Program-made: the position numbers and the translations under genes
DNA from: Mariprofundus sp. EBB-1
Lineage (GTDB): Bacteria > Pseudomonadota > Zetaproteobacteria > Mariprofundales > Mariprofundaceae
NCBI RefSeq assembly: GCF_003665155.1
Contig: NZ_RCFQ01000021.1
Span: 1 to 50,356 of the forward strand
Length of the DNA stretch: 50,356 nt
Reading direction: 5' to 3'
Notes under the pieces: model-generated
Told to the model about the DNA's origin: nothing
The model's input: only the letters and a program-made list of their open reading frames with translations
Databases searched by the model: none
Part shown: piece by piece, positions 1-50,356 of the stretch
Layout of the letters: every line of letters starts with the position of its first letter
Numbering within the stretch: position 1 is the stretch's first letter

Positions 1-382
1 CACCACGAACTCGCGGCATACGTTTTGTATCGCCTTACCATTATTTTTTTCGGAAGTCTGCTATCGTCTTAAAGTCCGGCATCAGTCGGCCAGTCAGCCA
101 CATCAGCTCAACATTGCGCTGACTTTCACGCTCAAGACGGCGGCTTGATTGGATTCGGTTCAGGTATCCGTAAACATAGAGTTTCAACAACATCGCAGGA
201 TGATATGCGGGGCGGCCTGTAGCCTGCGGATCTACGCCACTGAAACCCAACTCACGCATGTCCAACTCGTCGACGAAAACATCAATCACGCGAACTGGAT
301 TGTCTTCAGCTACATAATCATCCAGCAGCTCAGGAAACAGCGTGCTCTGGCTGCGACTTTCTCCAATAACAAATCGTTTCAT
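1..382 (-). pseudogene. IS1182-type transposase, 5' part, frameshifted and cut by window edge
   Basis: This is the N-terminal part of a DDE transposase of the IS1182 type (DUF772 domain), which would move an insertion sequence. The reading begins MKRFVIGESRSQSTLFPE and continues through a YGYLNRIQSSRRLERE block to TIADFRK, all typical of this family. I take the ATG at 382 rather than the one at 395-397, because family members begin MKRF. The frame stops at 41-43, just after a run of seven T (44-50, seven A on the coding strand). Dropping one A restores the expected continuation NNGKAIQNVCREFVV to the window edge. The frame is therefore broken by one extra base in a homopolymer: a real mutation, a +1 frameshift site or an assembly error. 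The rest of the element lies outside the window. Confidence 0.8.
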
Positions 383-430
383 GAAAATACCCCACAAGAC
401 GTTGTGGGATAATCATACCATTAATGAGCA

Positions 431-467
431 GCGTTTTCACACACCCTGGGCCAAAAGCAGACACTCG
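431..467 (-). repeat. IS end plus adjoining palindromic-repeat arm
   Basis: Read on the minus strand, bases 444-467 give a sequence close to GAATGTCTGCTTTTGGCC, followed by GTGTGTGAAAACG, then the leader and start of the transposase at 382. The GTGTGAAAACG part recurs in both orientations at 1117-1131 and 1266-1280. It is the likely terminal inverted repeat of the IS. The outer part recurs at 1097, 1281, 10122 and 22269, and looks like a separate dispersed repeat into which the IS inserted. Confidence 0.6.
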
Positions 468-537
468 GCAATGATCGATTTTCCGGCCAGTCATGAATAT
501 TCAGTGTGTTTACATGGATGAATCAAAATGATTATTA

Positions 538-981
538 TTGCAACTATGTTTAAGAGACATTACAAGCCGAACAGTAACTTTATATATATATGTTCTTGCC
601 CCGAACGAAGTGAATGATGAGATACTTGCTCATCATATAATAGCGTATAACCAAGAAGCTTCCGATAGAGTTGGAGTTCGGGAGCTGGCTGATTGTAGAT
701 GGATCGTTGATCATTCTCACCTTTCTCCTGGTGGCGTAGAGCAAAGTCAGCAACTGGAACAAGGAGCTCATCGCGTTAGAGAGAGCAGGCTAGCTATTTT
801 AACATCAACAGATGAAATATATGAAATGGCTTCTATTTTTGCTGGATTTGCTAGCTATCGTAGAAATATGAATCATTCCGCTGAAGTGGAAGTGTTCACA
901 TCGTTTGAAGAAGCAATTAGATGGTTGAATCTAGAAGAGTCCATCGACGAGATCGAAAAGTTTATTCATACAAAAACTTAG
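538..981 (+). CDS. STAS/SpoIIAA-like domain protein
   Basis: This small soluble protein of about 147 residues resembles the STAS/SEC14-like family of uncharacterised bacterial proteins. The central RELADCRWIVD strand-helix stretch, the RLAILTSTDEIYEMASIFAGF stretch and the C-terminal EVEVFTSFEEAIRWL segment match the usual pattern of these roughly 130-residue proteins. No catalytic residues are evident and the partner is unknown. The only start in frame is a TTG at 538 with no clear ribosome binding site; an in-frame stop lies at 529-531. The true N-terminus may therefore be damaged or differ. It sits between IS-derived sequences at 1-467 and 1117-1280, is more A+T-rich than the neighbouring core genes, and may have arrived with them. 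Confidence 0.55.
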   Translation: MQLCLRDITSRTVTLYIYVLAPNEVNDEILAHHIIAYNQEASDRVGVRELADCRWIVDHSHLSPGGVEQSQQLEQGAHRVRESRLAILTSTDEIYEMASIFAGFASYRRNMNHSAEVEVFTSFEEAIRWLNLEESIDEIEKFIHTKT

Positions 982-1096
982 GTGTACCGAAAGACCCCTC
1001 CTCTTAACGCTTGATTTCATTTGAAATAGTTAGTCTCGCAAAATGCATATCCTATGCTTGGACTTTATAATTTAAATATCATTCTATGGTTCGAAC

Positions 1097-1114
1097 GAAT
1101 GTCTGCTTATGGCC
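1097..1114 (+). repeat. Left arm of dispersed palindromic repeat
   Basis: The bases read GAATGTCTGCTTATGGCC. The match on the opposite side of the IS relic is at 1281-1300, and other copies lie at 444-467, 10122-10143 and 22269-22290. Two facing arms separated only by the relic suggest that the relic sits in the centre of one palindrome. Confidence 0.6.
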
Positions 1115-1116
1115 GA

Positions 1117-1280
1117 GGCTGTGTGAAAACGTAGAATGTTTTCATCCTGTGGGGATCATTCATGATATTTAACGTCATTTGATTCAAGTGTGGTATAAGT
1201 AGCCATACTGGTTGACCAATTTGACTAGGGGACCCTATATTTCAACACTTTTTAAAATGAACTTTCGTTTTCACACTGCC
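1117..1280. mobile_element. 164-bp MITE-like relic with IS1182-type ends
   Basis: The left end reads GGCTGTGTGAAAACG (1117-1131) and the right end is its near-perfect inverse, CGTTTTCACACTGCC (1266-1280), with 14 of 15 positions matching. The left interior (about 1145-1175, CTGTGGGGAT followed by TTCATGA) resembles the leader of the transposase gene at 1-382. The relic therefore looks like a deleted relative of that IS and has no coding capacity. Non-autonomous elements of this size could still move if a full transposase is present elsewhere. Confidence 0.6.
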
Positions 1281-1300
1281 TAGGCCGAAAGTTGCCCTTC
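1281..1300 (-). repeat. Right arm of dispersed palindromic repeat
   Basis: On the minus strand this reads GAAGGGCAACTTTCGGCCTA, an imperfect match to the arm at 1097-1114. Together they would form a palindrome of about 40 bp if the relic at 1117-1280 were removed. Confidence 0.5.
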
Positions 1301-1351
1301 ATATTTATGGTGCTATTACTATAAAAGCTTGAGGGCCATGGATGGCCAGAG

Positions 1352-1729
1352 TCACAACACCCGTGCCAACTGCACACCTAACCATGTGAGCAACAGACAA
1401 ACCACTACCTGCCCCATAATATTACCAAAGGCCAATGAAAAAGCGCCCTCTTGCAATAAACGTACAGATTCAAGTGAATAGGTGGAAAACGTTGTAAATG
1501 CACCCAGGAAACCGACCGTTACAGCAAGGCGCACCAGCTCACTGGCAGTTGAGCGCTCAATCAACCAAACAAACAAAAAGCCCAACAAAAAGCTACCTAA
1601 GGCATTCACCGCAAACGTACCCCATGGGAATGCCCCACCGGCCATCTTTTGGATGGTTGAAGCCATCAACCAGCGCAATACAGCACCCGTAGCACCACCA
1701 ATTGCTACCGCAACCAACTGCTTCATCAT
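1352..1729 (-). CDS. crcB: Fluoride ion channel CrcB/Fluc
   Basis: This is a small inner-membrane fluoride exporter that works as a dual-topology dimer. The 125 residues hold four hydrophobic helices. Family signatures are an N-terminal GGATGAVLRW, a GTFAVNALGSFLLG helix with the conserved Asn, and GFLGAFTTFSTYS with the phenylalanines and the break that line the pore. The ATG at 1729 has an AGGAG at good spacing; the adjacent ATG at 1726 is also possible. It overlaps the rarA stop codon, so the two are probably translated together as the end of the minus-strand block. No fluoride riboswitch was recognised nearby. Confidence 0.93.
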   Translation of the reverse strand: MMKQLVAVAIGGATGAVLRWLMASTIQKMAGGAFPWGTFAVNALGSFLLGFLFVWLIERSTASELVRLAVTVGFLGAFTTFSTYSLESVRLLQEGAFSLAFGNIMGQVVVCLLLTWLGVQLARVL

Positions 1730-3060
1730 GAAGCACTCCTGCTATTACCAGATCCTTTTTTTTCTAAACGGCGTTGCTCCAACCATGTCAAACGCTCCTG
1801 CAACGTTCGTTCAAAGCCACGCTCTCCTGGTTTATATAGAGATTCCACAACCACACCATTTGGAAAATGCTGCTGATCGACTACAGCATCCACATCGTTA
1901 TGGGCATATTGATAATCTTTACCATGGCCTAATTGCTTCATCAGTTTCGTAGGCGCGTTTCTCAAATGCATTGGCACCTCACCCTGCTGTGTCTTCTTGG
2001 CCAACGACCGGGCGGCTTTTTCTGCCATGTATGCCGCATTACTTTTTGGCGCCAGAGCCAAATAAATCACCGTCTCAAACAAGCCCTGCTCTCCTTCCGG
2101 AGAACCAAGAATTTCAAACATCCGGTGTGCATCCAAGGCAACATTAAGTGCCTTGGGATCAGCAAGACCAACGTCTTCCGTAGCAATGCGAATTAATCTA
2201 CGGGCAATATATAATGGCTGCTCCCCTGCTTCCAACATGCGAGCCAACCAATACAAAGCCGCATCCGCATCAGAGTCGCGTATGCATTTGTGCAAAGCAG
2301 ATATCAGATCATAATGTGCATCACCATCACGGTCATATCTGGCCGCTCGCCGCAAGCTCTGGTTTTCTACTTCGGCCTTTGTCCACACTTTAGTGGCGCC
2401 CGCATCGAACAATGATTCCAGTGCATTCAATGCATAGCGAGCATCACCATCGGCATTTTCCGCAAGCCAATTGATCGCGTTCTTCTGCACATTAAAAGCG
2501 GCTGACTGTTCGCGCAATTGTTCACAGGCACGCATCAAAATGGCTTCAATGTCGCCTGTCTCCAGCGCATTAAGCACCACGATGCGGCAACGGGATAGCA
2601 GTGCATTATTGAGTGAAAAAGAGGGGTTTTCAGTCGAAGCCCCTACCAACACCAGCGTGCCATCTTCAATATAAGGCAACAACACATCTTGCTGGGCTTT
2701 ATTAAAACGATGAATTTCATCAAGAAACAACAGCCTGGTCTGACCACTCTGTTTGGCCTGCTTCACCACAGCCTGCACCTCGGCCTTACCAGCCGACACA
2801 GCCGAAAGCTGGGTAAAAGGCAGATCGGCCGCATTCGCCATGATAGTAGCCAAGGTAGTTTTCCCTACACCCGGGGGCCCCCAGAAGATGCATGAACAAC
2901 TGCGAGCTTCTGCAATCATCATGGCAAACCATGAATCCGACCGCGTCAATTCAGGCTGTCCTGCCACATCCAGCAACGTCTTGGGACGAATTTGAAAAGC
3001 CAGAGGAGCAGACACATCTGCTATCAACGGCTCCAGGAACGAGACTTGTCTGCTACTCAC
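1726..3060 (-). CDS. rarA: Replication-associated recombination protein RarA (MgsA)
   Basis: This is a AAA+ ATPase of the clamp-loader/RuvB clade that acts at stalled replication forks. Walker A GPPGVGKTT is at about residues 61-69 and Walker B LLFLDEIHRF at about 110-119, followed by sensor 1 (GASTENPSFSLN) and the arginine-finger region LLSRCRIV. The C-terminal half matches the RarA helical tetramerisation domain. The length of 444 residues is normal. The start is a GTG at 3060 without a strong ribosome binding site, 18 bases after the porin stop. That fits translational coupling to the upstream gene. Its stop overlaps the crcB start. Confidence 0.93.
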   Translation of the reverse strand: MSSRQVSFLEPLIADVSAPLAFQIRPKTLLDVAGQPELTRSDSWFAMMIAEARSCSCIFWGPPGVGKTTLATIMANAADLPFTQLSAVSAGKAEVQAVVKQAKQSGQTRLLFLDEIHRFNKAQQDVLLPYIEDGTLVLVGASTENPSFSLNNALLSRCRIVVLNALETGDIEAILMRACEQLREQSAAFNVQKNAINWLAENADGDARYALNALESLFDAGATKVWTKAEVENQSLRRAARYDRDGDAHYDLISALHKCIRDSDADAALYWLARMLEAGEQPLYIARRLIRIATEDVGLADPKALNVALDAHRMFEILGSPEGEQGLFETVIYLALAPKSNAAYMAEKAARSLAKKTQQGEVPMHLRNAPTKLMKQLGHGKDYQYAHNDVDAVVDQQHFPNGVVVESLYKPGERGFERTLQERLTWLEQRRLEKKGSGNSRSAS

Positions 3061-3078
3061 ACCATAGTCATCATTATA

Positions 3079-4209
3079 TTATAGTGTTTTAGAAATCGAC
3101 AACAATAAACTCTGTCTGCGATCACGGTATATACCTGCATACGAACCTGTTGCAGTCAGATTTTTGAGAAACGTATATTGATACGCAAGATCCACATGCA
3201 TATTATATATATCAGCACCGGTACCAATACTTACTTTATGGCCATCCTGATCAGCAATAACAGGACTGAATCCCGCCGATTTATTCGCACCCTGATCATA
3301 AGCATAGCCCAAACGAGCCTGAGCACCGGGTCTCCATGTCCAGGTCAAACCAGCCATAGCAGTAAAGGTATCCCGTAAATTTAGCGCGTTGGACTGGGTG
3401 ATTACACCGGCAGTTTTGACATGCATATCTTTTAACGCCGACCATCGCGTCCACTTCACATCCGTCTCCAGACGCCACACATCTGCAAAATCATGTGCAA
3501 CACCAAATGTAACCTGATCCGGTAGTTTAAATGACATGGTATCCGCAGTTTTGCCTGCAATATCTATGCGCGCGCCAGAGCGTAGCATGGCCCCTATTGA
3601 CCACGCGTAAGCAGGTTTCCACATCAATGAAACATGACCTCCGAAACCACCAAAATCGTTATCCCGAAATGATTTCGCACCCTGTGTTAAATTGGCACGG
3701 GTAATATACCAGTCCGCACCAGCCCCAATCGCCAAATCACTATTGATGGCATACACCACATCAAATGTTGCATGATCCACAGTCACCTTGGTCAGACCTG
3801 AAGGATTTACTGCTGTAGAAGGGAAAGCGAGACCCCAGTCATTATTGATATAGTACAGTGGTGCAAAGCCGACACCACCAGACCAATGACTATCCAGCGG
3901 TGACCAGGTTGCAAAAATATAACCCACGTTAGGCTCTATTCCATTATTAGGAGCAACACCGGGCAGCAATACCGATGAATCCCGGTATTCCACATCCAGA
4001 CCTGCCGTGATATTCATGCCGGAAACCCAGGCAATACCAGATGGGTTATATACCAATGCAGATGCATCATTTGCTGTAGCAGCAAAGGCATTAGATAGAC
4101 CTACTGCTGCTGCAGATTGATTGGCCTGCTCAAAACCACCCGCATGCGCACTCAAACTCCCCATCAGGAGCAGCCCACTAGCCATTAAACCTTTATTCAA
4201 ACGCTTCAT
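3079..4209 (-). CDS. OmpP1/FadL/TodX-family outer membrane transport protein
   Basis: This is a predicted outer-membrane beta-barrel of the FadL group, which takes up hydrophobic compounds such as fatty acids or aromatics. The start at 4209 (MKRLNKG) has AAAGGATG upstream. An N-terminal signal peptide ends in SAHA, followed by GGFEQANQSAAAVGLSNAFAA. That Gly-Phe start of the mature protein and the NPSG motif are family hallmarks (N-terminal hatch). The rest alternates aromatic and polar residues as expected for strands, and ends in a hydrophobic strand. The substrate cannot be told from sequence. It lies directly downstream of lolA and 18 bases before rarA. Confidence 0.88.
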   Translation of the reverse strand: MKRLNKGLMASGLLLMGSLSAHAGGFEQANQSAAAVGLSNAFAATANDASALVYNPSGIAWVSGMNITAGLDVEYRDSSVLLPGVAPNNGIEPNVGYIFATWSPLDSHWSGGVGFAPLYYINNDWGLAFPSTAVNPSGLTKVTVDHATFDVVYAINSDLAIGAGADWYITRANLTQGAKSFRDNDFGGFGGHVSLMWKPAYAWSIGAMLRSGARIDIAGKTADTMSFKLPDQVTFGVAHDFADVWRLETDVKWTRWSALKDMHVKTAGVITQSNALNLRDTFTAMAGLTWTWRPGAQARLGYAYDQGANKSAGFSPVIADQDGHKVSIGTGADIYNMHVDLAYQYTFLKNLTATGSYAGIYRDRRQSLLLSISKTL

Positions 4210-4264
4210 TCCACATCCTTTGTTCACACATATCGCCATTATTCAGTCATTTATTCAATTATAT

Positions 4265-4957
4265 CTATTTAGATTGCCGCATATCCAGCACATCAACACC
4301 CTCTGGTGGCGTGAAACTAAATAAATTTTCCGGTGGGGCAATATAAGAACACTCAGACAAGCGCATTTGATTGCTATTACCCAGCACATCCTGCCGTTCA
4401 ATATAGACCAGGTTTCCATCATTGGAGAAACCCAACCACACTTTCGGCGAATCTTTCAAACGTACCTGAAACCGTTGAATATTCAAATTACTATCATATT
4501 CTTGTTTAAACATTTTAATCTCTGTTGCAGCAATACTGCCATCAAGTAAACCCATCACCGAAGCATCTACCGCCTCGATATTATCCAGCCGTTCAGCCTG
4601 CATTAGATCTGGTTCATAATGCCAAATCATATCGCCATCACCAAGATAGAGTTGCTCATAGGGTAGTTGATATTGCCAACGAAAGCGCTTTGGCTTTAAC
4701 ACCGCCACACTTCCTGAGTATTTTTTTCCACCACCATCAGTGAAAGCAATTAACTGATCAAAATGACACTGAAAACCCGGTAAGGAGGACAAACGCTTAA
4801 TACTATGATTAAAAAATTTACTCTCAGGTATCGTCACCTGCTTTGCATCTGCATCCAGGTCCCATTGCTGCGTCACTTTAGCAGCAAACGAAGGGCTCAC
4901 AAACATGCAACACAACGCAAATAGGAAAAAGAGATTTTTCATGCGCGTATTGTTCAT
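4265..4957 (-). CDS. lolA: Outer-membrane lipoprotein carrier protein LolA
   Basis: This is a periplasmic chaperone that takes lipoproteins from LolCDE to the outer membrane. The sequence has a signal peptide (about residues 6-25, ending SFA) and then a LolA-like fold. Recognisable stretches are SGSVAVLKPKRFRWQY, the matching YLGDGDMIWHYEPDL and the C-terminal PPEGVDVLDM. The start ATG at 4957 overlaps the ftsK stop in an ATGA arrangement; ATG at 4942 is an alternative. The ftsK-lolA-rarA order is common in proteobacteria. At about 230 residues it is slightly longer than many homologues. Confidence 0.92.
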   Translation of the reverse strand: MNNTRMKNLFFLFALCCMFVSPSFAAKVTQQWDLDADAKQVTIPESKFFNHSIKRLSSLPGFQCHFDQLIAFTDGGGKKYSGSVAVLKPKRFRWQYQLPYEQLYLGDGDMIWHYEPDLMQAERLDNIEAVDASVMGLLDGSIAATEIKMFKQEYDSNLNIQRFQVRLKDSPKVWLGFSNDGNLVYIERQDVLGNSNQMRLSECSYIAPPENLFSFTPPEGVDVLDMRQSK

Positions 4958-7158
4958 TCAATCACTCCGCCACCATTCTCTGCAGAACGCACCAACACCT
5001 TACGAATACCTCCAGAGCCCGGCGCGCTGACCAGGCCTTCACGCTCCATCTCTTCTACCAAACGACTGGCTCTATTATACCCAATGCGCAAATAGCGCTG
5101 CACCATAGACACAGAACACTTGCCTTTCTCAATGACCAAAGCAGCGGCTTCATCATATTTATCATCCTGATCTTCACCAGCGCCACCGGTCATGCCACCC
5201 TCAGAATCACTTTCAGTAGGTACTTCAAAGATGGATTCCATATAATCCGGTTCACCCTGCGCTTTCAAATGCTCAACCAGATCAATGACTTCAGCATCGG
5301 AGACAAAGGCACAATGCACACGTTTCAAATCACGTCCGCCACTTAAAAACAGGCTGTCACCATGCCCTAACAATTGCTCTGCTCCCATCTGATCAAGAAT
5401 CGTACGGGAATCAATTTTGGAAGAGACCTGAAATGACAAGCGGCTCGGAAGGTTGGCTTTAATCAGACCGGTAATCACATCCACACTCGGACGCTGTGTA
5501 GCCAGAATAAGATGTAAACCTGCTGCCCTCGCCTTTTGAGCAATGCGACAAATCGACTGCTCCACCTCTTTACCTGCCACCATCATCAAGTCAGCCAGCT
5601 CATCAATAATGATGACAATCTGCGGCAGGCGTTCCAACTCTTCTGTTTTCTCAGCGGCTTTATTATAGCCTTCAAGATTACGCACTTTGGCATCGCTCAT
5701 CAGTTTATAACGACGCTCCATTTCATACACGGCCCATGCCAATGCTTTTGCGGCCTTATTCGGATTGGTTACCACAGGCGTAAGCAAGTGCGGAATATCA
5801 TCATAAACAGAGAGTTCCAGCATTTTTGGATCCACAAGAATCAGACGTAAGTCCTTTGGACTCTTGTTCATTAACATCGAACAAATCATGGCATTAATAC
5901 CCACCGATTTACCCGAACCAGTCGTACCTGCAACCAATAGATGAGGCATTTTAGCCAAATCTGCAACCACAGGATGACCTGAAATATCAACGCCTAATGC
6001 CAGTGGCAAGCTGATCTTTTTGTTGGCAAATTCACGGCTTGAAAAAATCTGATGTAGTAGCACCATCTCACGTGACTCATTGGGTATCTCAATACCGATG
6101 ACATTTTTACCCGGAATATTTCCTGCCACACGCACACTGATCGCAGCCATTGAACGCGCCAAATCATCCTGCAATGCTACAATGCGATTCACTTTCGTAC
6201 CCGGTGCAGGTTCCAGCTCAAACTGTGTGACCACAGGGCCGGGCTGCACAGCCAGTACTTTTCCTTCAACCCTGTAATCAAGCAGTTTTTTCTCCAGCAT
6301 GCGTGCAACAGCCTGCAACGATTCAGGGTCATGCTCTTTCAGGGTATCGTTCACACCATCAAAAATATTCAACGATGGTAATTTAAAACCTGATTCAGCC
6401 GGCTCATTAAATGCCAATTCTACCTGTTGTTCCTGCTTAGCTCGCTTCGATACTGTCACCTTGGCAGCCGAAGCCACTTCCGCAACCGAATCAGCAATAT
6501 GTACCGGCATTTTCTTGCGCGTAACTTTACGCGTTTCCCGCGCTTCAATGCGATCCTTTCGATCCGAGGCTTTCGATACATGTTGACTGATCACAGACTG
6601 CAAACGTGTAAATGCCAATATTGTATAACCATATAATTTCAGTATCAGCGTAAACAACGACCATCGTGATGCAGCAACCAGGCTACTAAGTATTAAACTC
6701 ACCAATAGCAGATCACGTCCAATCGCACCAAGTGGCACAAATAGAGCTTCATCCAACATTAAACCAAGTGCTCCGCCAGCACTAGCAGGCAGCGCCAACA
6801 CATCAATAGCTGAACCATTCGGTACATGCGCATGTAGCATCGCAGCAATAGCCAGCATCAACGGCAACCAGAAAAATGATGTCCAGCTACCTAAATACGG
6901 TGTTTTACCCCAAGCGATGCGAACAGCCACACTACCCGTCAGTGCAATCCATAACCAAGCCGTATAACCAAATATCTGATAGAGGAAATCAGACACATAG
7001 GCGCCAACAACACCAATCAGGTTCATGGCGACATTCGACGTCTCATGATTTAATGATGGGTCATCCGCAGAAAAGCTTACCATTGCCAACACCAGCACAA
7101 CTGCTATACCACCAAGAAATAGCGCCAATGATTCACGCACAATCATTCGAGTATCCAT
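4954..7158 (-). CDS. ftsK: DNA translocase FtsK
   Basis: This is a septum-anchored motor that pumps chromosomal DNA during division and activates XerCD recombination. The N-terminal 180 residues contain four to five membrane helices. A short charged linker follows, then the beta domain, the RecA-like alpha domain with Walker A GTTGSGKS (about 411-418) and Walker B IVIIIDELADLMM (about 514-526), and a winged-helix gamma domain near residues 670-725 that reads KOPS sites. At 734 residues it is the compact form, without the long Pro/Gln-rich linker of E. coli FtsK. The ATG at 7158 has AGGA upstream, 11 bases after the RNase J stop. Confidence 0.96.
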   Translation of the reverse strand: MDTRMIVRESLALFLGGIAVVLVLAMVSFSADDPSLNHETSNVAMNLIGVVGAYVSDFLYQIFGYTAWLWIALTGSVAVRIAWGKTPYLGSWTSFFWLPLMLAIAAMLHAHVPNGSAIDVLALPASAGGALGLMLDEALFVPLGAIGRDLLLVSLILSSLVAASRWSLFTLILKLYGYTILAFTRLQSVISQHVSKASDRKDRIEARETRKVTRKKMPVHIADSVAEVASAAKVTVSKRAKQEQQVELAFNEPAESGFKLPSLNIFDGVNDTLKEHDPESLQAVARMLEKKLLDYRVEGKVLAVQPGPVVTQFELEPAPGTKVNRIVALQDDLARSMAAISVRVAGNIPGKNVIGIEIPNESREMVLLHQIFSSREFANKKISLPLALGVDISGHPVVADLAKMPHLLVAGTTGSGKSVGINAMICSMLMNKSPKDLRLILVDPKMLELSVYDDIPHLLTPVVTNPNKAAKALAWAVYEMERRYKLMSDAKVRNLEGYNKAAEKTEELERLPQIVIIIDELADLMMVAGKEVEQSICRIAQKARAAGLHLILATQRPSVDVITGLIKANLPSRLSFQVSSKIDSRTILDQMGAEQLLGHGDSLFLSGGRDLKRVHCAFVSDAEVIDLVEHLKAQGEPDYMESIFEVPTESDSEGGMTGGAGEDQDDKYDEAAALVIEKGKCSVSMVQRYLRIGYNRASRLVEEMEREGLVSAPGSGGIRKVLVRSAENGGGVIE

Positions 7159-7169
7159 ATCATCAAATC

Positions 7170-8831
7170 CTAAATTGCCAACACCACAGGTAGAACCATA
7201 GGCCTGCGCCCGAGATGTTTTTTACACCAACGCCGTACAAAAAGACGGACTTCTTCCTTGGTCAAATCAATATCGGCCAATAACTCTTGATCCACTTGTG
7301 ATAAAAACTGTTGCAAAGCGGCGGCGGCATTAATCAACACCTCTTCACTCACATCCTGATGCAACACGCCACGCGCCACCAACTCAGGTTCACCCAACAG
7401 CGTTCCCTCATGCTGAGAGATCAACACTGTGGCTGAAATCATACCGTCGTCAGCCAATACCCTGCGATCACGCAACACGATACCATCCACTTCATCACGG
7501 ATTTCACCATCAACAAATACCGCACCGGCATGGAATTCAGCCCCATGCCTCACACCGTCCTTATCCACTTCAACAGAATGCCCGTTTTCAGCCATAATCG
7601 TATGATCCAGAGCAATACCAACGGAGAGAGCTAAATCCCTATGTTCCATCAAGTTCCTATATTCACCGTGAACGGGGTAGAAAAATTTCGGCCGGGTCAG
7701 CTGCATCATCATCTTCAATTCATGCACATGGGCATGACCCGAGACGTGTAGCGGTGCCTGACCAGCATGCATCACGCGGGCACCACGGCGATAAATATGA
7801 TTATATAGACCTGCAATCACACGTTCGTTACCCGGAATATTACTCGATGAAAAAATCACCACATCACCTGGCCCAATGCTCACACCTTTAAAACGGTCAT
7901 GTGCCAAACGCGCCAGTGCAGCGCGGGATTCACCCTGTGATCCTGTCGCAATAATTAACAACTCAGCATCCGGAATATTGCCGATCTGCTTGATATCCAC
8001 CAACACACCCGAAGGCACTTTAAGGCGATCAAGCGTGCGCGTGATATCCAAATTCTTTTCCAAACTACGCCCGGCAACGGCAACTTTACGACCACATGTA
8101 ACGGCAGCATCAAGCACTTGCTGGATACGCAACATATTCGAGGCGAATGTAGTGACAATGACCTTGCCCTTAACCTGACTCACGGCACTGCGCATGGCAG
8201 GCCCTACCACCGATTCAGATGGCCCACTACCAGCCCGCGTTGCATTGGTGGAGTCAGAAGCCAGTAATACCACCCCTTGATCACCAAGCTGAGAGAAACG
8301 ATGAATATCTGAATGGCGGCCATCAATCGGCGACGGATCAAATTTAAAATCTCCAGTATGAATTATCACACCAAGTTTTGTGTGAATAGCAACAGAAACC
8401 GCATCCATAATGGAGTGGGTTACCGGTACACCTTCAACCTTGAAAGGCCCGACCTTCACACTCTCCCCATTATCTGGCAGCGCCCTTAAATCAGCTTTAA
8501 AGCCGCGCTCTAGCATTTTATTTTTGACCAGCGCAAGCGTTACCTCTGTACCATAAACAGGTAGATTCAGCTTAGGCAGTAGATGCGGCAAACCACCGAT
8601 ATGATCTTCATGACCATGCGTTAACAACAAGGCATGGATATGTAAGCCAAGCTCATCGAGGGCTGAAATATCCGGTACGACTACATCAATACCATGCTGA
8701 CCAGGCTCAGGAAAACCCATGCCGCAATCCACAATCACCGCATCATCATCAATGGCATACACCATCATATTTTTACCAAATTCGCCTACGCCCCCAAACG
8801 GGAAACAACGTAACACTGGATCAGACATCAA
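7170..8831 (-). CDS. rnj: Ribonuclease J (metallo-beta-lactamase/beta-CASP)
   Basis: This is an RNA-processing enzyme with 5'-3' exonuclease and endonuclease activity. The zinc-binding motif HGHEDHIGG lies at about residues 72-80. Other metal ligands are in VTHSIMDAV, IHTGDFKFD and the DSTNATRAG stretch, followed by a beta-CASP domain with the VSGHAHVHEL motif and a C-terminal domain. At 553 residues it has the usual RNase J length. RNase J is absent from E. coli-type gammaproteobacteria but known in alphaproteobacteria and some other lineages, so it is a useful lineage clue here. It is in line with ftsK (11 bp) and about 107 bp after pyrE. The start is MM at 8831. Confidence 0.94.
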   Translation of the reverse strand: MMSDPVLRCFPFGGVGEFGKNMMVYAIDDDAVIVDCGMGFPEPGQHGIDVVVPDISALDELGLHIHALLLTHGHEDHIGGLPHLLPKLNLPVYGTEVTLALVKNKMLERGFKADLRALPDNGESVKVGPFKVEGVPVTHSIMDAVSVAIHTKLGVIIHTGDFKFDPSPIDGRHSDIHRFSQLGDQGVVLLASDSTNATRAGSGPSESVVGPAMRSAVSQVKGKVIVTTFASNMLRIQQVLDAAVTCGRKVAVAGRSLEKNLDITRTLDRLKVPSGVLVDIKQIGNIPDAELLIIATGSQGESRAALARLAHDRFKGVSIGPGDVVIFSSSNIPGNERVIAGLYNHIYRRGARVMHAGQAPLHVSGHAHVHELKMMMQLTRPKFFYPVHGEYRNLMEHRDLALSVGIALDHTIMAENGHSVEVDKDGVRHGAEFHAGAVFVDGEIRDEVDGIVLRDRRVLADDGMISATVLISQHEGTLLGEPELVARGVLHQDVSEEVLINAAAALQQFLSQVDQELLADIDLTKEEVRLFVRRWCKKHLGRRPMVLPVVLAI

Positions 8832-8938
8832 AACTCCTTTTCAACACGTACACAACCATCATGAAAACACCACTAAAAGCTGTGGTTTCCATCACAACAG
8901 ATAAACCTCTAAAAATTATAACGACCAGTGAGTGGACG

Positions 8939-9520
8939 TTATTTAACGGTACGACTTCCCGGCTTAACAGCCTCAAGCACACCTTCTGTACAGATCGGAC
9001 ACGCATCAGCCGGATATGTTTCCACATCCAGTTCCAACGCCGTGGCATAAGGCACATCAAAACGCCCAACCGCAGCCGGTGCACGATCGACCACAGCCAC
9101 AATTTGCACCGGTTCACCACCATGTTCACGCACAACCGCTATGCATTCACACACCGAACCACCTGTCGTAATCACATCTTCCACCACCAGCAACTTGGTG
9201 CCTGTTGGAATAGTAAAACCACGACGCAACTGCATTTCACCCTCTTTACGTTCGGTGAAAATAAACGGCTTATTCATCAGGCGCGCTACTTCCTGTCCAA
9301 TGACCAAACCACCAATGGCAGGCGCAACCACCATATCAATCGCATCGCTATCCACCTTACTGATTAGCTCAGCAGCCAGAGCTGTTGCATTACCGATATC
9401 CATCAATACAAGCGCAGACTGTAGATAACGCGCTGAATGCCTACCACTGGAAAGAATGAAATGCCCATTCAATAGTGCTCCTGCATCTTCATACATTGCC
9501 ATCATTTCCTGTTCGTTCAT
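8939..9520 (-). CDS. pyrE: Orotate phosphoribosyltransferase
   Basis: This enzyme makes orotidine 5'-phosphate from orotate and PRPP in pyrimidine synthesis. The sequence shows the type I PRTase fold with the PRPP-binding loop VVEDVITTGGS, a KPFIFTERKEGEMQLRRGF catalytic-loop region and an early HFILSSGRHS stretch. The ATG at 9520 is preferred: AAAAGGAT stands about 7 bases in front of it, while the ATG at 9526 is too close to that site. The 193 residues include a cysteine-containing C-terminal extension (PADACPICTEG), as seen in PyrE of the longer bacterial subgroup. It is the first gene of the minus-strand block. Confidence 0.94.
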   Translation of the reverse strand: MNEQEMMAMYEDAGALLNGHFILSSGRHSARYLQSALVLMDIGNATALAAELISKVDSDAIDMVVAPAIGGLVIGQEVARLMNKPFIFTERKEGEMQLRRGFTIPTGTKLLVVEDVITTGGSVCECIAVVREHGGEPVQIVAVVDRAPAAVGRFDVPYATALELDVETYPADACPICTEGVLEAVKPGSRTVK

Positions 9521-10043
9521 GCTCATATCCTTTTTTATCTTATATTTATTCAGTCATTAACATCAGGCAGTGCCCATACTAACGCGCTATTAATTTTGCG
9601 GCAGTGTAGCAGTTTCACCCTGTCTGCAGAACCTTGCACCTGTACAGGTCATCAAAAGTACAATTTAGCGCACCAAAAATAAACGCTATTCCCATGCAAG
9701 ATCACGCCTAAATGTTACCAATAAACAATAGGGAGATGTTCCCTCTCGACTCATCTCCATCCCTGCCACAAGCGACATCTCAATATGTTCCACACATTAG
9801 TGCTTATATAAGCTGCGTAAACAAACAACATGTATAAATGGAACCAGAGGCCACGCTCCTAAATGTATTGCGCTTCTGCTTTGAGCATGCCTATTGCAAG
9901 CTCCTGGTATGAACTGCCCTTTTATATTTTGATATTTTCGAGCATCCAAGATCCATCTTTGCCATGCGAAAAGGCTAAATATTTCAGGTGTCCGGAAGAT
10001 TACCCCCAAACCCGCACGCTATTAAGTTTAATGTTGATAGAGT

Positions 10044-10084
10044 GAAACCCACATGGCAGTAATTGTCGGGTAATGTGAGGTTTC
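10044..10084. repeat. Hairpin-forming inverted repeat
   Basis: GAAACCCACAT (10044-10054) pairs with ATGTGAGGTTTC (10073-10084), giving eleven pairs with one bulged base and an 18-nt loop. No U-run follows, so it is not a plain terminator. It could be an RNA structure or a protein-binding site. Confidence 0.45.
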
Positions 10085-10121
10085 ATCACCACCTTTGAAA
10101 ATAGCTATTATTTTCACTCAG

Positions 10122-10143
10122 CTTAGGGCGAAAGCAGACATTC
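10122..10143 (-). repeat. Copy of dispersed palindromic-repeat arm
   Basis: On the minus strand it reads GAATGTCTGCTTTCGCCCTA, matching the arms at 444-467, 1097-1114 and 22269-22290. The next bases, GCTGAGTGAAAAT, resemble the IS end GGCTGTGTGAAAACG. An IS footprint may therefore be present, but no transposase is nearby. Confidence 0.55.
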
Positions 10144-10182
10144 AGTCGTTTGCTATTAGCATTCACCGTAAACGTTTAGGAG

Positions 10183-10899
10183 ATGCCAGTGAATCAATCC
10201 GAAAATCCTCTGTTATTGAATGCTGGTTTAAACATGCTGGCGGTATTTGATTTAGATAAGCTACCTGCTGAGATCACCCAACACATTGCATTGGATGCAA
10301 CAATATTAAAGCGCTTCAAACAGCTACTGGTGTTTGGCCATGGTGGAAGAGATATGTGGCAAGCGCTGCAACAGTCGCCGGATGCAAGTCAAAGCGATCC
10401 CATTGATCATTTCTCGGTTCATGCCGTGCAAAACTATTTCAATCAAGAACATGCAGATTGCAGTCACTGTCTGTTATATCCGGATTCGGTTCAAAACATG
10501 CCACTTCAAGCCCTGGGGAAACTGGCCGGCTGGCACCATGACTCGCCTTTTCGTATCGGTATCAATGCTGAATATGGGCCGTGGTTTGCCTATCGCGCTG
10601 TTGCGCTGACCGATACGGCATTAACACCAACAACGGCCATGAACGGCGCATCACCTTGTCAAAGTTGTGCAGACAAGCCATGCATCTCCGCCTGCCCTGC
10701 TAATGCCCTACTATCGGGTGATTTATCACTGCAACAATGCATGGAATATCGACTACAACATGACTCACGCTGTAAATCGCAGTGTATTTCACGCCTTGCC
10801 TGCCCTGTAGGAAGCAAACACCGTTATAGCAATGAACAGATTGCCTATCATTACAATACATCCATGAAAACAATCGAGCAGTATCAACAGTTATCCTGA
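10183..10899 (+). CDS. QueG-like 4Fe-4S ferredoxin-type protein
   Basis: This soluble 238-residue protein has a ferredoxin-like cluster motif CQSCADKPCISACPANAL at about 162-179. A second cysteine group ends in CISRLACPVG. The spacing and the C-terminal HRY after CPVG resemble the iron-sulphur half of the epoxyqueuosine reductase (QueG)/reductive dehalogenase family. It is shorter than QueG and lacks its cobalamin-binding part. It is probably an electron-transfer or reductase protein of unknown substrate. The ATG at 10183 follows TAGGAG with about five bases between. The next gene, a DUF481 protein, follows after 103 bp and may be co-transcribed. Confidence 0.7.
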   Translation: MPVNQSENPLLLNAGLNMLAVFDLDKLPAEITQHIALDATILKRFKQLLVFGHGGRDMWQALQQSPDASQSDPIDHFSVHAVQNYFNQEHADCSHCLLYPDSVQNMPLQALGKLAGWHHDSPFRIGINAEYGPWFAYRAVALTDTALTPTTAMNGASPCQSCADKPCISACPANALLSGDLSLQQCMEYRLQHDSRCKSQCISRLACPVGSKHRYSNEQIAYHYNTSMKTIEQYQQLS

Positions 10900-11002
10900 A
10901 ACAGAATATGCTACATTGGAAACAACTTTTTTAACCACTCATTTCAGCAACAGCGTATTTTTTTCGCTGGAGATTCGTAATTGCCGCCCTAGTGTGCGCG
11001 CC

Positions 11003-11716
11003 ATGAAAAAGTCATCGATAATCCTACTCCCCCTTTTGATCATTGCATCACCGCTAGCTTATGCCGAAGAAGAAGCCAGCAATTGGAAAAATAATATTGA
11101 GCTTGGTGCTGTTTTAACCTCAGGAAACACCAAAACATTAACCGTGAATTCCAAACTCAAAACAGTGCATGATGGTAAATACCTGCGCGACACCATCACT
11201 GGCAGCGCCAACAACTCCTCGGACAATAATCAGACCACTGCTGAAACCTACAAAGCCAGCTTTCAGGAAGACTGGAAGATTACTGAACGTGATTATCTAT
11301 TTCTTCGTTTAGGCTTTGAAAGTGATCGATTTGCAGGTTTCAAACGCCGTTTCAGTGAAACCATGGGTTATGGTCGTGACCTCATTAAAAATGATCTGTT
11401 ACAGTGGAAAATAGAACTTGGTGGCGGTTTAAGACAGAGCCATTTCACTAACCTCTCCAAAAAGAACGAATTAATTATGCGTTCAGCCACAGCATTAAAA
11501 TGGAAAATCAGTGATTCTGCCACCTTCACACAGGATCTATCCACTGAAGGCGGCAAAAGTGGCTGGGCAACTGAATCAGTGACTGCACTTCAGCATGCAC
11601 TTAACTCTCACCTATCGAGTAAAATATCATTTAAAGTCGAGCATAACAGCAAGGTAGTAGCTCCGATCAAAAGCACGGATCTTGAGACAGCCATTACGCT
11701 GGTGGTGAATTTTTAA
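11003..11716 (+). CDS. DUF481-family outer membrane protein (YdiY-like)
   Basis: This is a secreted protein predicted to be a small outer-membrane barrel of the DUF481 family, whose function is unknown. The start at ATG 11003 gives a clean signal peptide, MKKSSIILLPLLIIASPLAY, cut near YAEEE. A longer frame from a TTG at 10916 would bury this signal. The mature part has the family's early ELGAVLTSGNTKT motif (Gly-Asn-Thr), alternating strands, and ends in LVVNF, a barrel C-terminus with terminal Phe. Its 3' end converges on ppnN with 24 bases between. Confidence 0.85.
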   Translation: MKKSSIILLPLLIIASPLAYAEEEASNWKNNIELGAVLTSGNTKTLTVNSKLKTVHDGKYLRDTITGSANNSSDNNQTTAETYKASFQEDWKITERDYLFLRLGFESDRFAGFKRRFSETMGYGRDLIKNDLLQWKIELGGGLRQSHFTNLSKKNELIMRSATALKWKISDSATFTQDLSTEGGKSGWATESVTALQHALNSHLSSKISFKVEHNSKVVAPIKSTDLETAITLVVNF

Positions 11717-11740
11717 CTTCACCTCGAATCAAACAGGTTA

Positions 11741-13108
11741 TTAAATGATTTTATAGCACGGACGGTAATTATCGTCTGTCATCTTCATTCGACCCTGTGC
11801 CACAAACGCATTGAGTAGTTTATCGACCGTATCCATGATGCCGGGTTCACCGCATATCTCAAAATAGCCATACTGTTCAATCGCCCGAATACCTTCGTCT
11901 TTCACATTACCTGCAACCAGGGCAGAAAACACGCGACGCAGATTTGCTGCTAACAGGTAGCTTGGCTGATCTTTATGCAATGCCAGTGCGCGCACATTCT
12001 CATGCGTCGGTGCAAACGGTTCCTGAAAAACATGATCAATCATCAAGCTCCAGTTGAAATAATAGGCATCGCCAATGGATTTCCTGTACTCACGCACCTG
12101 ATCAACCCCCGTCCGCATGCGTTGCGCCACCAGCGTTGGATCACCAATGATAATCTGATAACGCTGTTGCGCTTCTTCTCCCAGCGTTACTGCGATAAAG
12201 GTATCAATTTGTTTGAAATAATCTCTGGCCGATTCTGGCCCGGTCAAGATGAGCGGGAATGGTATATCCCTGTTCTTCGGATGCAGCAGAATACCCAATA
12301 GATAAAGTATCTCTTCAGCCGTTCCAACCCCGCCTGCAAAAACAACAATCCCGTGACCAGCTCTCACAAAAGCTTCCAGCCGTTTTTCAATATCCGGAAA
12401 AATAGTTAAATTATTTACAATAGGATTGGGTGCCTCAGCCGCAATAATACCCGGCTCAGTAATACCCAAATAAAGACCATTGTGAATACGCTGTTTGGCA
12501 TGCCCAATAGTCGCCCCCTTCATCGGTCCCTTCATCGCACCCGGCCCGCAGCCGGTACATACATCCAACCCGCGCAGCCCCATCTCATAACCGACAAGCT
12601 TGGTATAATCATATTCATTGCGACTGATCGCATGACCACCCCAACACACTACCAGACTAGGATCACGGACAAGCTCAAGCACCCTGGCATTACGCAAGAT
12701 ATAAAATACAGCATTGGTAATACCCTCTGAACTATTCAGATCTATACCGGGATTATTAAGCACTTCATCATGGGTAAATACAATATCCCTGAGCACCGAA
12801 AACAGATGCTCATGGATACCTTTTATCATCACCCCATCCACAAAAGCACTAGCCGGAGCATTGATCAGCTCTAGTTTGATGCCGCGTTCAACCTGACGCA
12901 CATAGATTTCAAAATCTTTGTAACGCTCCAGTAGAATACGCCCATCATCCAAATCGGCATCACAATTAAGCACAGCCAGCGAGCAGCTTCTAAACACATG
13001 ATAGAGCCCACCTGAACTGCTATTGAGCAGCTGCCCCACCTCCAATTTGGAAAGCAGCTCCAGCCGATCATCTGGAACAATAATCGTATCTATAACATCA
13101 TACTGCAT
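11741..13108 (-). CDS. ppnN: Pyrimidine/purine nucleotide 5'-monophosphate nucleosidase PpnN
   Basis: This enzyme hydrolyses nucleoside monophosphates to base and ribose 5-phosphate. In E. coli PpnN it is stimulated by (p)ppGpp. The length of 455 residues and the three-part architecture match: an N-terminal domain, a central LOG/Rossmann domain (VCWGGHAISRNEYDYT and GCGPGAMKGPMKGA) and a C-terminal regulatory domain. The catalytic loop reads AGGVGTAEEIL, where the usual PGGxGTxEE proline is Ala. It faces away from the DUF481 gene. A 115-nt A+T-rich gap separates it from the lipoprotein gene at 13990. Confidence 0.92.
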   Translation of the reverse strand: MQYDVIDTIIVPDDRLELLSKLEVGQLLNSSSGGLYHVFRSCSLAVLNCDADLDDGRILLERYKDFEIYVRQVERGIKLELINAPASAFVDGVMIKGIHEHLFSVLRDIVFTHDEVLNNPGIDLNSSEGITNAVFYILRNARVLELVRDPSLVVCWGGHAISRNEYDYTKLVGYEMGLRGLDVCTGCGPGAMKGPMKGATIGHAKQRIHNGLYLGITEPGIIAAEAPNPIVNNLTIFPDIEKRLEAFVRAGHGIVVFAGGVGTAEEILYLLGILLHPKNRDIPFPLILTGPESARDYFKQIDTFIAVTLGEEAQQRYQIIIGDPTLVAQRMRTGVDQVREYRKSIGDAYYFNWSLMIDHVFQEPFAPTHENVRALALHKDQPSYLLAANLRRVFSALVAGNVKDEGIRAIEQYGYFEICGEPGIMDTVDKLLNAFVAQGRMKMTDDNYRPCYKII

Positions 13109-13255
13109 CGCAACTCCTTCATCTGTTATTTTAACTCAGCCATAAGAATGGTCGCCACAGACAAACCAAACAAGCGTTTACATACACATCGGTCGCAGCA
13201 GAAGTATTGTAGTTACAGTTAGTATGCAGTGCTCTCTTGATGCATGAGGCAAGCT

Positions 13256-13990
13256 TTAATGATCGAGAATAAGTGCATCAATTTTTTGTTCTACAGCACG
13301 TGCATTCAAACCTTCATCCATTAATTTCTGACGCAACTGCATCAAGTCTTCAATCGATGCATTTCTTTCTGCCGGTGTCATTTTCACCGTACTGGCGATA
13401 GCCATAGATCCCGCTGCAAAATGAATCGAACAACTGTTATGATAAGCTTGCAAATCCAACAAGCCCTGCTTTACAGAATATTGCCTAATGGCCTCTTCCA
13501 TACGTGATTTCAACTGAATTCGCGCTAATTTTCGTGTCTCTTCAATGTTTTTGATAATGACTGTAGCCATGGCTCGTTCTGGCGTTGCCAATTCACGCTT
13601 AGATAACAAGGTCATACCCGGATTCGTATGATCGTATTGCCGCAAATCAATGGCCTCTTTCAACATATCTTCAAACTGCCTGTCACCTTTTTCACTATCT
13701 ATGTCCCATTGTTGGCTATCATGAAGTATTTGCTGTTTCTGTTTATCACATAGTCGATCTGAGGATGTGATCATATCTTTCATGAATGTATTTCGCGCTG
13801 CTTCTCTATCATTGGCCAGATCCAGTGCTCTTAATTTTTGCAGCAACGGATTCACTTCAGTTTTTTTCGATGTTTCGAAAAGCGTCGGAGCATCGTCGTA
13901 GATCGTTTGCAATGTTCCACACCCCGATAGCGTCAAGACGAATAGAGTGATCGTTACAAGTTTAAGGTAGATCGAGGTAGTAAAATGCAT
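13256..13990 (-). CDS. Putative lipoprotein, helical, unknown function
   Basis: This is a secreted lipoprotein of about 244 residues that I do not recognise. The start at ATG 13990 (MHFTTSIYLKL) has GGAG at 7 bases. A hydrophobic signal is followed by the lipobox LSGC with GTL after the cysteine, so it is lipidated. The mature part is rich in Glu, Lys, Arg and Gln and predicted mainly alpha-helical. It has two further cysteines (DRLCDK and HNSCSIHF) that could form a disulphide. No catalytic motif is visible. It ends 147 bases before ppnN in the same direction. Confidence 0.65.
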   Translation of the reverse strand: MHFTTSIYLKLVTITLFVLTLSGCGTLQTIYDDAPTLFETSKKTEVNPLLQKLRALDLANDREAARNTFMKDMITSSDRLCDKQKQQILHDSQQWDIDSEKGDRQFEDMLKEAIDLRQYDHTNPGMTLLSKRELATPERAMATVIIKNIEETRKLARIQLKSRMEEAIRQYSVKQGLLDLQAYHNSCSIHFAAGSMAIASTVKMTPAERNASIEDLMQLRQKLMDEGLNARAVEQKIDALILDH

Positions 13991-14165
13991 GGGCTGCTCC
14001 AGTGAGGGAAGATTACCTGCATTGAGCAATGATCAGGCCAATAGTAATGATCACTGTACTTTCACACCGCACGCACGCATCACAAACGGGGCATGAGTAA
14101 GAGAGAAGTACAGAAAGAACGCTTAACAGTGCTTAATTCCGACTACTATATAAAATATGAGCAGC

Positions 14166-14699
14166 TCACTGACCGGGCGGCAGCACGCTATCAGGGGCAG
14201 GGTTGTTCTGTTGGCCTTCAATCACTGTTTGCCCACTATTTTCAAGCACAGCTTCTTCTGAAGAGGGCCAGACAAACCAAATCACAGCAGCAATTGCCAG
14301 AACAGAAGCGATGATAATTTTACCAAAGCCACCCTCTTCTTCCGCGACAACATGCTGCTCATCAAATGTATCTTCATACGATTCGGGCTCTTCCATGCCA
14401 TGGCTTCTGCTAGGTTTATAGTCAGACATGTCATCTTCAATATTAAATGGGGTCATATCTGCCAATTGATCAATTTCAGCAGCCATCTCTCCTTCAATAG
14501 CCCCATCAGCCTCAAGGTGAGAGAGGCACCCTTCTGCTTCAGGGATCGCCTTGTGAGCTTCAGGATCCAGATGTGCCATACCCATATGATCAATATCTTT
14601 GTCTCTGGATGCATAGAGCAATGGATCATCCGTCTCATTATTGTTTTCAAACGCTTCTGCTACATTTTTATAATGAGAAAAATCCTTTTGATCATTCAT
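14166..14699 (-). CDS. Acidic single-pass membrane protein, unknown function
   Basis: This unrecognised protein of about 177 residues starts at ATG 14699 (MNDQKDF) with a G-rich ribosome binding site. The N-terminal two thirds are strongly acidic with His and Met-rich patches and probably lie in the cytoplasm. One membrane helix (IIIASVLAIAAVIWFVWP) at about residues 128-145 is followed by a short Gln/Pro-rich tail. The pattern suggests a membrane-anchored acidic regulator or scaffold, but no family is evident. It is divergent from the antiporter at 14981, with 281 bp between. Confidence 0.55.
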   Translation of the reverse strand: MNDQKDFSHYKNVAEAFENNNETDDPLLYASRDKDIDHMGMAHLDPEAHKAIPEAEGCLSHLEADGAIEGEMAAEIDQLADMTPFNIEDDMSDYKPSRSHGMEEPESYEDTFDEQHVVAEEEGGFGKIIIASVLAIAAVIWFVWPSSEEAVLENSGQTVIEGQQNNPAPDSVLPPGQ

Positions 14700-14980
14700 G
14701 TTCACACCCCCTGTCAAAGAACAGCATATCTCTGCCCAAGCATACAACAAAATCGCTGTAACCCCACTCGCCTGCAGCCATACTATAAGTATTTTCTTGT
14801 CTCTGACCAGATCATCAATAAATCACATCTGCCATCTCAAGTTATATTCAACAAACACAATGTGTGCATATCCTGCGCGCACAATCTGTAACCCTCAATC
14901 ACACTATAGCAACCCGAAACAACACGGATATCTTGCGATTTTTTACTTTTTATCATACGCTAAAACACTATGGAGGCCTG

Positions 14981-16678
14981 ATGGAATACAGCTACCTGAA
15001 TGACACATTGGTTATCCTGACGGCAACGGTTGCTGTTGTCTTTCTCGTGCTGCGTATCGGACTCCCCCCTCTGGTTGCTTATCTAACTGTTGGTGTACTG
15101 GTCGGGCCATATACACTGGGCTTAGTATCTGATGTCGAACATATCAGAACCTTCGCCGAATTCGGTGTCGTTTTTCTACTATTCACCATTGGCCTGGAAT
15201 TTTCAGCCACAGTACTAACACGCATGAAAGCCTCCGTATTGGGGCTTGGCAGTGCTCAAGTCCTATTAACTGCAGCGCTAACAACAACTGCCGCTATGTT
15301 GCTGGGCCTACCGTTGGAGAGCGCTCTGGTTATCGGTGCTGTTGTTGCCATGTCTTCCACCGCACTGGTCACCAAGCAACTGGCCGATCAGGTAGAACTG
15401 CATACGCGTCATGGTCGCAACAGTGTGGGTATTCTCTTATTTCAGGATCTGATGGTCGTACCATTCCTGATTCTGGTTTCCATGTTAAGTGGAAACAGCG
15501 TTGAGGCTTCTACCCATATTATTCTCACTGCTCTTGGTCAAGGTGTGCTGGTGATCATGCTTATCTTCGCATTTGGGCATTGGGTGCTTAGCCCATTGTT
15601 TCAGGCCGTCGCACGTTTTCGCTCAGCTGAACTGTTTACACTCACCGTTTTATTACTTGTTCTCTGTTCTGCGTGGCTCACCAATCAGATTGGATTGACC
15701 TTTGCCTTGGGAGCTTTCCTTGCTGGCATGATGCTCAGTGAAACGGAATTCAAACACCAAGTTGCATCTGATATACGTCCTTTCAGGGATGTATTGCTCG
15801 GCCTCTTCTTTGTCACCATAGGTATGATGCTGGAAGTACCAGTACTGCCAGAAATCTGGTCAACAGTGTTACTCATGCTGCTTGCATTGATACTCATTAA
15901 ATTTCTTTTGGTAGCCGTCTTTTGTCTATTGGCTGGCTGGAACAGTGCTGTATCCATGCGTACAGGCCTCATTCTGGCCCACGGTGGTGAATTTGGTTTT
16001 GCGATCCTTATCCTGGCCATGGAAGGTAACATTCTAAGCCCTATAGAAGGACAGATTTTACTGGCCACCATGCTATTCAGCATGGTTCTAGCGCCTATCA
16101 TTATTCGTTATAATGCAAAAATAACCACGCTATTAATCCCCAAACAAGTACAACAAAGTCGTCAGGAGATCAAGTCAGAGATTATCAGCAATGCATGCCA
16201 ACTCAATCAGCATGTGATTGTCTGTGGTTATGGACGTATAGGGCAGCACAGCATAAATTATTTATCCGAGCATCATATTCCATGCATGGCTATTGATCTT
16301 GATTCTATCCGTGTAAAGAACGGAATGGCGGGCAACAAATCAGTTTCCTATGGAGATGCCTGCAGCCTGGAGCTATTACATGCCTGCGGTTTACACCGTG
16401 CATCCGCTCTGGTGATCAGCATGATTGATTTTAACACGGCCATGAAAATCATCTCTCGCGTACGTTCTGTTGATACTGAATTACCTATTGTTGTCAGGAC
16501 TCGAAAAGAACTTCATCTCTATCAATTCTATCAAGCTGGTGCCACTGAAGTGGTAGCAGATACATTTGGTAGTGATCAAATGATTGATAACGACTTGCTA
16601 ATCCGCATAGGTCTTACTAAAACTTCCGAAGGGCTGTCCGGATCAGATCATTTAGCAGACATCTTTGATAAAGCCTGA
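14981..16678 (+). CDS. CPA2-family K+/H+ antiporter with TrkA-N domain (KefB/YbaL-like)
   Basis: This is a monovalent cation:proton antiporter. The N-terminal part has about twelve membrane helices with the CPA2 signatures TIGLEFS, FQDLMVVPFLIL and the discontinuous-helix stretch AHGGEFGFAIL. A C-terminal Rossmann (RCK/TrkA-N) domain at roughly residues 410-530 carries VIVCGYGRIGQ for nucleotide binding. ATG 14981 is chosen because TGGAGG stands just before it; a longer frame from 14864 adds an unlikely N-terminus. The length of about 565 residues is normal for YbaL-like transporters. The partner KefF/KefG gene is not present. It ends convergently with the ComEA-like gene. Confidence 0.88.
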   Translation: MEYSYLNDTLVILTATVAVVFLVLRIGLPPLVAYLTVGVLVGPYTLGLVSDVEHIRTFAEFGVVFLLFTIGLEFSATVLTRMKASVLGLGSAQVLLTAALTTTAAMLLGLPLESALVIGAVVAMSSTALVTKQLADQVELHTRHGRNSVGILLFQDLMVVPFLILVSMLSGNSVEASTHIILTALGQGVLVIMLIFAFGHWVLSPLFQAVARFRSAELFTLTVLLLVLCSAWLTNQIGLTFALGAFLAGMMLSETEFKHQVASDIRPFRDVLLGLFFVTIGMMLEVPVLPEIWSTVLLMLLALILIKFLLVAVFCLLAGWNSAVSMRTGLILAHGGEFGFAILILAMEGNILSPIEGQILLATMLFSMVLAPIIIRYNAKITTLLIPKQVQQSRQEIKSEIISNACQLNQHVIVCGYGRIGQHSINYLSEHHIPCMAIDLDSIRVKNGMAGNKSVSYGDACSLELLHACGLHRASALVISMIDFNTAMKIISRVRSVDTELPIVVRTRKELHLYQFYQAGATEVVADTFGSDQMIDNDLLIRIGLTKTSEGLSGSDHLADIFDKA

Positions 16679-16697
16679 CCAGAACAGCTCGCTGTAT

Positions 16698-16976
16698 CTA
16701 TTCGCTGATATGATTTACTTCCACATCACGCTTAATTGCTTCCAACTTCTTATCGCCAATACCTTTCACATTTTTCAATCCTTCAAGAGTACTAAATAAC
16801 CCATGTGTATCGCGGTAATCAACAATTGCTGCCGCAGTTTTAGGGCCAATCCCAGACACTGACTCCAACTGCGTTATCGTTGCCGTATTCACGTCAATGC
16901 GACCATCGGCATTAGCTGTACCAATAGCCATAAACAACGCAATACTTAATGACAGAAGAAAATATCTTACATTCAT
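16698..16976 (-). CDS. ComEA-like helix-hairpin-helix DNA-binding protein
   Basis: This is a short exported protein with a signal peptide (ending TANA) and a ComEA-type HhH domain: IDVNTATITQLESVSGIGPK and a second VKGIGDKKLEAIKR. Such domains bind double-stranded DNA in the periplasm and are known from competence ComEA and from YbaV-type proteins. ATG 16976 has GGGAG about 7 bases upstream; a TTG at 16982 is a weaker alternative. The 92 residues are just the signal and one HhH pair, as in proteobacterial short ComEA. It faces rsgA across the A+T-rich interval. Confidence 0.9.
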   Translation of the reverse strand: MNVRYFLLSLSIALFMAIGTANADGRIDVNTATITQLESVSGIGPKTAAAIVDYRDTHGLFSTLEGLKNVKGIGDKKLEAIKRDVEVNHISE

Positions 16977-17480
16977 AACCAACTCCCTACATTTTATTGT
17001 ATGACGAACGCTTCTTTATGCCCTCGCTATTTACTATTATAGCCAGTAAATTGGCTGATTGCGTGCTAAAATAGCAGGTGAATTGATTTGAATATGGGTA
17101 GCGCTAGGGTATTGAGATGTGCGGCATCAGATAACAGCATCATTCACACTCTCTATCAACCTGATTTTCATTGGCTAAACAACTTTCATTTTCATCCACG
17201 ATAAAACATACTTATTTACCCTAAACTGTTGGCATATAGGACTTTTCACTAAATCTTATCCACCAGATGTGTTTTGCTGTCATAAAAAACGTCCCCGGCA
17301 TATGGCACGTCAATAACATTACATGTCTATGCTTTTAAATAGCTGTTTTTAAAGCCCTTTTATAAAAGCCTAATTATTAGGCAATACTACTGTTGTATGT
17401 CACATACACTGGAAAAAGCCCCTTTTTGAAATACTATCCACAAAGTTATGCACAGCTTTTGTGTACAAACCAAAAAAGCC
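16977..17480. other. A+T-rich intergenic interval with DnaA-box-like sites
   Basis: No gene is visible. The strand holds CTATCCACA (17434-17442), TTATGCACA (17446-17454) and TTGTGTACAA (about 17460), each matching or nearly matching the DnaA box TTATNCACA, plus TTATCCACC near 17256. An inverted repeat AAGCCTAATTATTAGGC lies near 17365. This could be a regulatory region or a DnaA-binding locus. No skew switch or typical origin neighbour (gidA, dnaA, rpmH) is seen. Confidence 0.4.
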
Positions 17481-17807
17481 TTATTCCACAAGCAATTCAC
17501 TCTTCTCAGAACAATATATTTGCATCTTGATCAAGTGCTTTGGCGCGCTATCAACAGCTGAATAATCACCACAGAATGCCCAACGTTTCGCAGAGAAAAT
17601 CATTATATTTTTAACATATTTATTTGTATGTGCATCAACCATGCTATAGTGATCAGATACATCTCCGTATTGTAACATTTCAGCCTTTGCTGGTTCTGCG
17701 CAATTACGAACCAGTATAGTAGTAAGCCTTATATAAAAAATGAACGTGATAAGAACCATCTTCTTATAAGCCTGCTTTCCTAAAACTGCATAGTCATTAG
17801 GGTTCAC
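17481..17807 (-). CDS. Hypothetical protein with one membrane helix
   Basis: This frame encodes 108 residues that I do not recognise. It has one likely membrane or signal helix (MVLITFIFYIRLTTILV at about 17-33) and then a polar cysteine-containing tail. It is divergent from rsgA by about 20 bases. No convincing ribosome binding site is seen at 17807 or at the internal ATG 17759. It may be a real small membrane protein or a chance frame in A+T-rich DNA. Confidence 0.3.
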   Translation of the reverse strand: MNPNDYAVLGKQAYKKMVLITFIFYIRLTTILVRNCAEPAKAEMLQYGDVSDHYSMVDAHTNKYVKNIMIFSAKRWAFCGDYSAVDSAPKHLIKMQIYCSEKSELLVE

Positions 17808-17828
17808 AACAAGAGGTATGCATTGACA

Positions 17829-18947
17829 ATGGAATTAAGTGAGCTTGGCTTAGATAGTTGGTTTGAAGATCATGTACGTGAGCAGTGTGGTCCACAGCAA
17901 AGCTTGGCTCGTGTGGTTGCGATTGATCGTGGCCGCATTCTGGTACACGATGGTCATAATGAGCTTTCTGCTGAACTGCTTGGCAAGTTTTTTTATGAAG
18001 CTGAATCGGCCGGTAAGTTCCCATGTGTAGGTGACTGGGTATGTCTAAATCATCATGCCCCTGATCATGATCACAGCAATCAATTCGCCAGCATCGATAG
18101 CATCTTGCCGAGAAAAACTCTGCTCAAACGTAAAACCGTTGGTTATGATGAAGAGTTTCAAATGCTGGCATGCAATATTGATATTGCCTTCATTGTCATG
18201 TCATGCCATTACGATTTTCATGTCGCCAAACTCGAACGCTTCCTGGTCATGATTCATGAAGCGCATATCGAACCTGTACTACTGTTTACCAAAACCGACC
18301 TCATCACACCTGAAGCCTTACAAGCCTTAAAGGATGATATTCATACTGCCGGTATCCGGATTAGAATCCTGGCTATCAGCAATCAAACCGGTGACGGCCT
18401 GGATGAGCTTCGTCAGCAGATCGTCGCAAAAAAGACCTACTGTTTGCTTGGTTCTTCCGGTGTAGGTAAAAGTACCCTGATGAATCAGCTTATGGGTGAA
18501 GACGCCTTTGAAACACAAGAAGTGAGTGCATCAGGACAAGGCCGCCACACCACCGTACGTCGTCATTTGATCATGCTCAAACAGGGTGGCATGGTGGTGG
18601 ATATGCCAGGCATGCGTGAACTGGCTATTGCTGAAGTCAAAGATGGTATCGAAAGCAGTTTTGAAGACATTGTGGAACTGGCACAACACTGCCGCTTTTC
18701 AAATTGTAGCCATGAAAATGAACCGGATTGTGCTATTCAGGCAGCTCTGGCCAGTAACACACTTAATCGTGATCACTATAAAAATTATCTGAAAATTCAG
18801 AAAGAGTCCCGCCATCATAAAAAACAAAGTGCCTATGTAGCGAAACGTCGCAAAGCAAAAAACGCCAGTCGCATTGCACCAACAAAAACCAAACAGCGCA
18901 AAATACGGCTCAACGATGGTCAGGAAGACACGGATGAATCTATCTAA
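17829..18947 (+). CDS. rsgA: Ribosome small subunit-dependent GTPase RsgA
   Basis: This circularly permuted GTPase checks 30S subunit maturation. The sequence shows an N-terminal OB fold, then the permuted G motifs: FTKTDLI (G4-like), GSSGVGKST (G1) and DMPGMREL (G3). A C-terminal zinc module CRFSNCSHENEPDC follows the usual C-x-H-C pattern. The basic tail is lysine/arginine-rich and typical of the family. I start at ATG 17829. A TTG at 17823 lies closer to the AGAGG and is also possible. The 372-residue length is normal. Confidence 0.93.
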   Translation: MELSELGLDSWFEDHVREQCGPQQSLARVVAIDRGRILVHDGHNELSAELLGKFFYEAESAGKFPCVGDWVCLNHHAPDHDHSNQFASIDSILPRKTLLKRKTVGYDEEFQMLACNIDIAFIVMSCHYDFHVAKLERFLVMIHEAHIEPVLLFTKTDLITPEALQALKDDIHTAGIRIRILAISNQTGDGLDELRQQIVAKKTYCLLGSSGVGKSTLMNQLMGEDAFETQEVSASGQGRHTTVRRHLIMLKQGGMVVDMPGMRELAIAEVKDGIESSFEDIVELAQHCRFSNCSHENEPDCAIQAALASNTLNRDHYKNYLKIQKESRHHKKQSAYVAKRRKAKNASRIAPTKTKQRKIRLNDGQEDTDESI

Positions 18948-19200
18948 GGTTTGAGCCTAATAAATAGCTCTTTGAATATGTTAGAGAGCGTGCTTCTGCC
19001 TTACCTTGAGCATCACGTCTTCAGACATCGACATATCACTGTTATCTATACCCCAAATAAGTAGATGCATCAGAAAAAAGTACCGTTGTTTTGACGCACA
19101 GAGTCATTTTTACCGCTAATACATCATCCTGCGATTCATCAAACCCTTGCTATGTAACAAATACCATCTTGGCATCATATATGCTCTATATTTATTACAA

Positions 19201-19374
19201 TGCTCGTTGCACTGGCATTGTGACTTGTATGTCTGGGCCGATGAATACTGATCGGGAATTTATAGACTCTGGTTGTGCGATTCCCTGCACTGGGAAACCA
19301 AATACCACGGTTGCGATACCCACCTTTTTGTAAGGGTTCAGTTCATATAGGTCACAACGCCAGTGCAATGAGCA
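19201..19374 (+). ncRNA. ssrS: Candidate 6S RNA
   Basis: Bases 19201-19231 (TGCTCGTTGCACTGGC then ATTGTGACTTGTATG) pair almost perfectly with 19344-19374, giving a closing stem of about 31 pairs with few wobbles. Inside are a CCGAT/ATCGG mini-hairpin, an apical TGGTT...TTCCC/GGGAA...ACCA stem and a small CCTT/AAGG hairpin on the 3' side. The order GCCGAT, GGTTG, apical hairpin, GCGATACCCACCTT...AAGGGTTC follows the E. coli 6S layout, and about 174 nt is the right size. 6S RNA binds sigma70 RNA polymerase as a promoter mimic. A -10-like TACAAT or TATATT lies just upstream. There is no coding sense in it. The call is by pattern, not by a covariance model. Confidence 0.65.
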
Positions 19375-19390
19375 AAGGAATTTCAAAGAA

Positions 19391-19440
19391 CCTGCCAGTC
19401 ACTCCCCCCCCCTCCCCAGTGCTGGCAGGTTTATTGTTTT
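19391..19440 (+). terminator. C-rich-loop hairpin, probable terminator
   Basis: CCTGCCAG (19391-19398) plus CACT pairs with AGTG plus CTGGCAGG (19422-19429), with one bulged T. The loop is CCCCCCCCCTCCCC, and TTTATTGTTTT follows. It probably ends the 6S transcript. The pure pyrimidine anti-Shine-Dalgarno-like loop is unusual for a plain terminator and resembles the hairpin at 46817-46861. Confidence 0.65.
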
Positions 19441-19525
19441 AAAAACGATTCTTAAGCTCTGCTTACGAACATTCCTATTCAAGAGCACCCACTTTCCAAT
19501 CCATTAAAATCAATATTTGGAGGTT

Positions 19526-20245
19526 TTAACTTTGTGTCTGGGGGTCCGACTGTTTCAGATCTTTGTTTTTGAATTCATTCGTCATCGTCGTTAACCACTG
19601 CATGGCTTGATCATAATCGACGTGCAGATCAAAGAAACCTTTCTCTTCCATGTTCGGAAATTCAAACGTGCGAGTATAGAAATTATCCGTTGAATATACG
19701 AACCTGACCGGATCAATACTGAAATTAATCCAGTGACTGGTTGCAATCGGCACAAGCTCAGCAGCTCTGTTATCTTCTTCTAAAGCAAACATATTCCTGC
19801 GGCCCCAGAATTTAATTTCAAACTCCAGTGCTGCCTGACTGATTGCAAACGCAAATTCCATGCTCTGCTCACTGCCCTCAGAAAAGTCCCAGCCTACCTT
19901 GATAGCTTTTTCCCTTATATCAATAAGAGGAATCTGAATATAATCACCTTTATAAGTACCATCGCTTGCAAATTCTGCCGCCTGTTGCGCTCCTTTCGCC
20001 ATGTGTGGCATAGAAGCAGTATCCTCTCTCTCTTTGCGCCATCCTAAGAAGAGTACTGTGCAGCAGGTGCTGAACACTGATGCAATCAAGCCAATGAAGA
20101 TCAGCGCTGTATAGGAAACATGATTCATGTCGGCAAAGATAAGTGCAAAAAAGCTCATCACCATGACCCCTGCCCAGCCGAGCAGTGCGTCAAGTTTGTC
20201 AACATTCGTAATCTCTTTCCAGCCAGCCGCAAACATTTTAGACAT
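19526..20245 (-). CDS. Hypothetical membrane protein
   Basis: This is an unrecognised protein of up to 239 residues. Two N-terminal membrane helices (about 25-39 and 46-68) are followed by a cytoplasmic or periplasmic domain of about 165 residues, with several aromatic strands and a WG(R)RN motif near 147. It may be an accessory membrane protein. The first ATG at 20245 has AGGAG only at about 12 bases; the internal ATG at 20236 is an alternative. It lies between the 6S-like region and the GST gene on the same strand. Confidence 0.65.
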   Translation of the reverse strand: MSKMFAAGWKEITNVDKLDALLGWAGVMVMSFFALIFADMNHVSYTALIFIGLIASVFSTCCTVLFLGWRKEREDTASMPHMAKGAQQAAEFASDGTYKGDYIQIPLIDIREKAIKVGWDFSEGSEQSMEFAFAISQAALEFEIKFWGRRNMFALEEDNRAAELVPIATSHWINFSIDPVRFVYSTDNFYTRTFEFPNMEEKGFFDLHVDYDQAMQWLTTMTNEFKNKDLKQSDPQTQS

Positions 20246-20386
20246 ATCGCAGATGATGCTCCTGTTAACCTATACTCGTAAAGAGGATTATATACCCCGC
20301 TATAAAAACAACCTGTCAATTCTATAACGCACTATTCAAACTACTATGAACGTCCAAATAGCTACACGCGTGAATATTGCATCCGA

Positions 20387-21046
20387 TTAATAAAGGTAAT
20401 GCGTTTTATCACCCGAGAGCCAGGGTTGATGTTTCACCATGATATGTTGAAAAGATTGGTCTGCTAACCAACGGTTTAACCAGTCCTGTACATGGGTGAA
20501 GCTTAAGCGATTAAATCGCAATCTATCCACGGCAGAAAATTGACGGACAAAGGGGAAAATAGCGACATCTGCCATACAAGGTTTATCCCCAAACAGATAA
20601 GCTGTTTTTTTTAGTTTGTCTTCAAGCTGAGCAAGAAAGTCACAAGCAGCATGAAAATGATGCTCATCGTGCACATCATTACTATCACCACGATCCACAA
20701 AACGTTGTGGATATTTATAGCGATCCAAATGCATTTTAAAATCAACGTCATTGACATGGATCAGATCAAACATCGCATCCTTACCGTGATCACTCGCTGC
20801 ATGCCGCCATGCATCATCTTCAGACAACGCCCAGTTCATAATATCCAGACTCTCATCAATCACACTACCGTCAGTCAGCTGCAACACCGGCACTGTAGCT
20901 TTTGGAGATATTTCCAACATCGCGGCCGGTTTATCTTTGAGGACAATTTCACGCAATTCACATTGGACACCAGCATGATACAAAGCCATACGCGCCCGCA
21001 TGGCATAGGGGCATCGTCGAAAACTATATAAAATCGGATATTTCAC
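20387..21046 (-). CDS. Glutathione S-transferase family protein
   Basis: This is a two-domain GST-fold protein of 219 residues. The N-terminal thioredoxin-like half begins SFRRCPYAMRARMAL, with Cys at the position of glutaredoxin-like/omega-class active sites, then VPVLQLTDGSVIDESLDIMNW (the cis-Pro and the Glu-Ser that bind glutathione). The C-terminal half is helical. It likely reduces or conjugates thiols or detoxifies electrophiles; the substrate is unknown. It is followed by apaG 19 bases away on the same strand. Confidence 0.85.
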   Translation of the reverse strand: MKYPILYSFRRCPYAMRARMALYHAGVQCELREIVLKDKPAAMLEISPKATVPVLQLTDGSVIDESLDIMNWALSEDDAWRHAASDHGKDAMFDLIHVNDVDFKMHLDRYKYPQRFVDRGDSNDVHDEHHFHAACDFLAQLEDKLKKTAYLFGDKPCMADVAIFPFVRQFSAVDRLRFNRLSFTHVQDWLNRWLADQSFQHIMVKHQPWLSGDKTHYLY

Positions 21047-21065
21047 CGCAGTTGTTGCACCCTGT

Positions 21066-21443
21066 TCAATTCAATGCTCCCGGAACTGCCAGTGTAAAGG
21101 CCGGCACAGGCGCATCAAAGGTTTCTCCATCTTCAGAGAGCATTTGATAACTGCCCTGCATATAACCCACAGGTGTTTCCAATACACAGAAGCTGTTATA
21201 ACAATGCTCTGCCCCTGGAGATATCACCGGCTGTTCACCAATTACACCATCGCCCATCACCTCTTCAATCAAACCATTACCATCGGTAATCACCCAATGC
21301 CGGGTGAGCAATTGCGCAGCCTGATCACCAATATTGCGAATTTGAATATCATAGATAAACACAAAACGATTCTGCTCAGGCTGAGAGTGTTCATCAGCAT
21401 ATTCAGCTTTCACATCCACAACTATCGGGCATACATCAGTCAT
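21066..21443 (-). CDS. apaG: ApaG protein
   Basis: ApaG is a small fibronectin-type III-like beta-sandwich protein (about 125 residues) associated with Co2+/Mg2+ tolerance and dinucleotide metabolism. Start ATG 21443 follows GGGAGAAG and gives the standard length; the upstream frame from 21488 is unlikely. Diagnostic stretches are RFVFIYDIQIRNIGDQAAQLL, HWVITDGNG and GYMQGSYQM. It is closely spaced with the GST gene. The partner apaH is not here. Confidence 0.93.
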   Translation of the reverse strand: MTDVCPIVVDVKAEYADEHSQPEQNRFVFIYDIQIRNIGDQAAQLLTRHWVITDGNGLIEEVMGDGVIGEQPVISPGAEHCYNSFCVLETPVGYMQGSYQMLSEDGETFDAPVPAFTLAVPGALN

Positions 21444-21606
21444 ATCTTCTCCCATACACAATGCATCATCATGAATCGCGGTGCACAATCAAGCCTTCAA
21501 TCTATGGGGAAATAAGCACATGTAGTAAAGCCATATCATGCTAAGAACAGCTCTTCCTCAGCTTCTGCATAGTATTTTTGATACAGTTATTAGTAGTATA
21601 AGCCCC

Positions 21607-22233
21607 ATGCCATTCGATTTAGCAATTATTGATCTTGATAACACCCTCTATGCAGCCGATTCGGGTGTGTTTGCGCGCATGGACAAACGCATGACAGCCT
21701 TTGTGGCCAAGGAACTGGATGTTGATCCCAAAGAAGCCGATCGCTTGCGGGTGAAATATTGGAAAGCCTACGGCACCACCCTCAGAGGTATGATGTTACA
21801 TCACGGCATGGAGGCCGAAGCATTTTTGCACGATGTGCACGATATTGATGCCCATGAGATACTCAAACCGGATGATCAACTCGATGCTGCCCTAGCGAGA
21901 CTACCCGGGCGCAAAGTGATCCATACCAACGGTATTCTTGAACATGCTGAACGTATCCTCGATGCACTTGGCATCACGCACCACTTTTCCGCCATCTACG
22001 ATATTCGCTTTAATCACTACCTACCCAAACCGTGCAAAGAAACATTGGCCATGCTGATTGAAAAAGAAGGCGCAACAGCTGCTAGAACGCTGGTAGTAGA
22101 TGATATGGCGGATAATTTAGCAGTTGCCAAAGAACTGGGTTGCAAAACCGTCTGGATCACGCATGAAGATGCCGGTTACTGGGACTATCATATTCCCCAC
22201 TTTCACCGACTCCCGGATTCTCTGGGCATATAA
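21607..22233 (+). CDS. HAD-family pyrimidine 5'-nucleotidase
   Basis: This predicted phosphatase removes phosphate from pyrimidine mononucleotides. Motif I is IIDLDNTLY at residues 7-15 after start MPFDLA (ATG 21607). Motif II is probably HTNG and motif IV the VDDMADNL acidic loop; PKPCKE carries the motif III lysine. Together these match the SDT1/PPA1328-type 5'-nucleotidase subfamily. The frame extending to 21538 adds 23 residues with no support. It stands alone, facing the opposite direction to apaG and slyD. Confidence 0.85.
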   Translation: MPFDLAIIDLDNTLYAADSGVFARMDKRMTAFVAKELDVDPKEADRLRVKYWKAYGTTLRGMMLHHGMEAEAFLHDVHDIDAHEILKPDDQLDAALARLPGRKVIHTNGILEHAERILDALGITHHFSAIYDIRFNHYLPKPCKETLAMLIEKEGATAARTLVVDDMADNLAVAKELGCKTVWITHEDAGYWDYHIPHFHRLPDSLGI

Positions 22234-22268
22234 TCCAAGCCCCCTCTTTCACTAAAACGAAGATTCTC

Positions 22269-22290
22269 GAATGACTGCTTCCGACCCAGC
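22269..22290 (+). repeat. Diverged copy of dispersed repeat arm
   Basis: GAATGACTGCTTCCGACCCAGC matches the arm consensus GAATGTCTGCTTTCGGCC at all but a few positions. No IS end is seen beside it, which supports the idea that the arm is a repeat in its own right rather than part of the IS. Confidence 0.5.
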
Positions 22291-22422
22291 TAGTCGCCGA
22301 ATGTCATAGTTAGTCATATTATAGCAGGGCCCCTTTTTGGATAGCACTGACCTGCAGTTTTTTTGCAATAGCCTGCTGCATTGAGTATACGAGTAAAAGG
22401 GAACTGTGACGTGATTTATAAG

Positions 22423-22577
<155 letters not shown>

Positions 22578-22647
22578 ATGTCTTTATGATTGAGTAACAT
22601 AGAACAGCTGCCATACGTTGATGTTTCCCTCTAATTCGCGATGAACC

Positions 22648-22680
22648 AAAAAAAGGGCCGCCGGATAGGCAGCCCTTTAA
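22648..22680 (-). terminator. Rho-independent terminator after slyD
   Basis: On the minus strand, TTAAAGGGCTGCC is followed by TATCCGGC and GGCCCTTTTTTT. This gives a GC-rich stem and a U-run about 20 bases after the slyD stop. Confidence 0.85.
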
Positions 22681-22698
22681 CAACATCAATTGTATGTA

Positions 22699-23220
22699 TT
22701 AGCTACAGCAATCATCAGACCCGCATCCGCCTTCACCACAGCACTCTTCATCACCGTGTACATGGCCGTGCTCAAGCTCATCAGCAGTAGCGTCTCGAAT
22801 ATCTACAATAGCAACATCGAAATTCAGCTGCTGCCCAGCCAATGGATGATTCCCGTCAACAGTGACATTATCACCATCAACATCTGTAATACGTACCATC
22901 TGCAAACCTTCGCCATCTGGTAGTTCGGCCTGGAATTCCATGCCGACCTCTACACTTTCAACGTCATCAAACATATCGCTAGATACAATTTCAACCATTG
23001 CAGGATCAAATTCGCCATAAGCATCAGCAGCATCAAGTGATACTTTCAATTTATCACCAACAGCCTTGCCTTCCAGTGCAAGCTCAAGGCCAGGAATGAT
23101 GTTTTCTTCGCCGTGCAGATATACCAGTGGATCTCTGCCTTCGGATGCGTCGATCACTGTTCCGCTATCGTTGGTCAATGTGTAGTGAAATGAAACGACT
23201 TTATGGTTATCAATTTGCAT
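22699..23220 (-). CDS. slyD: SlyD-type FKBP peptidyl-prolyl isomerase
   Basis: This is a cytoplasmic prolyl isomerase and chaperone that also handles nickel. The FKBP core runs from residue 1 to about 70 and again from about 130 to 150. The inserted chaperone (IF) domain lies between, with EIVSSDMF and EFQAELPDGEG. A short C-terminal tail is very rich in His, Cys and Gly (EHGHVHGDEECCGEGGCGS), typical of SlyD metal binding. The 173 residues are normal. A clean terminator follows at 22648-22680. Confidence 0.94.
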   Translation of the reverse strand: MQIDNHKVVSFHYTLTNDSGTVIDASEGRDPLVYLHGEENIIPGLELALEGKAVGDKLKVSLDAADAYGEFDPAMVEIVSSDMFDDVESVEVGMEFQAELPDGEGLQMVRITDVDGDNVTVDGNHPLAGQQLNFDVAIVDIRDATADELEHGHVHGDEECCGEGGCGSDDCCS

Positions 23221-23323
23221 GTTTTACTCCGTAAACAGGGCTCTTGTCTGTTACCCACTCTGTTGTGGCGCGCACCCTACTCAAAGCAAGATAACACACA
23301 AACATACGTCCTAACCCTCTTAG

Positions 23324-23887
23324 CTAAATAGCAAGTTCAATTGCACTCTTATCAATATTGTTTACGGCTTGTTCAAGTGCCGCTAATGAAACAGCAATAG
23401 CCTGTTTGGTCAGGTCATCTGTTAAATGAAATTCTTTATCAAACTTCATATTTACACGAGGAACATTCATTGATCCGTCCACCACAACAGATGCATTCAT
23501 CGCATGCAAAATGAGTACCAGTGAACTGTGTGAGCGCACTGCACCCAGAGCTTGGGTTGATACACTGGTTGATACAACGGGTTTCGATACCAGCACGCCA
23601 GTTGATACCAACCAATCAAGCAGGTTTTTTAAGGCCCCTGAGATACCGTAAATATATTCAGGAGTACTAATAATCACACCATCTGATGCTTTTATTTTTA
23701 ACATGAGATCAGCAACAGCTAGCGGTATATCGTGATCAGCCGAATTGGGATTAAATATAGGAATATCCTTTAATCCTTCAAACACGGTAATGTTTGTTTC
23801 ATTCGAGGTTAATTCTGACATCGCTCTAAGCAGGGCCATATTGTATGAACCAGTTCTAATACTGCCTGGTATCGCTAATATTTTCAT
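23324..23887 (-). CDS. NADPH-dependent FMN reductase family protein
   Basis: This flavodoxin-like reductase has 187 residues. It begins MKILAIPGSIRTGSYN, the FMN phosphate loop of the SsuE/ChrR group, and has STPEYIYGISGALKNLLDW, the second conserved flavin contact. It likely reduces FMN, quinones or similar acceptors with NAD(P)H. The ATG at 23887 follows an unusually G-rich leader (GGGTAGGGGGGGC), which may serve as ribosome binding site and could be a target for C-rich RNAs. It lies between icd and slyD on the same strand. Confidence 0.85.
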   Translation of the reverse strand: MKILAIPGSIRTGSYNMALLRAMSELTSNETNITVFEGLKDIPIFNPNSADHDIPLAVADLMLKIKASDGVIISTPEYIYGISGALKNLLDWLVSTGVLVSKPVVSTSVSTQALGAVRSHSSLVLILHAMNASVVVDGSMNVPRVNMKFDKEFHLTDDLTKQAIAVSLAALEQAVNNIDKSAIELAI

Positions 23888-24055
23888 AAAGCCCCCCCTA
23901 CCCTTTATCTGTTAGAACTACATCATGAAGATTGATCAACAGATTATTCATGACAACAAATACTATTTTATTTTATCCAGCATTTATCCAATCACCGATT
24001 CGGTTATGGAAACAAACCACCCGTCCGGATCACTCCTTCCATACGCTTAACAACA

Positions 24056-26371
<2,316 letters not shown>

Positions 26372-26449
26372 TTAACCCTGACAACCCAATGATTGTCCAT
26401 GCAGAAATGGCCTTATCTATAGTGGAGCATAAATCCGCTTTGACCTGTT

Positions 26450-27115
26450 TTAGATCCCTGCCTCTTTGATGAACAGATCGGCTTCTTGAATGGATTTTTC
26501 CATATCTTTAACCAAAGCTGAAATATTTGATTTCACAGAACGCAGTTCCTTTTTAAGCGACAAAATCGCCTTGGCATTCAGGTTATGTTTTAAATAAAGC
26601 ACCTGATCTTTAAACGCATTCAGCACAGGATCCATTTTCTTTTCGGCACGTCGCATGGCACTGATAAGTTTTTTATATTGCTGGCGTGTTTTACGCAGTT
26701 TTTGACTACTGTCCCGTTTAAGAGATGCACTGCTATATTGTTCCAGCTCGCCTTCCCACTCTTCAAACAGATCTTCTGCAACAGATTCTACCGAGTCTAT
26801 CCTGTTGCGCACATCATTGGCGGCATCTTCACTATCTTCATACTCATCATTGAGTGTGTTGTATTTATCTTCAAGCGCCCCACCCTTAAAATTAAGCACA
26901 CTTGAAAACTGTTCCAGTGATGATTTAAATTGCTCTTTACCTTCCTGCTGCGCATCACGGGCCTTGGCGACTCGATCAACCAGAATATCACGTTTATGGT
27001 AGCCCACTTTCTCCATGGTGGAGTAATAGGCCGACTGGCACCCACTTAAAAGCCCCATAAGAGCAAGGCATAGCACTAATTTTATGAAGGGCGAATATTG
27101 ATTGGTTTGCATCAT
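26450..27115 (-). CDS. DUF2959 lipoprotein
   Basis: This 221-residue lipoprotein has a signal sequence ending in the lipobox LLSGC. It matches the DUF2959 family in the AYYSTMEKVGYHKRDILVDR block and the long coiled-coil-like helices with RLR/KKL repeats. The function is unknown. The start at 27115 (MM pair) fits the short signal peptide; a longer frame to 27193 would add a poorly hydrophobic N-terminus. It is separated from icd and the histidine kinase by ordinary gaps. Confidence 0.8.
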   Translation of the reverse strand: MMQTNQYSPFIKLVLCLALMGLLSGCQSAYYSTMEKVGYHKRDILVDRVAKARDAQQEGKEQFKSSLEQFSSVLNFKGGALEDKYNTLNDEYEDSEDAANDVRNRIDSVESVAEDLFEEWEGELEQYSSASLKRDSSQKLRKTRQQYKKLISAMRRAEKKMDPVLNAFKDQVLYLKHNLNAKAILSLKKELRSVKSNISALVKDMEKSIQEADLFIKEAGI

Positions 27116-27255
27116 TGCGGGTCCACCAGGGTCGGTTTTTAATACTATGGGCGAGTTTAGCAGCAGATACGGGATTGAATAGTCATGATTCATTCAGCAG
27201 TAGCTATCTATATTTATCCGTTGAATAAAGAATTCAACACACAAACTGTTGTTAT

Positions 27256-29130
27256 TCAGGTCAAATGATACCTTATCGTTTGACTTAATTTTTCTACGGC
27301 CAGGGGTTTGCTCAGTACCATTTGATTATCTAAAATCATTTCACAAGTAGCATCATCACCAGGGTCATAACCGGTCATAAACACGACCTTCATATCCGGG
27401 TTCAATTTGTGAATGCGTTCTGCAGCAAGCTTGCCACCAAGCTGAGGCATCACAACATCCATCAGAACCAAATCAATGTTATCCCTGTTACGTTCATAGG
27501 TTTCCACTGCTTGCACACCATTTGAAGCAGTAAGAACAATATATCCAAGCGTTTTTAATAAGCGTTCCGTTACCTCAAGCAGAGAATCATCATCATCCAC
27601 CAATAATATGGTTTCACCATGACCTTCTTTGATTAACGCATGCTGCGCATCATTCAATGTATGAATACTGTTTTCTAAGGGTAGATAAATACTAAAACAG
27701 GTACCTGAATGTAAATGACTAACCACATTAAGAAATCCACCATGACTTTTCACCGCTCCATACACCATAGAGAGACCCAGGCCTGTACCTTTATCCACCT
27801 CTTTCGTGCTATAAAATGGCTCATAAATTTTACTTAATTGTTCTTTAGGGATACCACAGCCATTATCTTCTACTGAGAGTATCACATAATCACACCCTCT
27901 GGCTTCCGGATGACTATTCAAAAATGCATCACTCTGTTTACTTTTACTCAACGCAACATTGATAAATGGATTATCTACTCCAGCAGTTGAGTCGCGTGCA
28001 TTATTCATCAGATTCATCAAAATCTGTTGAATCTGGGTTTCATCTCCTTTAATCATATATACATCTTCGGGTAATGATAATTCGCAACGAATATGAGCAG
28101 GTATGGATACACGCGCCAATTTATAGGATTGTTGAATAACGGCATGAAGATCAAATTCAGTCAGAACAACTCTGTCTTTACGTGCATAGGTCATTAATTG
28201 ACGAATAATATCTGCGGCATGCATCGATAAATCACCAATATCATCCAGTCTTTTAAGAATTTCCGGAGAATCTATCTGACGCTGAATCAGGTAAATATTG
28301 GCTGTGATTCCGGAAAGCATATTGTTAAAATCATGTGCAATACCACCAACAAGTGTGCCCACTGTCTCCATTTTCTGGGCCTGTACATATTTCAGCTCAG
28401 CACACTCCTTCTGCTGCAATGCCTCTATTTTATCATCAATCTCCTGACTCAGTTTTGTATTCATAGATTTCAGTTCTGAGGTTCGCCTTTGCACCGTTTT
28501 TTCAAGATCATCTTGCACTTGGCACAGCTCATGTTCGCGTTTTTTGAGTTCAGTGTTTGTTTCCACCAGCTCTGTCTGTCGCCGCTCCAACTGCAATTGA
28601 AATGCACAGGCTATAAGCGAAAAACATAAAAACATCGTTGGTATATATCGCAAGGTATCATCACTATAAGTCAGGTCCACCAACCCCAAGCTACTCGATA
28701 CAAGAGCGACAACATGAAACAGGACAAATGCTGCAACCCAGAACCAGCCAAGGCGAATCCCCATCAATAAAAATGCCAGAAAAGGGAATATCAGCCCCCA
28801 ATAAATGCCGGTATTGCCGATACCACCATCAATAAAAAGCGCAAAAAAAGTAAATAATGGCAGGCTCAAAAAAAGCTCTCGTGACCTTTTAAACCAATTC
28901 CCCCGATATCCATTTACGATCATCGGAATGCATGCAATAGATACAACAATCAAAAATAAGCCGAGCCATTCGTGGTCATGTAGATAGTTAATAACGGAAA
29001 ACGAAGATGCAACAACAAACGTTAAACAGATCAACAAGAATAAGGTGGCATGTACGCTACTCTCATCTGGAGAGTAACTTCTATAACCTGAAAACAGTAA
29101 TTTCACCTTTTCCTTTGCCTCGGAAACCAT
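27256..29130 (-). CDS. Hybrid sensor histidine kinase/response regulator
   Basis: This membrane-bound two-component protein has 624 residues. About six hydrophobic helices (residues 27-180) form a sensor of unknown signal. A coiled coil (about 180-250) leads into a HisKA domain with GGIAHDFNN (His about 266), followed by the HATPase motifs N (NLMNNARDS), G1 (DNGCGIP) and G2 (GTGLGLS). A C-terminal receiver domain has the phosphorylatable Asp in LVLMDVVMP (about 558) and the Lys near the end (LSKPLA). The cognate output regulator is not adjacent, so phosphate likely passes to another protein. Confidence 0.93.
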   Translation of the reverse strand: MVSEAKEKVKLLFSGYRSYSPDESSVHATLFLLICLTFVVASSFSVINYLHDHEWLGLFLIVVSIACIPMIVNGYRGNWFKRSRELFLSLPLFTFFALFIDGGIGNTGIYWGLIFPFLAFLLMGIRLGWFWVAAFVLFHVVALVSSSLGLVDLTYSDDTLRYIPTMFLCFSLIACAFQLQLERRQTELVETNTELKKREHELCQVQDDLEKTVQRRTSELKSMNTKLSQEIDDKIEALQQKECAELKYVQAQKMETVGTLVGGIAHDFNNMLSGITANIYLIQRQIDSPEILKRLDDIGDLSMHAADIIRQLMTYARKDRVVLTEFDLHAVIQQSYKLARVSIPAHIRCELSLPEDVYMIKGDETQIQQILMNLMNNARDSTAGVDNPFINVALSKSKQSDAFLNSHPEARGCDYVILSVEDNGCGIPKEQLSKIYEPFYSTKEVDKGTGLGLSMVYGAVKSHGGFLNVVSHLHSGTCFSIYLPLENSIHTLNDAQHALIKEGHGETILLVDDDDSLLEVTERLLKTLGYIVLTASNGVQAVETYERNRDNIDLVLMDVVMPQLGGKLAAERIHKLNPDMKVVFMTGYDPGDDATCEMILDNQMVLSKPLAVEKLSQTIRYHLT

Positions 29131-29284
29131 ATCACCTCCGTTGCTGCCAACGTAACTATAGACTAGTTATCAGTCCTTGGCTCGAAATTTAGTGTTTAAA
29201 TAAGAGCGGCTGATAAAGCGACAATAAGCTGATACCTGAACGTGGTTATTGAATGATCAGGAAATGAACAAGTTCAGCATTGAT

Positions 29285-30748
29285 TTATTCAAGTTTCATT
29301 TCCTTCTGATCTTCAAGTGTTGCCGTTTCAATCAAATGACCGGGTAGCTCTTTCTTGGTTTTACCAGCGAGTTGCCCCAGTTGATCAATCTGCCGAATCA
29401 CATTGCCCGGGCCTTTTGTAATGCGACCAAGTGCTATGTCATACGAATCTTTAGCCTGATTTAGTCTGCCACCGACATCTTCAAATGCTTTCACGAAATC
29501 TACAACCTTATCATGCAATTTGCTGGCGCGATCAATCAGACTCACCATATTTTCACTATGTTTCTCATGACGCCAAAGTTGCTCAATAAGCTTTAACGTT
29601 GCATAAAGCGTTGATGGCGTCACTACAGCCACCCCCTTATCAAAAGCCATTTCAAAGATACCCTGATCAGCTTCAATGGCCATCAGATAAGCACCCTCAA
29701 TAGGCATAAACATTAATACGTAATCAGGAGAATGAACGCCGGGAAGATGAGCATAGTGTTTATCCGCCAGACTCATAACGTGATTTTTGATGCTATTCAC
29801 ATGAGCTTTGGTGCATTTTTTGCGTGCATCGCTATCATTTGCTGCAATGACCCGCTCGTAATCAGTCAATGACACTTTAGAGTCAATAATGATGTGCTTA
29901 TCACCAGGCATACGAATAATCACATCCGGACGCAGTCGCTTGCCACCTCCAATATCAGTCGAATCCTCACGAAGGTATTCATGGTTTTTTCGCAAACCAG
30001 AAGTATCCAGAATGCGCTCCAGGATCATCTCGCCCCAATTGCCTTGTGATTTACTCTCACCTTTGAGTGCCTGTGTTAAATTCAGCGCATCTGTACTCAT
30101 CTGCAGGTTCAGCTCTTTGAGCTGGCTTAGATGCGCTTTGAGCGATGCCCGCTCTTTGGTGTCATCTGTATGAATCTCATCCACACGTTTGCGGAAATCA
30201 CCTAACTGCTCACGCATAGGTTTCAGCACTTCATCCAAACTATTTCGATTCTGCTGTGAGAAGGCTTTTCCCTTCGCTTCAAAGATTTGATGAGCCAGCA
30301 GTTTAAACTCATTTCCAAGCTTCTCTTTAGCATCTTCCAGTAGGGCTAGTTTCTCGCCCGCTGCCTTGCGCTCTTCAAACATGCGCGTTTCCAGCGCCCT
30401 GTTTTCTGATTTGAGATCACTAAGTTCACGATGAAGCGCATCAAGATGCTGCTCTTTTTCCTGTATTTTTAAATGATACTTTTCCACTTGTTTATCAGCA
30501 TGTTGAATGCGCTCACTTAATGTAGCGATAGAAACTTTATGCGATGTTAATTCATCTGATTGCTGATCAATCACGTTCTTATGAGCGTCAACAACCTGCT
30601 CCAAGCCTTGCATCGAAATCTCTGCAGCCTGCATCAACTTTTTCTGATTACGAGCATGCAAAAACCACAACACCAGGATCAAAAGGATCATGCCAACAAG
30701 AACGCCTTCAGTCACCGACAATGCTTCCCAAGCATTATAATTATACAT
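29285..30748 (-). CDS. rmuC: DNA recombination protein RmuC
   Basis: This is a nuclease-related protein thought to limit recombination at inverted repeats. One N-terminal membrane helix (about 12-31) precedes a long coiled coil (about 40-200). The RmuC core then has GNWGEMILERIL, GKRLRPDVIIRMPG, IIIDSKVSLTDYE and the GVAVVTPSTLYATLKL stretch, typical of the family's PD-(D/E)XK-like domain. The length of 487 residues is normal. It follows zwf (start at 32787, stop at 30805) in the same direction with a short gap. Confidence 0.92.
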   Translation of the reverse strand: MYNYNAWEALSVTEGVLVGMILLILVLWFLHARNQKKLMQAAEISMQGLEQVVDAHKNVIDQQSDELTSHKVSIATLSERIQHADKQVEKYHLKIQEKEQHLDALHRELSDLKSENRALETRMFEERKAAGEKLALLEDAKEKLGNEFKLLAHQIFEAKGKAFSQQNRNSLDEVLKPMREQLGDFRKRVDEIHTDDTKERASLKAHLSQLKELNLQMSTDALNLTQALKGESKSQGNWGEMILERILDTSGLRKNHEYLREDSTDIGGGKRLRPDVIIRMPGDKHIIIDSKVSLTDYERVIAANDSDARKKCTKAHVNSIKNHVMSLADKHYAHLPGVHSPDYVLMFMPIEGAYLMAIEADQGIFEMAFDKGVAVVTPSTLYATLKLIEQLWRHEKHSENMVSLIDRASKLHDKVVDFVKAFEDVGGRLNQAKDSYDIALGRITKGPGNVIRQIDQLGQLAGKTKKELPGHLIETATLEDQKEMKLE

Positions 30749-30804
30749 TCACAAGCGCCAAGCAATGTGTCTGAGCACATCTAGAATCACTGCATTCATT
30801 AAAT

Positions 30805-32787
30805 TTATTCTGATGCCATCAAGGTCTGTGCATCAATAATAACATCGTACCGTTCACGTGCCGTTTCCATGACGCGTCTTGCAAACTCGGGGCGATCCAT
30901 CAACACTTTACAGAAGTCACGTTTTTCCATGATATACAGTGCACAATATGTATTCGCGCGCACGGTGGCTTGCCTTGCTTGCGACATCAACAGGCTTAAT
31001 TCACCAAACACCTGGCCTTTTTCAAGGGTCGATATGAGTTTTCCATTGGCCTTGATAATATCAACACTGCCCGTTTCAATAATAAAGAATTCATTTCCTT
31101 CACTGCCATAAGTGACAATATCATCGCCAGCATTGAACACTATAGGTTTGAGCATCATGGCAAACGCATGCAACATCATGTCACCACTACCTTCAAACAT
31201 GGGCACGCGTTCAAGTGCTTCTTTCGGTGTACGCGCCAACCAACGGCGGTGCGTTGGTTGCATCAATTCAAAGGCTGCTTTTGGTCCCCATGATCCAAAC
31301 GTATAATTGGTAAATTCCGTAGCCTTTTCACGACTCCAGACCTCCTGAACAGGCTGTACTATGGACCAGGCCATCTCAACCAGGTCAGAACGTGAAAACA
31401 GTGATGCATCACCATGCATACAGTCATGCAGCATGGTTTCATAACCAGTGCCGGGATTGGTAATAAATGCATCATCGTATTCAAAATGCATATTTACCTT
31501 ACGCATCTGCATGGCCGGGCCAGGCCGCTTGGCCTGAAACCGCAATTCAATACCTTCATTGGGCTGAACTCGAAATACCAGTTGATTGGCCTCCAGTTGC
31601 GATGCTGCCGGAGTTCCTCTGAAGGTAAATGCAGGGGCACGCCGGAACTGCACAACAATTTCAGTGGATTTACTGCTCAGAGCCTTACCTGAACGAATAA
31701 ACACAGGAACACCATGCCAGCGCCAGTTATCGATGTGTAACTTGAGTGCTCCATAGGTTTCAGTATTGGAATTTGGATCAACCATATGCTCTTGACGATA
31801 GCCTTTGGCTTGTGATCCATCAGCAAGTGTTGCCACATCATATTGGCCACGCACTGCATGTGTGTGCACCTCTTCATGCTTCATGATGCGCACAGCACTC
31901 AATAATTTATACTTTTCATTGCGAATAGCTTCCGCGTCAAACGATGTCGGTGGTTCCATGCACAAATAGGACATAATCTGAAACAGATGATTCTGAATCA
32001 TATCTCGAAGCACACCGGATTGATCGTAATATCCACCCCGCCATTCAACCCCTACCTTCTCGGTAGCAGTGATCTGAATATGATCAATTTGTGTACGGTT
32101 CCATAGAGGCTCAAACATGCCATTACCAAAACGGAATGCGAGCAGATTCTGCACGGTTTCTTTGCCCAGATAATGATCGATACGATAAACCTGGCTCTCT
32201 TTCCAATAGTTAAGGATTTCAGTATTTAAGGCTTTTGCCGATGCCAAGTCCGAGCCAAAGGGTTTTTCCACGATAATACGTCGCCAGGCATCATCGGCCG
32301 CCTTATTGAGTCCAACTGCCTGCAACCCGGTGGAAATCATACCAAACACCGAGGGTGGTGTGGCCATGTAAAACAGCACATTACCGCCCAACTGGTGACG
32401 ATCATTCAATACCTGAATCTGTGTTTCAAGTTGTTCAAAATCATCGGCTGCATCAAAGCGCCCTTTGAGATAATGAATTTTCGCACAGAAATCAGTCCAG
32501 CGAGCTTCTTCAAAATTTTCACGGCGCGAAAATTCATGTACATCCACATTGATTTTATCGCGAAATGAATCCGTATTAAAATCATCCATCGCCATACCCA
32601 GGATTTGGAACGCGTCGGGCAACAGATCATCACAGTAGAGATTAAACAGCGATGGAATCAACAAACGTTTGGTTAAATCACCGGAAGCACCAAAGATCAC
32701 CAGCACACACGGATCAGGCACAGGCCCCTGCAAATTCATGGCTGATAAAAACCCCTGTGGAATCTCCTGGTCGTGTTGTTGATTCAT
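30805..32787 (-). CDS. zwf: Glucose-6-phosphate dehydrogenase fused to a C-terminal cyclic-nucleotide-binding domain
   Basis: This is the first enzyme of the oxidative pentose phosphate pathway. Residues 1-525 are a complete G6PDH with the Rossmann start IFGASGDLTKRLL, the catalytic RIDHYLGKE (about 202-210) and the C-terminal NYTFGSWGP block. About 130 further residues carry a Crp-like cNMP-binding domain. GSVDIIKANGKLISTLEKG and the phosphate-binding FGELSLLMSQARQATVRA (about 594-611) are seen, with the key Arg present. The protein is 660 residues, against about 490 for a plain Zwf. The ligand is unknown and may not be a cyclic nucleotide. ATG 32787 follows GGAGGG at about 6 bases. Confidence 0.92.
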   Translation of the reverse strand: MNQQHDQEIPQGFLSAMNLQGPVPDPCVLVIFGASGDLTKRLLIPSLFNLYCDDLLPDAFQILGMAMDDFNTDSFRDKINVDVHEFSRRENFEEARWTDFCAKIHYLKGRFDAADDFEQLETQIQVLNDRHQLGGNVLFYMATPPSVFGMISTGLQAVGLNKAADDAWRRIIVEKPFGSDLASAKALNTEILNYWKESQVYRIDHYLGKETVQNLLAFRFGNGMFEPLWNRTQIDHIQITATEKVGVEWRGGYYDQSGVLRDMIQNHLFQIMSYLCMEPPTSFDAEAIRNEKYKLLSAVRIMKHEEVHTHAVRGQYDVATLADGSQAKGYRQEHMVDPNSNTETYGALKLHIDNWRWHGVPVFIRSGKALSSKSTEIVVQFRRAPAFTFRGTPAASQLEANQLVFRVQPNEGIELRFQAKRPGPAMQMRKVNMHFEYDDAFITNPGTGYETMLHDCMHGDASLFSRSDLVEMAWSIVQPVQEVWSREKATEFTNYTFGSWGPKAAFELMQPTHRRWLARTPKEALERVPMFEGSGDMMLHAFAMMLKPIVFNAGDDIVTYGSEGNEFFIIETGSVDIIKANGKLISTLEKGQVFGELSLLMSQARQATVRANTYCALYIMEKRDFCKVLMDRPEFARRVMETARERYDVIIDAQTLMASE

Positions 32788-32941
32788 TATCTACCCTCCA
32801 GATCTGTTCTGTTGCAACAGTCCAGACACTACTCTGCTGGCTGTTATTATTCGCATTGCTTCAAGTATAGATAAAAAAAAGATATTTGTTCATAAAATCC
32901 ATGTTCAACCATTGTAGGCCCGCATTGATGATAATGAATAC

Positions 32942-32975
32942 AAAAAAGCCTCCCCCCATGCATGGCACATGGGAG
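32942..32975 (-). terminator. Rho-independent terminator after alaS
   Basis: On the minus strand CTCCCATG pairs with CATGGGGGGAG, followed by GCTTTTTTG. It lies about 20 bases beyond the alaS stop, so recA-recX-alaS probably ends here. Confidence 0.75.
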
Positions 32976-32992
32976 AAATCAGTGATGAAGCC

Positions 32993-35605
32993 TTAAGTAA
33001 GGGTCTCGGACACAGAAGCCAAGGCTGCTTTTAATTTCGCCGGCTCTGTACCACCAGCCATGGCCAGCTCCGGTTTACCACCGCCTTTACCACCGCAAAG
33101 CATCGCTACTTCACGCACGATATTTCCGGCATGAAATTGCTTGAGAAGATCGCTGGTAACACCTGCTACCAATTGCACTTTTTCACCCTTCACCTGACCA
33201 AAAACAATGATACCGGATTTTAATTTACCCTTGGCCTTATCCATAAAATCACGCATATCGGCAACATCATTCACAACAGCGGTAAGCAACTTGATACCGT
33301 TTACATCGATAGCCGTACCGATCAAATCGTCCAACATACCGGTAGATGCTTTGGCTTTTAACGATTGCAGCGCTTTATCAGCCTCTTTGAGTTTACCCTG
33401 TAGTGTGGTCAAACCATCCACGGCTTCAAATGTGCGCACCTTCATTTGATTAGCGATAACGTTCAGCGTATCTGCATCTACCACATAGCTCTGGTAAGCT
33501 GCTTGTCCAGTTAATGCCTCAATACGACGTACACCGGCCGCAATACCTGTTTCAGAAGAAATACGGAACAGACCGATATCACCGGTTCGTGACACATGCG
33601 TGCCACCACATAATTCAGTGGAGAAACCTGCCGAAACCACGCGTACTTCATCACCATATTTTTCACCGAACAGTGCCATGGCTCCTGAAGCGACCGCTTC
33701 ATCCTGGGTCATCAGTTTGGTTTCCACTGCATCATTGGCCCAGACAGCTGCATTCACACGCGCTTCAATATCTGCTTTTTCTGCATCAGATACCGGTTGA
33801 TGGTGACTGAAATCAAAACGTAAACGCTCCGCATTCACCAATGAACCGGCCTGTTTCACATGATCACCCAGCACTTCACGCAATACCGAATGCATCAGAT
33901 GCGTGGCGGTATGATTGCGCCGAATCGCATCACGACGCAGACCTGTGACGGCAAAGTGTGCAGAGCCACCAATATGGAAAGAACCCTTGGTCACTTTACC
34001 GATATGTACGAACAAATCAGATAACACTTTTTTGGTATCGGTCACTTCGAATGTAGCATCTGCTACAGTAATCAAACCGGTATCACCAGCCTGCCCACCG
34101 GATTCAGCATAAAAAGGTGTCTGATTCGCAACCAGCCAAGCTTCGTCACCTTCATTTAACACTTCCACAGCATTTTCGCCCTGAATCAGACCAGTGATCA
34201 CACCTTCAGCCAGCAATGTATTATATCCAAGGAATTCAGTTGCACCATGTGTTTCACGCAATTCAAACACGGCCTTCGGTAGTGCTGATTCGCCACTACC
34301 TCCCCATGCAGCACGCGCACGGTTACGCTGCTCTTCCATGCAAACTTCAAAGCCAGCCATATCCAGAGCAACATCGCGTCCTTTAAGAATATCAGCGGTT
34401 AAATCAGTTGGAAATCCAAACGTATCATAGAGCGTAAAGAGTGTTTTGCCGGGAATTGTACCACCCTTCCCTGCATCCATGACTGCCTGTTCTACCAATT
34501 TCAGACCCTTATCAAGCGTTTTGATAAAGCGCTCTTCCTCGATACGAACGACCTGTTCGATGTTGCCTTGTGCTTCAACAAGTTCGACAAAATGAGATCC
34601 CATCTCTGCCACAAGAGCAGGCACAAGCTTGTAAATAAATGCTTCATGCATACCGAGCAGACGACCATGACGACAGGCACGGCGTAAAATTCGACGCAGT
34701 ACAAAACCACGACCTTCATTCGATGGCAATACACCATCAGCCAGCAGGAAGGAGACCGAACGCAAATGATCCGCCAACACACGCAGCGATACATCACTCT
34801 CTTTACCAGCACCTTGTTTGACACCAGTGACAGCACAAGCTGCTTCGATCAGATTCTGAAACAGATCGGTACTGTAATTGTCATGGGTGCCCTGCATCAC
34901 TGCAGCGACACGCTCCAGCCCCATACCTGTATCAACACTAGGTTTTGGTAATGGATTCAGGGTGCCTTCTGCATCGCGATCATATTGCATGAATACCAGG
35001 TTCCATATTTCAACAAAACGATCACCCTCTTCATCCGGTGTGCCCGGAGGGCCACCCCATACATCCGCGCCATGATCAAAAAATATTTCAGAACAAGGGC
35101 CGCACGGCCCTGTATCACCCATGCTCCAGAAATTATCTTTGGCACCAATGCGTGCTATTTTATCTTCACTGATACCAATGCCCTTAGTCCAAAGGTCATA
35201 CGCTTCATCGTCATCTTCAAAGACCGTGACAAACAATCGATCTTTATCAAGCCCTAGTTCAACAGTCAGAAATTCCCATGCATATGCGATAGCTTCTTTT
35301 TTGAAATAATCACCAAAGGAGAAATTGCCCAGCATTTCAAAGAAGGTGTGGTGACGTGCGGTATGACCAACATTTTCAAGATCATTGTGTTTACCACCGG
35401 CACGCACACATTTCTGGCTGGTTGTCGCCGTACTGTAAGCGCGCGTCTCATTACCCAAAAACGTGTGCTTAAACTGCACCATGCCAGCATTGGTAAACAT
35501 CAGGGTTGGATCGCCATGGGGCACCAACGAACTAGAATCAACAAGAGCATGCCCTTTTGATTCAAAGTAATTAAGAAATTTTTGCCGAATCTCGGATGTT
35601 TTCAC
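32993..35605 (-). CDS. alaS: Alanyl-tRNA synthetase
   Basis: This class II enzyme charges tRNA-Ala. The N-terminal catalytic core begins IRQKFLNYFESKGHALVDSS and has the motif-2 region with RAGGKHNDLENVG and HHTFFEMLGNFSFG. The editing domain carries HTATHLMH and CGGTH, the zinc ligands for Ser/Gly misacylated tRNA. The C-Ala domain ends in CGGKGGGKPELAMAGG. The 870-residue length is normal. Its ATG overlaps the recX stop codon by four bases, so recX and alaS are translationally coupled. Confidence 0.97.
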   Translation of the reverse strand: MKTSEIRQKFLNYFESKGHALVDSSSLVPHGDPTLMFTNAGMVQFKHTFLGNETRAYSTATTSQKCVRAGGKHNDLENVGHTARHHTFFEMLGNFSFGDYFKKEAIAYAWEFLTVELGLDKDRLFVTVFEDDDEAYDLWTKGIGISEDKIARIGAKDNFWSMGDTGPCGPCSEIFFDHGADVWGGPPGTPDEEGDRFVEIWNLVFMQYDRDAEGTLNPLPKPSVDTGMGLERVAAVMQGTHDNYSTDLFQNLIEAACAVTGVKQGAGKESDVSLRVLADHLRSVSFLLADGVLPSNEGRGFVLRRILRRACRHGRLLGMHEAFIYKLVPALVAEMGSHFVELVEAQGNIEQVVRIEEERFIKTLDKGLKLVEQAVMDAGKGGTIPGKTLFTLYDTFGFPTDLTADILKGRDVALDMAGFEVCMEEQRNRARAAWGGSGESALPKAVFELRETHGATEFLGYNTLLAEGVITGLIQGENAVEVLNEGDEAWLVANQTPFYAESGGQAGDTGLITVADATFEVTDTKKVLSDLFVHIGKVTKGSFHIGGSAHFAVTGLRRDAIRRNHTATHLMHSVLREVLGDHVKQAGSLVNAERLRFDFSHHQPVSDAEKADIEARVNAAVWANDAVETKLMTQDEAVASGAMALFGEKYGDEVRVVSAGFSTELCGGTHVSRTGDIGLFRISSETGIAAGVRRIEALTGQAAYQSYVVDADTLNVIANQMKVRTFEAVDGLTTLQGKLKEADKALQSLKAKASTGMLDDLIGTAIDVNGIKLLTAVVNDVADMRDFMDKAKGKLKSGIIVFGQVKGEKVQLVAGVTSDLLKQFHAGNIVREVAMLCGGKGGGKPELAMAGGTEPAKLKAALASVSETLT

Positions 35606-36072
35606 CGGGAATCCTCCGTTCGTTCTTTCAATACGCGCAGAACAATATCAGTTCCAAAGCCTTTGTTCTGTAAAAAACGTGCCTGACGCTGCCAGACCCG
35701 TTCGTCTTCAAATCTAAACCCGGCCGGATCTCGCATGGCCAACAGATCACGCGCTGTTTGTTCAACATCATAATCTGCCGTCAATTCGTCCATAGCCAGT
35801 TGCAATGACACATCATCCGCACCTTTTTGCTTGGCCCGTTTCATCGCCAGCCATGGCGTTTCACCTTTCTCAAGCCTGGAGCGTAAATAAGACTCTGCAA
35901 AACGTCGATCACTTAAATAACCATCATGTTTCAACTGAGCAATAACAACTGAAATTATCGCATGATCAATCTTACGTGTGATTAATTTTTGCTCTATCTG
36001 CAGGGTACAATATTCTCGCTGAGCCAGCAGACGCGCAGCATAATTATATGCTGCTGCTTCATCTTTATCCAT
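35602..36072 (-). CDS. recX: RecX regulator of RecA
   Basis: RecX caps RecA filaments and slows strand exchange. The 156 residues form three helical repeats with the recognised AARLLAQREYCTLQIEQKL, GYLSDRRFAESYLRSRL and RQARFLQNKGFGTDIVLRVL blocks. It starts 8 bases after recA ends, the usual arrangement, and overlaps alaS. The sequence is complete. Confidence 0.93.
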   Translation of the reverse strand: MDKDEAAAYNYAARLLAQREYCTLQIEQKLITRKIDHAIISVVIAQLKHDGYLSDRRFAESYLRSRLEKGETPWLAMKRAKQKGADDVSLQLAMDELTADYDVEQTARDLLAMRDPAGFRFEDERVWQRQARFLQNKGFGTDIVLRVLKERTEDSR

Positions 36073-36080
36073 TGGCGCTT

Positions 36081-37082
36081 TTATTCGGCCTTATCATCAC
36101 CCATACCCAATTCAGTACGTACTTTCGCTTCCACCTCAGCCAGCATCTCCGGATGCTCTTTTAGAAATGTGATAGCGTTATCACGGCCCTGACCAATCTT
36201 CTCATTATCCTTGGCATACCAGGCTCCGCTCTTGTTCACAAAACCGTACTGCACCCCCATATCGAGCACTTCACCGGCATGCGATACACCTTCACCATAC
36301 ATAATGGAGAACTGTGCCTGTTTGAATGGTGGAGCCACCTTATTCTTCACTACCTTCACACGGGTATCATTACCCAACACTTCATCACCTTTCTTGATAG
36401 CGCCCGTGCGGCGTACATCCATACGAATAGAAGCATAAAACTTCAATGCGTTACCACCGGTCGTTGTTTCAGGATTACCAAACATCACACCGATCTTCAT
36501 ACGAATTTGATTGATAAAGATAATCGTAGTTTTAGAACGTGAAATTGAACCGGTCAGTTTACGCAGAGCCTGGGACATCAAACGTGCATGCAGACCCATG
36601 TGCGAATCACCCATATTGCCTTCCAACTCCGATTTCGGTGTCAGGGCAGCGACTGAATCCACGACAATAATATCGAGTGCTCCGGAACGGGTCAGCATAT
36701 CAACCACTTCCAGCGCCTGTTCACCACAGTCTGGCTGAGAAACCAGCAGGTTATCCACATCCACACCCAGATGTTCAGCGTAAATCGGGTCCAATGCATG
36801 TTCAGCATCCACAAATGCAGCCTGTCCGCCCAATTTCTGAGCCTCAGCGATGGCATGCAATGCCATGGTGGTTTTACCGGATGATTCCGGTCCATAAATT
36901 TCAACCACACGGCCGCGTGGATAACCGCCCACACCCAAAGCCGCATCGAGCGCCAACGAACCACTTGGAATAACCTCTACAGGCACTCTCTCATTATCAC
37001 CAAGACGCATCACTGTTCCCTTACCAAACTGACGTTCAATCTGACTTAATGCGGTATCCAGTGCTTTCGTTTTATCTGACAT
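36081..37082 (-). CDS. recA: Recombinase RecA
   Basis: This ATPase pairs homologous DNA and triggers the SOS response. Walker [10 protein letters not shown] at about residues 64-72, Walker [13 protein letters not shown], the L1/L2 loops ([21 protein letters not shown] and [20 protein letters not shown]) and the 333-residue length are standard. GAGGGGAATCAA precedes the ATG at 37082. No perfect E. coli-type LexA box (CTGT-N8-ACAG) is seen upstream, but an inverted repeat AGTCGAT/ATCGACT lies at 37136-37167. Confidence 0.98.
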
Positions 37083-37135
37083 TTGATTCCCCTCACTCCA
37101 CGTTGGAAGCCTTTTCTCTTGAAGTTACAATTGAT

Positions 37136-37167
37136 AGTCGATTCAAACAGAATCATCATGATCGACT
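37136..37167. promoter_or_regulatory. Inverted repeat in the recA/cca intergenic region
   Basis: AGTCGAT (37136-37142) and ATCGACT (37161-37167) are perfect inverse 7-base arms separated by 18 bases. It sits about 55 bp upstream of recA and could be an operator, though it does not match known LexA boxes. Confidence 0.35.
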
Positions 37168-37307
37168 TCATGCTAACAGTACAAGCGGCTTCTAATTTGG
37201 CGAAAGGTAGCATGCTCTGCCCACTGGCAACAATGAGAAAGGTAGATCACTATCCGTAAATCACCATCTACTTGCCTTTATTGAATTGTCCACGTGGAAT
37301 AAGCCAC

Positions 37308-38693
37308 ATGTTCAAGCCGGATTTAACACAGCTCCCAGCCCCCTTAATGACACTTTGTCAGCATATTCAGCAGCTAAATGGAAAAGCATGGCTGGTGGGT
37401 GGCTCCGTGCGGGATTTAATGCTTGGGCAAAGGCCCAAAGATTACGATATCGAAGTATTCGGTCTGGAAATGCCGGTCGTCGAAACAGCGCTTAACACCC
37501 TTGGGCGCACAGAGCTTGTCGGTCAACAATTTGGCGTGTTGAAATTATGGATGGGTCGTTTTGAGTTTGATATCGCTCTGCCGCGGTCAGAAATAAAGTC
37601 CGGCTCTGGCCATAAGGGCTTTGATGTGACACCTGATCCCTTTCTTTCTGAACAGAAGGCCACGCTACGTCGCGATTTCTCCATCAATGCGATGATGTTT
37701 GATCCCTTACATAACAGACTGATTGATCACCATCATGGTATAAAAGACCTTAACAACAAAATACTACGGCATATAAGCCCGGCATTCTCCGAAGACCCTC
37801 TCAGGCCCTTACGTGCAATACAATTTGCCGCCCGCTTTCAATTGAAACTGCATCCACAAACTGCAGATTTATGCCGCTCACTCATCGATGAATCGTCCTC
37901 GCTACCCAAAGAACGTATTTGGGCAGAATGGCAAAAATGGAGCCATGCGCCCTACCCTTCACATGGTTTAAAAGCGCTGCAAGAGAGTGGCTGGTTATCG
38001 CTCTATCCAGCACTTGAAGCCATGCCTGAATGCCCACAAAGCCCATATTGGCACCCTGAAGGTGATGTGTGGTCACATACCCTACAGGTGTGTGATCAAG
38101 CGGCATCGGTTGCAACACATTATCAACTTGATGATAAGACTACAGAAATATTGGTGTTGGCTGCCCTGTGTCACGATGTTGGCAAGCCGGAGTGCACTAC
38201 CATTGATCAATCAGGCAACATTCGCTCTCCCGGGCACAGTCAAAGCGGTGTGCCGATTACCATGCAGTTTTTAGATCAGATAGGAGTCCCACGTCGCCTT
38301 GCTCCATATATTTCTTCTTTAGTTGCAGAACATATCACCCATATTCATGGCGAGCCCACAGCCCGCGCGGTTCGACGACTTTCACATCGATTAGAGCCTG
38401 CCAATATCGAATTGTGGGAGATGCTGGTGGAAGCTGATGCATCAGGTCGTGCACCTGCGCCTCCTTCACGTCCGGCTCTCCCATGGTTACAACTGGCACA
38501 GGAGCTACAACACCATCAACAGAAACCGCATGCCATTCTTAATGGTAAGATGCTTTTATCACTGGGTATGGTTCCAGGACCTGAGATGGGTGAGACACTA
38601 CAAAAGGCCTATCACGCCCAATTAGATGGCCTATTTGATGATGAAAAGTCAGCGATACGTTGGTTCTCTGAAGAGCAACAAGCCATTAACTGA
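37308..38693 (+). CDS. cca: CCA tRNA nucleotidyltransferase / poly(A) polymerase family enzyme
   Basis: This nucleotidyltransferase adds or repairs the 3'-CCA end of tRNA. The class II catalytic signatures are LVGGSVRDLMLG, RPKDYDIEVFG (the catalytic Asp pair) and RRDFSINAMMF, with SEDPLRPLRAIQFAARF from the neck. A central HD phosphohydrolase domain (LCHDVGKP) follows at about residues 275-282, giving the long E. coli-like form. About 460 residues is normal for this form. ATG 37308 is preferred to the TTG at 37272, as MFKPDL is a plausible start. Confidence 0.9.
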   Translation: MFKPDLTQLPAPLMTLCQHIQQLNGKAWLVGGSVRDLMLGQRPKDYDIEVFGLEMPVVETALNTLGRTELVGQQFGVLKLWMGRFEFDIALPRSEIKSGSGHKGFDVTPDPFLSEQKATLRRDFSINAMMFDPLHNRLIDHHHGIKDLNNKILRHISPAFSEDPLRPLRAIQFAARFQLKLHPQTADLCRSLIDESSSLPKERIWAEWQKWSHAPYPSHGLKALQESGWLSLYPALEAMPECPQSPYWHPEGDVWSHTLQVCDQAASVATHYQLDDKTTEILVLAALCHDVGKPECTTIDQSGNIRSPGHSQSGVPITMQFLDQIGVPRRLAPYISSLVAEHITHIHGEPTARAVRRLSHRLEPANIELWEMLVEADASGRAPAPPSRPALPWLQLAQELQHHQQKPHAILNGKMLLSLGMVPGPEMGETLQKAYHAQLDGLFDDEKSAIRWFSEEQQAIN

Positions 38694-38778
38694 GCAAAAC
38701 ACTCAACTATTTAATCTTATTGTTCTTTTTTATCGAAAGCATTATTATGCCGCTGCTTAAAAAAAAGGAGCTCATTCA

Positions 38779-39540
38779 ATGCCGCACTATCGTCGATTTT
38801 CCGATGCCTCTGTCAGTGAAAAAATGTTGGACACTATGTTTCTCATTACCATTGGCTTGGGATACCTGTTTGCCCTAACCCATATGTACTTTTCCCATGC
38901 TGGCCGAGATGGTGAACCGGGACTCTCTGTAAAAGATGTAGAGATCGCCTATTTCGGTGAAGGTCATCAAACACGACTTGGTGCAGCCCTGAATGGTCCG
39001 ATGTTAGTGAACTTAGAAAAGCCGGAACAAAAAGATATCATTATTGGCTGGATCAATGCCGGAAAAGATGAAGATGAGTTCAACGAAAAAGTCGCCCCTA
39101 TTCTTAATAATAACTGTATTATGTGTCACTCTGCAGAAGCTGAAATGGGCCTACCGCATCTAACCAGCTATAAAGACGTCCTTAAACTAACCCATATAGA
39201 TACCGGGGCATCTATTCAGAGCCTGGTTCGGGTAAGCCACATCCATCTCTTTGGCATCGCCTTTATTCTATTCTTTGTTGGTAGAATATTCCTGTTATGT
39301 GAAATGTCGAAAACAGTGAAGCGAGTGACAGTGATTATTCCCTTTATCGCTATTTTACTGGATATTACATCGTGGTACGTCACCAAAATCATCCCTGGAT
39401 TTTCGTATGTTGTGGTCATCGCCGGTGCCCTCATGGGTATATCCCTGGGCATGCAAATTGTAGTTTCTATGTATCAGATGTGGATATACAAACCAAGAAC
39501 GGATGCACACACGTTATCAGAAGATGTAATGCATCAATAA
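38779..39540 (+). CDS. Membrane-anchored monohaem c-type cytochrome-like protein
   Basis: This 253-residue protein has one N-terminal membrane helix (about 20-38) and three or more C-terminal helices. Between them, a hydrophilic region carries a single haem motif CIMCH (113-117), probably periplasmic, with GLPHLTSY just after it. I do not know the name of the family. The arrangement suggests a quinol- or periplasm-facing electron carrier. AAGGAG stands 8 bases before ATG 38779. It heads a run of three cytochrome genes on the same strand. Confidence 0.75.
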   Translation: MPHYRRFSDASVSEKMLDTMFLITIGLGYLFALTHMYFSHAGRDGEPGLSVKDVEIAYFGEGHQTRLGAALNGPMLVNLEKPEQKDIIIGWINAGKDEDEFNEKVAPILNNNCIMCHSAEAEMGLPHLTSYKDVLKLTHIDTGASIQSLVRVSHIHLFGIAFILFFVGRIFLLCEMSKTVKRVTVIIPFIAILLDITSWYVTKIIPGFSYVVVIAGALMGISLGMQIVVSMYQMWIYKPRTDAHTLSEDVMHQ

Positions 39541-39657
39541 TCGCAGCAGCGAAATCATCTTTAACCCCAAGGTGTATTCATTGCGCTACGCATTGAAACA
39601 CTAAGGAACTAACATTGTCCTGTTCAACAATTATCGGGGCAAAAAAGGAGAAAAACT

Positions 39658-39954
39658 ATGAAACATACATACCTAATCCTGGCGGCAGCAGCCTGTTTCG
39701 GACTAAGCTCACAGGTTGCCATGGCCGATGGAATCAATGCAGAAAAACTTTATAAGAGCAAATGCAAGATGTGCCATAAGGTTGACGGCAAAAAATTTGG
39801 TCCTGGTTTTAAACAGATGAGAAGCGATCCAGCCGAGTTAAAAGAAATCCTCACAAACGGCAGCAAGAACAAGAAAATGAAAAGTTTCTCTAAAAAGCTT
39901 AACGAAGAACAGATCGACGCAATGGTTGCATTCATCATCGAAGCACAGCACTAA
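39658..39954 (+). CDS. Small class I cytochrome c
   Basis: This is a periplasmic monohaem cytochrome of 98 residues. It has a signal peptide ending VAMA, haem motif CKMCH (36-40), and a likely axial Met at about 74 in KKMKSFSKKL, followed by a closing helix DAMVAFIIE. It probably shuttles electrons to a terminal oxidase or reductase. The ribosome binding site is AAGGAG. It lies 117 bp after the membrane cytochrome and 70 bp before the triple-domain cytochrome. Confidence 0.88.
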   Translation: MKHTYLILAAAACFGLSSQVAMADGINAEKLYKSKCKMCHKVDGKKFGPGFKQMRSDPAELKEILTNGSKNKKMKSFSKKLNEEQIDAMVAFIIEAQH

Positions 39955-40024
39955 GTCAACCCTTGCACTCGGAACTCAAGTGGTAAATAGTTAAGCCCTA
40001 TCAACTTAGGGGAAGGAGAGTCTT

Positions 40025-40846
40025 ATGCAAATCAAATTATGGATCGGTATGGCAGCTGCTTTTATATTGTCACCGATGGTTGCTTCGGCAAGCGATACTT
40101 TAGATGGTAAGGCTCTTTATGCTGCCAGTTGTGCTTCATGTCATGGTGCAACAGGTGAAGTAAGCGCGCTGGGTAAGAGCTTAAAGCCTTACCCGGCACG
40201 TAACCACAGAGCGATTGCTGGTCTGATCAGCAGAGATGAAATGCGTCGTATTATATCATATGGTGTGGCCGGAACAGCCATGACACCAAAAAAATATGAA
40301 TTGGATGCATTAGAGATCGAAGCTGTTATTGATTACATCCAAACATTTGAGTACACACCCAACATTGCCAATGGCAAAAAACGTTTTCATGATGTGTGTG
40401 TAAGTTGCCATGGTGTAGATGGCCGTGCACAAACAGGCATGGGCGCTAAAAATCTGGTTTATTCCAAGCTCAACCTACAAGAAATTGTTCATACCATGCG
40501 TTATGGTCGCCCTGGCACCATGATGACCAGCAAGCGTCATCAACTAACGAATGAAGATATCGCAGATGTTGCTGACTATGTGTACAACCTGCGCTATATG
40601 TCTAATGCAAATAACGGCAAGAAACTGTTCAACAATAAATGTAGCTCTTGCCATAGCACCCCTCGCGCCATCAAGCTGATTGGCAATGCTGCTGAAAAAC
40701 GTGTTGTCTCTGATCTTGATGATCGTTTGCTTGATCTACGCATTCGTCATGGTCGCCATGTTGATCGTGCCGGCAAAGGTGTTGCTCACCTTACATCTGA
40801 TGAAATTCAAGACATCATGGCTTATATGAGGAAGAACACACAATAA
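40025..40846 (+). CDS. Triple-domain (trihaem) c-type cytochrome
   Basis: This is an exported 273-residue protein with three tandem cytochrome c domains, with haem motifs CASCH (36-40), CVSCH (125-129) and CSSCH (206-210). Domains 1 and 2 have a downstream Met (AMTP, MMTS) that could be the axial ligand; in domain 3 the candidate is less clear. The signal peptide ends about SASD. It may link an upstream electron source to oxidase. Its TAA stop overlaps the ATG of hemN as TAATG, so the two are translationally coupled. Confidence 0.88.
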   Translation: MQIKLWIGMAAAFILSPMVASASDTLDGKALYAASCASCHGATGEVSALGKSLKPYPARNHRAIAGLISRDEMRRIISYGVAGTAMTPKKYELDALEIEAVIDYIQTFEYTPNIANGKKRFHDVCVSCHGVDGRAQTGMGAKNLVYSKLNLQEIVHTMRYGRPGTMMTSKRHQLTNEDIADVADYVYNLRYMSNANNGKKLFNNKCSSCHSTPRAIKLIGNAAEKRVVSDLDDRLLDLRIRHGRHVDRAGKGVAHLTSDEIQDIMAYMRKNTQ

Positions 40847-42285
40847 TGACAAACACTGTTACCGATATTAGCGCCTCCCAATTGGGGGGCGCTAATCTTT
40901 TCAACCTAGAGATTATTAAAAAATACGATAAAGCCGGGCCACGTTATACCTCTTATCCTACTGCCCCTATGTTCCATACAGGCATTGGTGCCAAGCAATA
41001 CCGCGACACCTTACAACGCGTGGCATCTGATGATGCTCCGCTGTCGCTTTATATTCACATTCCTTTCTGCAATACCATCTGTTATTACTGCGGCTGCAAC
41101 AAGATTGTGACCAAGCAATATGATCGTGCTGAGCCTTATCTGAAACTGCTATTAAAAGAGATCGATCGTGTTGCCGATAACATGCGCGATAAGCATGGCA
41201 ATGATTGTCAGCGTCCGGTCACCCAACTCCATTTTGGTGGAGGTACGCCTACCTTCATGCATAACGATCAGATGCGTGCAATTATGAATAAGCTGCGTTC
41301 CCGTTTTCAATTTGTTGCAAAAGATGATGGTGAATTCAGCATTGAAATTGATCCACGTGAATGTGATGAAGACACCGTTGCAGTTCTGGAAGAGATCGGT
41401 CTGAACCGCATGAGTATGGGTGTACAGGATTTCGACCCTATCGTTCAGAAGGCAGTCAATCGTATTCAAAGTAAAGAAGAGACCATGCGTGTATTATCAG
41501 AAGCACGTAATCACGGTTTTGAATCGATGAACATCGATTTGATGTATGGTCTGCCACATCAAACGGTGGAAACCTTTAATGCAACGCTGAAAACAATTAT
41601 CGAATTCAGTCCGGATCGTATTGCGCTGTTTAATTATGCCCATATGCCGCACATGTTCATGCCACAACGTCGTATTGATGAAGCAGCTATTCCTACGCCA
41701 CAGGAAAAACTGAATATTCTCGAACATAGCATCAACACCCTGCTTGATGCCGGTTATGTCTTCATCGGCATGGATCACTTTGCCAAACCTGAAGATGAAC
41801 TCACCATTGCTCAGCGCGAAGGTAAATTATATCGCAACTTTCAGGGCTATAGCACACAGGCTGATTGTGACCTGATTGGTTTGGGACTGACATCCATCGG
41901 CTATACCGGCGGTGGTTTCTTCCAGAATGAAAAAGATATGGAAACCTATGCCGCAGCAGTTGAAGCGGATGAATTTGCGGTATTCCGTGGTTATATTCTT
42001 TCTGATGAAGATCATCTGCGTCGCCAGGTAATCATGCGTTTGATGTGTGATTTTGCCCTCAGTTACGAACCCTTTGAAACAGCGTTCAACATCAACTTCA
42101 AAGAACACTTTGCTGATGGTCTTGCTGACCTGCAGGAAATGGTCACCGATAACCTTGTTGAACTGCGTGAAGATGGGCTGTCAGTGTTACCGGCAGGACG
42201 TTTACTCATTCGTAATATTGCTATGGTATTTGATGAATACCTGCAAAAGAAGAAAGAGGGTTCTAACTTCTCGAAGGTGATCTAA
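40846..42285 (+). CDS. hemN: Oxygen-independent coproporphyrinogen III oxidase HemN
   Basis: This radical SAM enzyme makes protoporphyrinogen IX without O2. The cluster motif CNTICYYC (residues 75-82) is followed by GC, the typical HemN signature. LHFGGGTPTFM, EIDPRE and the GVQDFDPIVQKAVNRIQ stretch complete the family pattern. The length of 479 residues is that of E. coli HemN rather than the shorter HemW, which lacks the extra C-terminal part. It shares a TAATG with the triple-domain cytochrome. A good terminator follows at 42321-42346. Confidence 0.95.
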   Translation: MTNTVTDISASQLGGANLFNLEIIKKYDKAGPRYTSYPTAPMFHTGIGAKQYRDTLQRVASDDAPLSLYIHIPFCNTICYYCGCNKIVTKQYDRAEPYLKLLLKEIDRVADNMRDKHGNDCQRPVTQLHFGGGTPTFMHNDQMRAIMNKLRSRFQFVAKDDGEFSIEIDPRECDEDTVAVLEEIGLNRMSMGVQDFDPIVQKAVNRIQSKEETMRVLSEARNHGFESMNIDLMYGLPHQTVETFNATLKTIIEFSPDRIALFNYAHMPHMFMPQRRIDEAAIPTPQEKLNILEHSINTLLDAGYVFIGMDHFAKPEDELTIAQREGKLYRNFQGYSTQADCDLIGLGLTSIGYTGGGFFQNEKDMETYAAAVEADEFAVFRGYILSDEDHLRRQVIMRLMCDFALSYEPFETAFNINFKEHFADGLADLQEMVTDNLVELREDGLSVLPAGRLLIRNIAMVFDEYLQKKKEGSNFSKVI

Positions 42286-42320
42286 ATATTCAGAACACCT
42301 GCTAACCAAGCAACTAAATC

Positions 42321-42346
42321 AGGTCGGGCTTTGCCCGGCCTTTTTT
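42321..42346 (+). terminator. Rho-independent terminator after hemN
   Basis: AGGTCGGGC and GCCCGGCCT form a stem with loop TTT, followed by TTTTTT, about 35 bases after the hemN stop. The globin gene at 42379 must then use its own promoter or readthrough. Confidence 0.9.
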
Positions 42347-42378
42347 ATTCTTATTTCACCCATAAAGGAGAATAAACC

Positions 42379-42780
42379 ATGCAATTTACCAGTGATGCTC
42401 GCAGTTTTTATGAACGTATCGGTGGCGAAGCCCCGCTTCGCCTTTTAGTACTGCGTTTTTACCATCACATGCATGCACTGCCTGAAACGCAGGGCATTCG
42501 AGCCATGCATCAGACCAACCTTGCATCTGCACAGGATAAGTTGTTCATGTTTCTCTCCGGTTGGATGGGGGGCCCATCACTATATATTGAGAAATTCGGC
42601 CATCCTCGCCTACGCATGCGGCACATGCCCTTCTCCATTGGTGAGTCAGAACGCGATCAGTGGATGCTTTGCATGTCTCATGCCCTGGCAGATAGCTTTG
42701 ATGATAAAACGCTGCGAGATGAGCTTTACGAGACTCTTTCAGGTGTCGCCGACTTTATGCGCAACAAAGCCGATGGTTAA
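42379..42780 (+). CDS. Truncated haemoglobin, group II (trHbO-like)
   Basis: This is a small haem protein of 133 residues that handles O2 or NO. The group II signature GGPSLYIEKFGHPRLRMRHMPF is present, with the proximal His in RMRHMPF and a Trp (QWMLCM) at the G8-type position. FYHHMHALPE is a normal distal-pocket region. AAGGAG stands 10 bases before ATG 42379. Its place after three cytochromes and hemN suggests a role in oxygen handling or NO detoxification at low oxygen, which is an inference. Confidence 0.9.
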   Translation: MQFTSDARSFYERIGGEAPLRLLVLRFYHHMHALPETQGIRAMHQTNLASAQDKLFMFLSGWMGGPSLYIEKFGHPRLRMRHMPFSIGESERDQWMLCMSHALADSFDDKTLRDELYETLSGVADFMRNKADG

Positions 42781-42817
42781 ATCTACATTTCTCTATCTGC
42801 GGCCCCTATCATCTTGC

Positions 42818-43318
42818 CTAAGCAGACGTGGGTAGCACCCAGTCTGGGCGCGGATAGTGACAGCTATAACCACCGGGATAACGTAACAGGTAATCCTGAT
42901 GTTCTGGCTCAGCTTCCCAGAAGGCGCCAACCGGCTCTACTTCGGTTACAAGCTTGCCAGGCCAGAGGCCACTGGCATCGACATCGGCAATAGTTTTCAA
43001 TGCAATCTCTTTCTGCTCCTCATTCACGTAATAGATAGCAGAGCGATAGGACGATCCCCTGTCATTACCCTGACGATTGGGCGTTGTCGGATCATGAATC
43101 TGAAAAAAGAATTCCAGTAGTTTCCGATATGAAATCACGTCGCTATCAAAGCTGACATCGATAGCCTCAGCATGGCCACTATGATTGGTATAAGTAGCGT
43201 ATTGTACATCCCCACCAGTGTAGCCCACACGTGTGGCGTGTACTCCGGGCAAGCTGCGAATCAGATCCTGCATACCCCAAAAACATCCTCCAGCAATGAC
43301 CATGCGTTCTTCTGCCAT
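42818..43318 (-). CDS. msrA: Peptide methionine sulfoxide reductase MsrA
   Basis: This enzyme reduces methionine S-sulfoxide. The active-site motif is GGCFWG with Cys at residue 12, followed by [30 protein letters not shown] and the [20 protein letters not shown] block. The 166 residues are the typical short form. No C-terminal resolving-cysteine tail is seen, so regeneration must rely on other cysteines or thioredoxin. AAGGAGAG precedes ATG 43318. It converges with the globin gene. Confidence 0.95.
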
Positions 43319-43926
43319 GTAGATCTCTCCTTCATCAGTACAATAAGTATTTTACACATTGCAAGCCTCCACATTCATCTTCTCGCAGTCTATAATGCCT
43401 TGACATGATGTTTATACATGCAAGAAATAATGCATAATAATTGTTGTATTTAGATAGCTTATAGACACATACTAAAGATTAGCTTTAACAATATTTCGTG
43501 ATTTTAATCGTATCTCAGAAGCAGATTACCTTCGCTTGATTCTATTTCGAATGCTTGTTGATGCCTCGCGTTGGGTAAACGATACCAAGGCTGGTAACGC
43601 CTGAGTTAACGTTGCTGCTCACATCATTCAGAGCGTTCTGTTTTTGTATGAACCTGGTTGCCGGAAGGTTTGATGCTCACAACATAGAACTGATCGTGTT
43701 GTATTGTTCGGCTATGATATGACATCTGACCGCCCCCGCCTACATGGAAACACGCGCAAAAAGCTTCACTTTCACAGGGATAGTATCACTTAATGCTTGA
43801 AAGATTAGATGGCCTGTTTACATACTGAATTAATAATTCACAATTCCTTAAGCTAAATCATGAGAAAATCTCCGCCGCGATATTTGCTCATCTGATAATC
43901 ACGATGACATGATACATGGAGAGGGA
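43319..43926. other. Gene-free interval upstream of nhaA
   Basis: No gene is recognisable in this 608-bp stretch between msrA (leftward) and nhaA (rightward), so it holds both promoters. An odd palindrome GAATTAATAATTC lies at 43827-43839, about 90 bp upstream of nhaA. No tRNA or RNA family was recognised. Confidence 0.5.
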
Positions 43927-45108
43927 ATGATTTCAGCAATCAGAGCATTTTTAAAAATTGAATCTGCTAGCGGCATACTACTAATTTCGGCAGCCATGCT
44001 GGCCGTAGCCCTTGCAAATTCACCTCTCTCTCATCTCTATGATCTATTGCTCAATACCCCCGTAGAGGTACGTGTAGGGGCACTTCATATCGCCAAGCCA
44101 CTACTATTATGGATCAATGATGGTCTGATGGCTGTCTTCTTTTTCATCGTTGGTCTGGAACTGAAACGTGAAATGCTTATAGGTGAACTTGCCAACATAA
44201 AAGCGATTGCACTGCCCGGCTTTGCTGCGATTGGCGGCATGCTGGCACCAGCTTTGATTTATATATCCATCAACGGGAATAATGCTGCTGCCTTGGAGGG
44301 CTGGGCCATTCCAACCGCTACGGATATTGCTTTTGCACTTGCTGTACTAACGCTGCTTGGCAAACGTGTACCGCTGGCACTAAAAACATTTCTGGTGTCC
44401 CTGGCAATCTTTGATGATATTGGCGCGATCATCATCATTGGCATTTTTTATACCAGCGATGTATCTACCTTAAGTCTTATTATCGCCGCATGCAGTATTC
44501 TAGCGCTGGCTCTCCTCAACAAAGCAAATGTTTACAAAATCATGCCATATATCTTTTTTGGACTGATCATGTGGGTAGCAGTATTAAAATCAGGCGTACA
44601 TGCCACCCTTGCAGGCGTGATTCTGGCTATGTTTATACCGCTCAAGCCTGATCCGGATGGAGGCAATTATTCACCTCTGAAAAACTTGGAACATGAACTG
44701 CACGGTTTTGTTGCGTTTGGCATTCTGCCCATCTTCGCATTTGCCAATTCAGGACTCAATCTAAGTGATATGGGCTTTGCAGATCTATCGCATCCTGTAA
44801 CGCTGGGCATTATCTTCGGACTATTTATCGGCAAACAACTCGGTGTTTTCACCTTTGCCTGGTTAGCTGTAACCATGGGACTGGCCAAACTACCTGATCA
44901 TGTGAACTGGTCACATATTTATGGCGTTTCGCTGCTTTGCGGAATCGGATTTACCATGAGTCTGTTTATCGGTTCACTTGCCTTCGAACGCAGTGGTGAC
45001 AATCTACTCTTCGATGAACGACTCGGCATAGCCCTTGCGTCTCTACTCTCTGCACTCTGCGGTTATTTTTGGCTTAAACGATCACTGCGCCAATCTAGTG
45101 CATCATAG
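43927..45108 (+). CDS. nhaA: Na+/H+ antiporter NhaA
   Basis: This inner-membrane antiporter imports protons and exports Na+ or Li+. It has about twelve helices with ALPGFAAIGGMLAPALIY, the ion-site aspartates in TDIAFALAVLTLLGKRVPLALKTFLVSLAIFDDIGAI (written here in parts: TDIAFALA and FDDIGAI), and GIGFTMSLFIGSLAF near the end. The preferred start is ATG 43927, which GGAGAGGGA precedes; ATG 43909 is an alternative. About 394 residues fits E. coli NhaA (388). Confidence 0.95.
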   Translation: MISAIRAFLKIESASGILLISAAMLAVALANSPLSHLYDLLLNTPVEVRVGALHIAKPLLLWINDGLMAVFFFIVGLELKREMLIGELANIKAIALPGFAAIGGMLAPALIYISINGNNAAALEGWAIPTATDIAFALAVLTLLGKRVPLALKTFLVSLAIFDDIGAIIIIGIFYTSDVSTLSLIIAACSILALALLNKANVYKIMPYIFFGLIMWVAVLKSGVHATLAGVILAMFIPLKPDPDGGNYSPLKNLEHELHGFVAFGILPIFAFANSGLNLSDMGFADLSHPVTLGIIFGLFIGKQLGVFTFAWLAVTMGLAKLPDHVNWSHIYGVSLLCGIGFTMSLFIGSLAFERSGDNLLFDERLGIALASLLSALCGYFWLKRSLRQSSAS

Positions 45109-45139
45109 TGATCCACTCCTTTGTACGCCCTGTATTGTT

Positions 45140-46021
45140 CTACATGCCTCGTATAAAGCATGGGCGTAACGGCCGTTGTCCATCCAGTGCAGCCTGTAGT
45201 TGAGATAATAGCTTCTCTTTATCACGCGGAAGATTACCAGCCAGAGCCAGCGCATTGGATGCATGATTAGAACGGAAGACCACAGGTTTAGGCGGGTTCA
45301 AGCCTGAAATTAAGGAGACCTGCTCTTCCAACACCCCTCTATCATCCTGCATCTCGTATTTTTCCCCGAACTTCGTCTGAAATTCATCAACGATATCATC
45401 TTCCAGATGCAACTGGAGCGTAGATAGATAGGTAATCGGTGCTCTATTGAGCAGTGCAACGGTGCCATCAATATGCTCCCGCCAGTGCTCCTTACCACCC
45501 AAACCAAGGATGACGGTGCCAGATACCTTTAACCCCGCATCAAAGGCTTTCTGCATGGCTTTAACGATCCCCTGTTGACTGGCGCCTTTGGTGATCTTTT
45601 TCAGTATCAGATCAGAACCGGATTCAATGCCCAGATATAGCAAACTCAGGCCTTTAGCTTTTAACTGTACCAATTCATCATGACTCTTAGCCAGAATGTT
45701 GCCGGGCGTGGCATAACATGACACACGCGACAGCTTTGGCAGAGCGGTATGCAGTAGATCAAGAATCATGAGCACCTGATCAGCAGGCAGACTAAGCGCG
45801 TCGCCATCAGCCAGAAATACCCGCCGTGCATCAGGCCGCCTGCGCGCTGCAATTTTTATCTCTTCGCTGACAACATCAAGCGCTCGCTGCACATAATGTT
45901 TACTGCGGTACATCGAACAAAAGCTACATTGATTGAAACTACAGCCCAACGTCACCTGAATAATCAGATTATCCGCTTCACTGGGAGGCCTGAACAGGGG
46001 CATATGATAAGGTAGCGGCAT
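45140..46021 (-). CDS. Radical SAM protein
   Basis: This predicted radical SAM enzyme has the cluster motif CSFNQCSFC (CxxxCxxC) directly after MPLFRPPSEADNLIIQVTLG, then ALSLPADQVL and GIESGSDLILKKITKG barrel stretches. The reaction is unknown. I start at ATG 46021, which gives the short N-terminus usual for the family (about 293 residues). The longer frame would overlap the promoter space of the divergent gene at 46139. GAAGAGG stands about 11 bases upstream, a modest site. It converges with nhaA. Confidence 0.8.
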   Translation of the reverse strand: MPLPYHMPLFRPPSEADNLIIQVTLGCSFNQCSFCSMYRSKHYVQRALDVVSEEIKIAARRRPDARRVFLADGDALSLPADQVLMILDLLHTALPKLSRVSCYATPGNILAKSHDELVQLKAKGLSLLYLGIESGSDLILKKITKGASQQGIVKAMQKAFDAGLKVSGTVILGLGGKEHWREHIDGTVALLNRAPITYLSTLQLHLEDDIVDEFQTKFGEKYEMQDDRGVLEEQVSLISGLNPPKPVVFRSNHASNALALAGNLPRDKEKLLSQLQAALDGQRPLRPCFIRGM

Positions 46022-46138
46022 CGAATATAGAACCTCTTCACCATAAATGTTGATATAAGCTATTCTATCCTGAGCTTTCAAACTAAGGAAATGACTTGCA
46101 GGCTTGGCTAAAACCATAAATAGATAAAGCATTCGCGC

Positions 46139-46654
46139 ATGCGCCCTAAACCACCACCAAACTATCTGGCCGGTTATCCAGTAGCTCTGACAGATACAAT
46201 CAAACAGATGATTGATGAAAATCAACTGGCTGATTACTTGTTGCGAAAATATCCGCACCGGCACGCCGTACGCAATGACAAAGCCCTTTATGATTATGTT
46301 ATGGAATTCAAAAACAGCCATCTGCGCAATACCGGAGTCGTCAAGAAAGTAGCCTTCGATAGCACCCTGCACATTACCCGCAATGCACTGGGCATACACA
46401 CCAGCAAATCACGGGTGCAGGGAGCAAAACTTAAAGCTGTTCGCGAAATTCACATCGCGACCATGTTTAAAAATATGCCGATTGAATTTTTGCGCATGAT
46501 CGTGGTGCATGAACTCTCACACATGAAAGAATCCGATCACAACAAGGCCTTTTACAAACTCTGCTGTAATATGGAACCGAACTATCACCAATTAGAATTT
46601 GATCTACGCGTTTACCTCACCTACCTGGAAACAACAGCCAAACCATTCTGGTAA
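46139..46654 (+). CDS. YgjP-like (M48-type) zinc metallopeptidase domain protein
   Basis: This protein of 171 residues has the zinc motif HELSHMKESDH, followed by NKAFYKLC, as in the WLM/YgjP family, whose members are putative metal-dependent peptidases. No signal peptide is seen, so it is probably cytoplasmic. It is divergent from the radical SAM gene with about 117 bp between the preferred starts, so co-regulation is plausible. Confidence 0.8.
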   Translation: MRPKPPPNYLAGYPVALTDTIKQMIDENQLADYLLRKYPHRHAVRNDKALYDYVMEFKNSHLRNTGVVKKVAFDSTLHITRNALGIHTSKSRVQGAKLKAVREIHIATMFKNMPIEFLRMIVVHELSHMKESDHNKAFYKLCCNMEPNYHQLEFDLRVYLTYLETTAKPFW

Positions 46655-46816
46655 CACTTTAGGCCGGGCGCTTAGCGAAGGAAGCACATATTTATGCCGT
46701 GTTTCTGCGCAGGCCTTCATTTGCATGCACATCTTACAACAACACATTATCAAACATTAATATATATTCATCTAGCATTCACAGCCAACTCATTCTAAGC
46801 AACTAATGTTCTGCCT

Positions 46817-46898
46817 GTCTGAAGCGGATACTCTCCCCTCCCTCCCTGAGTCCCTTCAGACAAAGTTTTTAAGGCCTCGATTTTTCGGGGCCTTTTTT
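46817..46898 (+). ncRNA. Candidate small RNA: C-rich-loop hairpin plus terminator
   Basis: GTCTGAAG (46817-46824) pairs with CTTCAGAC (46854-46861). GGA/TCC and CTC/GAG pairs extend the stem to a loop of TCCCCTCCCTCCCT, a repeated anti-Shine-Dalgarno-type CCTCC. A rho-independent terminator (AAGGCC TCG...CGGGGCCTTTTTT, 46871-46898) follows. No gene is in this interval (46655-46954). It looks like a short transcript of about 80-120 nt or an unusual double terminator. No clear promoter is seen. Confidence 0.5.
46871..46898 (+). terminator. Rho-independent terminator
   Basis: AAGGCCTCG, a loop of ATTTTT, and CGGGGCCTT followed by TTTT form a strong stem and U-run. It ends either the C-rich hairpin transcript or the metallopeptidase transcript. 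Confidence 0.85.
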
Positions 46899-46954
46899 CT
46901 TTGCTTTTATTAATCTAGGCTCAAGACATTACCCCTGCTGGAGAATTGCAGAAA

Positions 46955-47713
46955 TCAACCCGCCCGCAGTGCCAGTATTTCTTCAAGGTCCAGTGCTTCT
47001 TCATAACGTTTAAAGCCGGTATCGCGCAGTGTAATAGCCAAAATCGACATGCGATCAGCCAGTTCATTGCCTTCTACTCCCACATGCCCATTCACATGCA
47101 ACACCTTGATCTTCTCTTTTAATTGCTGGTGCAGTGCAAACATCTCTTTGATCAATTCCAGATTCTTGATTTCACCACCCTGCTTCTTCCAGCCTTTTTT
47201 CTGCCAGTTCACGGCCCATTGGGTAATGCATTGGATGGCATACTTGGAATCACAAAAGATCGCGACGGATCTGCCTGCGGCCAATTCAGTCTGTGCCATA
47301 AGCATTGATTGATGCAGCGCATTTAGTTCCGCCGTATTGTTGGTTCCCTTGGGGTTAAACAAACCATACCAAAGCTCAGAAAGAATATTATTCCGATATA
47401 CCGCTACACCTGAGCCAGCTTTACCGGGATTCGGTTCACAGCCACCATCGGTGAATATTTTAGTGTCAGCCTTCAGCGCCCTGACTTCAGCGGCTGTATA
47501 TGTCTTCACCGTTTGTTGATTCGACGTTCGTTTTTTAGTTGTACTCCTCGAAGTCGTGCCATGACCTGAAAAAGCAGTTTCTGCTTCCACCATACTTGCA
47601 AACGATTTATAGCGCGCACCGGCAAATCCATCGATCTGTTTCTTGCATGTCGCCCAGTCATTAAAAATACCGGTCTCTCTTCCCTGCCATACAACATAAA
47701 ACTTTTTAGCCAT
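46955..47713 (-). CDS. rnhA: Ribonuclease H with N-terminal hybrid-binding (viroplasmin-like) domain
   Basis: This endonuclease removes RNA from RNA-DNA hybrids. Residues 2-48 form an HBD/viroplasmin domain (KKFYVVWQGRETGIFNDW, then CKKQIDGFAGARYKSF). A Ser/Thr-rich linker follows, then an RNase H fold with IFTDGGCEPNPG, NTAELNAL, IFCDSKYAI and HVGVEGNELAD carrying the catalytic Asp/Glu set. This two-domain plan is the eukaryotic RNase H1 type, also found in some bacteria. ATG 47713 is preferred to the GTG at 47725, with GAGGTG about 9 bases upstream. Confidence 0.92.
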   Translation of the reverse strand: MAKKFYVVWQGRETGIFNDWATCKKQIDGFAGARYKSFASMVEAETAFSGHGTTSRSTTKKRTSNQQTVKTYTAAEVRALKADTKIFTDGGCEPNPGKAGSGVAVYRNNILSELWYGLFNPKGTNNTAELNALHQSMLMAQTELAAGRSVAIFCDSKYAIQCITQWAVNWQKKGWKKQGGEIKNLELIKEMFALHQQLKEKIKVLHVNGHVGVEGNELADRMSILAITLRDTGFKRYEEALDLEEILALRAG

Positions 47714-47835
47714 TTGAATGAACACCTCGATAGACAGATATATGCCTGCAATATGATCCTATTGCAGGGCGGAACCCAACAGTATCGTCAGATTAAAACC
47801 GATCCATTGATCCAAGTCACTATTTACCCTTTCCT

Positions 47836-48720
47836 CTATCCATTCCCCTTAGGTTGGTGACCTTCCAGTAGTTCAGATTGCATCTTCATCTCTTCGATCA
47901 TGTGATCCCGAAAGGCCAGGACCCTTGCAGTGCGTTTCAGGTCAGGGTGAAACAGTAGCCACACCCCCAACTTCATTTGCGGGTCAGGTGGACATAGACG
48001 CTCCAGATCCGGGTCGGTATCCCCCATAAAACAGGGAAGGTAGGCCACTCCAAGATGTTGTTTCAAGGCGGCCGCGGTTAACAGGGTATCATCCACATAA
48101 ACATTCTTGCGTTGGGCTGCAGCTTTTTTTCTGGTCCAGCTTTTATGAAATGCACAGCAGTTCACACCCAACCACTCTGGCTTACCTCCCTCATGTTCGA
48201 TTTTAGCCAAATATTCTCGACTGCAATATACCGTTGTGGCAACACTGCCCAACTCTTTGCCGATCAATGAATCATCCGGTGTATTGGTTAAACGAATCGC
48301 GACATCGGCATCGCGTTCAACCAAACTAGTATTTTTATTAGAAGCCAACAAATGTAAATGCACATCCGGGAAACGTTGACTGAAGCGGGCAAACATCGGC
48401 ATCAATATACCTGAAGCCATACTGTTGATAGATGTAACACGCAATTCACCAGTCAGACGAGCATCCCACCCGCCCAAGCTACCATCTACCTCCAACACCT
48501 CATGCTCCATTTTACTGGCGGCTAGTTTCAGGCTTTCACCCGCAGGTGTGAGTTCATACCCGCTTTTTTTACGTTCTAATAATCGTACGCCCATCGTTTG
48601 CTCTAGTGACCGAATACGTCTGGATACCGTTGAGTGCTGCACCCCTAATTTGCGAGCACCGCCACTGATGGAACCTTCGCGTGCTACAGCCAGAAAAAGT
48701 CTGAGATCATCCCAATTCAA
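47836..48720 (-). CDS. LysR-family transcriptional regulator
   Basis: This is a DNA-binding activator or repressor of about 294 residues. The N-terminal winged helix LRLFLAVAREGS, followed by VQHSTVSRRIRSLEQTMG, is standard, and the effector-binding domain follows. The start is set at TTG 48720, because AGGAGG lies about 5 bases before it and gives the classic MNWDDLRLFL N-terminus. The ATG at 48747 lies before that site and is unlikely. An inverted repeat overlaps its leader at 48731-48746. It is divergent from the short ORF and ccoG, so it may control them. Confidence 0.88.
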   Translation of the reverse strand: MNWDDLRLFLAVAREGSISGGARKLGVQHSTVSRRIRSLEQTMGVRLLERKKSGYELTPAGESLKLAASKMEHEVLEVDGSLGGWDARLTGELRVTSINSMASGILMPMFARFSQRFPDVHLHLLASNKNTSLVERDADVAIRLTNTPDDSLIGKELGSVATTVYCSREYLAKIEHEGGKPEWLGVNCCAFHKSWTRKKAAAQRKNVYVDDTLLTAAALKQHLGVAYLPCFMGDTDPDLERLCPPDPQMKLGVWLLFHPDLKRTARVLAFRDHMIEEMKMQSELLEGHQPKGNG

Positions 48721-48730
48721 AATCGCCTCC

Positions 48731-48746
48731 TGTGCATATTTGCACA
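48731..48746. promoter_or_regulatory. Inverted repeat, candidate LysR operator
   Basis: TGTGCATATTTGCACA has TGTGCA and TGCACA as inverse arms around TATT. It lies 10 bases before the LysR TTG start and would overlap its ribosome binding site or promoter, as in autoregulation. It is also near the divergent gene set. Confidence 0.45.
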
Positions 48747-48850
48747 TTGTGATTCTTTTTTTAGTGAATTGATAGATAAAAGCACGGCGTTAATCTTCGC
48801 CAGCATTCTAATAGTCATACGATTCACAATATCGGGTAAACGGAGGGAGC

Positions 48851-48967
48851 ATGCGACTGGGCCGAATTAAATTAAACCAAGACCTATCTCACCGATCTAT
48901 CTCGAATCGAGCCACATTGATTGCTTTGTCTGTACAAGGGCCCGTACAACATGCAGGTCTGCTTTGA
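48851..48967 (+). CDS. Small ORF (38 codons) overlapping the ccoG start
   Basis: An ATG at 48851 with GGAGGGAGC directly in front of it opens a 38-codon frame, MRLGRIKLNQDLSHRS and on to HAGLL. Its TGA stop (48965-48967) overlaps the TTG start of ccoG as TTGA. The product is basic and has no recognised homologue. It may be a leader peptide that couples translation into ccoG, or a chance frame. The ribosome binding site is stronger than that of ccoG itself. Confidence 0.4.
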   Translation: MRLGRIKLNQDLSHRSISNRATLIALSVQGPVQHAGLL

Positions 48968-50316
48968 AAGACACCCCCACGGATACGGCTTCTGAGGCAT
49001 TGAAACAGATTCCGATTCAAGTGGAGCATGTAGCTGGCGCAAAAACGCTGCGCCCATCAAGACGCTTACTGCAATATCTGACACTGATTATTCTTATTCT
49101 GATTCCGCTAAGCGGTCTGTTTCGAATAGATCTGGGATCAGCCAGCTTTATTCTACTTGAACGACAAGTATGGTTTTCAGATTTCCTGATTATTTTCGGT
49201 CTGTGGATATTTATAGCCAGTCTGCTGATGATGACCTATTCACTTGTAGGTTCGGCCTTTTGTGGCTGGATGTGCCCACAAAATACGGCAGCAGAATTTG
49301 CCGATATGCTAACCGCTAAGTTGCTTGGGCGCAGCGCTAATATGCTCGACATCAGTGGTGAACAAATGCAGGTCGCGCGGCGCAAAAAGAGCTGGCTTAA
49401 CTATCTGGTGTTGTCGATAGGACTGTTATTACCGGCCATGCTTTATGCCCTGATCCCCCTGCTCTACTTTGCCTCACCATCCCAAATATGGTCATACATA
49501 ACCCTTTCTGAAGAAGCACTGCAAAATGGTAGTCTGTACTGGATATTTTTAATCCTCACCGGTGTATTTCTATATGATATCGCGGCAGTTAAACATTTGT
49601 GGTGTAAATACATGTGTTTCTACCGGGTATGGCAGGAATCATTTAAGTCAAAACACTCCCTGCGTATTCGTTATGATGATCAGCGTTCTGACCACTGCCT
49701 GACATGCAATTATTGTGTAGATGCCTGCGTTCTTGATCTCGATCCGCGTACAACCGGCTATATTGATAATTGTATCAATTGTGGTGCCTGTGTAACAGCC
49801 TGTGATGAACTCAATAGCAAACGCAAAAATGGTGCCGAAGCGGGCTTGTTAAGTTTTATCATTGGAGATAAAAAGACACCATCAACAATCGCTAAAGTGC
49901 TATCGGTATTCTTGAATAACACAAAAAAACCACTCCTTGCAACAGTGGTCGGTGCTGTTCTGCTCGCCATGGGGATGGCCGGCTACCAGAGCGAATCATT
50001 TTCAGTTTCTGCAATGGCAGAAAACAGCAAAGGCGCGGTACTCGATTACCGTATTAATATTGCCCATAAACTCTATTCACCCGTTAATATCACGCTTAAA
50101 GTTAAAGGCCTTAACAATTCATTTTTATTGGATAAAGATAACATATCTTTTGAAACAGCCGGACGCATCGATGTCAGTCTGCATGTATCACCCGATCTAC
50201 CTTCAGGGCTGCATCGTTTCGTTGTATTGGCCAGTGCAGACAACGGCTGGTCAGATCAGTTTGAAGTGACGCATTTTGTAAAAAATAGCGCCATTAAGAG
50301 TCCGTCGGACTTGTGA
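48964..50316 (+). CDS. ccoG: Cytochrome c oxidase accessory protein CcoG (FixG/RdxA-like)
   Basis: This integral membrane polyferredoxin is linked to cbb3 oxidase assembly and copper reduction. Several N-terminal membrane helices lead to FCGWMCPQNT, and LWCKYMCFYR follows. Two 4Fe-4S motifs come next (CLTCNYCVDAC and CINCGACVTAC), and an Ig-like periplasmic C-terminal domain (about 340-445). The CPQNT variant differs slightly from the CPQT seen in many CcoG. The start is TTG 48964 with AGG upstream. FixH and cbb3 subunits would be expected nearby; the next gene starts at 50333. Confidence 0.87.
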   Translation: MKDTPTDTASEALKQIPIQVEHVAGAKTLRPSRRLLQYLTLIILILIPLSGLFRIDLGSASFILLERQVWFSDFLIIFGLWIFIASLLMMTYSLVGSAFCGWMCPQNTAAEFADMLTAKLLGRSANMLDISGEQMQVARRKKSWLNYLVLSIGLLLPAMLYALIPLLYFASPSQIWSYITLSEEALQNGSLYWIFLILTGVFLYDIAAVKHLWCKYMCFYRVWQESFKSKHSLRIRYDDQRSDHCLTCNYCVDACVLDLDPRTTGYIDNCINCGACVTACDELNSKRKNGAEAGLLSFIIGDKKTPSTIAKVLSVFLNNTKKPLLATVVGAVLLAMGMAGYQSESFSVSAMAENSKGAVLDYRINIAHKLYSPVNITLKVKGLNNSFLLDKDNISFETAGRIDVSLHVSPDLPSGLHRFVVLASADNGWSDQFEVTHFVKNSAIKSPSDL

Positions 50317-50332
50317 AAATATAGGAGAAAGT

Positions 50333-50356
50333 ATGACTTCCCAAGCATCATCTACG
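50333..50356 (+). CDS. Start of the next gene (cut by window edge)
   Basis: ATG 50333 follows AGGAG by five bases and the readable part is MTSQASST. In ccoG neighbourhoods this is often ccoH/fixH. Only eight residues are visible, so no function is claimed. Confidence 0.6.

Follow-up and report, generated by a model that had tools for sequence, protein, structure and literature searches.

A gene cluster in Mariprofundus sp. EBB-1 encodes a predicted inner-membrane monohaem c-type protein (MHP) together with two periplasmic cytochromes and an oxygen-independent enzyme of haem synthesis. We lean, if only slightly, towards the reading that MHP is the inner-membrane electron-transfer partner of periplasmic cytochromes that are fed by outer-membrane conduits. 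How electrons get from the Fe(II) oxidase of the outer membrane to the inner membrane is an acknowledged gap for neutrophilic iron oxidizers, with limited evidence on the periplasmic and inner-membrane components that take part (PMC12442390). MHP would be a specific and almost class-wide candidate for this gap, with defined periplasmic partners.

Organization of the gene cluster

The window, that is, the whole stretch of DNA analysed (50,356 nucleotides from a Mariprofundus-type genome of 2.88 Mb), carries the cluster and a globin gene, five genes that run in one direction. The features are:

38779..39540, + strand: MHP, predicted inner-membrane monohaem c-type protein, 253 aa with a single CIMCH (open reading frame listing)
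39658..39954, + strand: small periplasmic class I cytochrome c, 98 aa, CKMCH (PF13442, 2.8e-13)
40025..40846, + strand: three-domain periplasmic cytochrome c (triheme cytochrome), 273 aa, haem motifs CASCH, CVSCH and CSSCH (PF13442 in three stretches, 5.1e-33)
40844..40848, + strand: TAATG, overlap of the triheme cytochrome stop and the hemN start
40846..42285, + strand: hemN, oxygen-independent coproporphyrinogen III dehydrogenase (TIGR00538)
42321..42341, + strand: intrinsic terminator between hemN and the globin gene, a 9-pair hairpin plus T-run
42379..42780, + strand: truncated (2-on-2) haemoglobin (PF01152)

The open reading frames bear out the original prediction, which had placed MHP, the small cytochrome c, the triheme cytochrome and hemN in this order, with TAATG common to the last two. 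By eye, the small cytochrome c has a signal peptide, and the run of five genes is bordered by a CCA-adding-enzyme-like gene before it and an msrA-like gene after it. The MHP of the closest named relative, a Mariprofundus MAG, is 96% identical. Among solved structures the triheme cytochrome most closely resembles CcoP; its assignment as CcoP was rejected, TIGR00782 giving 70.6 bits against a cut-off of 179.95.

The hemN product scored 606.9 bits with TIGR00538 (curated cut-off 324.95) and was the only protein of the genome above that cut-off. A HemF-family protein of 401 aa is also encoded (L130:1279-2484; G000:C1:87337-88107), with a PF01218 score of only 84 bits, so that HemN was dropped as the sole coproporphyrinogen oxidase; oxygen-dependent and oxygen-independent enzymes seem, from these matches, to coexist in the host. 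The globin matched PF01152 (Bac_globin) with 125.9 bits (1.3e-36); 2XYK was the nearest solved chain, along with 4UUR and 1NGK, and by its nearest relatives it may be classed as a group II truncated haemoglobin.

Conservation of the cluster in Zetaproteobacteria

MHP was present in 34 of the 42 zetaproteobacterial genomes sampled. To count its partners we used the 34 zetaproteobacterial loci in which 3.6 kb or more of sequence lay 3′ of an MHP. The small cytochrome c followed MHP in 30 of them and the triheme cytochrome accompanied it in 29, both together in 28; hemN belonged to the cluster in 24, and 22 loci held all three genes with MHP. Scattering of these genes in relatives, which had been named as grounds for refutation, was thus not observed. 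M. micogutta and a relative each have the small cytochrome c gene twice in tandem (L007:10762-11470, L008:3576-4308).

Among 25 loci, 23 kept an overlap between the triheme cytochrome and hemN, in the form TAATG, TGATG or ATGA; the two remaining junctions lay at +1 and +3. In the window a GAGGA lies a few bases 5′ of the hemN start, within the triheme reading frame. Because the overlap is retained with three different sequences, its conservation suggests selection for translational coupling, in agreement with the earlier proposal that haem supply is linked by translation to the apocytochrome. Gene order and stop/start overlap are conserved across Zetaproteobacteria, and the arrangement is therefore not due to chance.

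The globin accompanied the MHP cluster in only 10 of the 34 loci and lies behind a conserved terminator, which makes it a loose neighbour of the cluster that is probably transcribed separately. The hairpin at 42321-42341 folds alone and, as had been predicted, parts the globin from hemN with its T-run; five related loci have a terminator at the corresponding position, four of them with a changed stem sequence. Generic promoter and terminator scans by themselves performed no better than shuffles. Allowing up to two mismatches, no FNR-like box was found in the gap 5′ of the cluster (38694-38778); the same scan of the whole window gave 82 matches against 49 expected. Of the initial description as a low-oxygen electron-transfer module, the electron-transfer set was supported, whereas low oxygen was less so or not at all, given the lack of an FNR-type site upstream and the presence of a HemF-type gene; its sole supports are the oxygen-independent hemN and the microaerophilic lifestyle of the group.

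The membrane protein MHP

In keeping with the earlier remark that the membrane protein belonged to no nameable family, MHP scored above threshold with no family of Pfam or NCBIfam. A PDB sequence search with the MHP profile returned nothing significant, and MHP had no match on plasmids. We built an AlphaFold2 model from 51 relatives, with a moderate mean pLDDT of 78.5. It contains four long helices, predicted to be transmembrane (residues 12-39, 146-171, 178-202 and 206-235), with the CIMCH haem domain between TM1 and TM2. The predicted topology is thus a four-helix one, and with the usual orientation the haem, which would be covalently attached through CXXCH, would face the periplasm. When the model was compared with solved structures, no fold had an E below 0.001, and the VIA-align Z values were at most 7.7, all to generic helical bundles, which does not imply a novel fold.

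We then compared two alignments, one of 51 type-A sequences and one of 19 sequences of all types, the types being about 35-45% identical. CXXCH was invariant in both, and the residues C113, C116, H117, H154, H156, D195 and W199 were shared by the two invariant sets. H154 and H156 belong to an SHIHLFG motif in TM2, and D195 and SW199 lie in TM3; on the cytoplasmic side, R6, E14, K181 and R182 are further invariant residues. Judged from the aligned sequences, conservation within the membrane is beyond that expected for a mere anchor. A haem-less homologue of the membrane part, which belongs to no Pfam family, was found in two genomes outside the group, at L136:5699-6367 and L137:5309-6163, where its operon also encodes two large dihaem cytochromes along with a monohaem protein; it keeps HAHLFG and DI/DV-SWW. 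Since such homologues retain the membrane motifs, the membrane histidines of MHP probably have a role apart from covalent haem. The weak MHP matches in genomes G078 and G359 were haem-less homologues and were not counted as members.

The host genome also encodes an MHP paralogue (L003:6721-7446; G000:C43) that is 70% identical and has no cytochrome neighbours. Its gene comes straight after that of a P-type ATPase and is followed by an lspA-like gene, a pairing repeated in L013.

Relatives of MHP adjoin outer-membrane conduits and hydrogenase genes

The comparative context search that the original prediction had proposed for the CIMCH membrane protein placed its relatives beside Cyc2, MtrAB and hydrogenase genes. 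In Methylococcales loci, MHP is often immediately preceded by the gene for a single-haem Cyc2-like protein of 440-470 aa, reading A(V/L/M)PSF(S/T/A)RQTG..C..CHTQ.FG.NLTPFG, mostly one substitution (S/T for A) away from the Cyc2 motif; Methylobacter has been reported to carry Cyc2 (PMC12211021, PMC12810054). Type-B MHPs, whose identity to the MHP of the window is about 35-45%, occur in further settings. One lies beside Cyc2 in L139. In L054, two of them follow a monohaem cytochrome, the decahaem MtrA and MtrB/PioB (PF11854, 1.6e-127), and this set stands back to back with a Cyc2-like gene and a type-A MHP (L054:8605-16642), so that a single locus holds two kinds of outer-membrane conduit. Another type-B MHP, from a zetaproteobacterium of the window's own family, sits within the accessory gene cluster of a [NiFe]-hydrogenase, together with HybE and a hydrogenase cytochrome b (L124:5029-12175). 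The MHP of L140, which is deep-branching, follows Cyc2 and precedes a small cytochrome c. In the tree, the Cyc2 pairings fall in separate parts of the MHP family, L140 being a long branch.

As features of Cyc2 we took the published motif AXPXFAR[Q/K][T/Y] (PMC8406198) before CXXCH, with PXL after and a length of about 365 aa or more. The host's own Cyc2 of 418 aa carries the motif (AIPAFARQT...CLSCH, AIPAFARQTGAACLSCHFQSFPSL) and is encoded outside the MHP cluster, elsewhere in the genome (L115; G000:C13). The motif occurred in 41 of the 42 zetaproteobacterial genomes sampled, and in none of the zetaproteobacterial loci examined did cyc2 lie beside the MHP cluster. In the phylum sample outside the Zetaproteobacteria, none of the 23 genomes with the Cyc2 motif had a true MHP (two had the haem-less homologue), and all four genomes with a true MHP were without the motif. 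Because each is absent from the genomes of the other in this sample, the MHP-Cyc2 pairing is lineage-bound and not obligatory. A phylum-wide co-occurrence was rejected, as it was carried by Zetaproteobacteria alone and failed outside them and the Methylococcales-centred sample. The latter comprised 121 genomes from the order of a Methylovulum genome: a type-A MHP was present in 49, a Cyc2-like gene in 34 and both in 22 (Fisher p = 7.5e-4, kinship between genomes ignored). In 18 of these 22 genomes the type-A MHP and the Cyc2-like cytochrome-porin gene were at most 4 kb apart; 27 of the 49 type-A genomes had no Cyc2 match.

The host genome also encodes a stand-alone Cyc2-type haem domain of 95 aa without a porin (ATPSFSRQV..CRTCH; L116:6025-6312; G000:C12), which adjoins a MerR-type regulator and a photolyase-like gene. 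At least five further zetaproteobacterial genomes have open reading frames of about 95-125 aa with its motif.

What recurs in these neighbourhoods is a predicted inner-membrane c-type cytochrome that lies beside a feeder or drain of periplasmic electrons, be it Cyc2, MtrAB, small cytochromes or a hydrogenase. Since the relatives of MHP adjoin outer-membrane conduits and hydrogenase genes, the neighbourhoods point to a part in moving electrons across the cell envelope, not to an oxygen response as such.

Proposed role and alternative explanations

In the model that we slightly favour, MHP would be a bundle of four helices that holds a conserved histidine pair and bears a single covalently bound haem c facing the periplasm, and would form, with the small and triheme cytochromes, a route for electrons from the periplasm to the inner membrane. 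The translationally coupled hemN would make haem, without O2, where the apocytochrome is made. In Mariprofundus the electrons would probably come from Fe(II), entering through Cyc2, a cytochrome-porin of the outer membrane, and would probably end up in the quinone pool (reverse flow) or at a terminal oxidase; the simplest chain would then run from Fe(II) through Cyc2, the small and triheme cytochromes and MHP to the quinone pool or oxidase. The iron role, the quinone contact, the direction of flow and the membrane partner of MHP are what we infer in this scheme. Several observations given above count against it: cyc2 does not adjoin the zetaproteobacterial cluster, MHP and Cyc2 occur apart in the rest of the phylum sample, many type-A genomes have no Cyc2 match, and the host's paralogue has no cytochrome neighbours.

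Other explanations were weighed against this one. The cluster could be a low-oxygen respiratory operon, in which MHP and the cytochromes pass electrons from bc1 to a cbb3 oxidase and hemN provides haem, with no link to iron or conduits. The cytochrome domains are of the cbb3/c-type class, with the triheme protein nearest to CcoP in structure, HemN is oxygen-independent and most Zetaproteobacteria have cbb3 oxidases (PMC6443915), but no oxidase gene occurred within the MHP clusters examined, the methanotroph relatives adjoin Cyc2-like or MtrAB genes and the upstream FNR-like site is absent, and we regard this operon as unlikely. That MHP accompanies differing cytochrome systems as well as hydrogenase accessory genes (L124), has a paralogue without cytochromes (L003) and keeps the invariant residues R6, E14, K181 and R182 towards the cytoplasm would suit a protein that is no electron carrier but senses haem or redox state, or helps to assemble c-type cytochromes or outer-membrane conduits. 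Such a function appears improbable, given a CXXCH that is invariant across all aligned sequences and a protein that has no signalling or known maturation domain, and clusters for conduits mostly require a redox partner in the inner membrane.

There is least to be said for an ordinary neighbourhood in which cytochrome genes happen to lie beside a haem-biosynthesis gene without forming a functional unit. MHP and the cytochromes do occur without hemN in L020, L021, L031, L035 and L038-L040, and the triheme gene was not found at L027 (M. ferrooxydans PV-1); yet order and overlap are conserved over many genera while the overlap sequences differ, which leaves this explanation very improbable.

Returning to MHP as the electron-transfer partner of conduit-fed cytochromes, a broader version of this role is tentative and rather doubtful. 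The MHP family could be a so far unrecognised and widely used redox hub of the inner membrane, with haem c and, buried at SHIHLFG, a second site for redox chemistry or a quinone. It would have been paired separately with the unrelated conduits Cyc2 and MtrAB and with some hydrogenases, and would be where electrons enter the inner membrane in zetaproteobacterial Fe(II) oxidation. The HXHLFG and DI/DV-SWW motifs that the haem-less homologues keep suggest that the membrane site also serves a purpose by itself. The family is wide enough to be studied in genetically tractable methanotrophs, and the invariant residues given above are those to mutate.

Comparison with known systems

Our literature search, which covered main texts, found no description of a zetaproteobacterial MHP-cytochrome-hemN cluster or of an MHP-Cyc2 pairing. 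Inner-membrane partners of conduits that are known or have been proposed are CymA/ImoA, the PCC3/PCC4 protein and the Irc set. CymA and ImoA, of the NapC/NirT family, are multihaem proteins with one transmembrane anchor. Like MHP, they are inner-membrane c-type cytochromes proposed to link quinones to periplasmic cytochromes; MHP differs by its one haem and four helices, and with one CXXCH and no PF03264 (Cytochrom_NNT) match it was rejected as a CymA/NapC/NirT protein. The inner-membrane proteins of PCC3/PCC4, proposed to exchange electrons with quinones, have five transmembrane helices and two WX3HX13H motifs (PMC5566968). They share with MHP a hydrophobic nature, an inner-membrane location, the lack of an annotated family and genes beside outer-membrane conduits. 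In contrast, MHP has four transmembrane helices, CXXCH and one HXH motif, and its identity with these proteins was rejected on the four helices of the model and the absence of HX13H pairs from the alignment. The ircABCD genes of Gallionellaceae likewise encode a small set of periplasmic cytochromes with inner-membrane proteins as a candidate middle of the Fe(II) pathway; they differ in comprising diheme and monohaem cytochromes, a cytochrome b and a hypothetical protein, with no CXXCH membrane protein reported (PMC12442390).

The closest likeness is to a putative electron-transfer cluster of Methylobacter (June 2026, PMC13322032), described in the available part of that report as a monohaem cytochrome, the decahaem MtrA, an MtrB/PioB porin and a "4 transmembrane" inner-membrane monohaem protein. 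The available text names neither Zetaproteobacteria nor Cyc2, and the triheme-hemN cluster was not found in it. As described there, Methylobacter_1_02048 shares with MHP four transmembrane helices, a single haem and the lack of a signal peptide. L054 has the same gene order, a likeness by description and not by sequence, and its MHP-family proteins have the position after monohaem-MtrA-MtrB, the four transmembrane helices and the one haem of the Methylobacter protein. One MHP type thus appears, as far as the available text goes, to be known already as this unnamed protein. Unlike the Methylobacter cluster, that of Mariprofundus is without MtrAB. MHP would thereby tie the methanotroph conduits of the 2026 report to iron oxidizers through one shared inner-membrane part.
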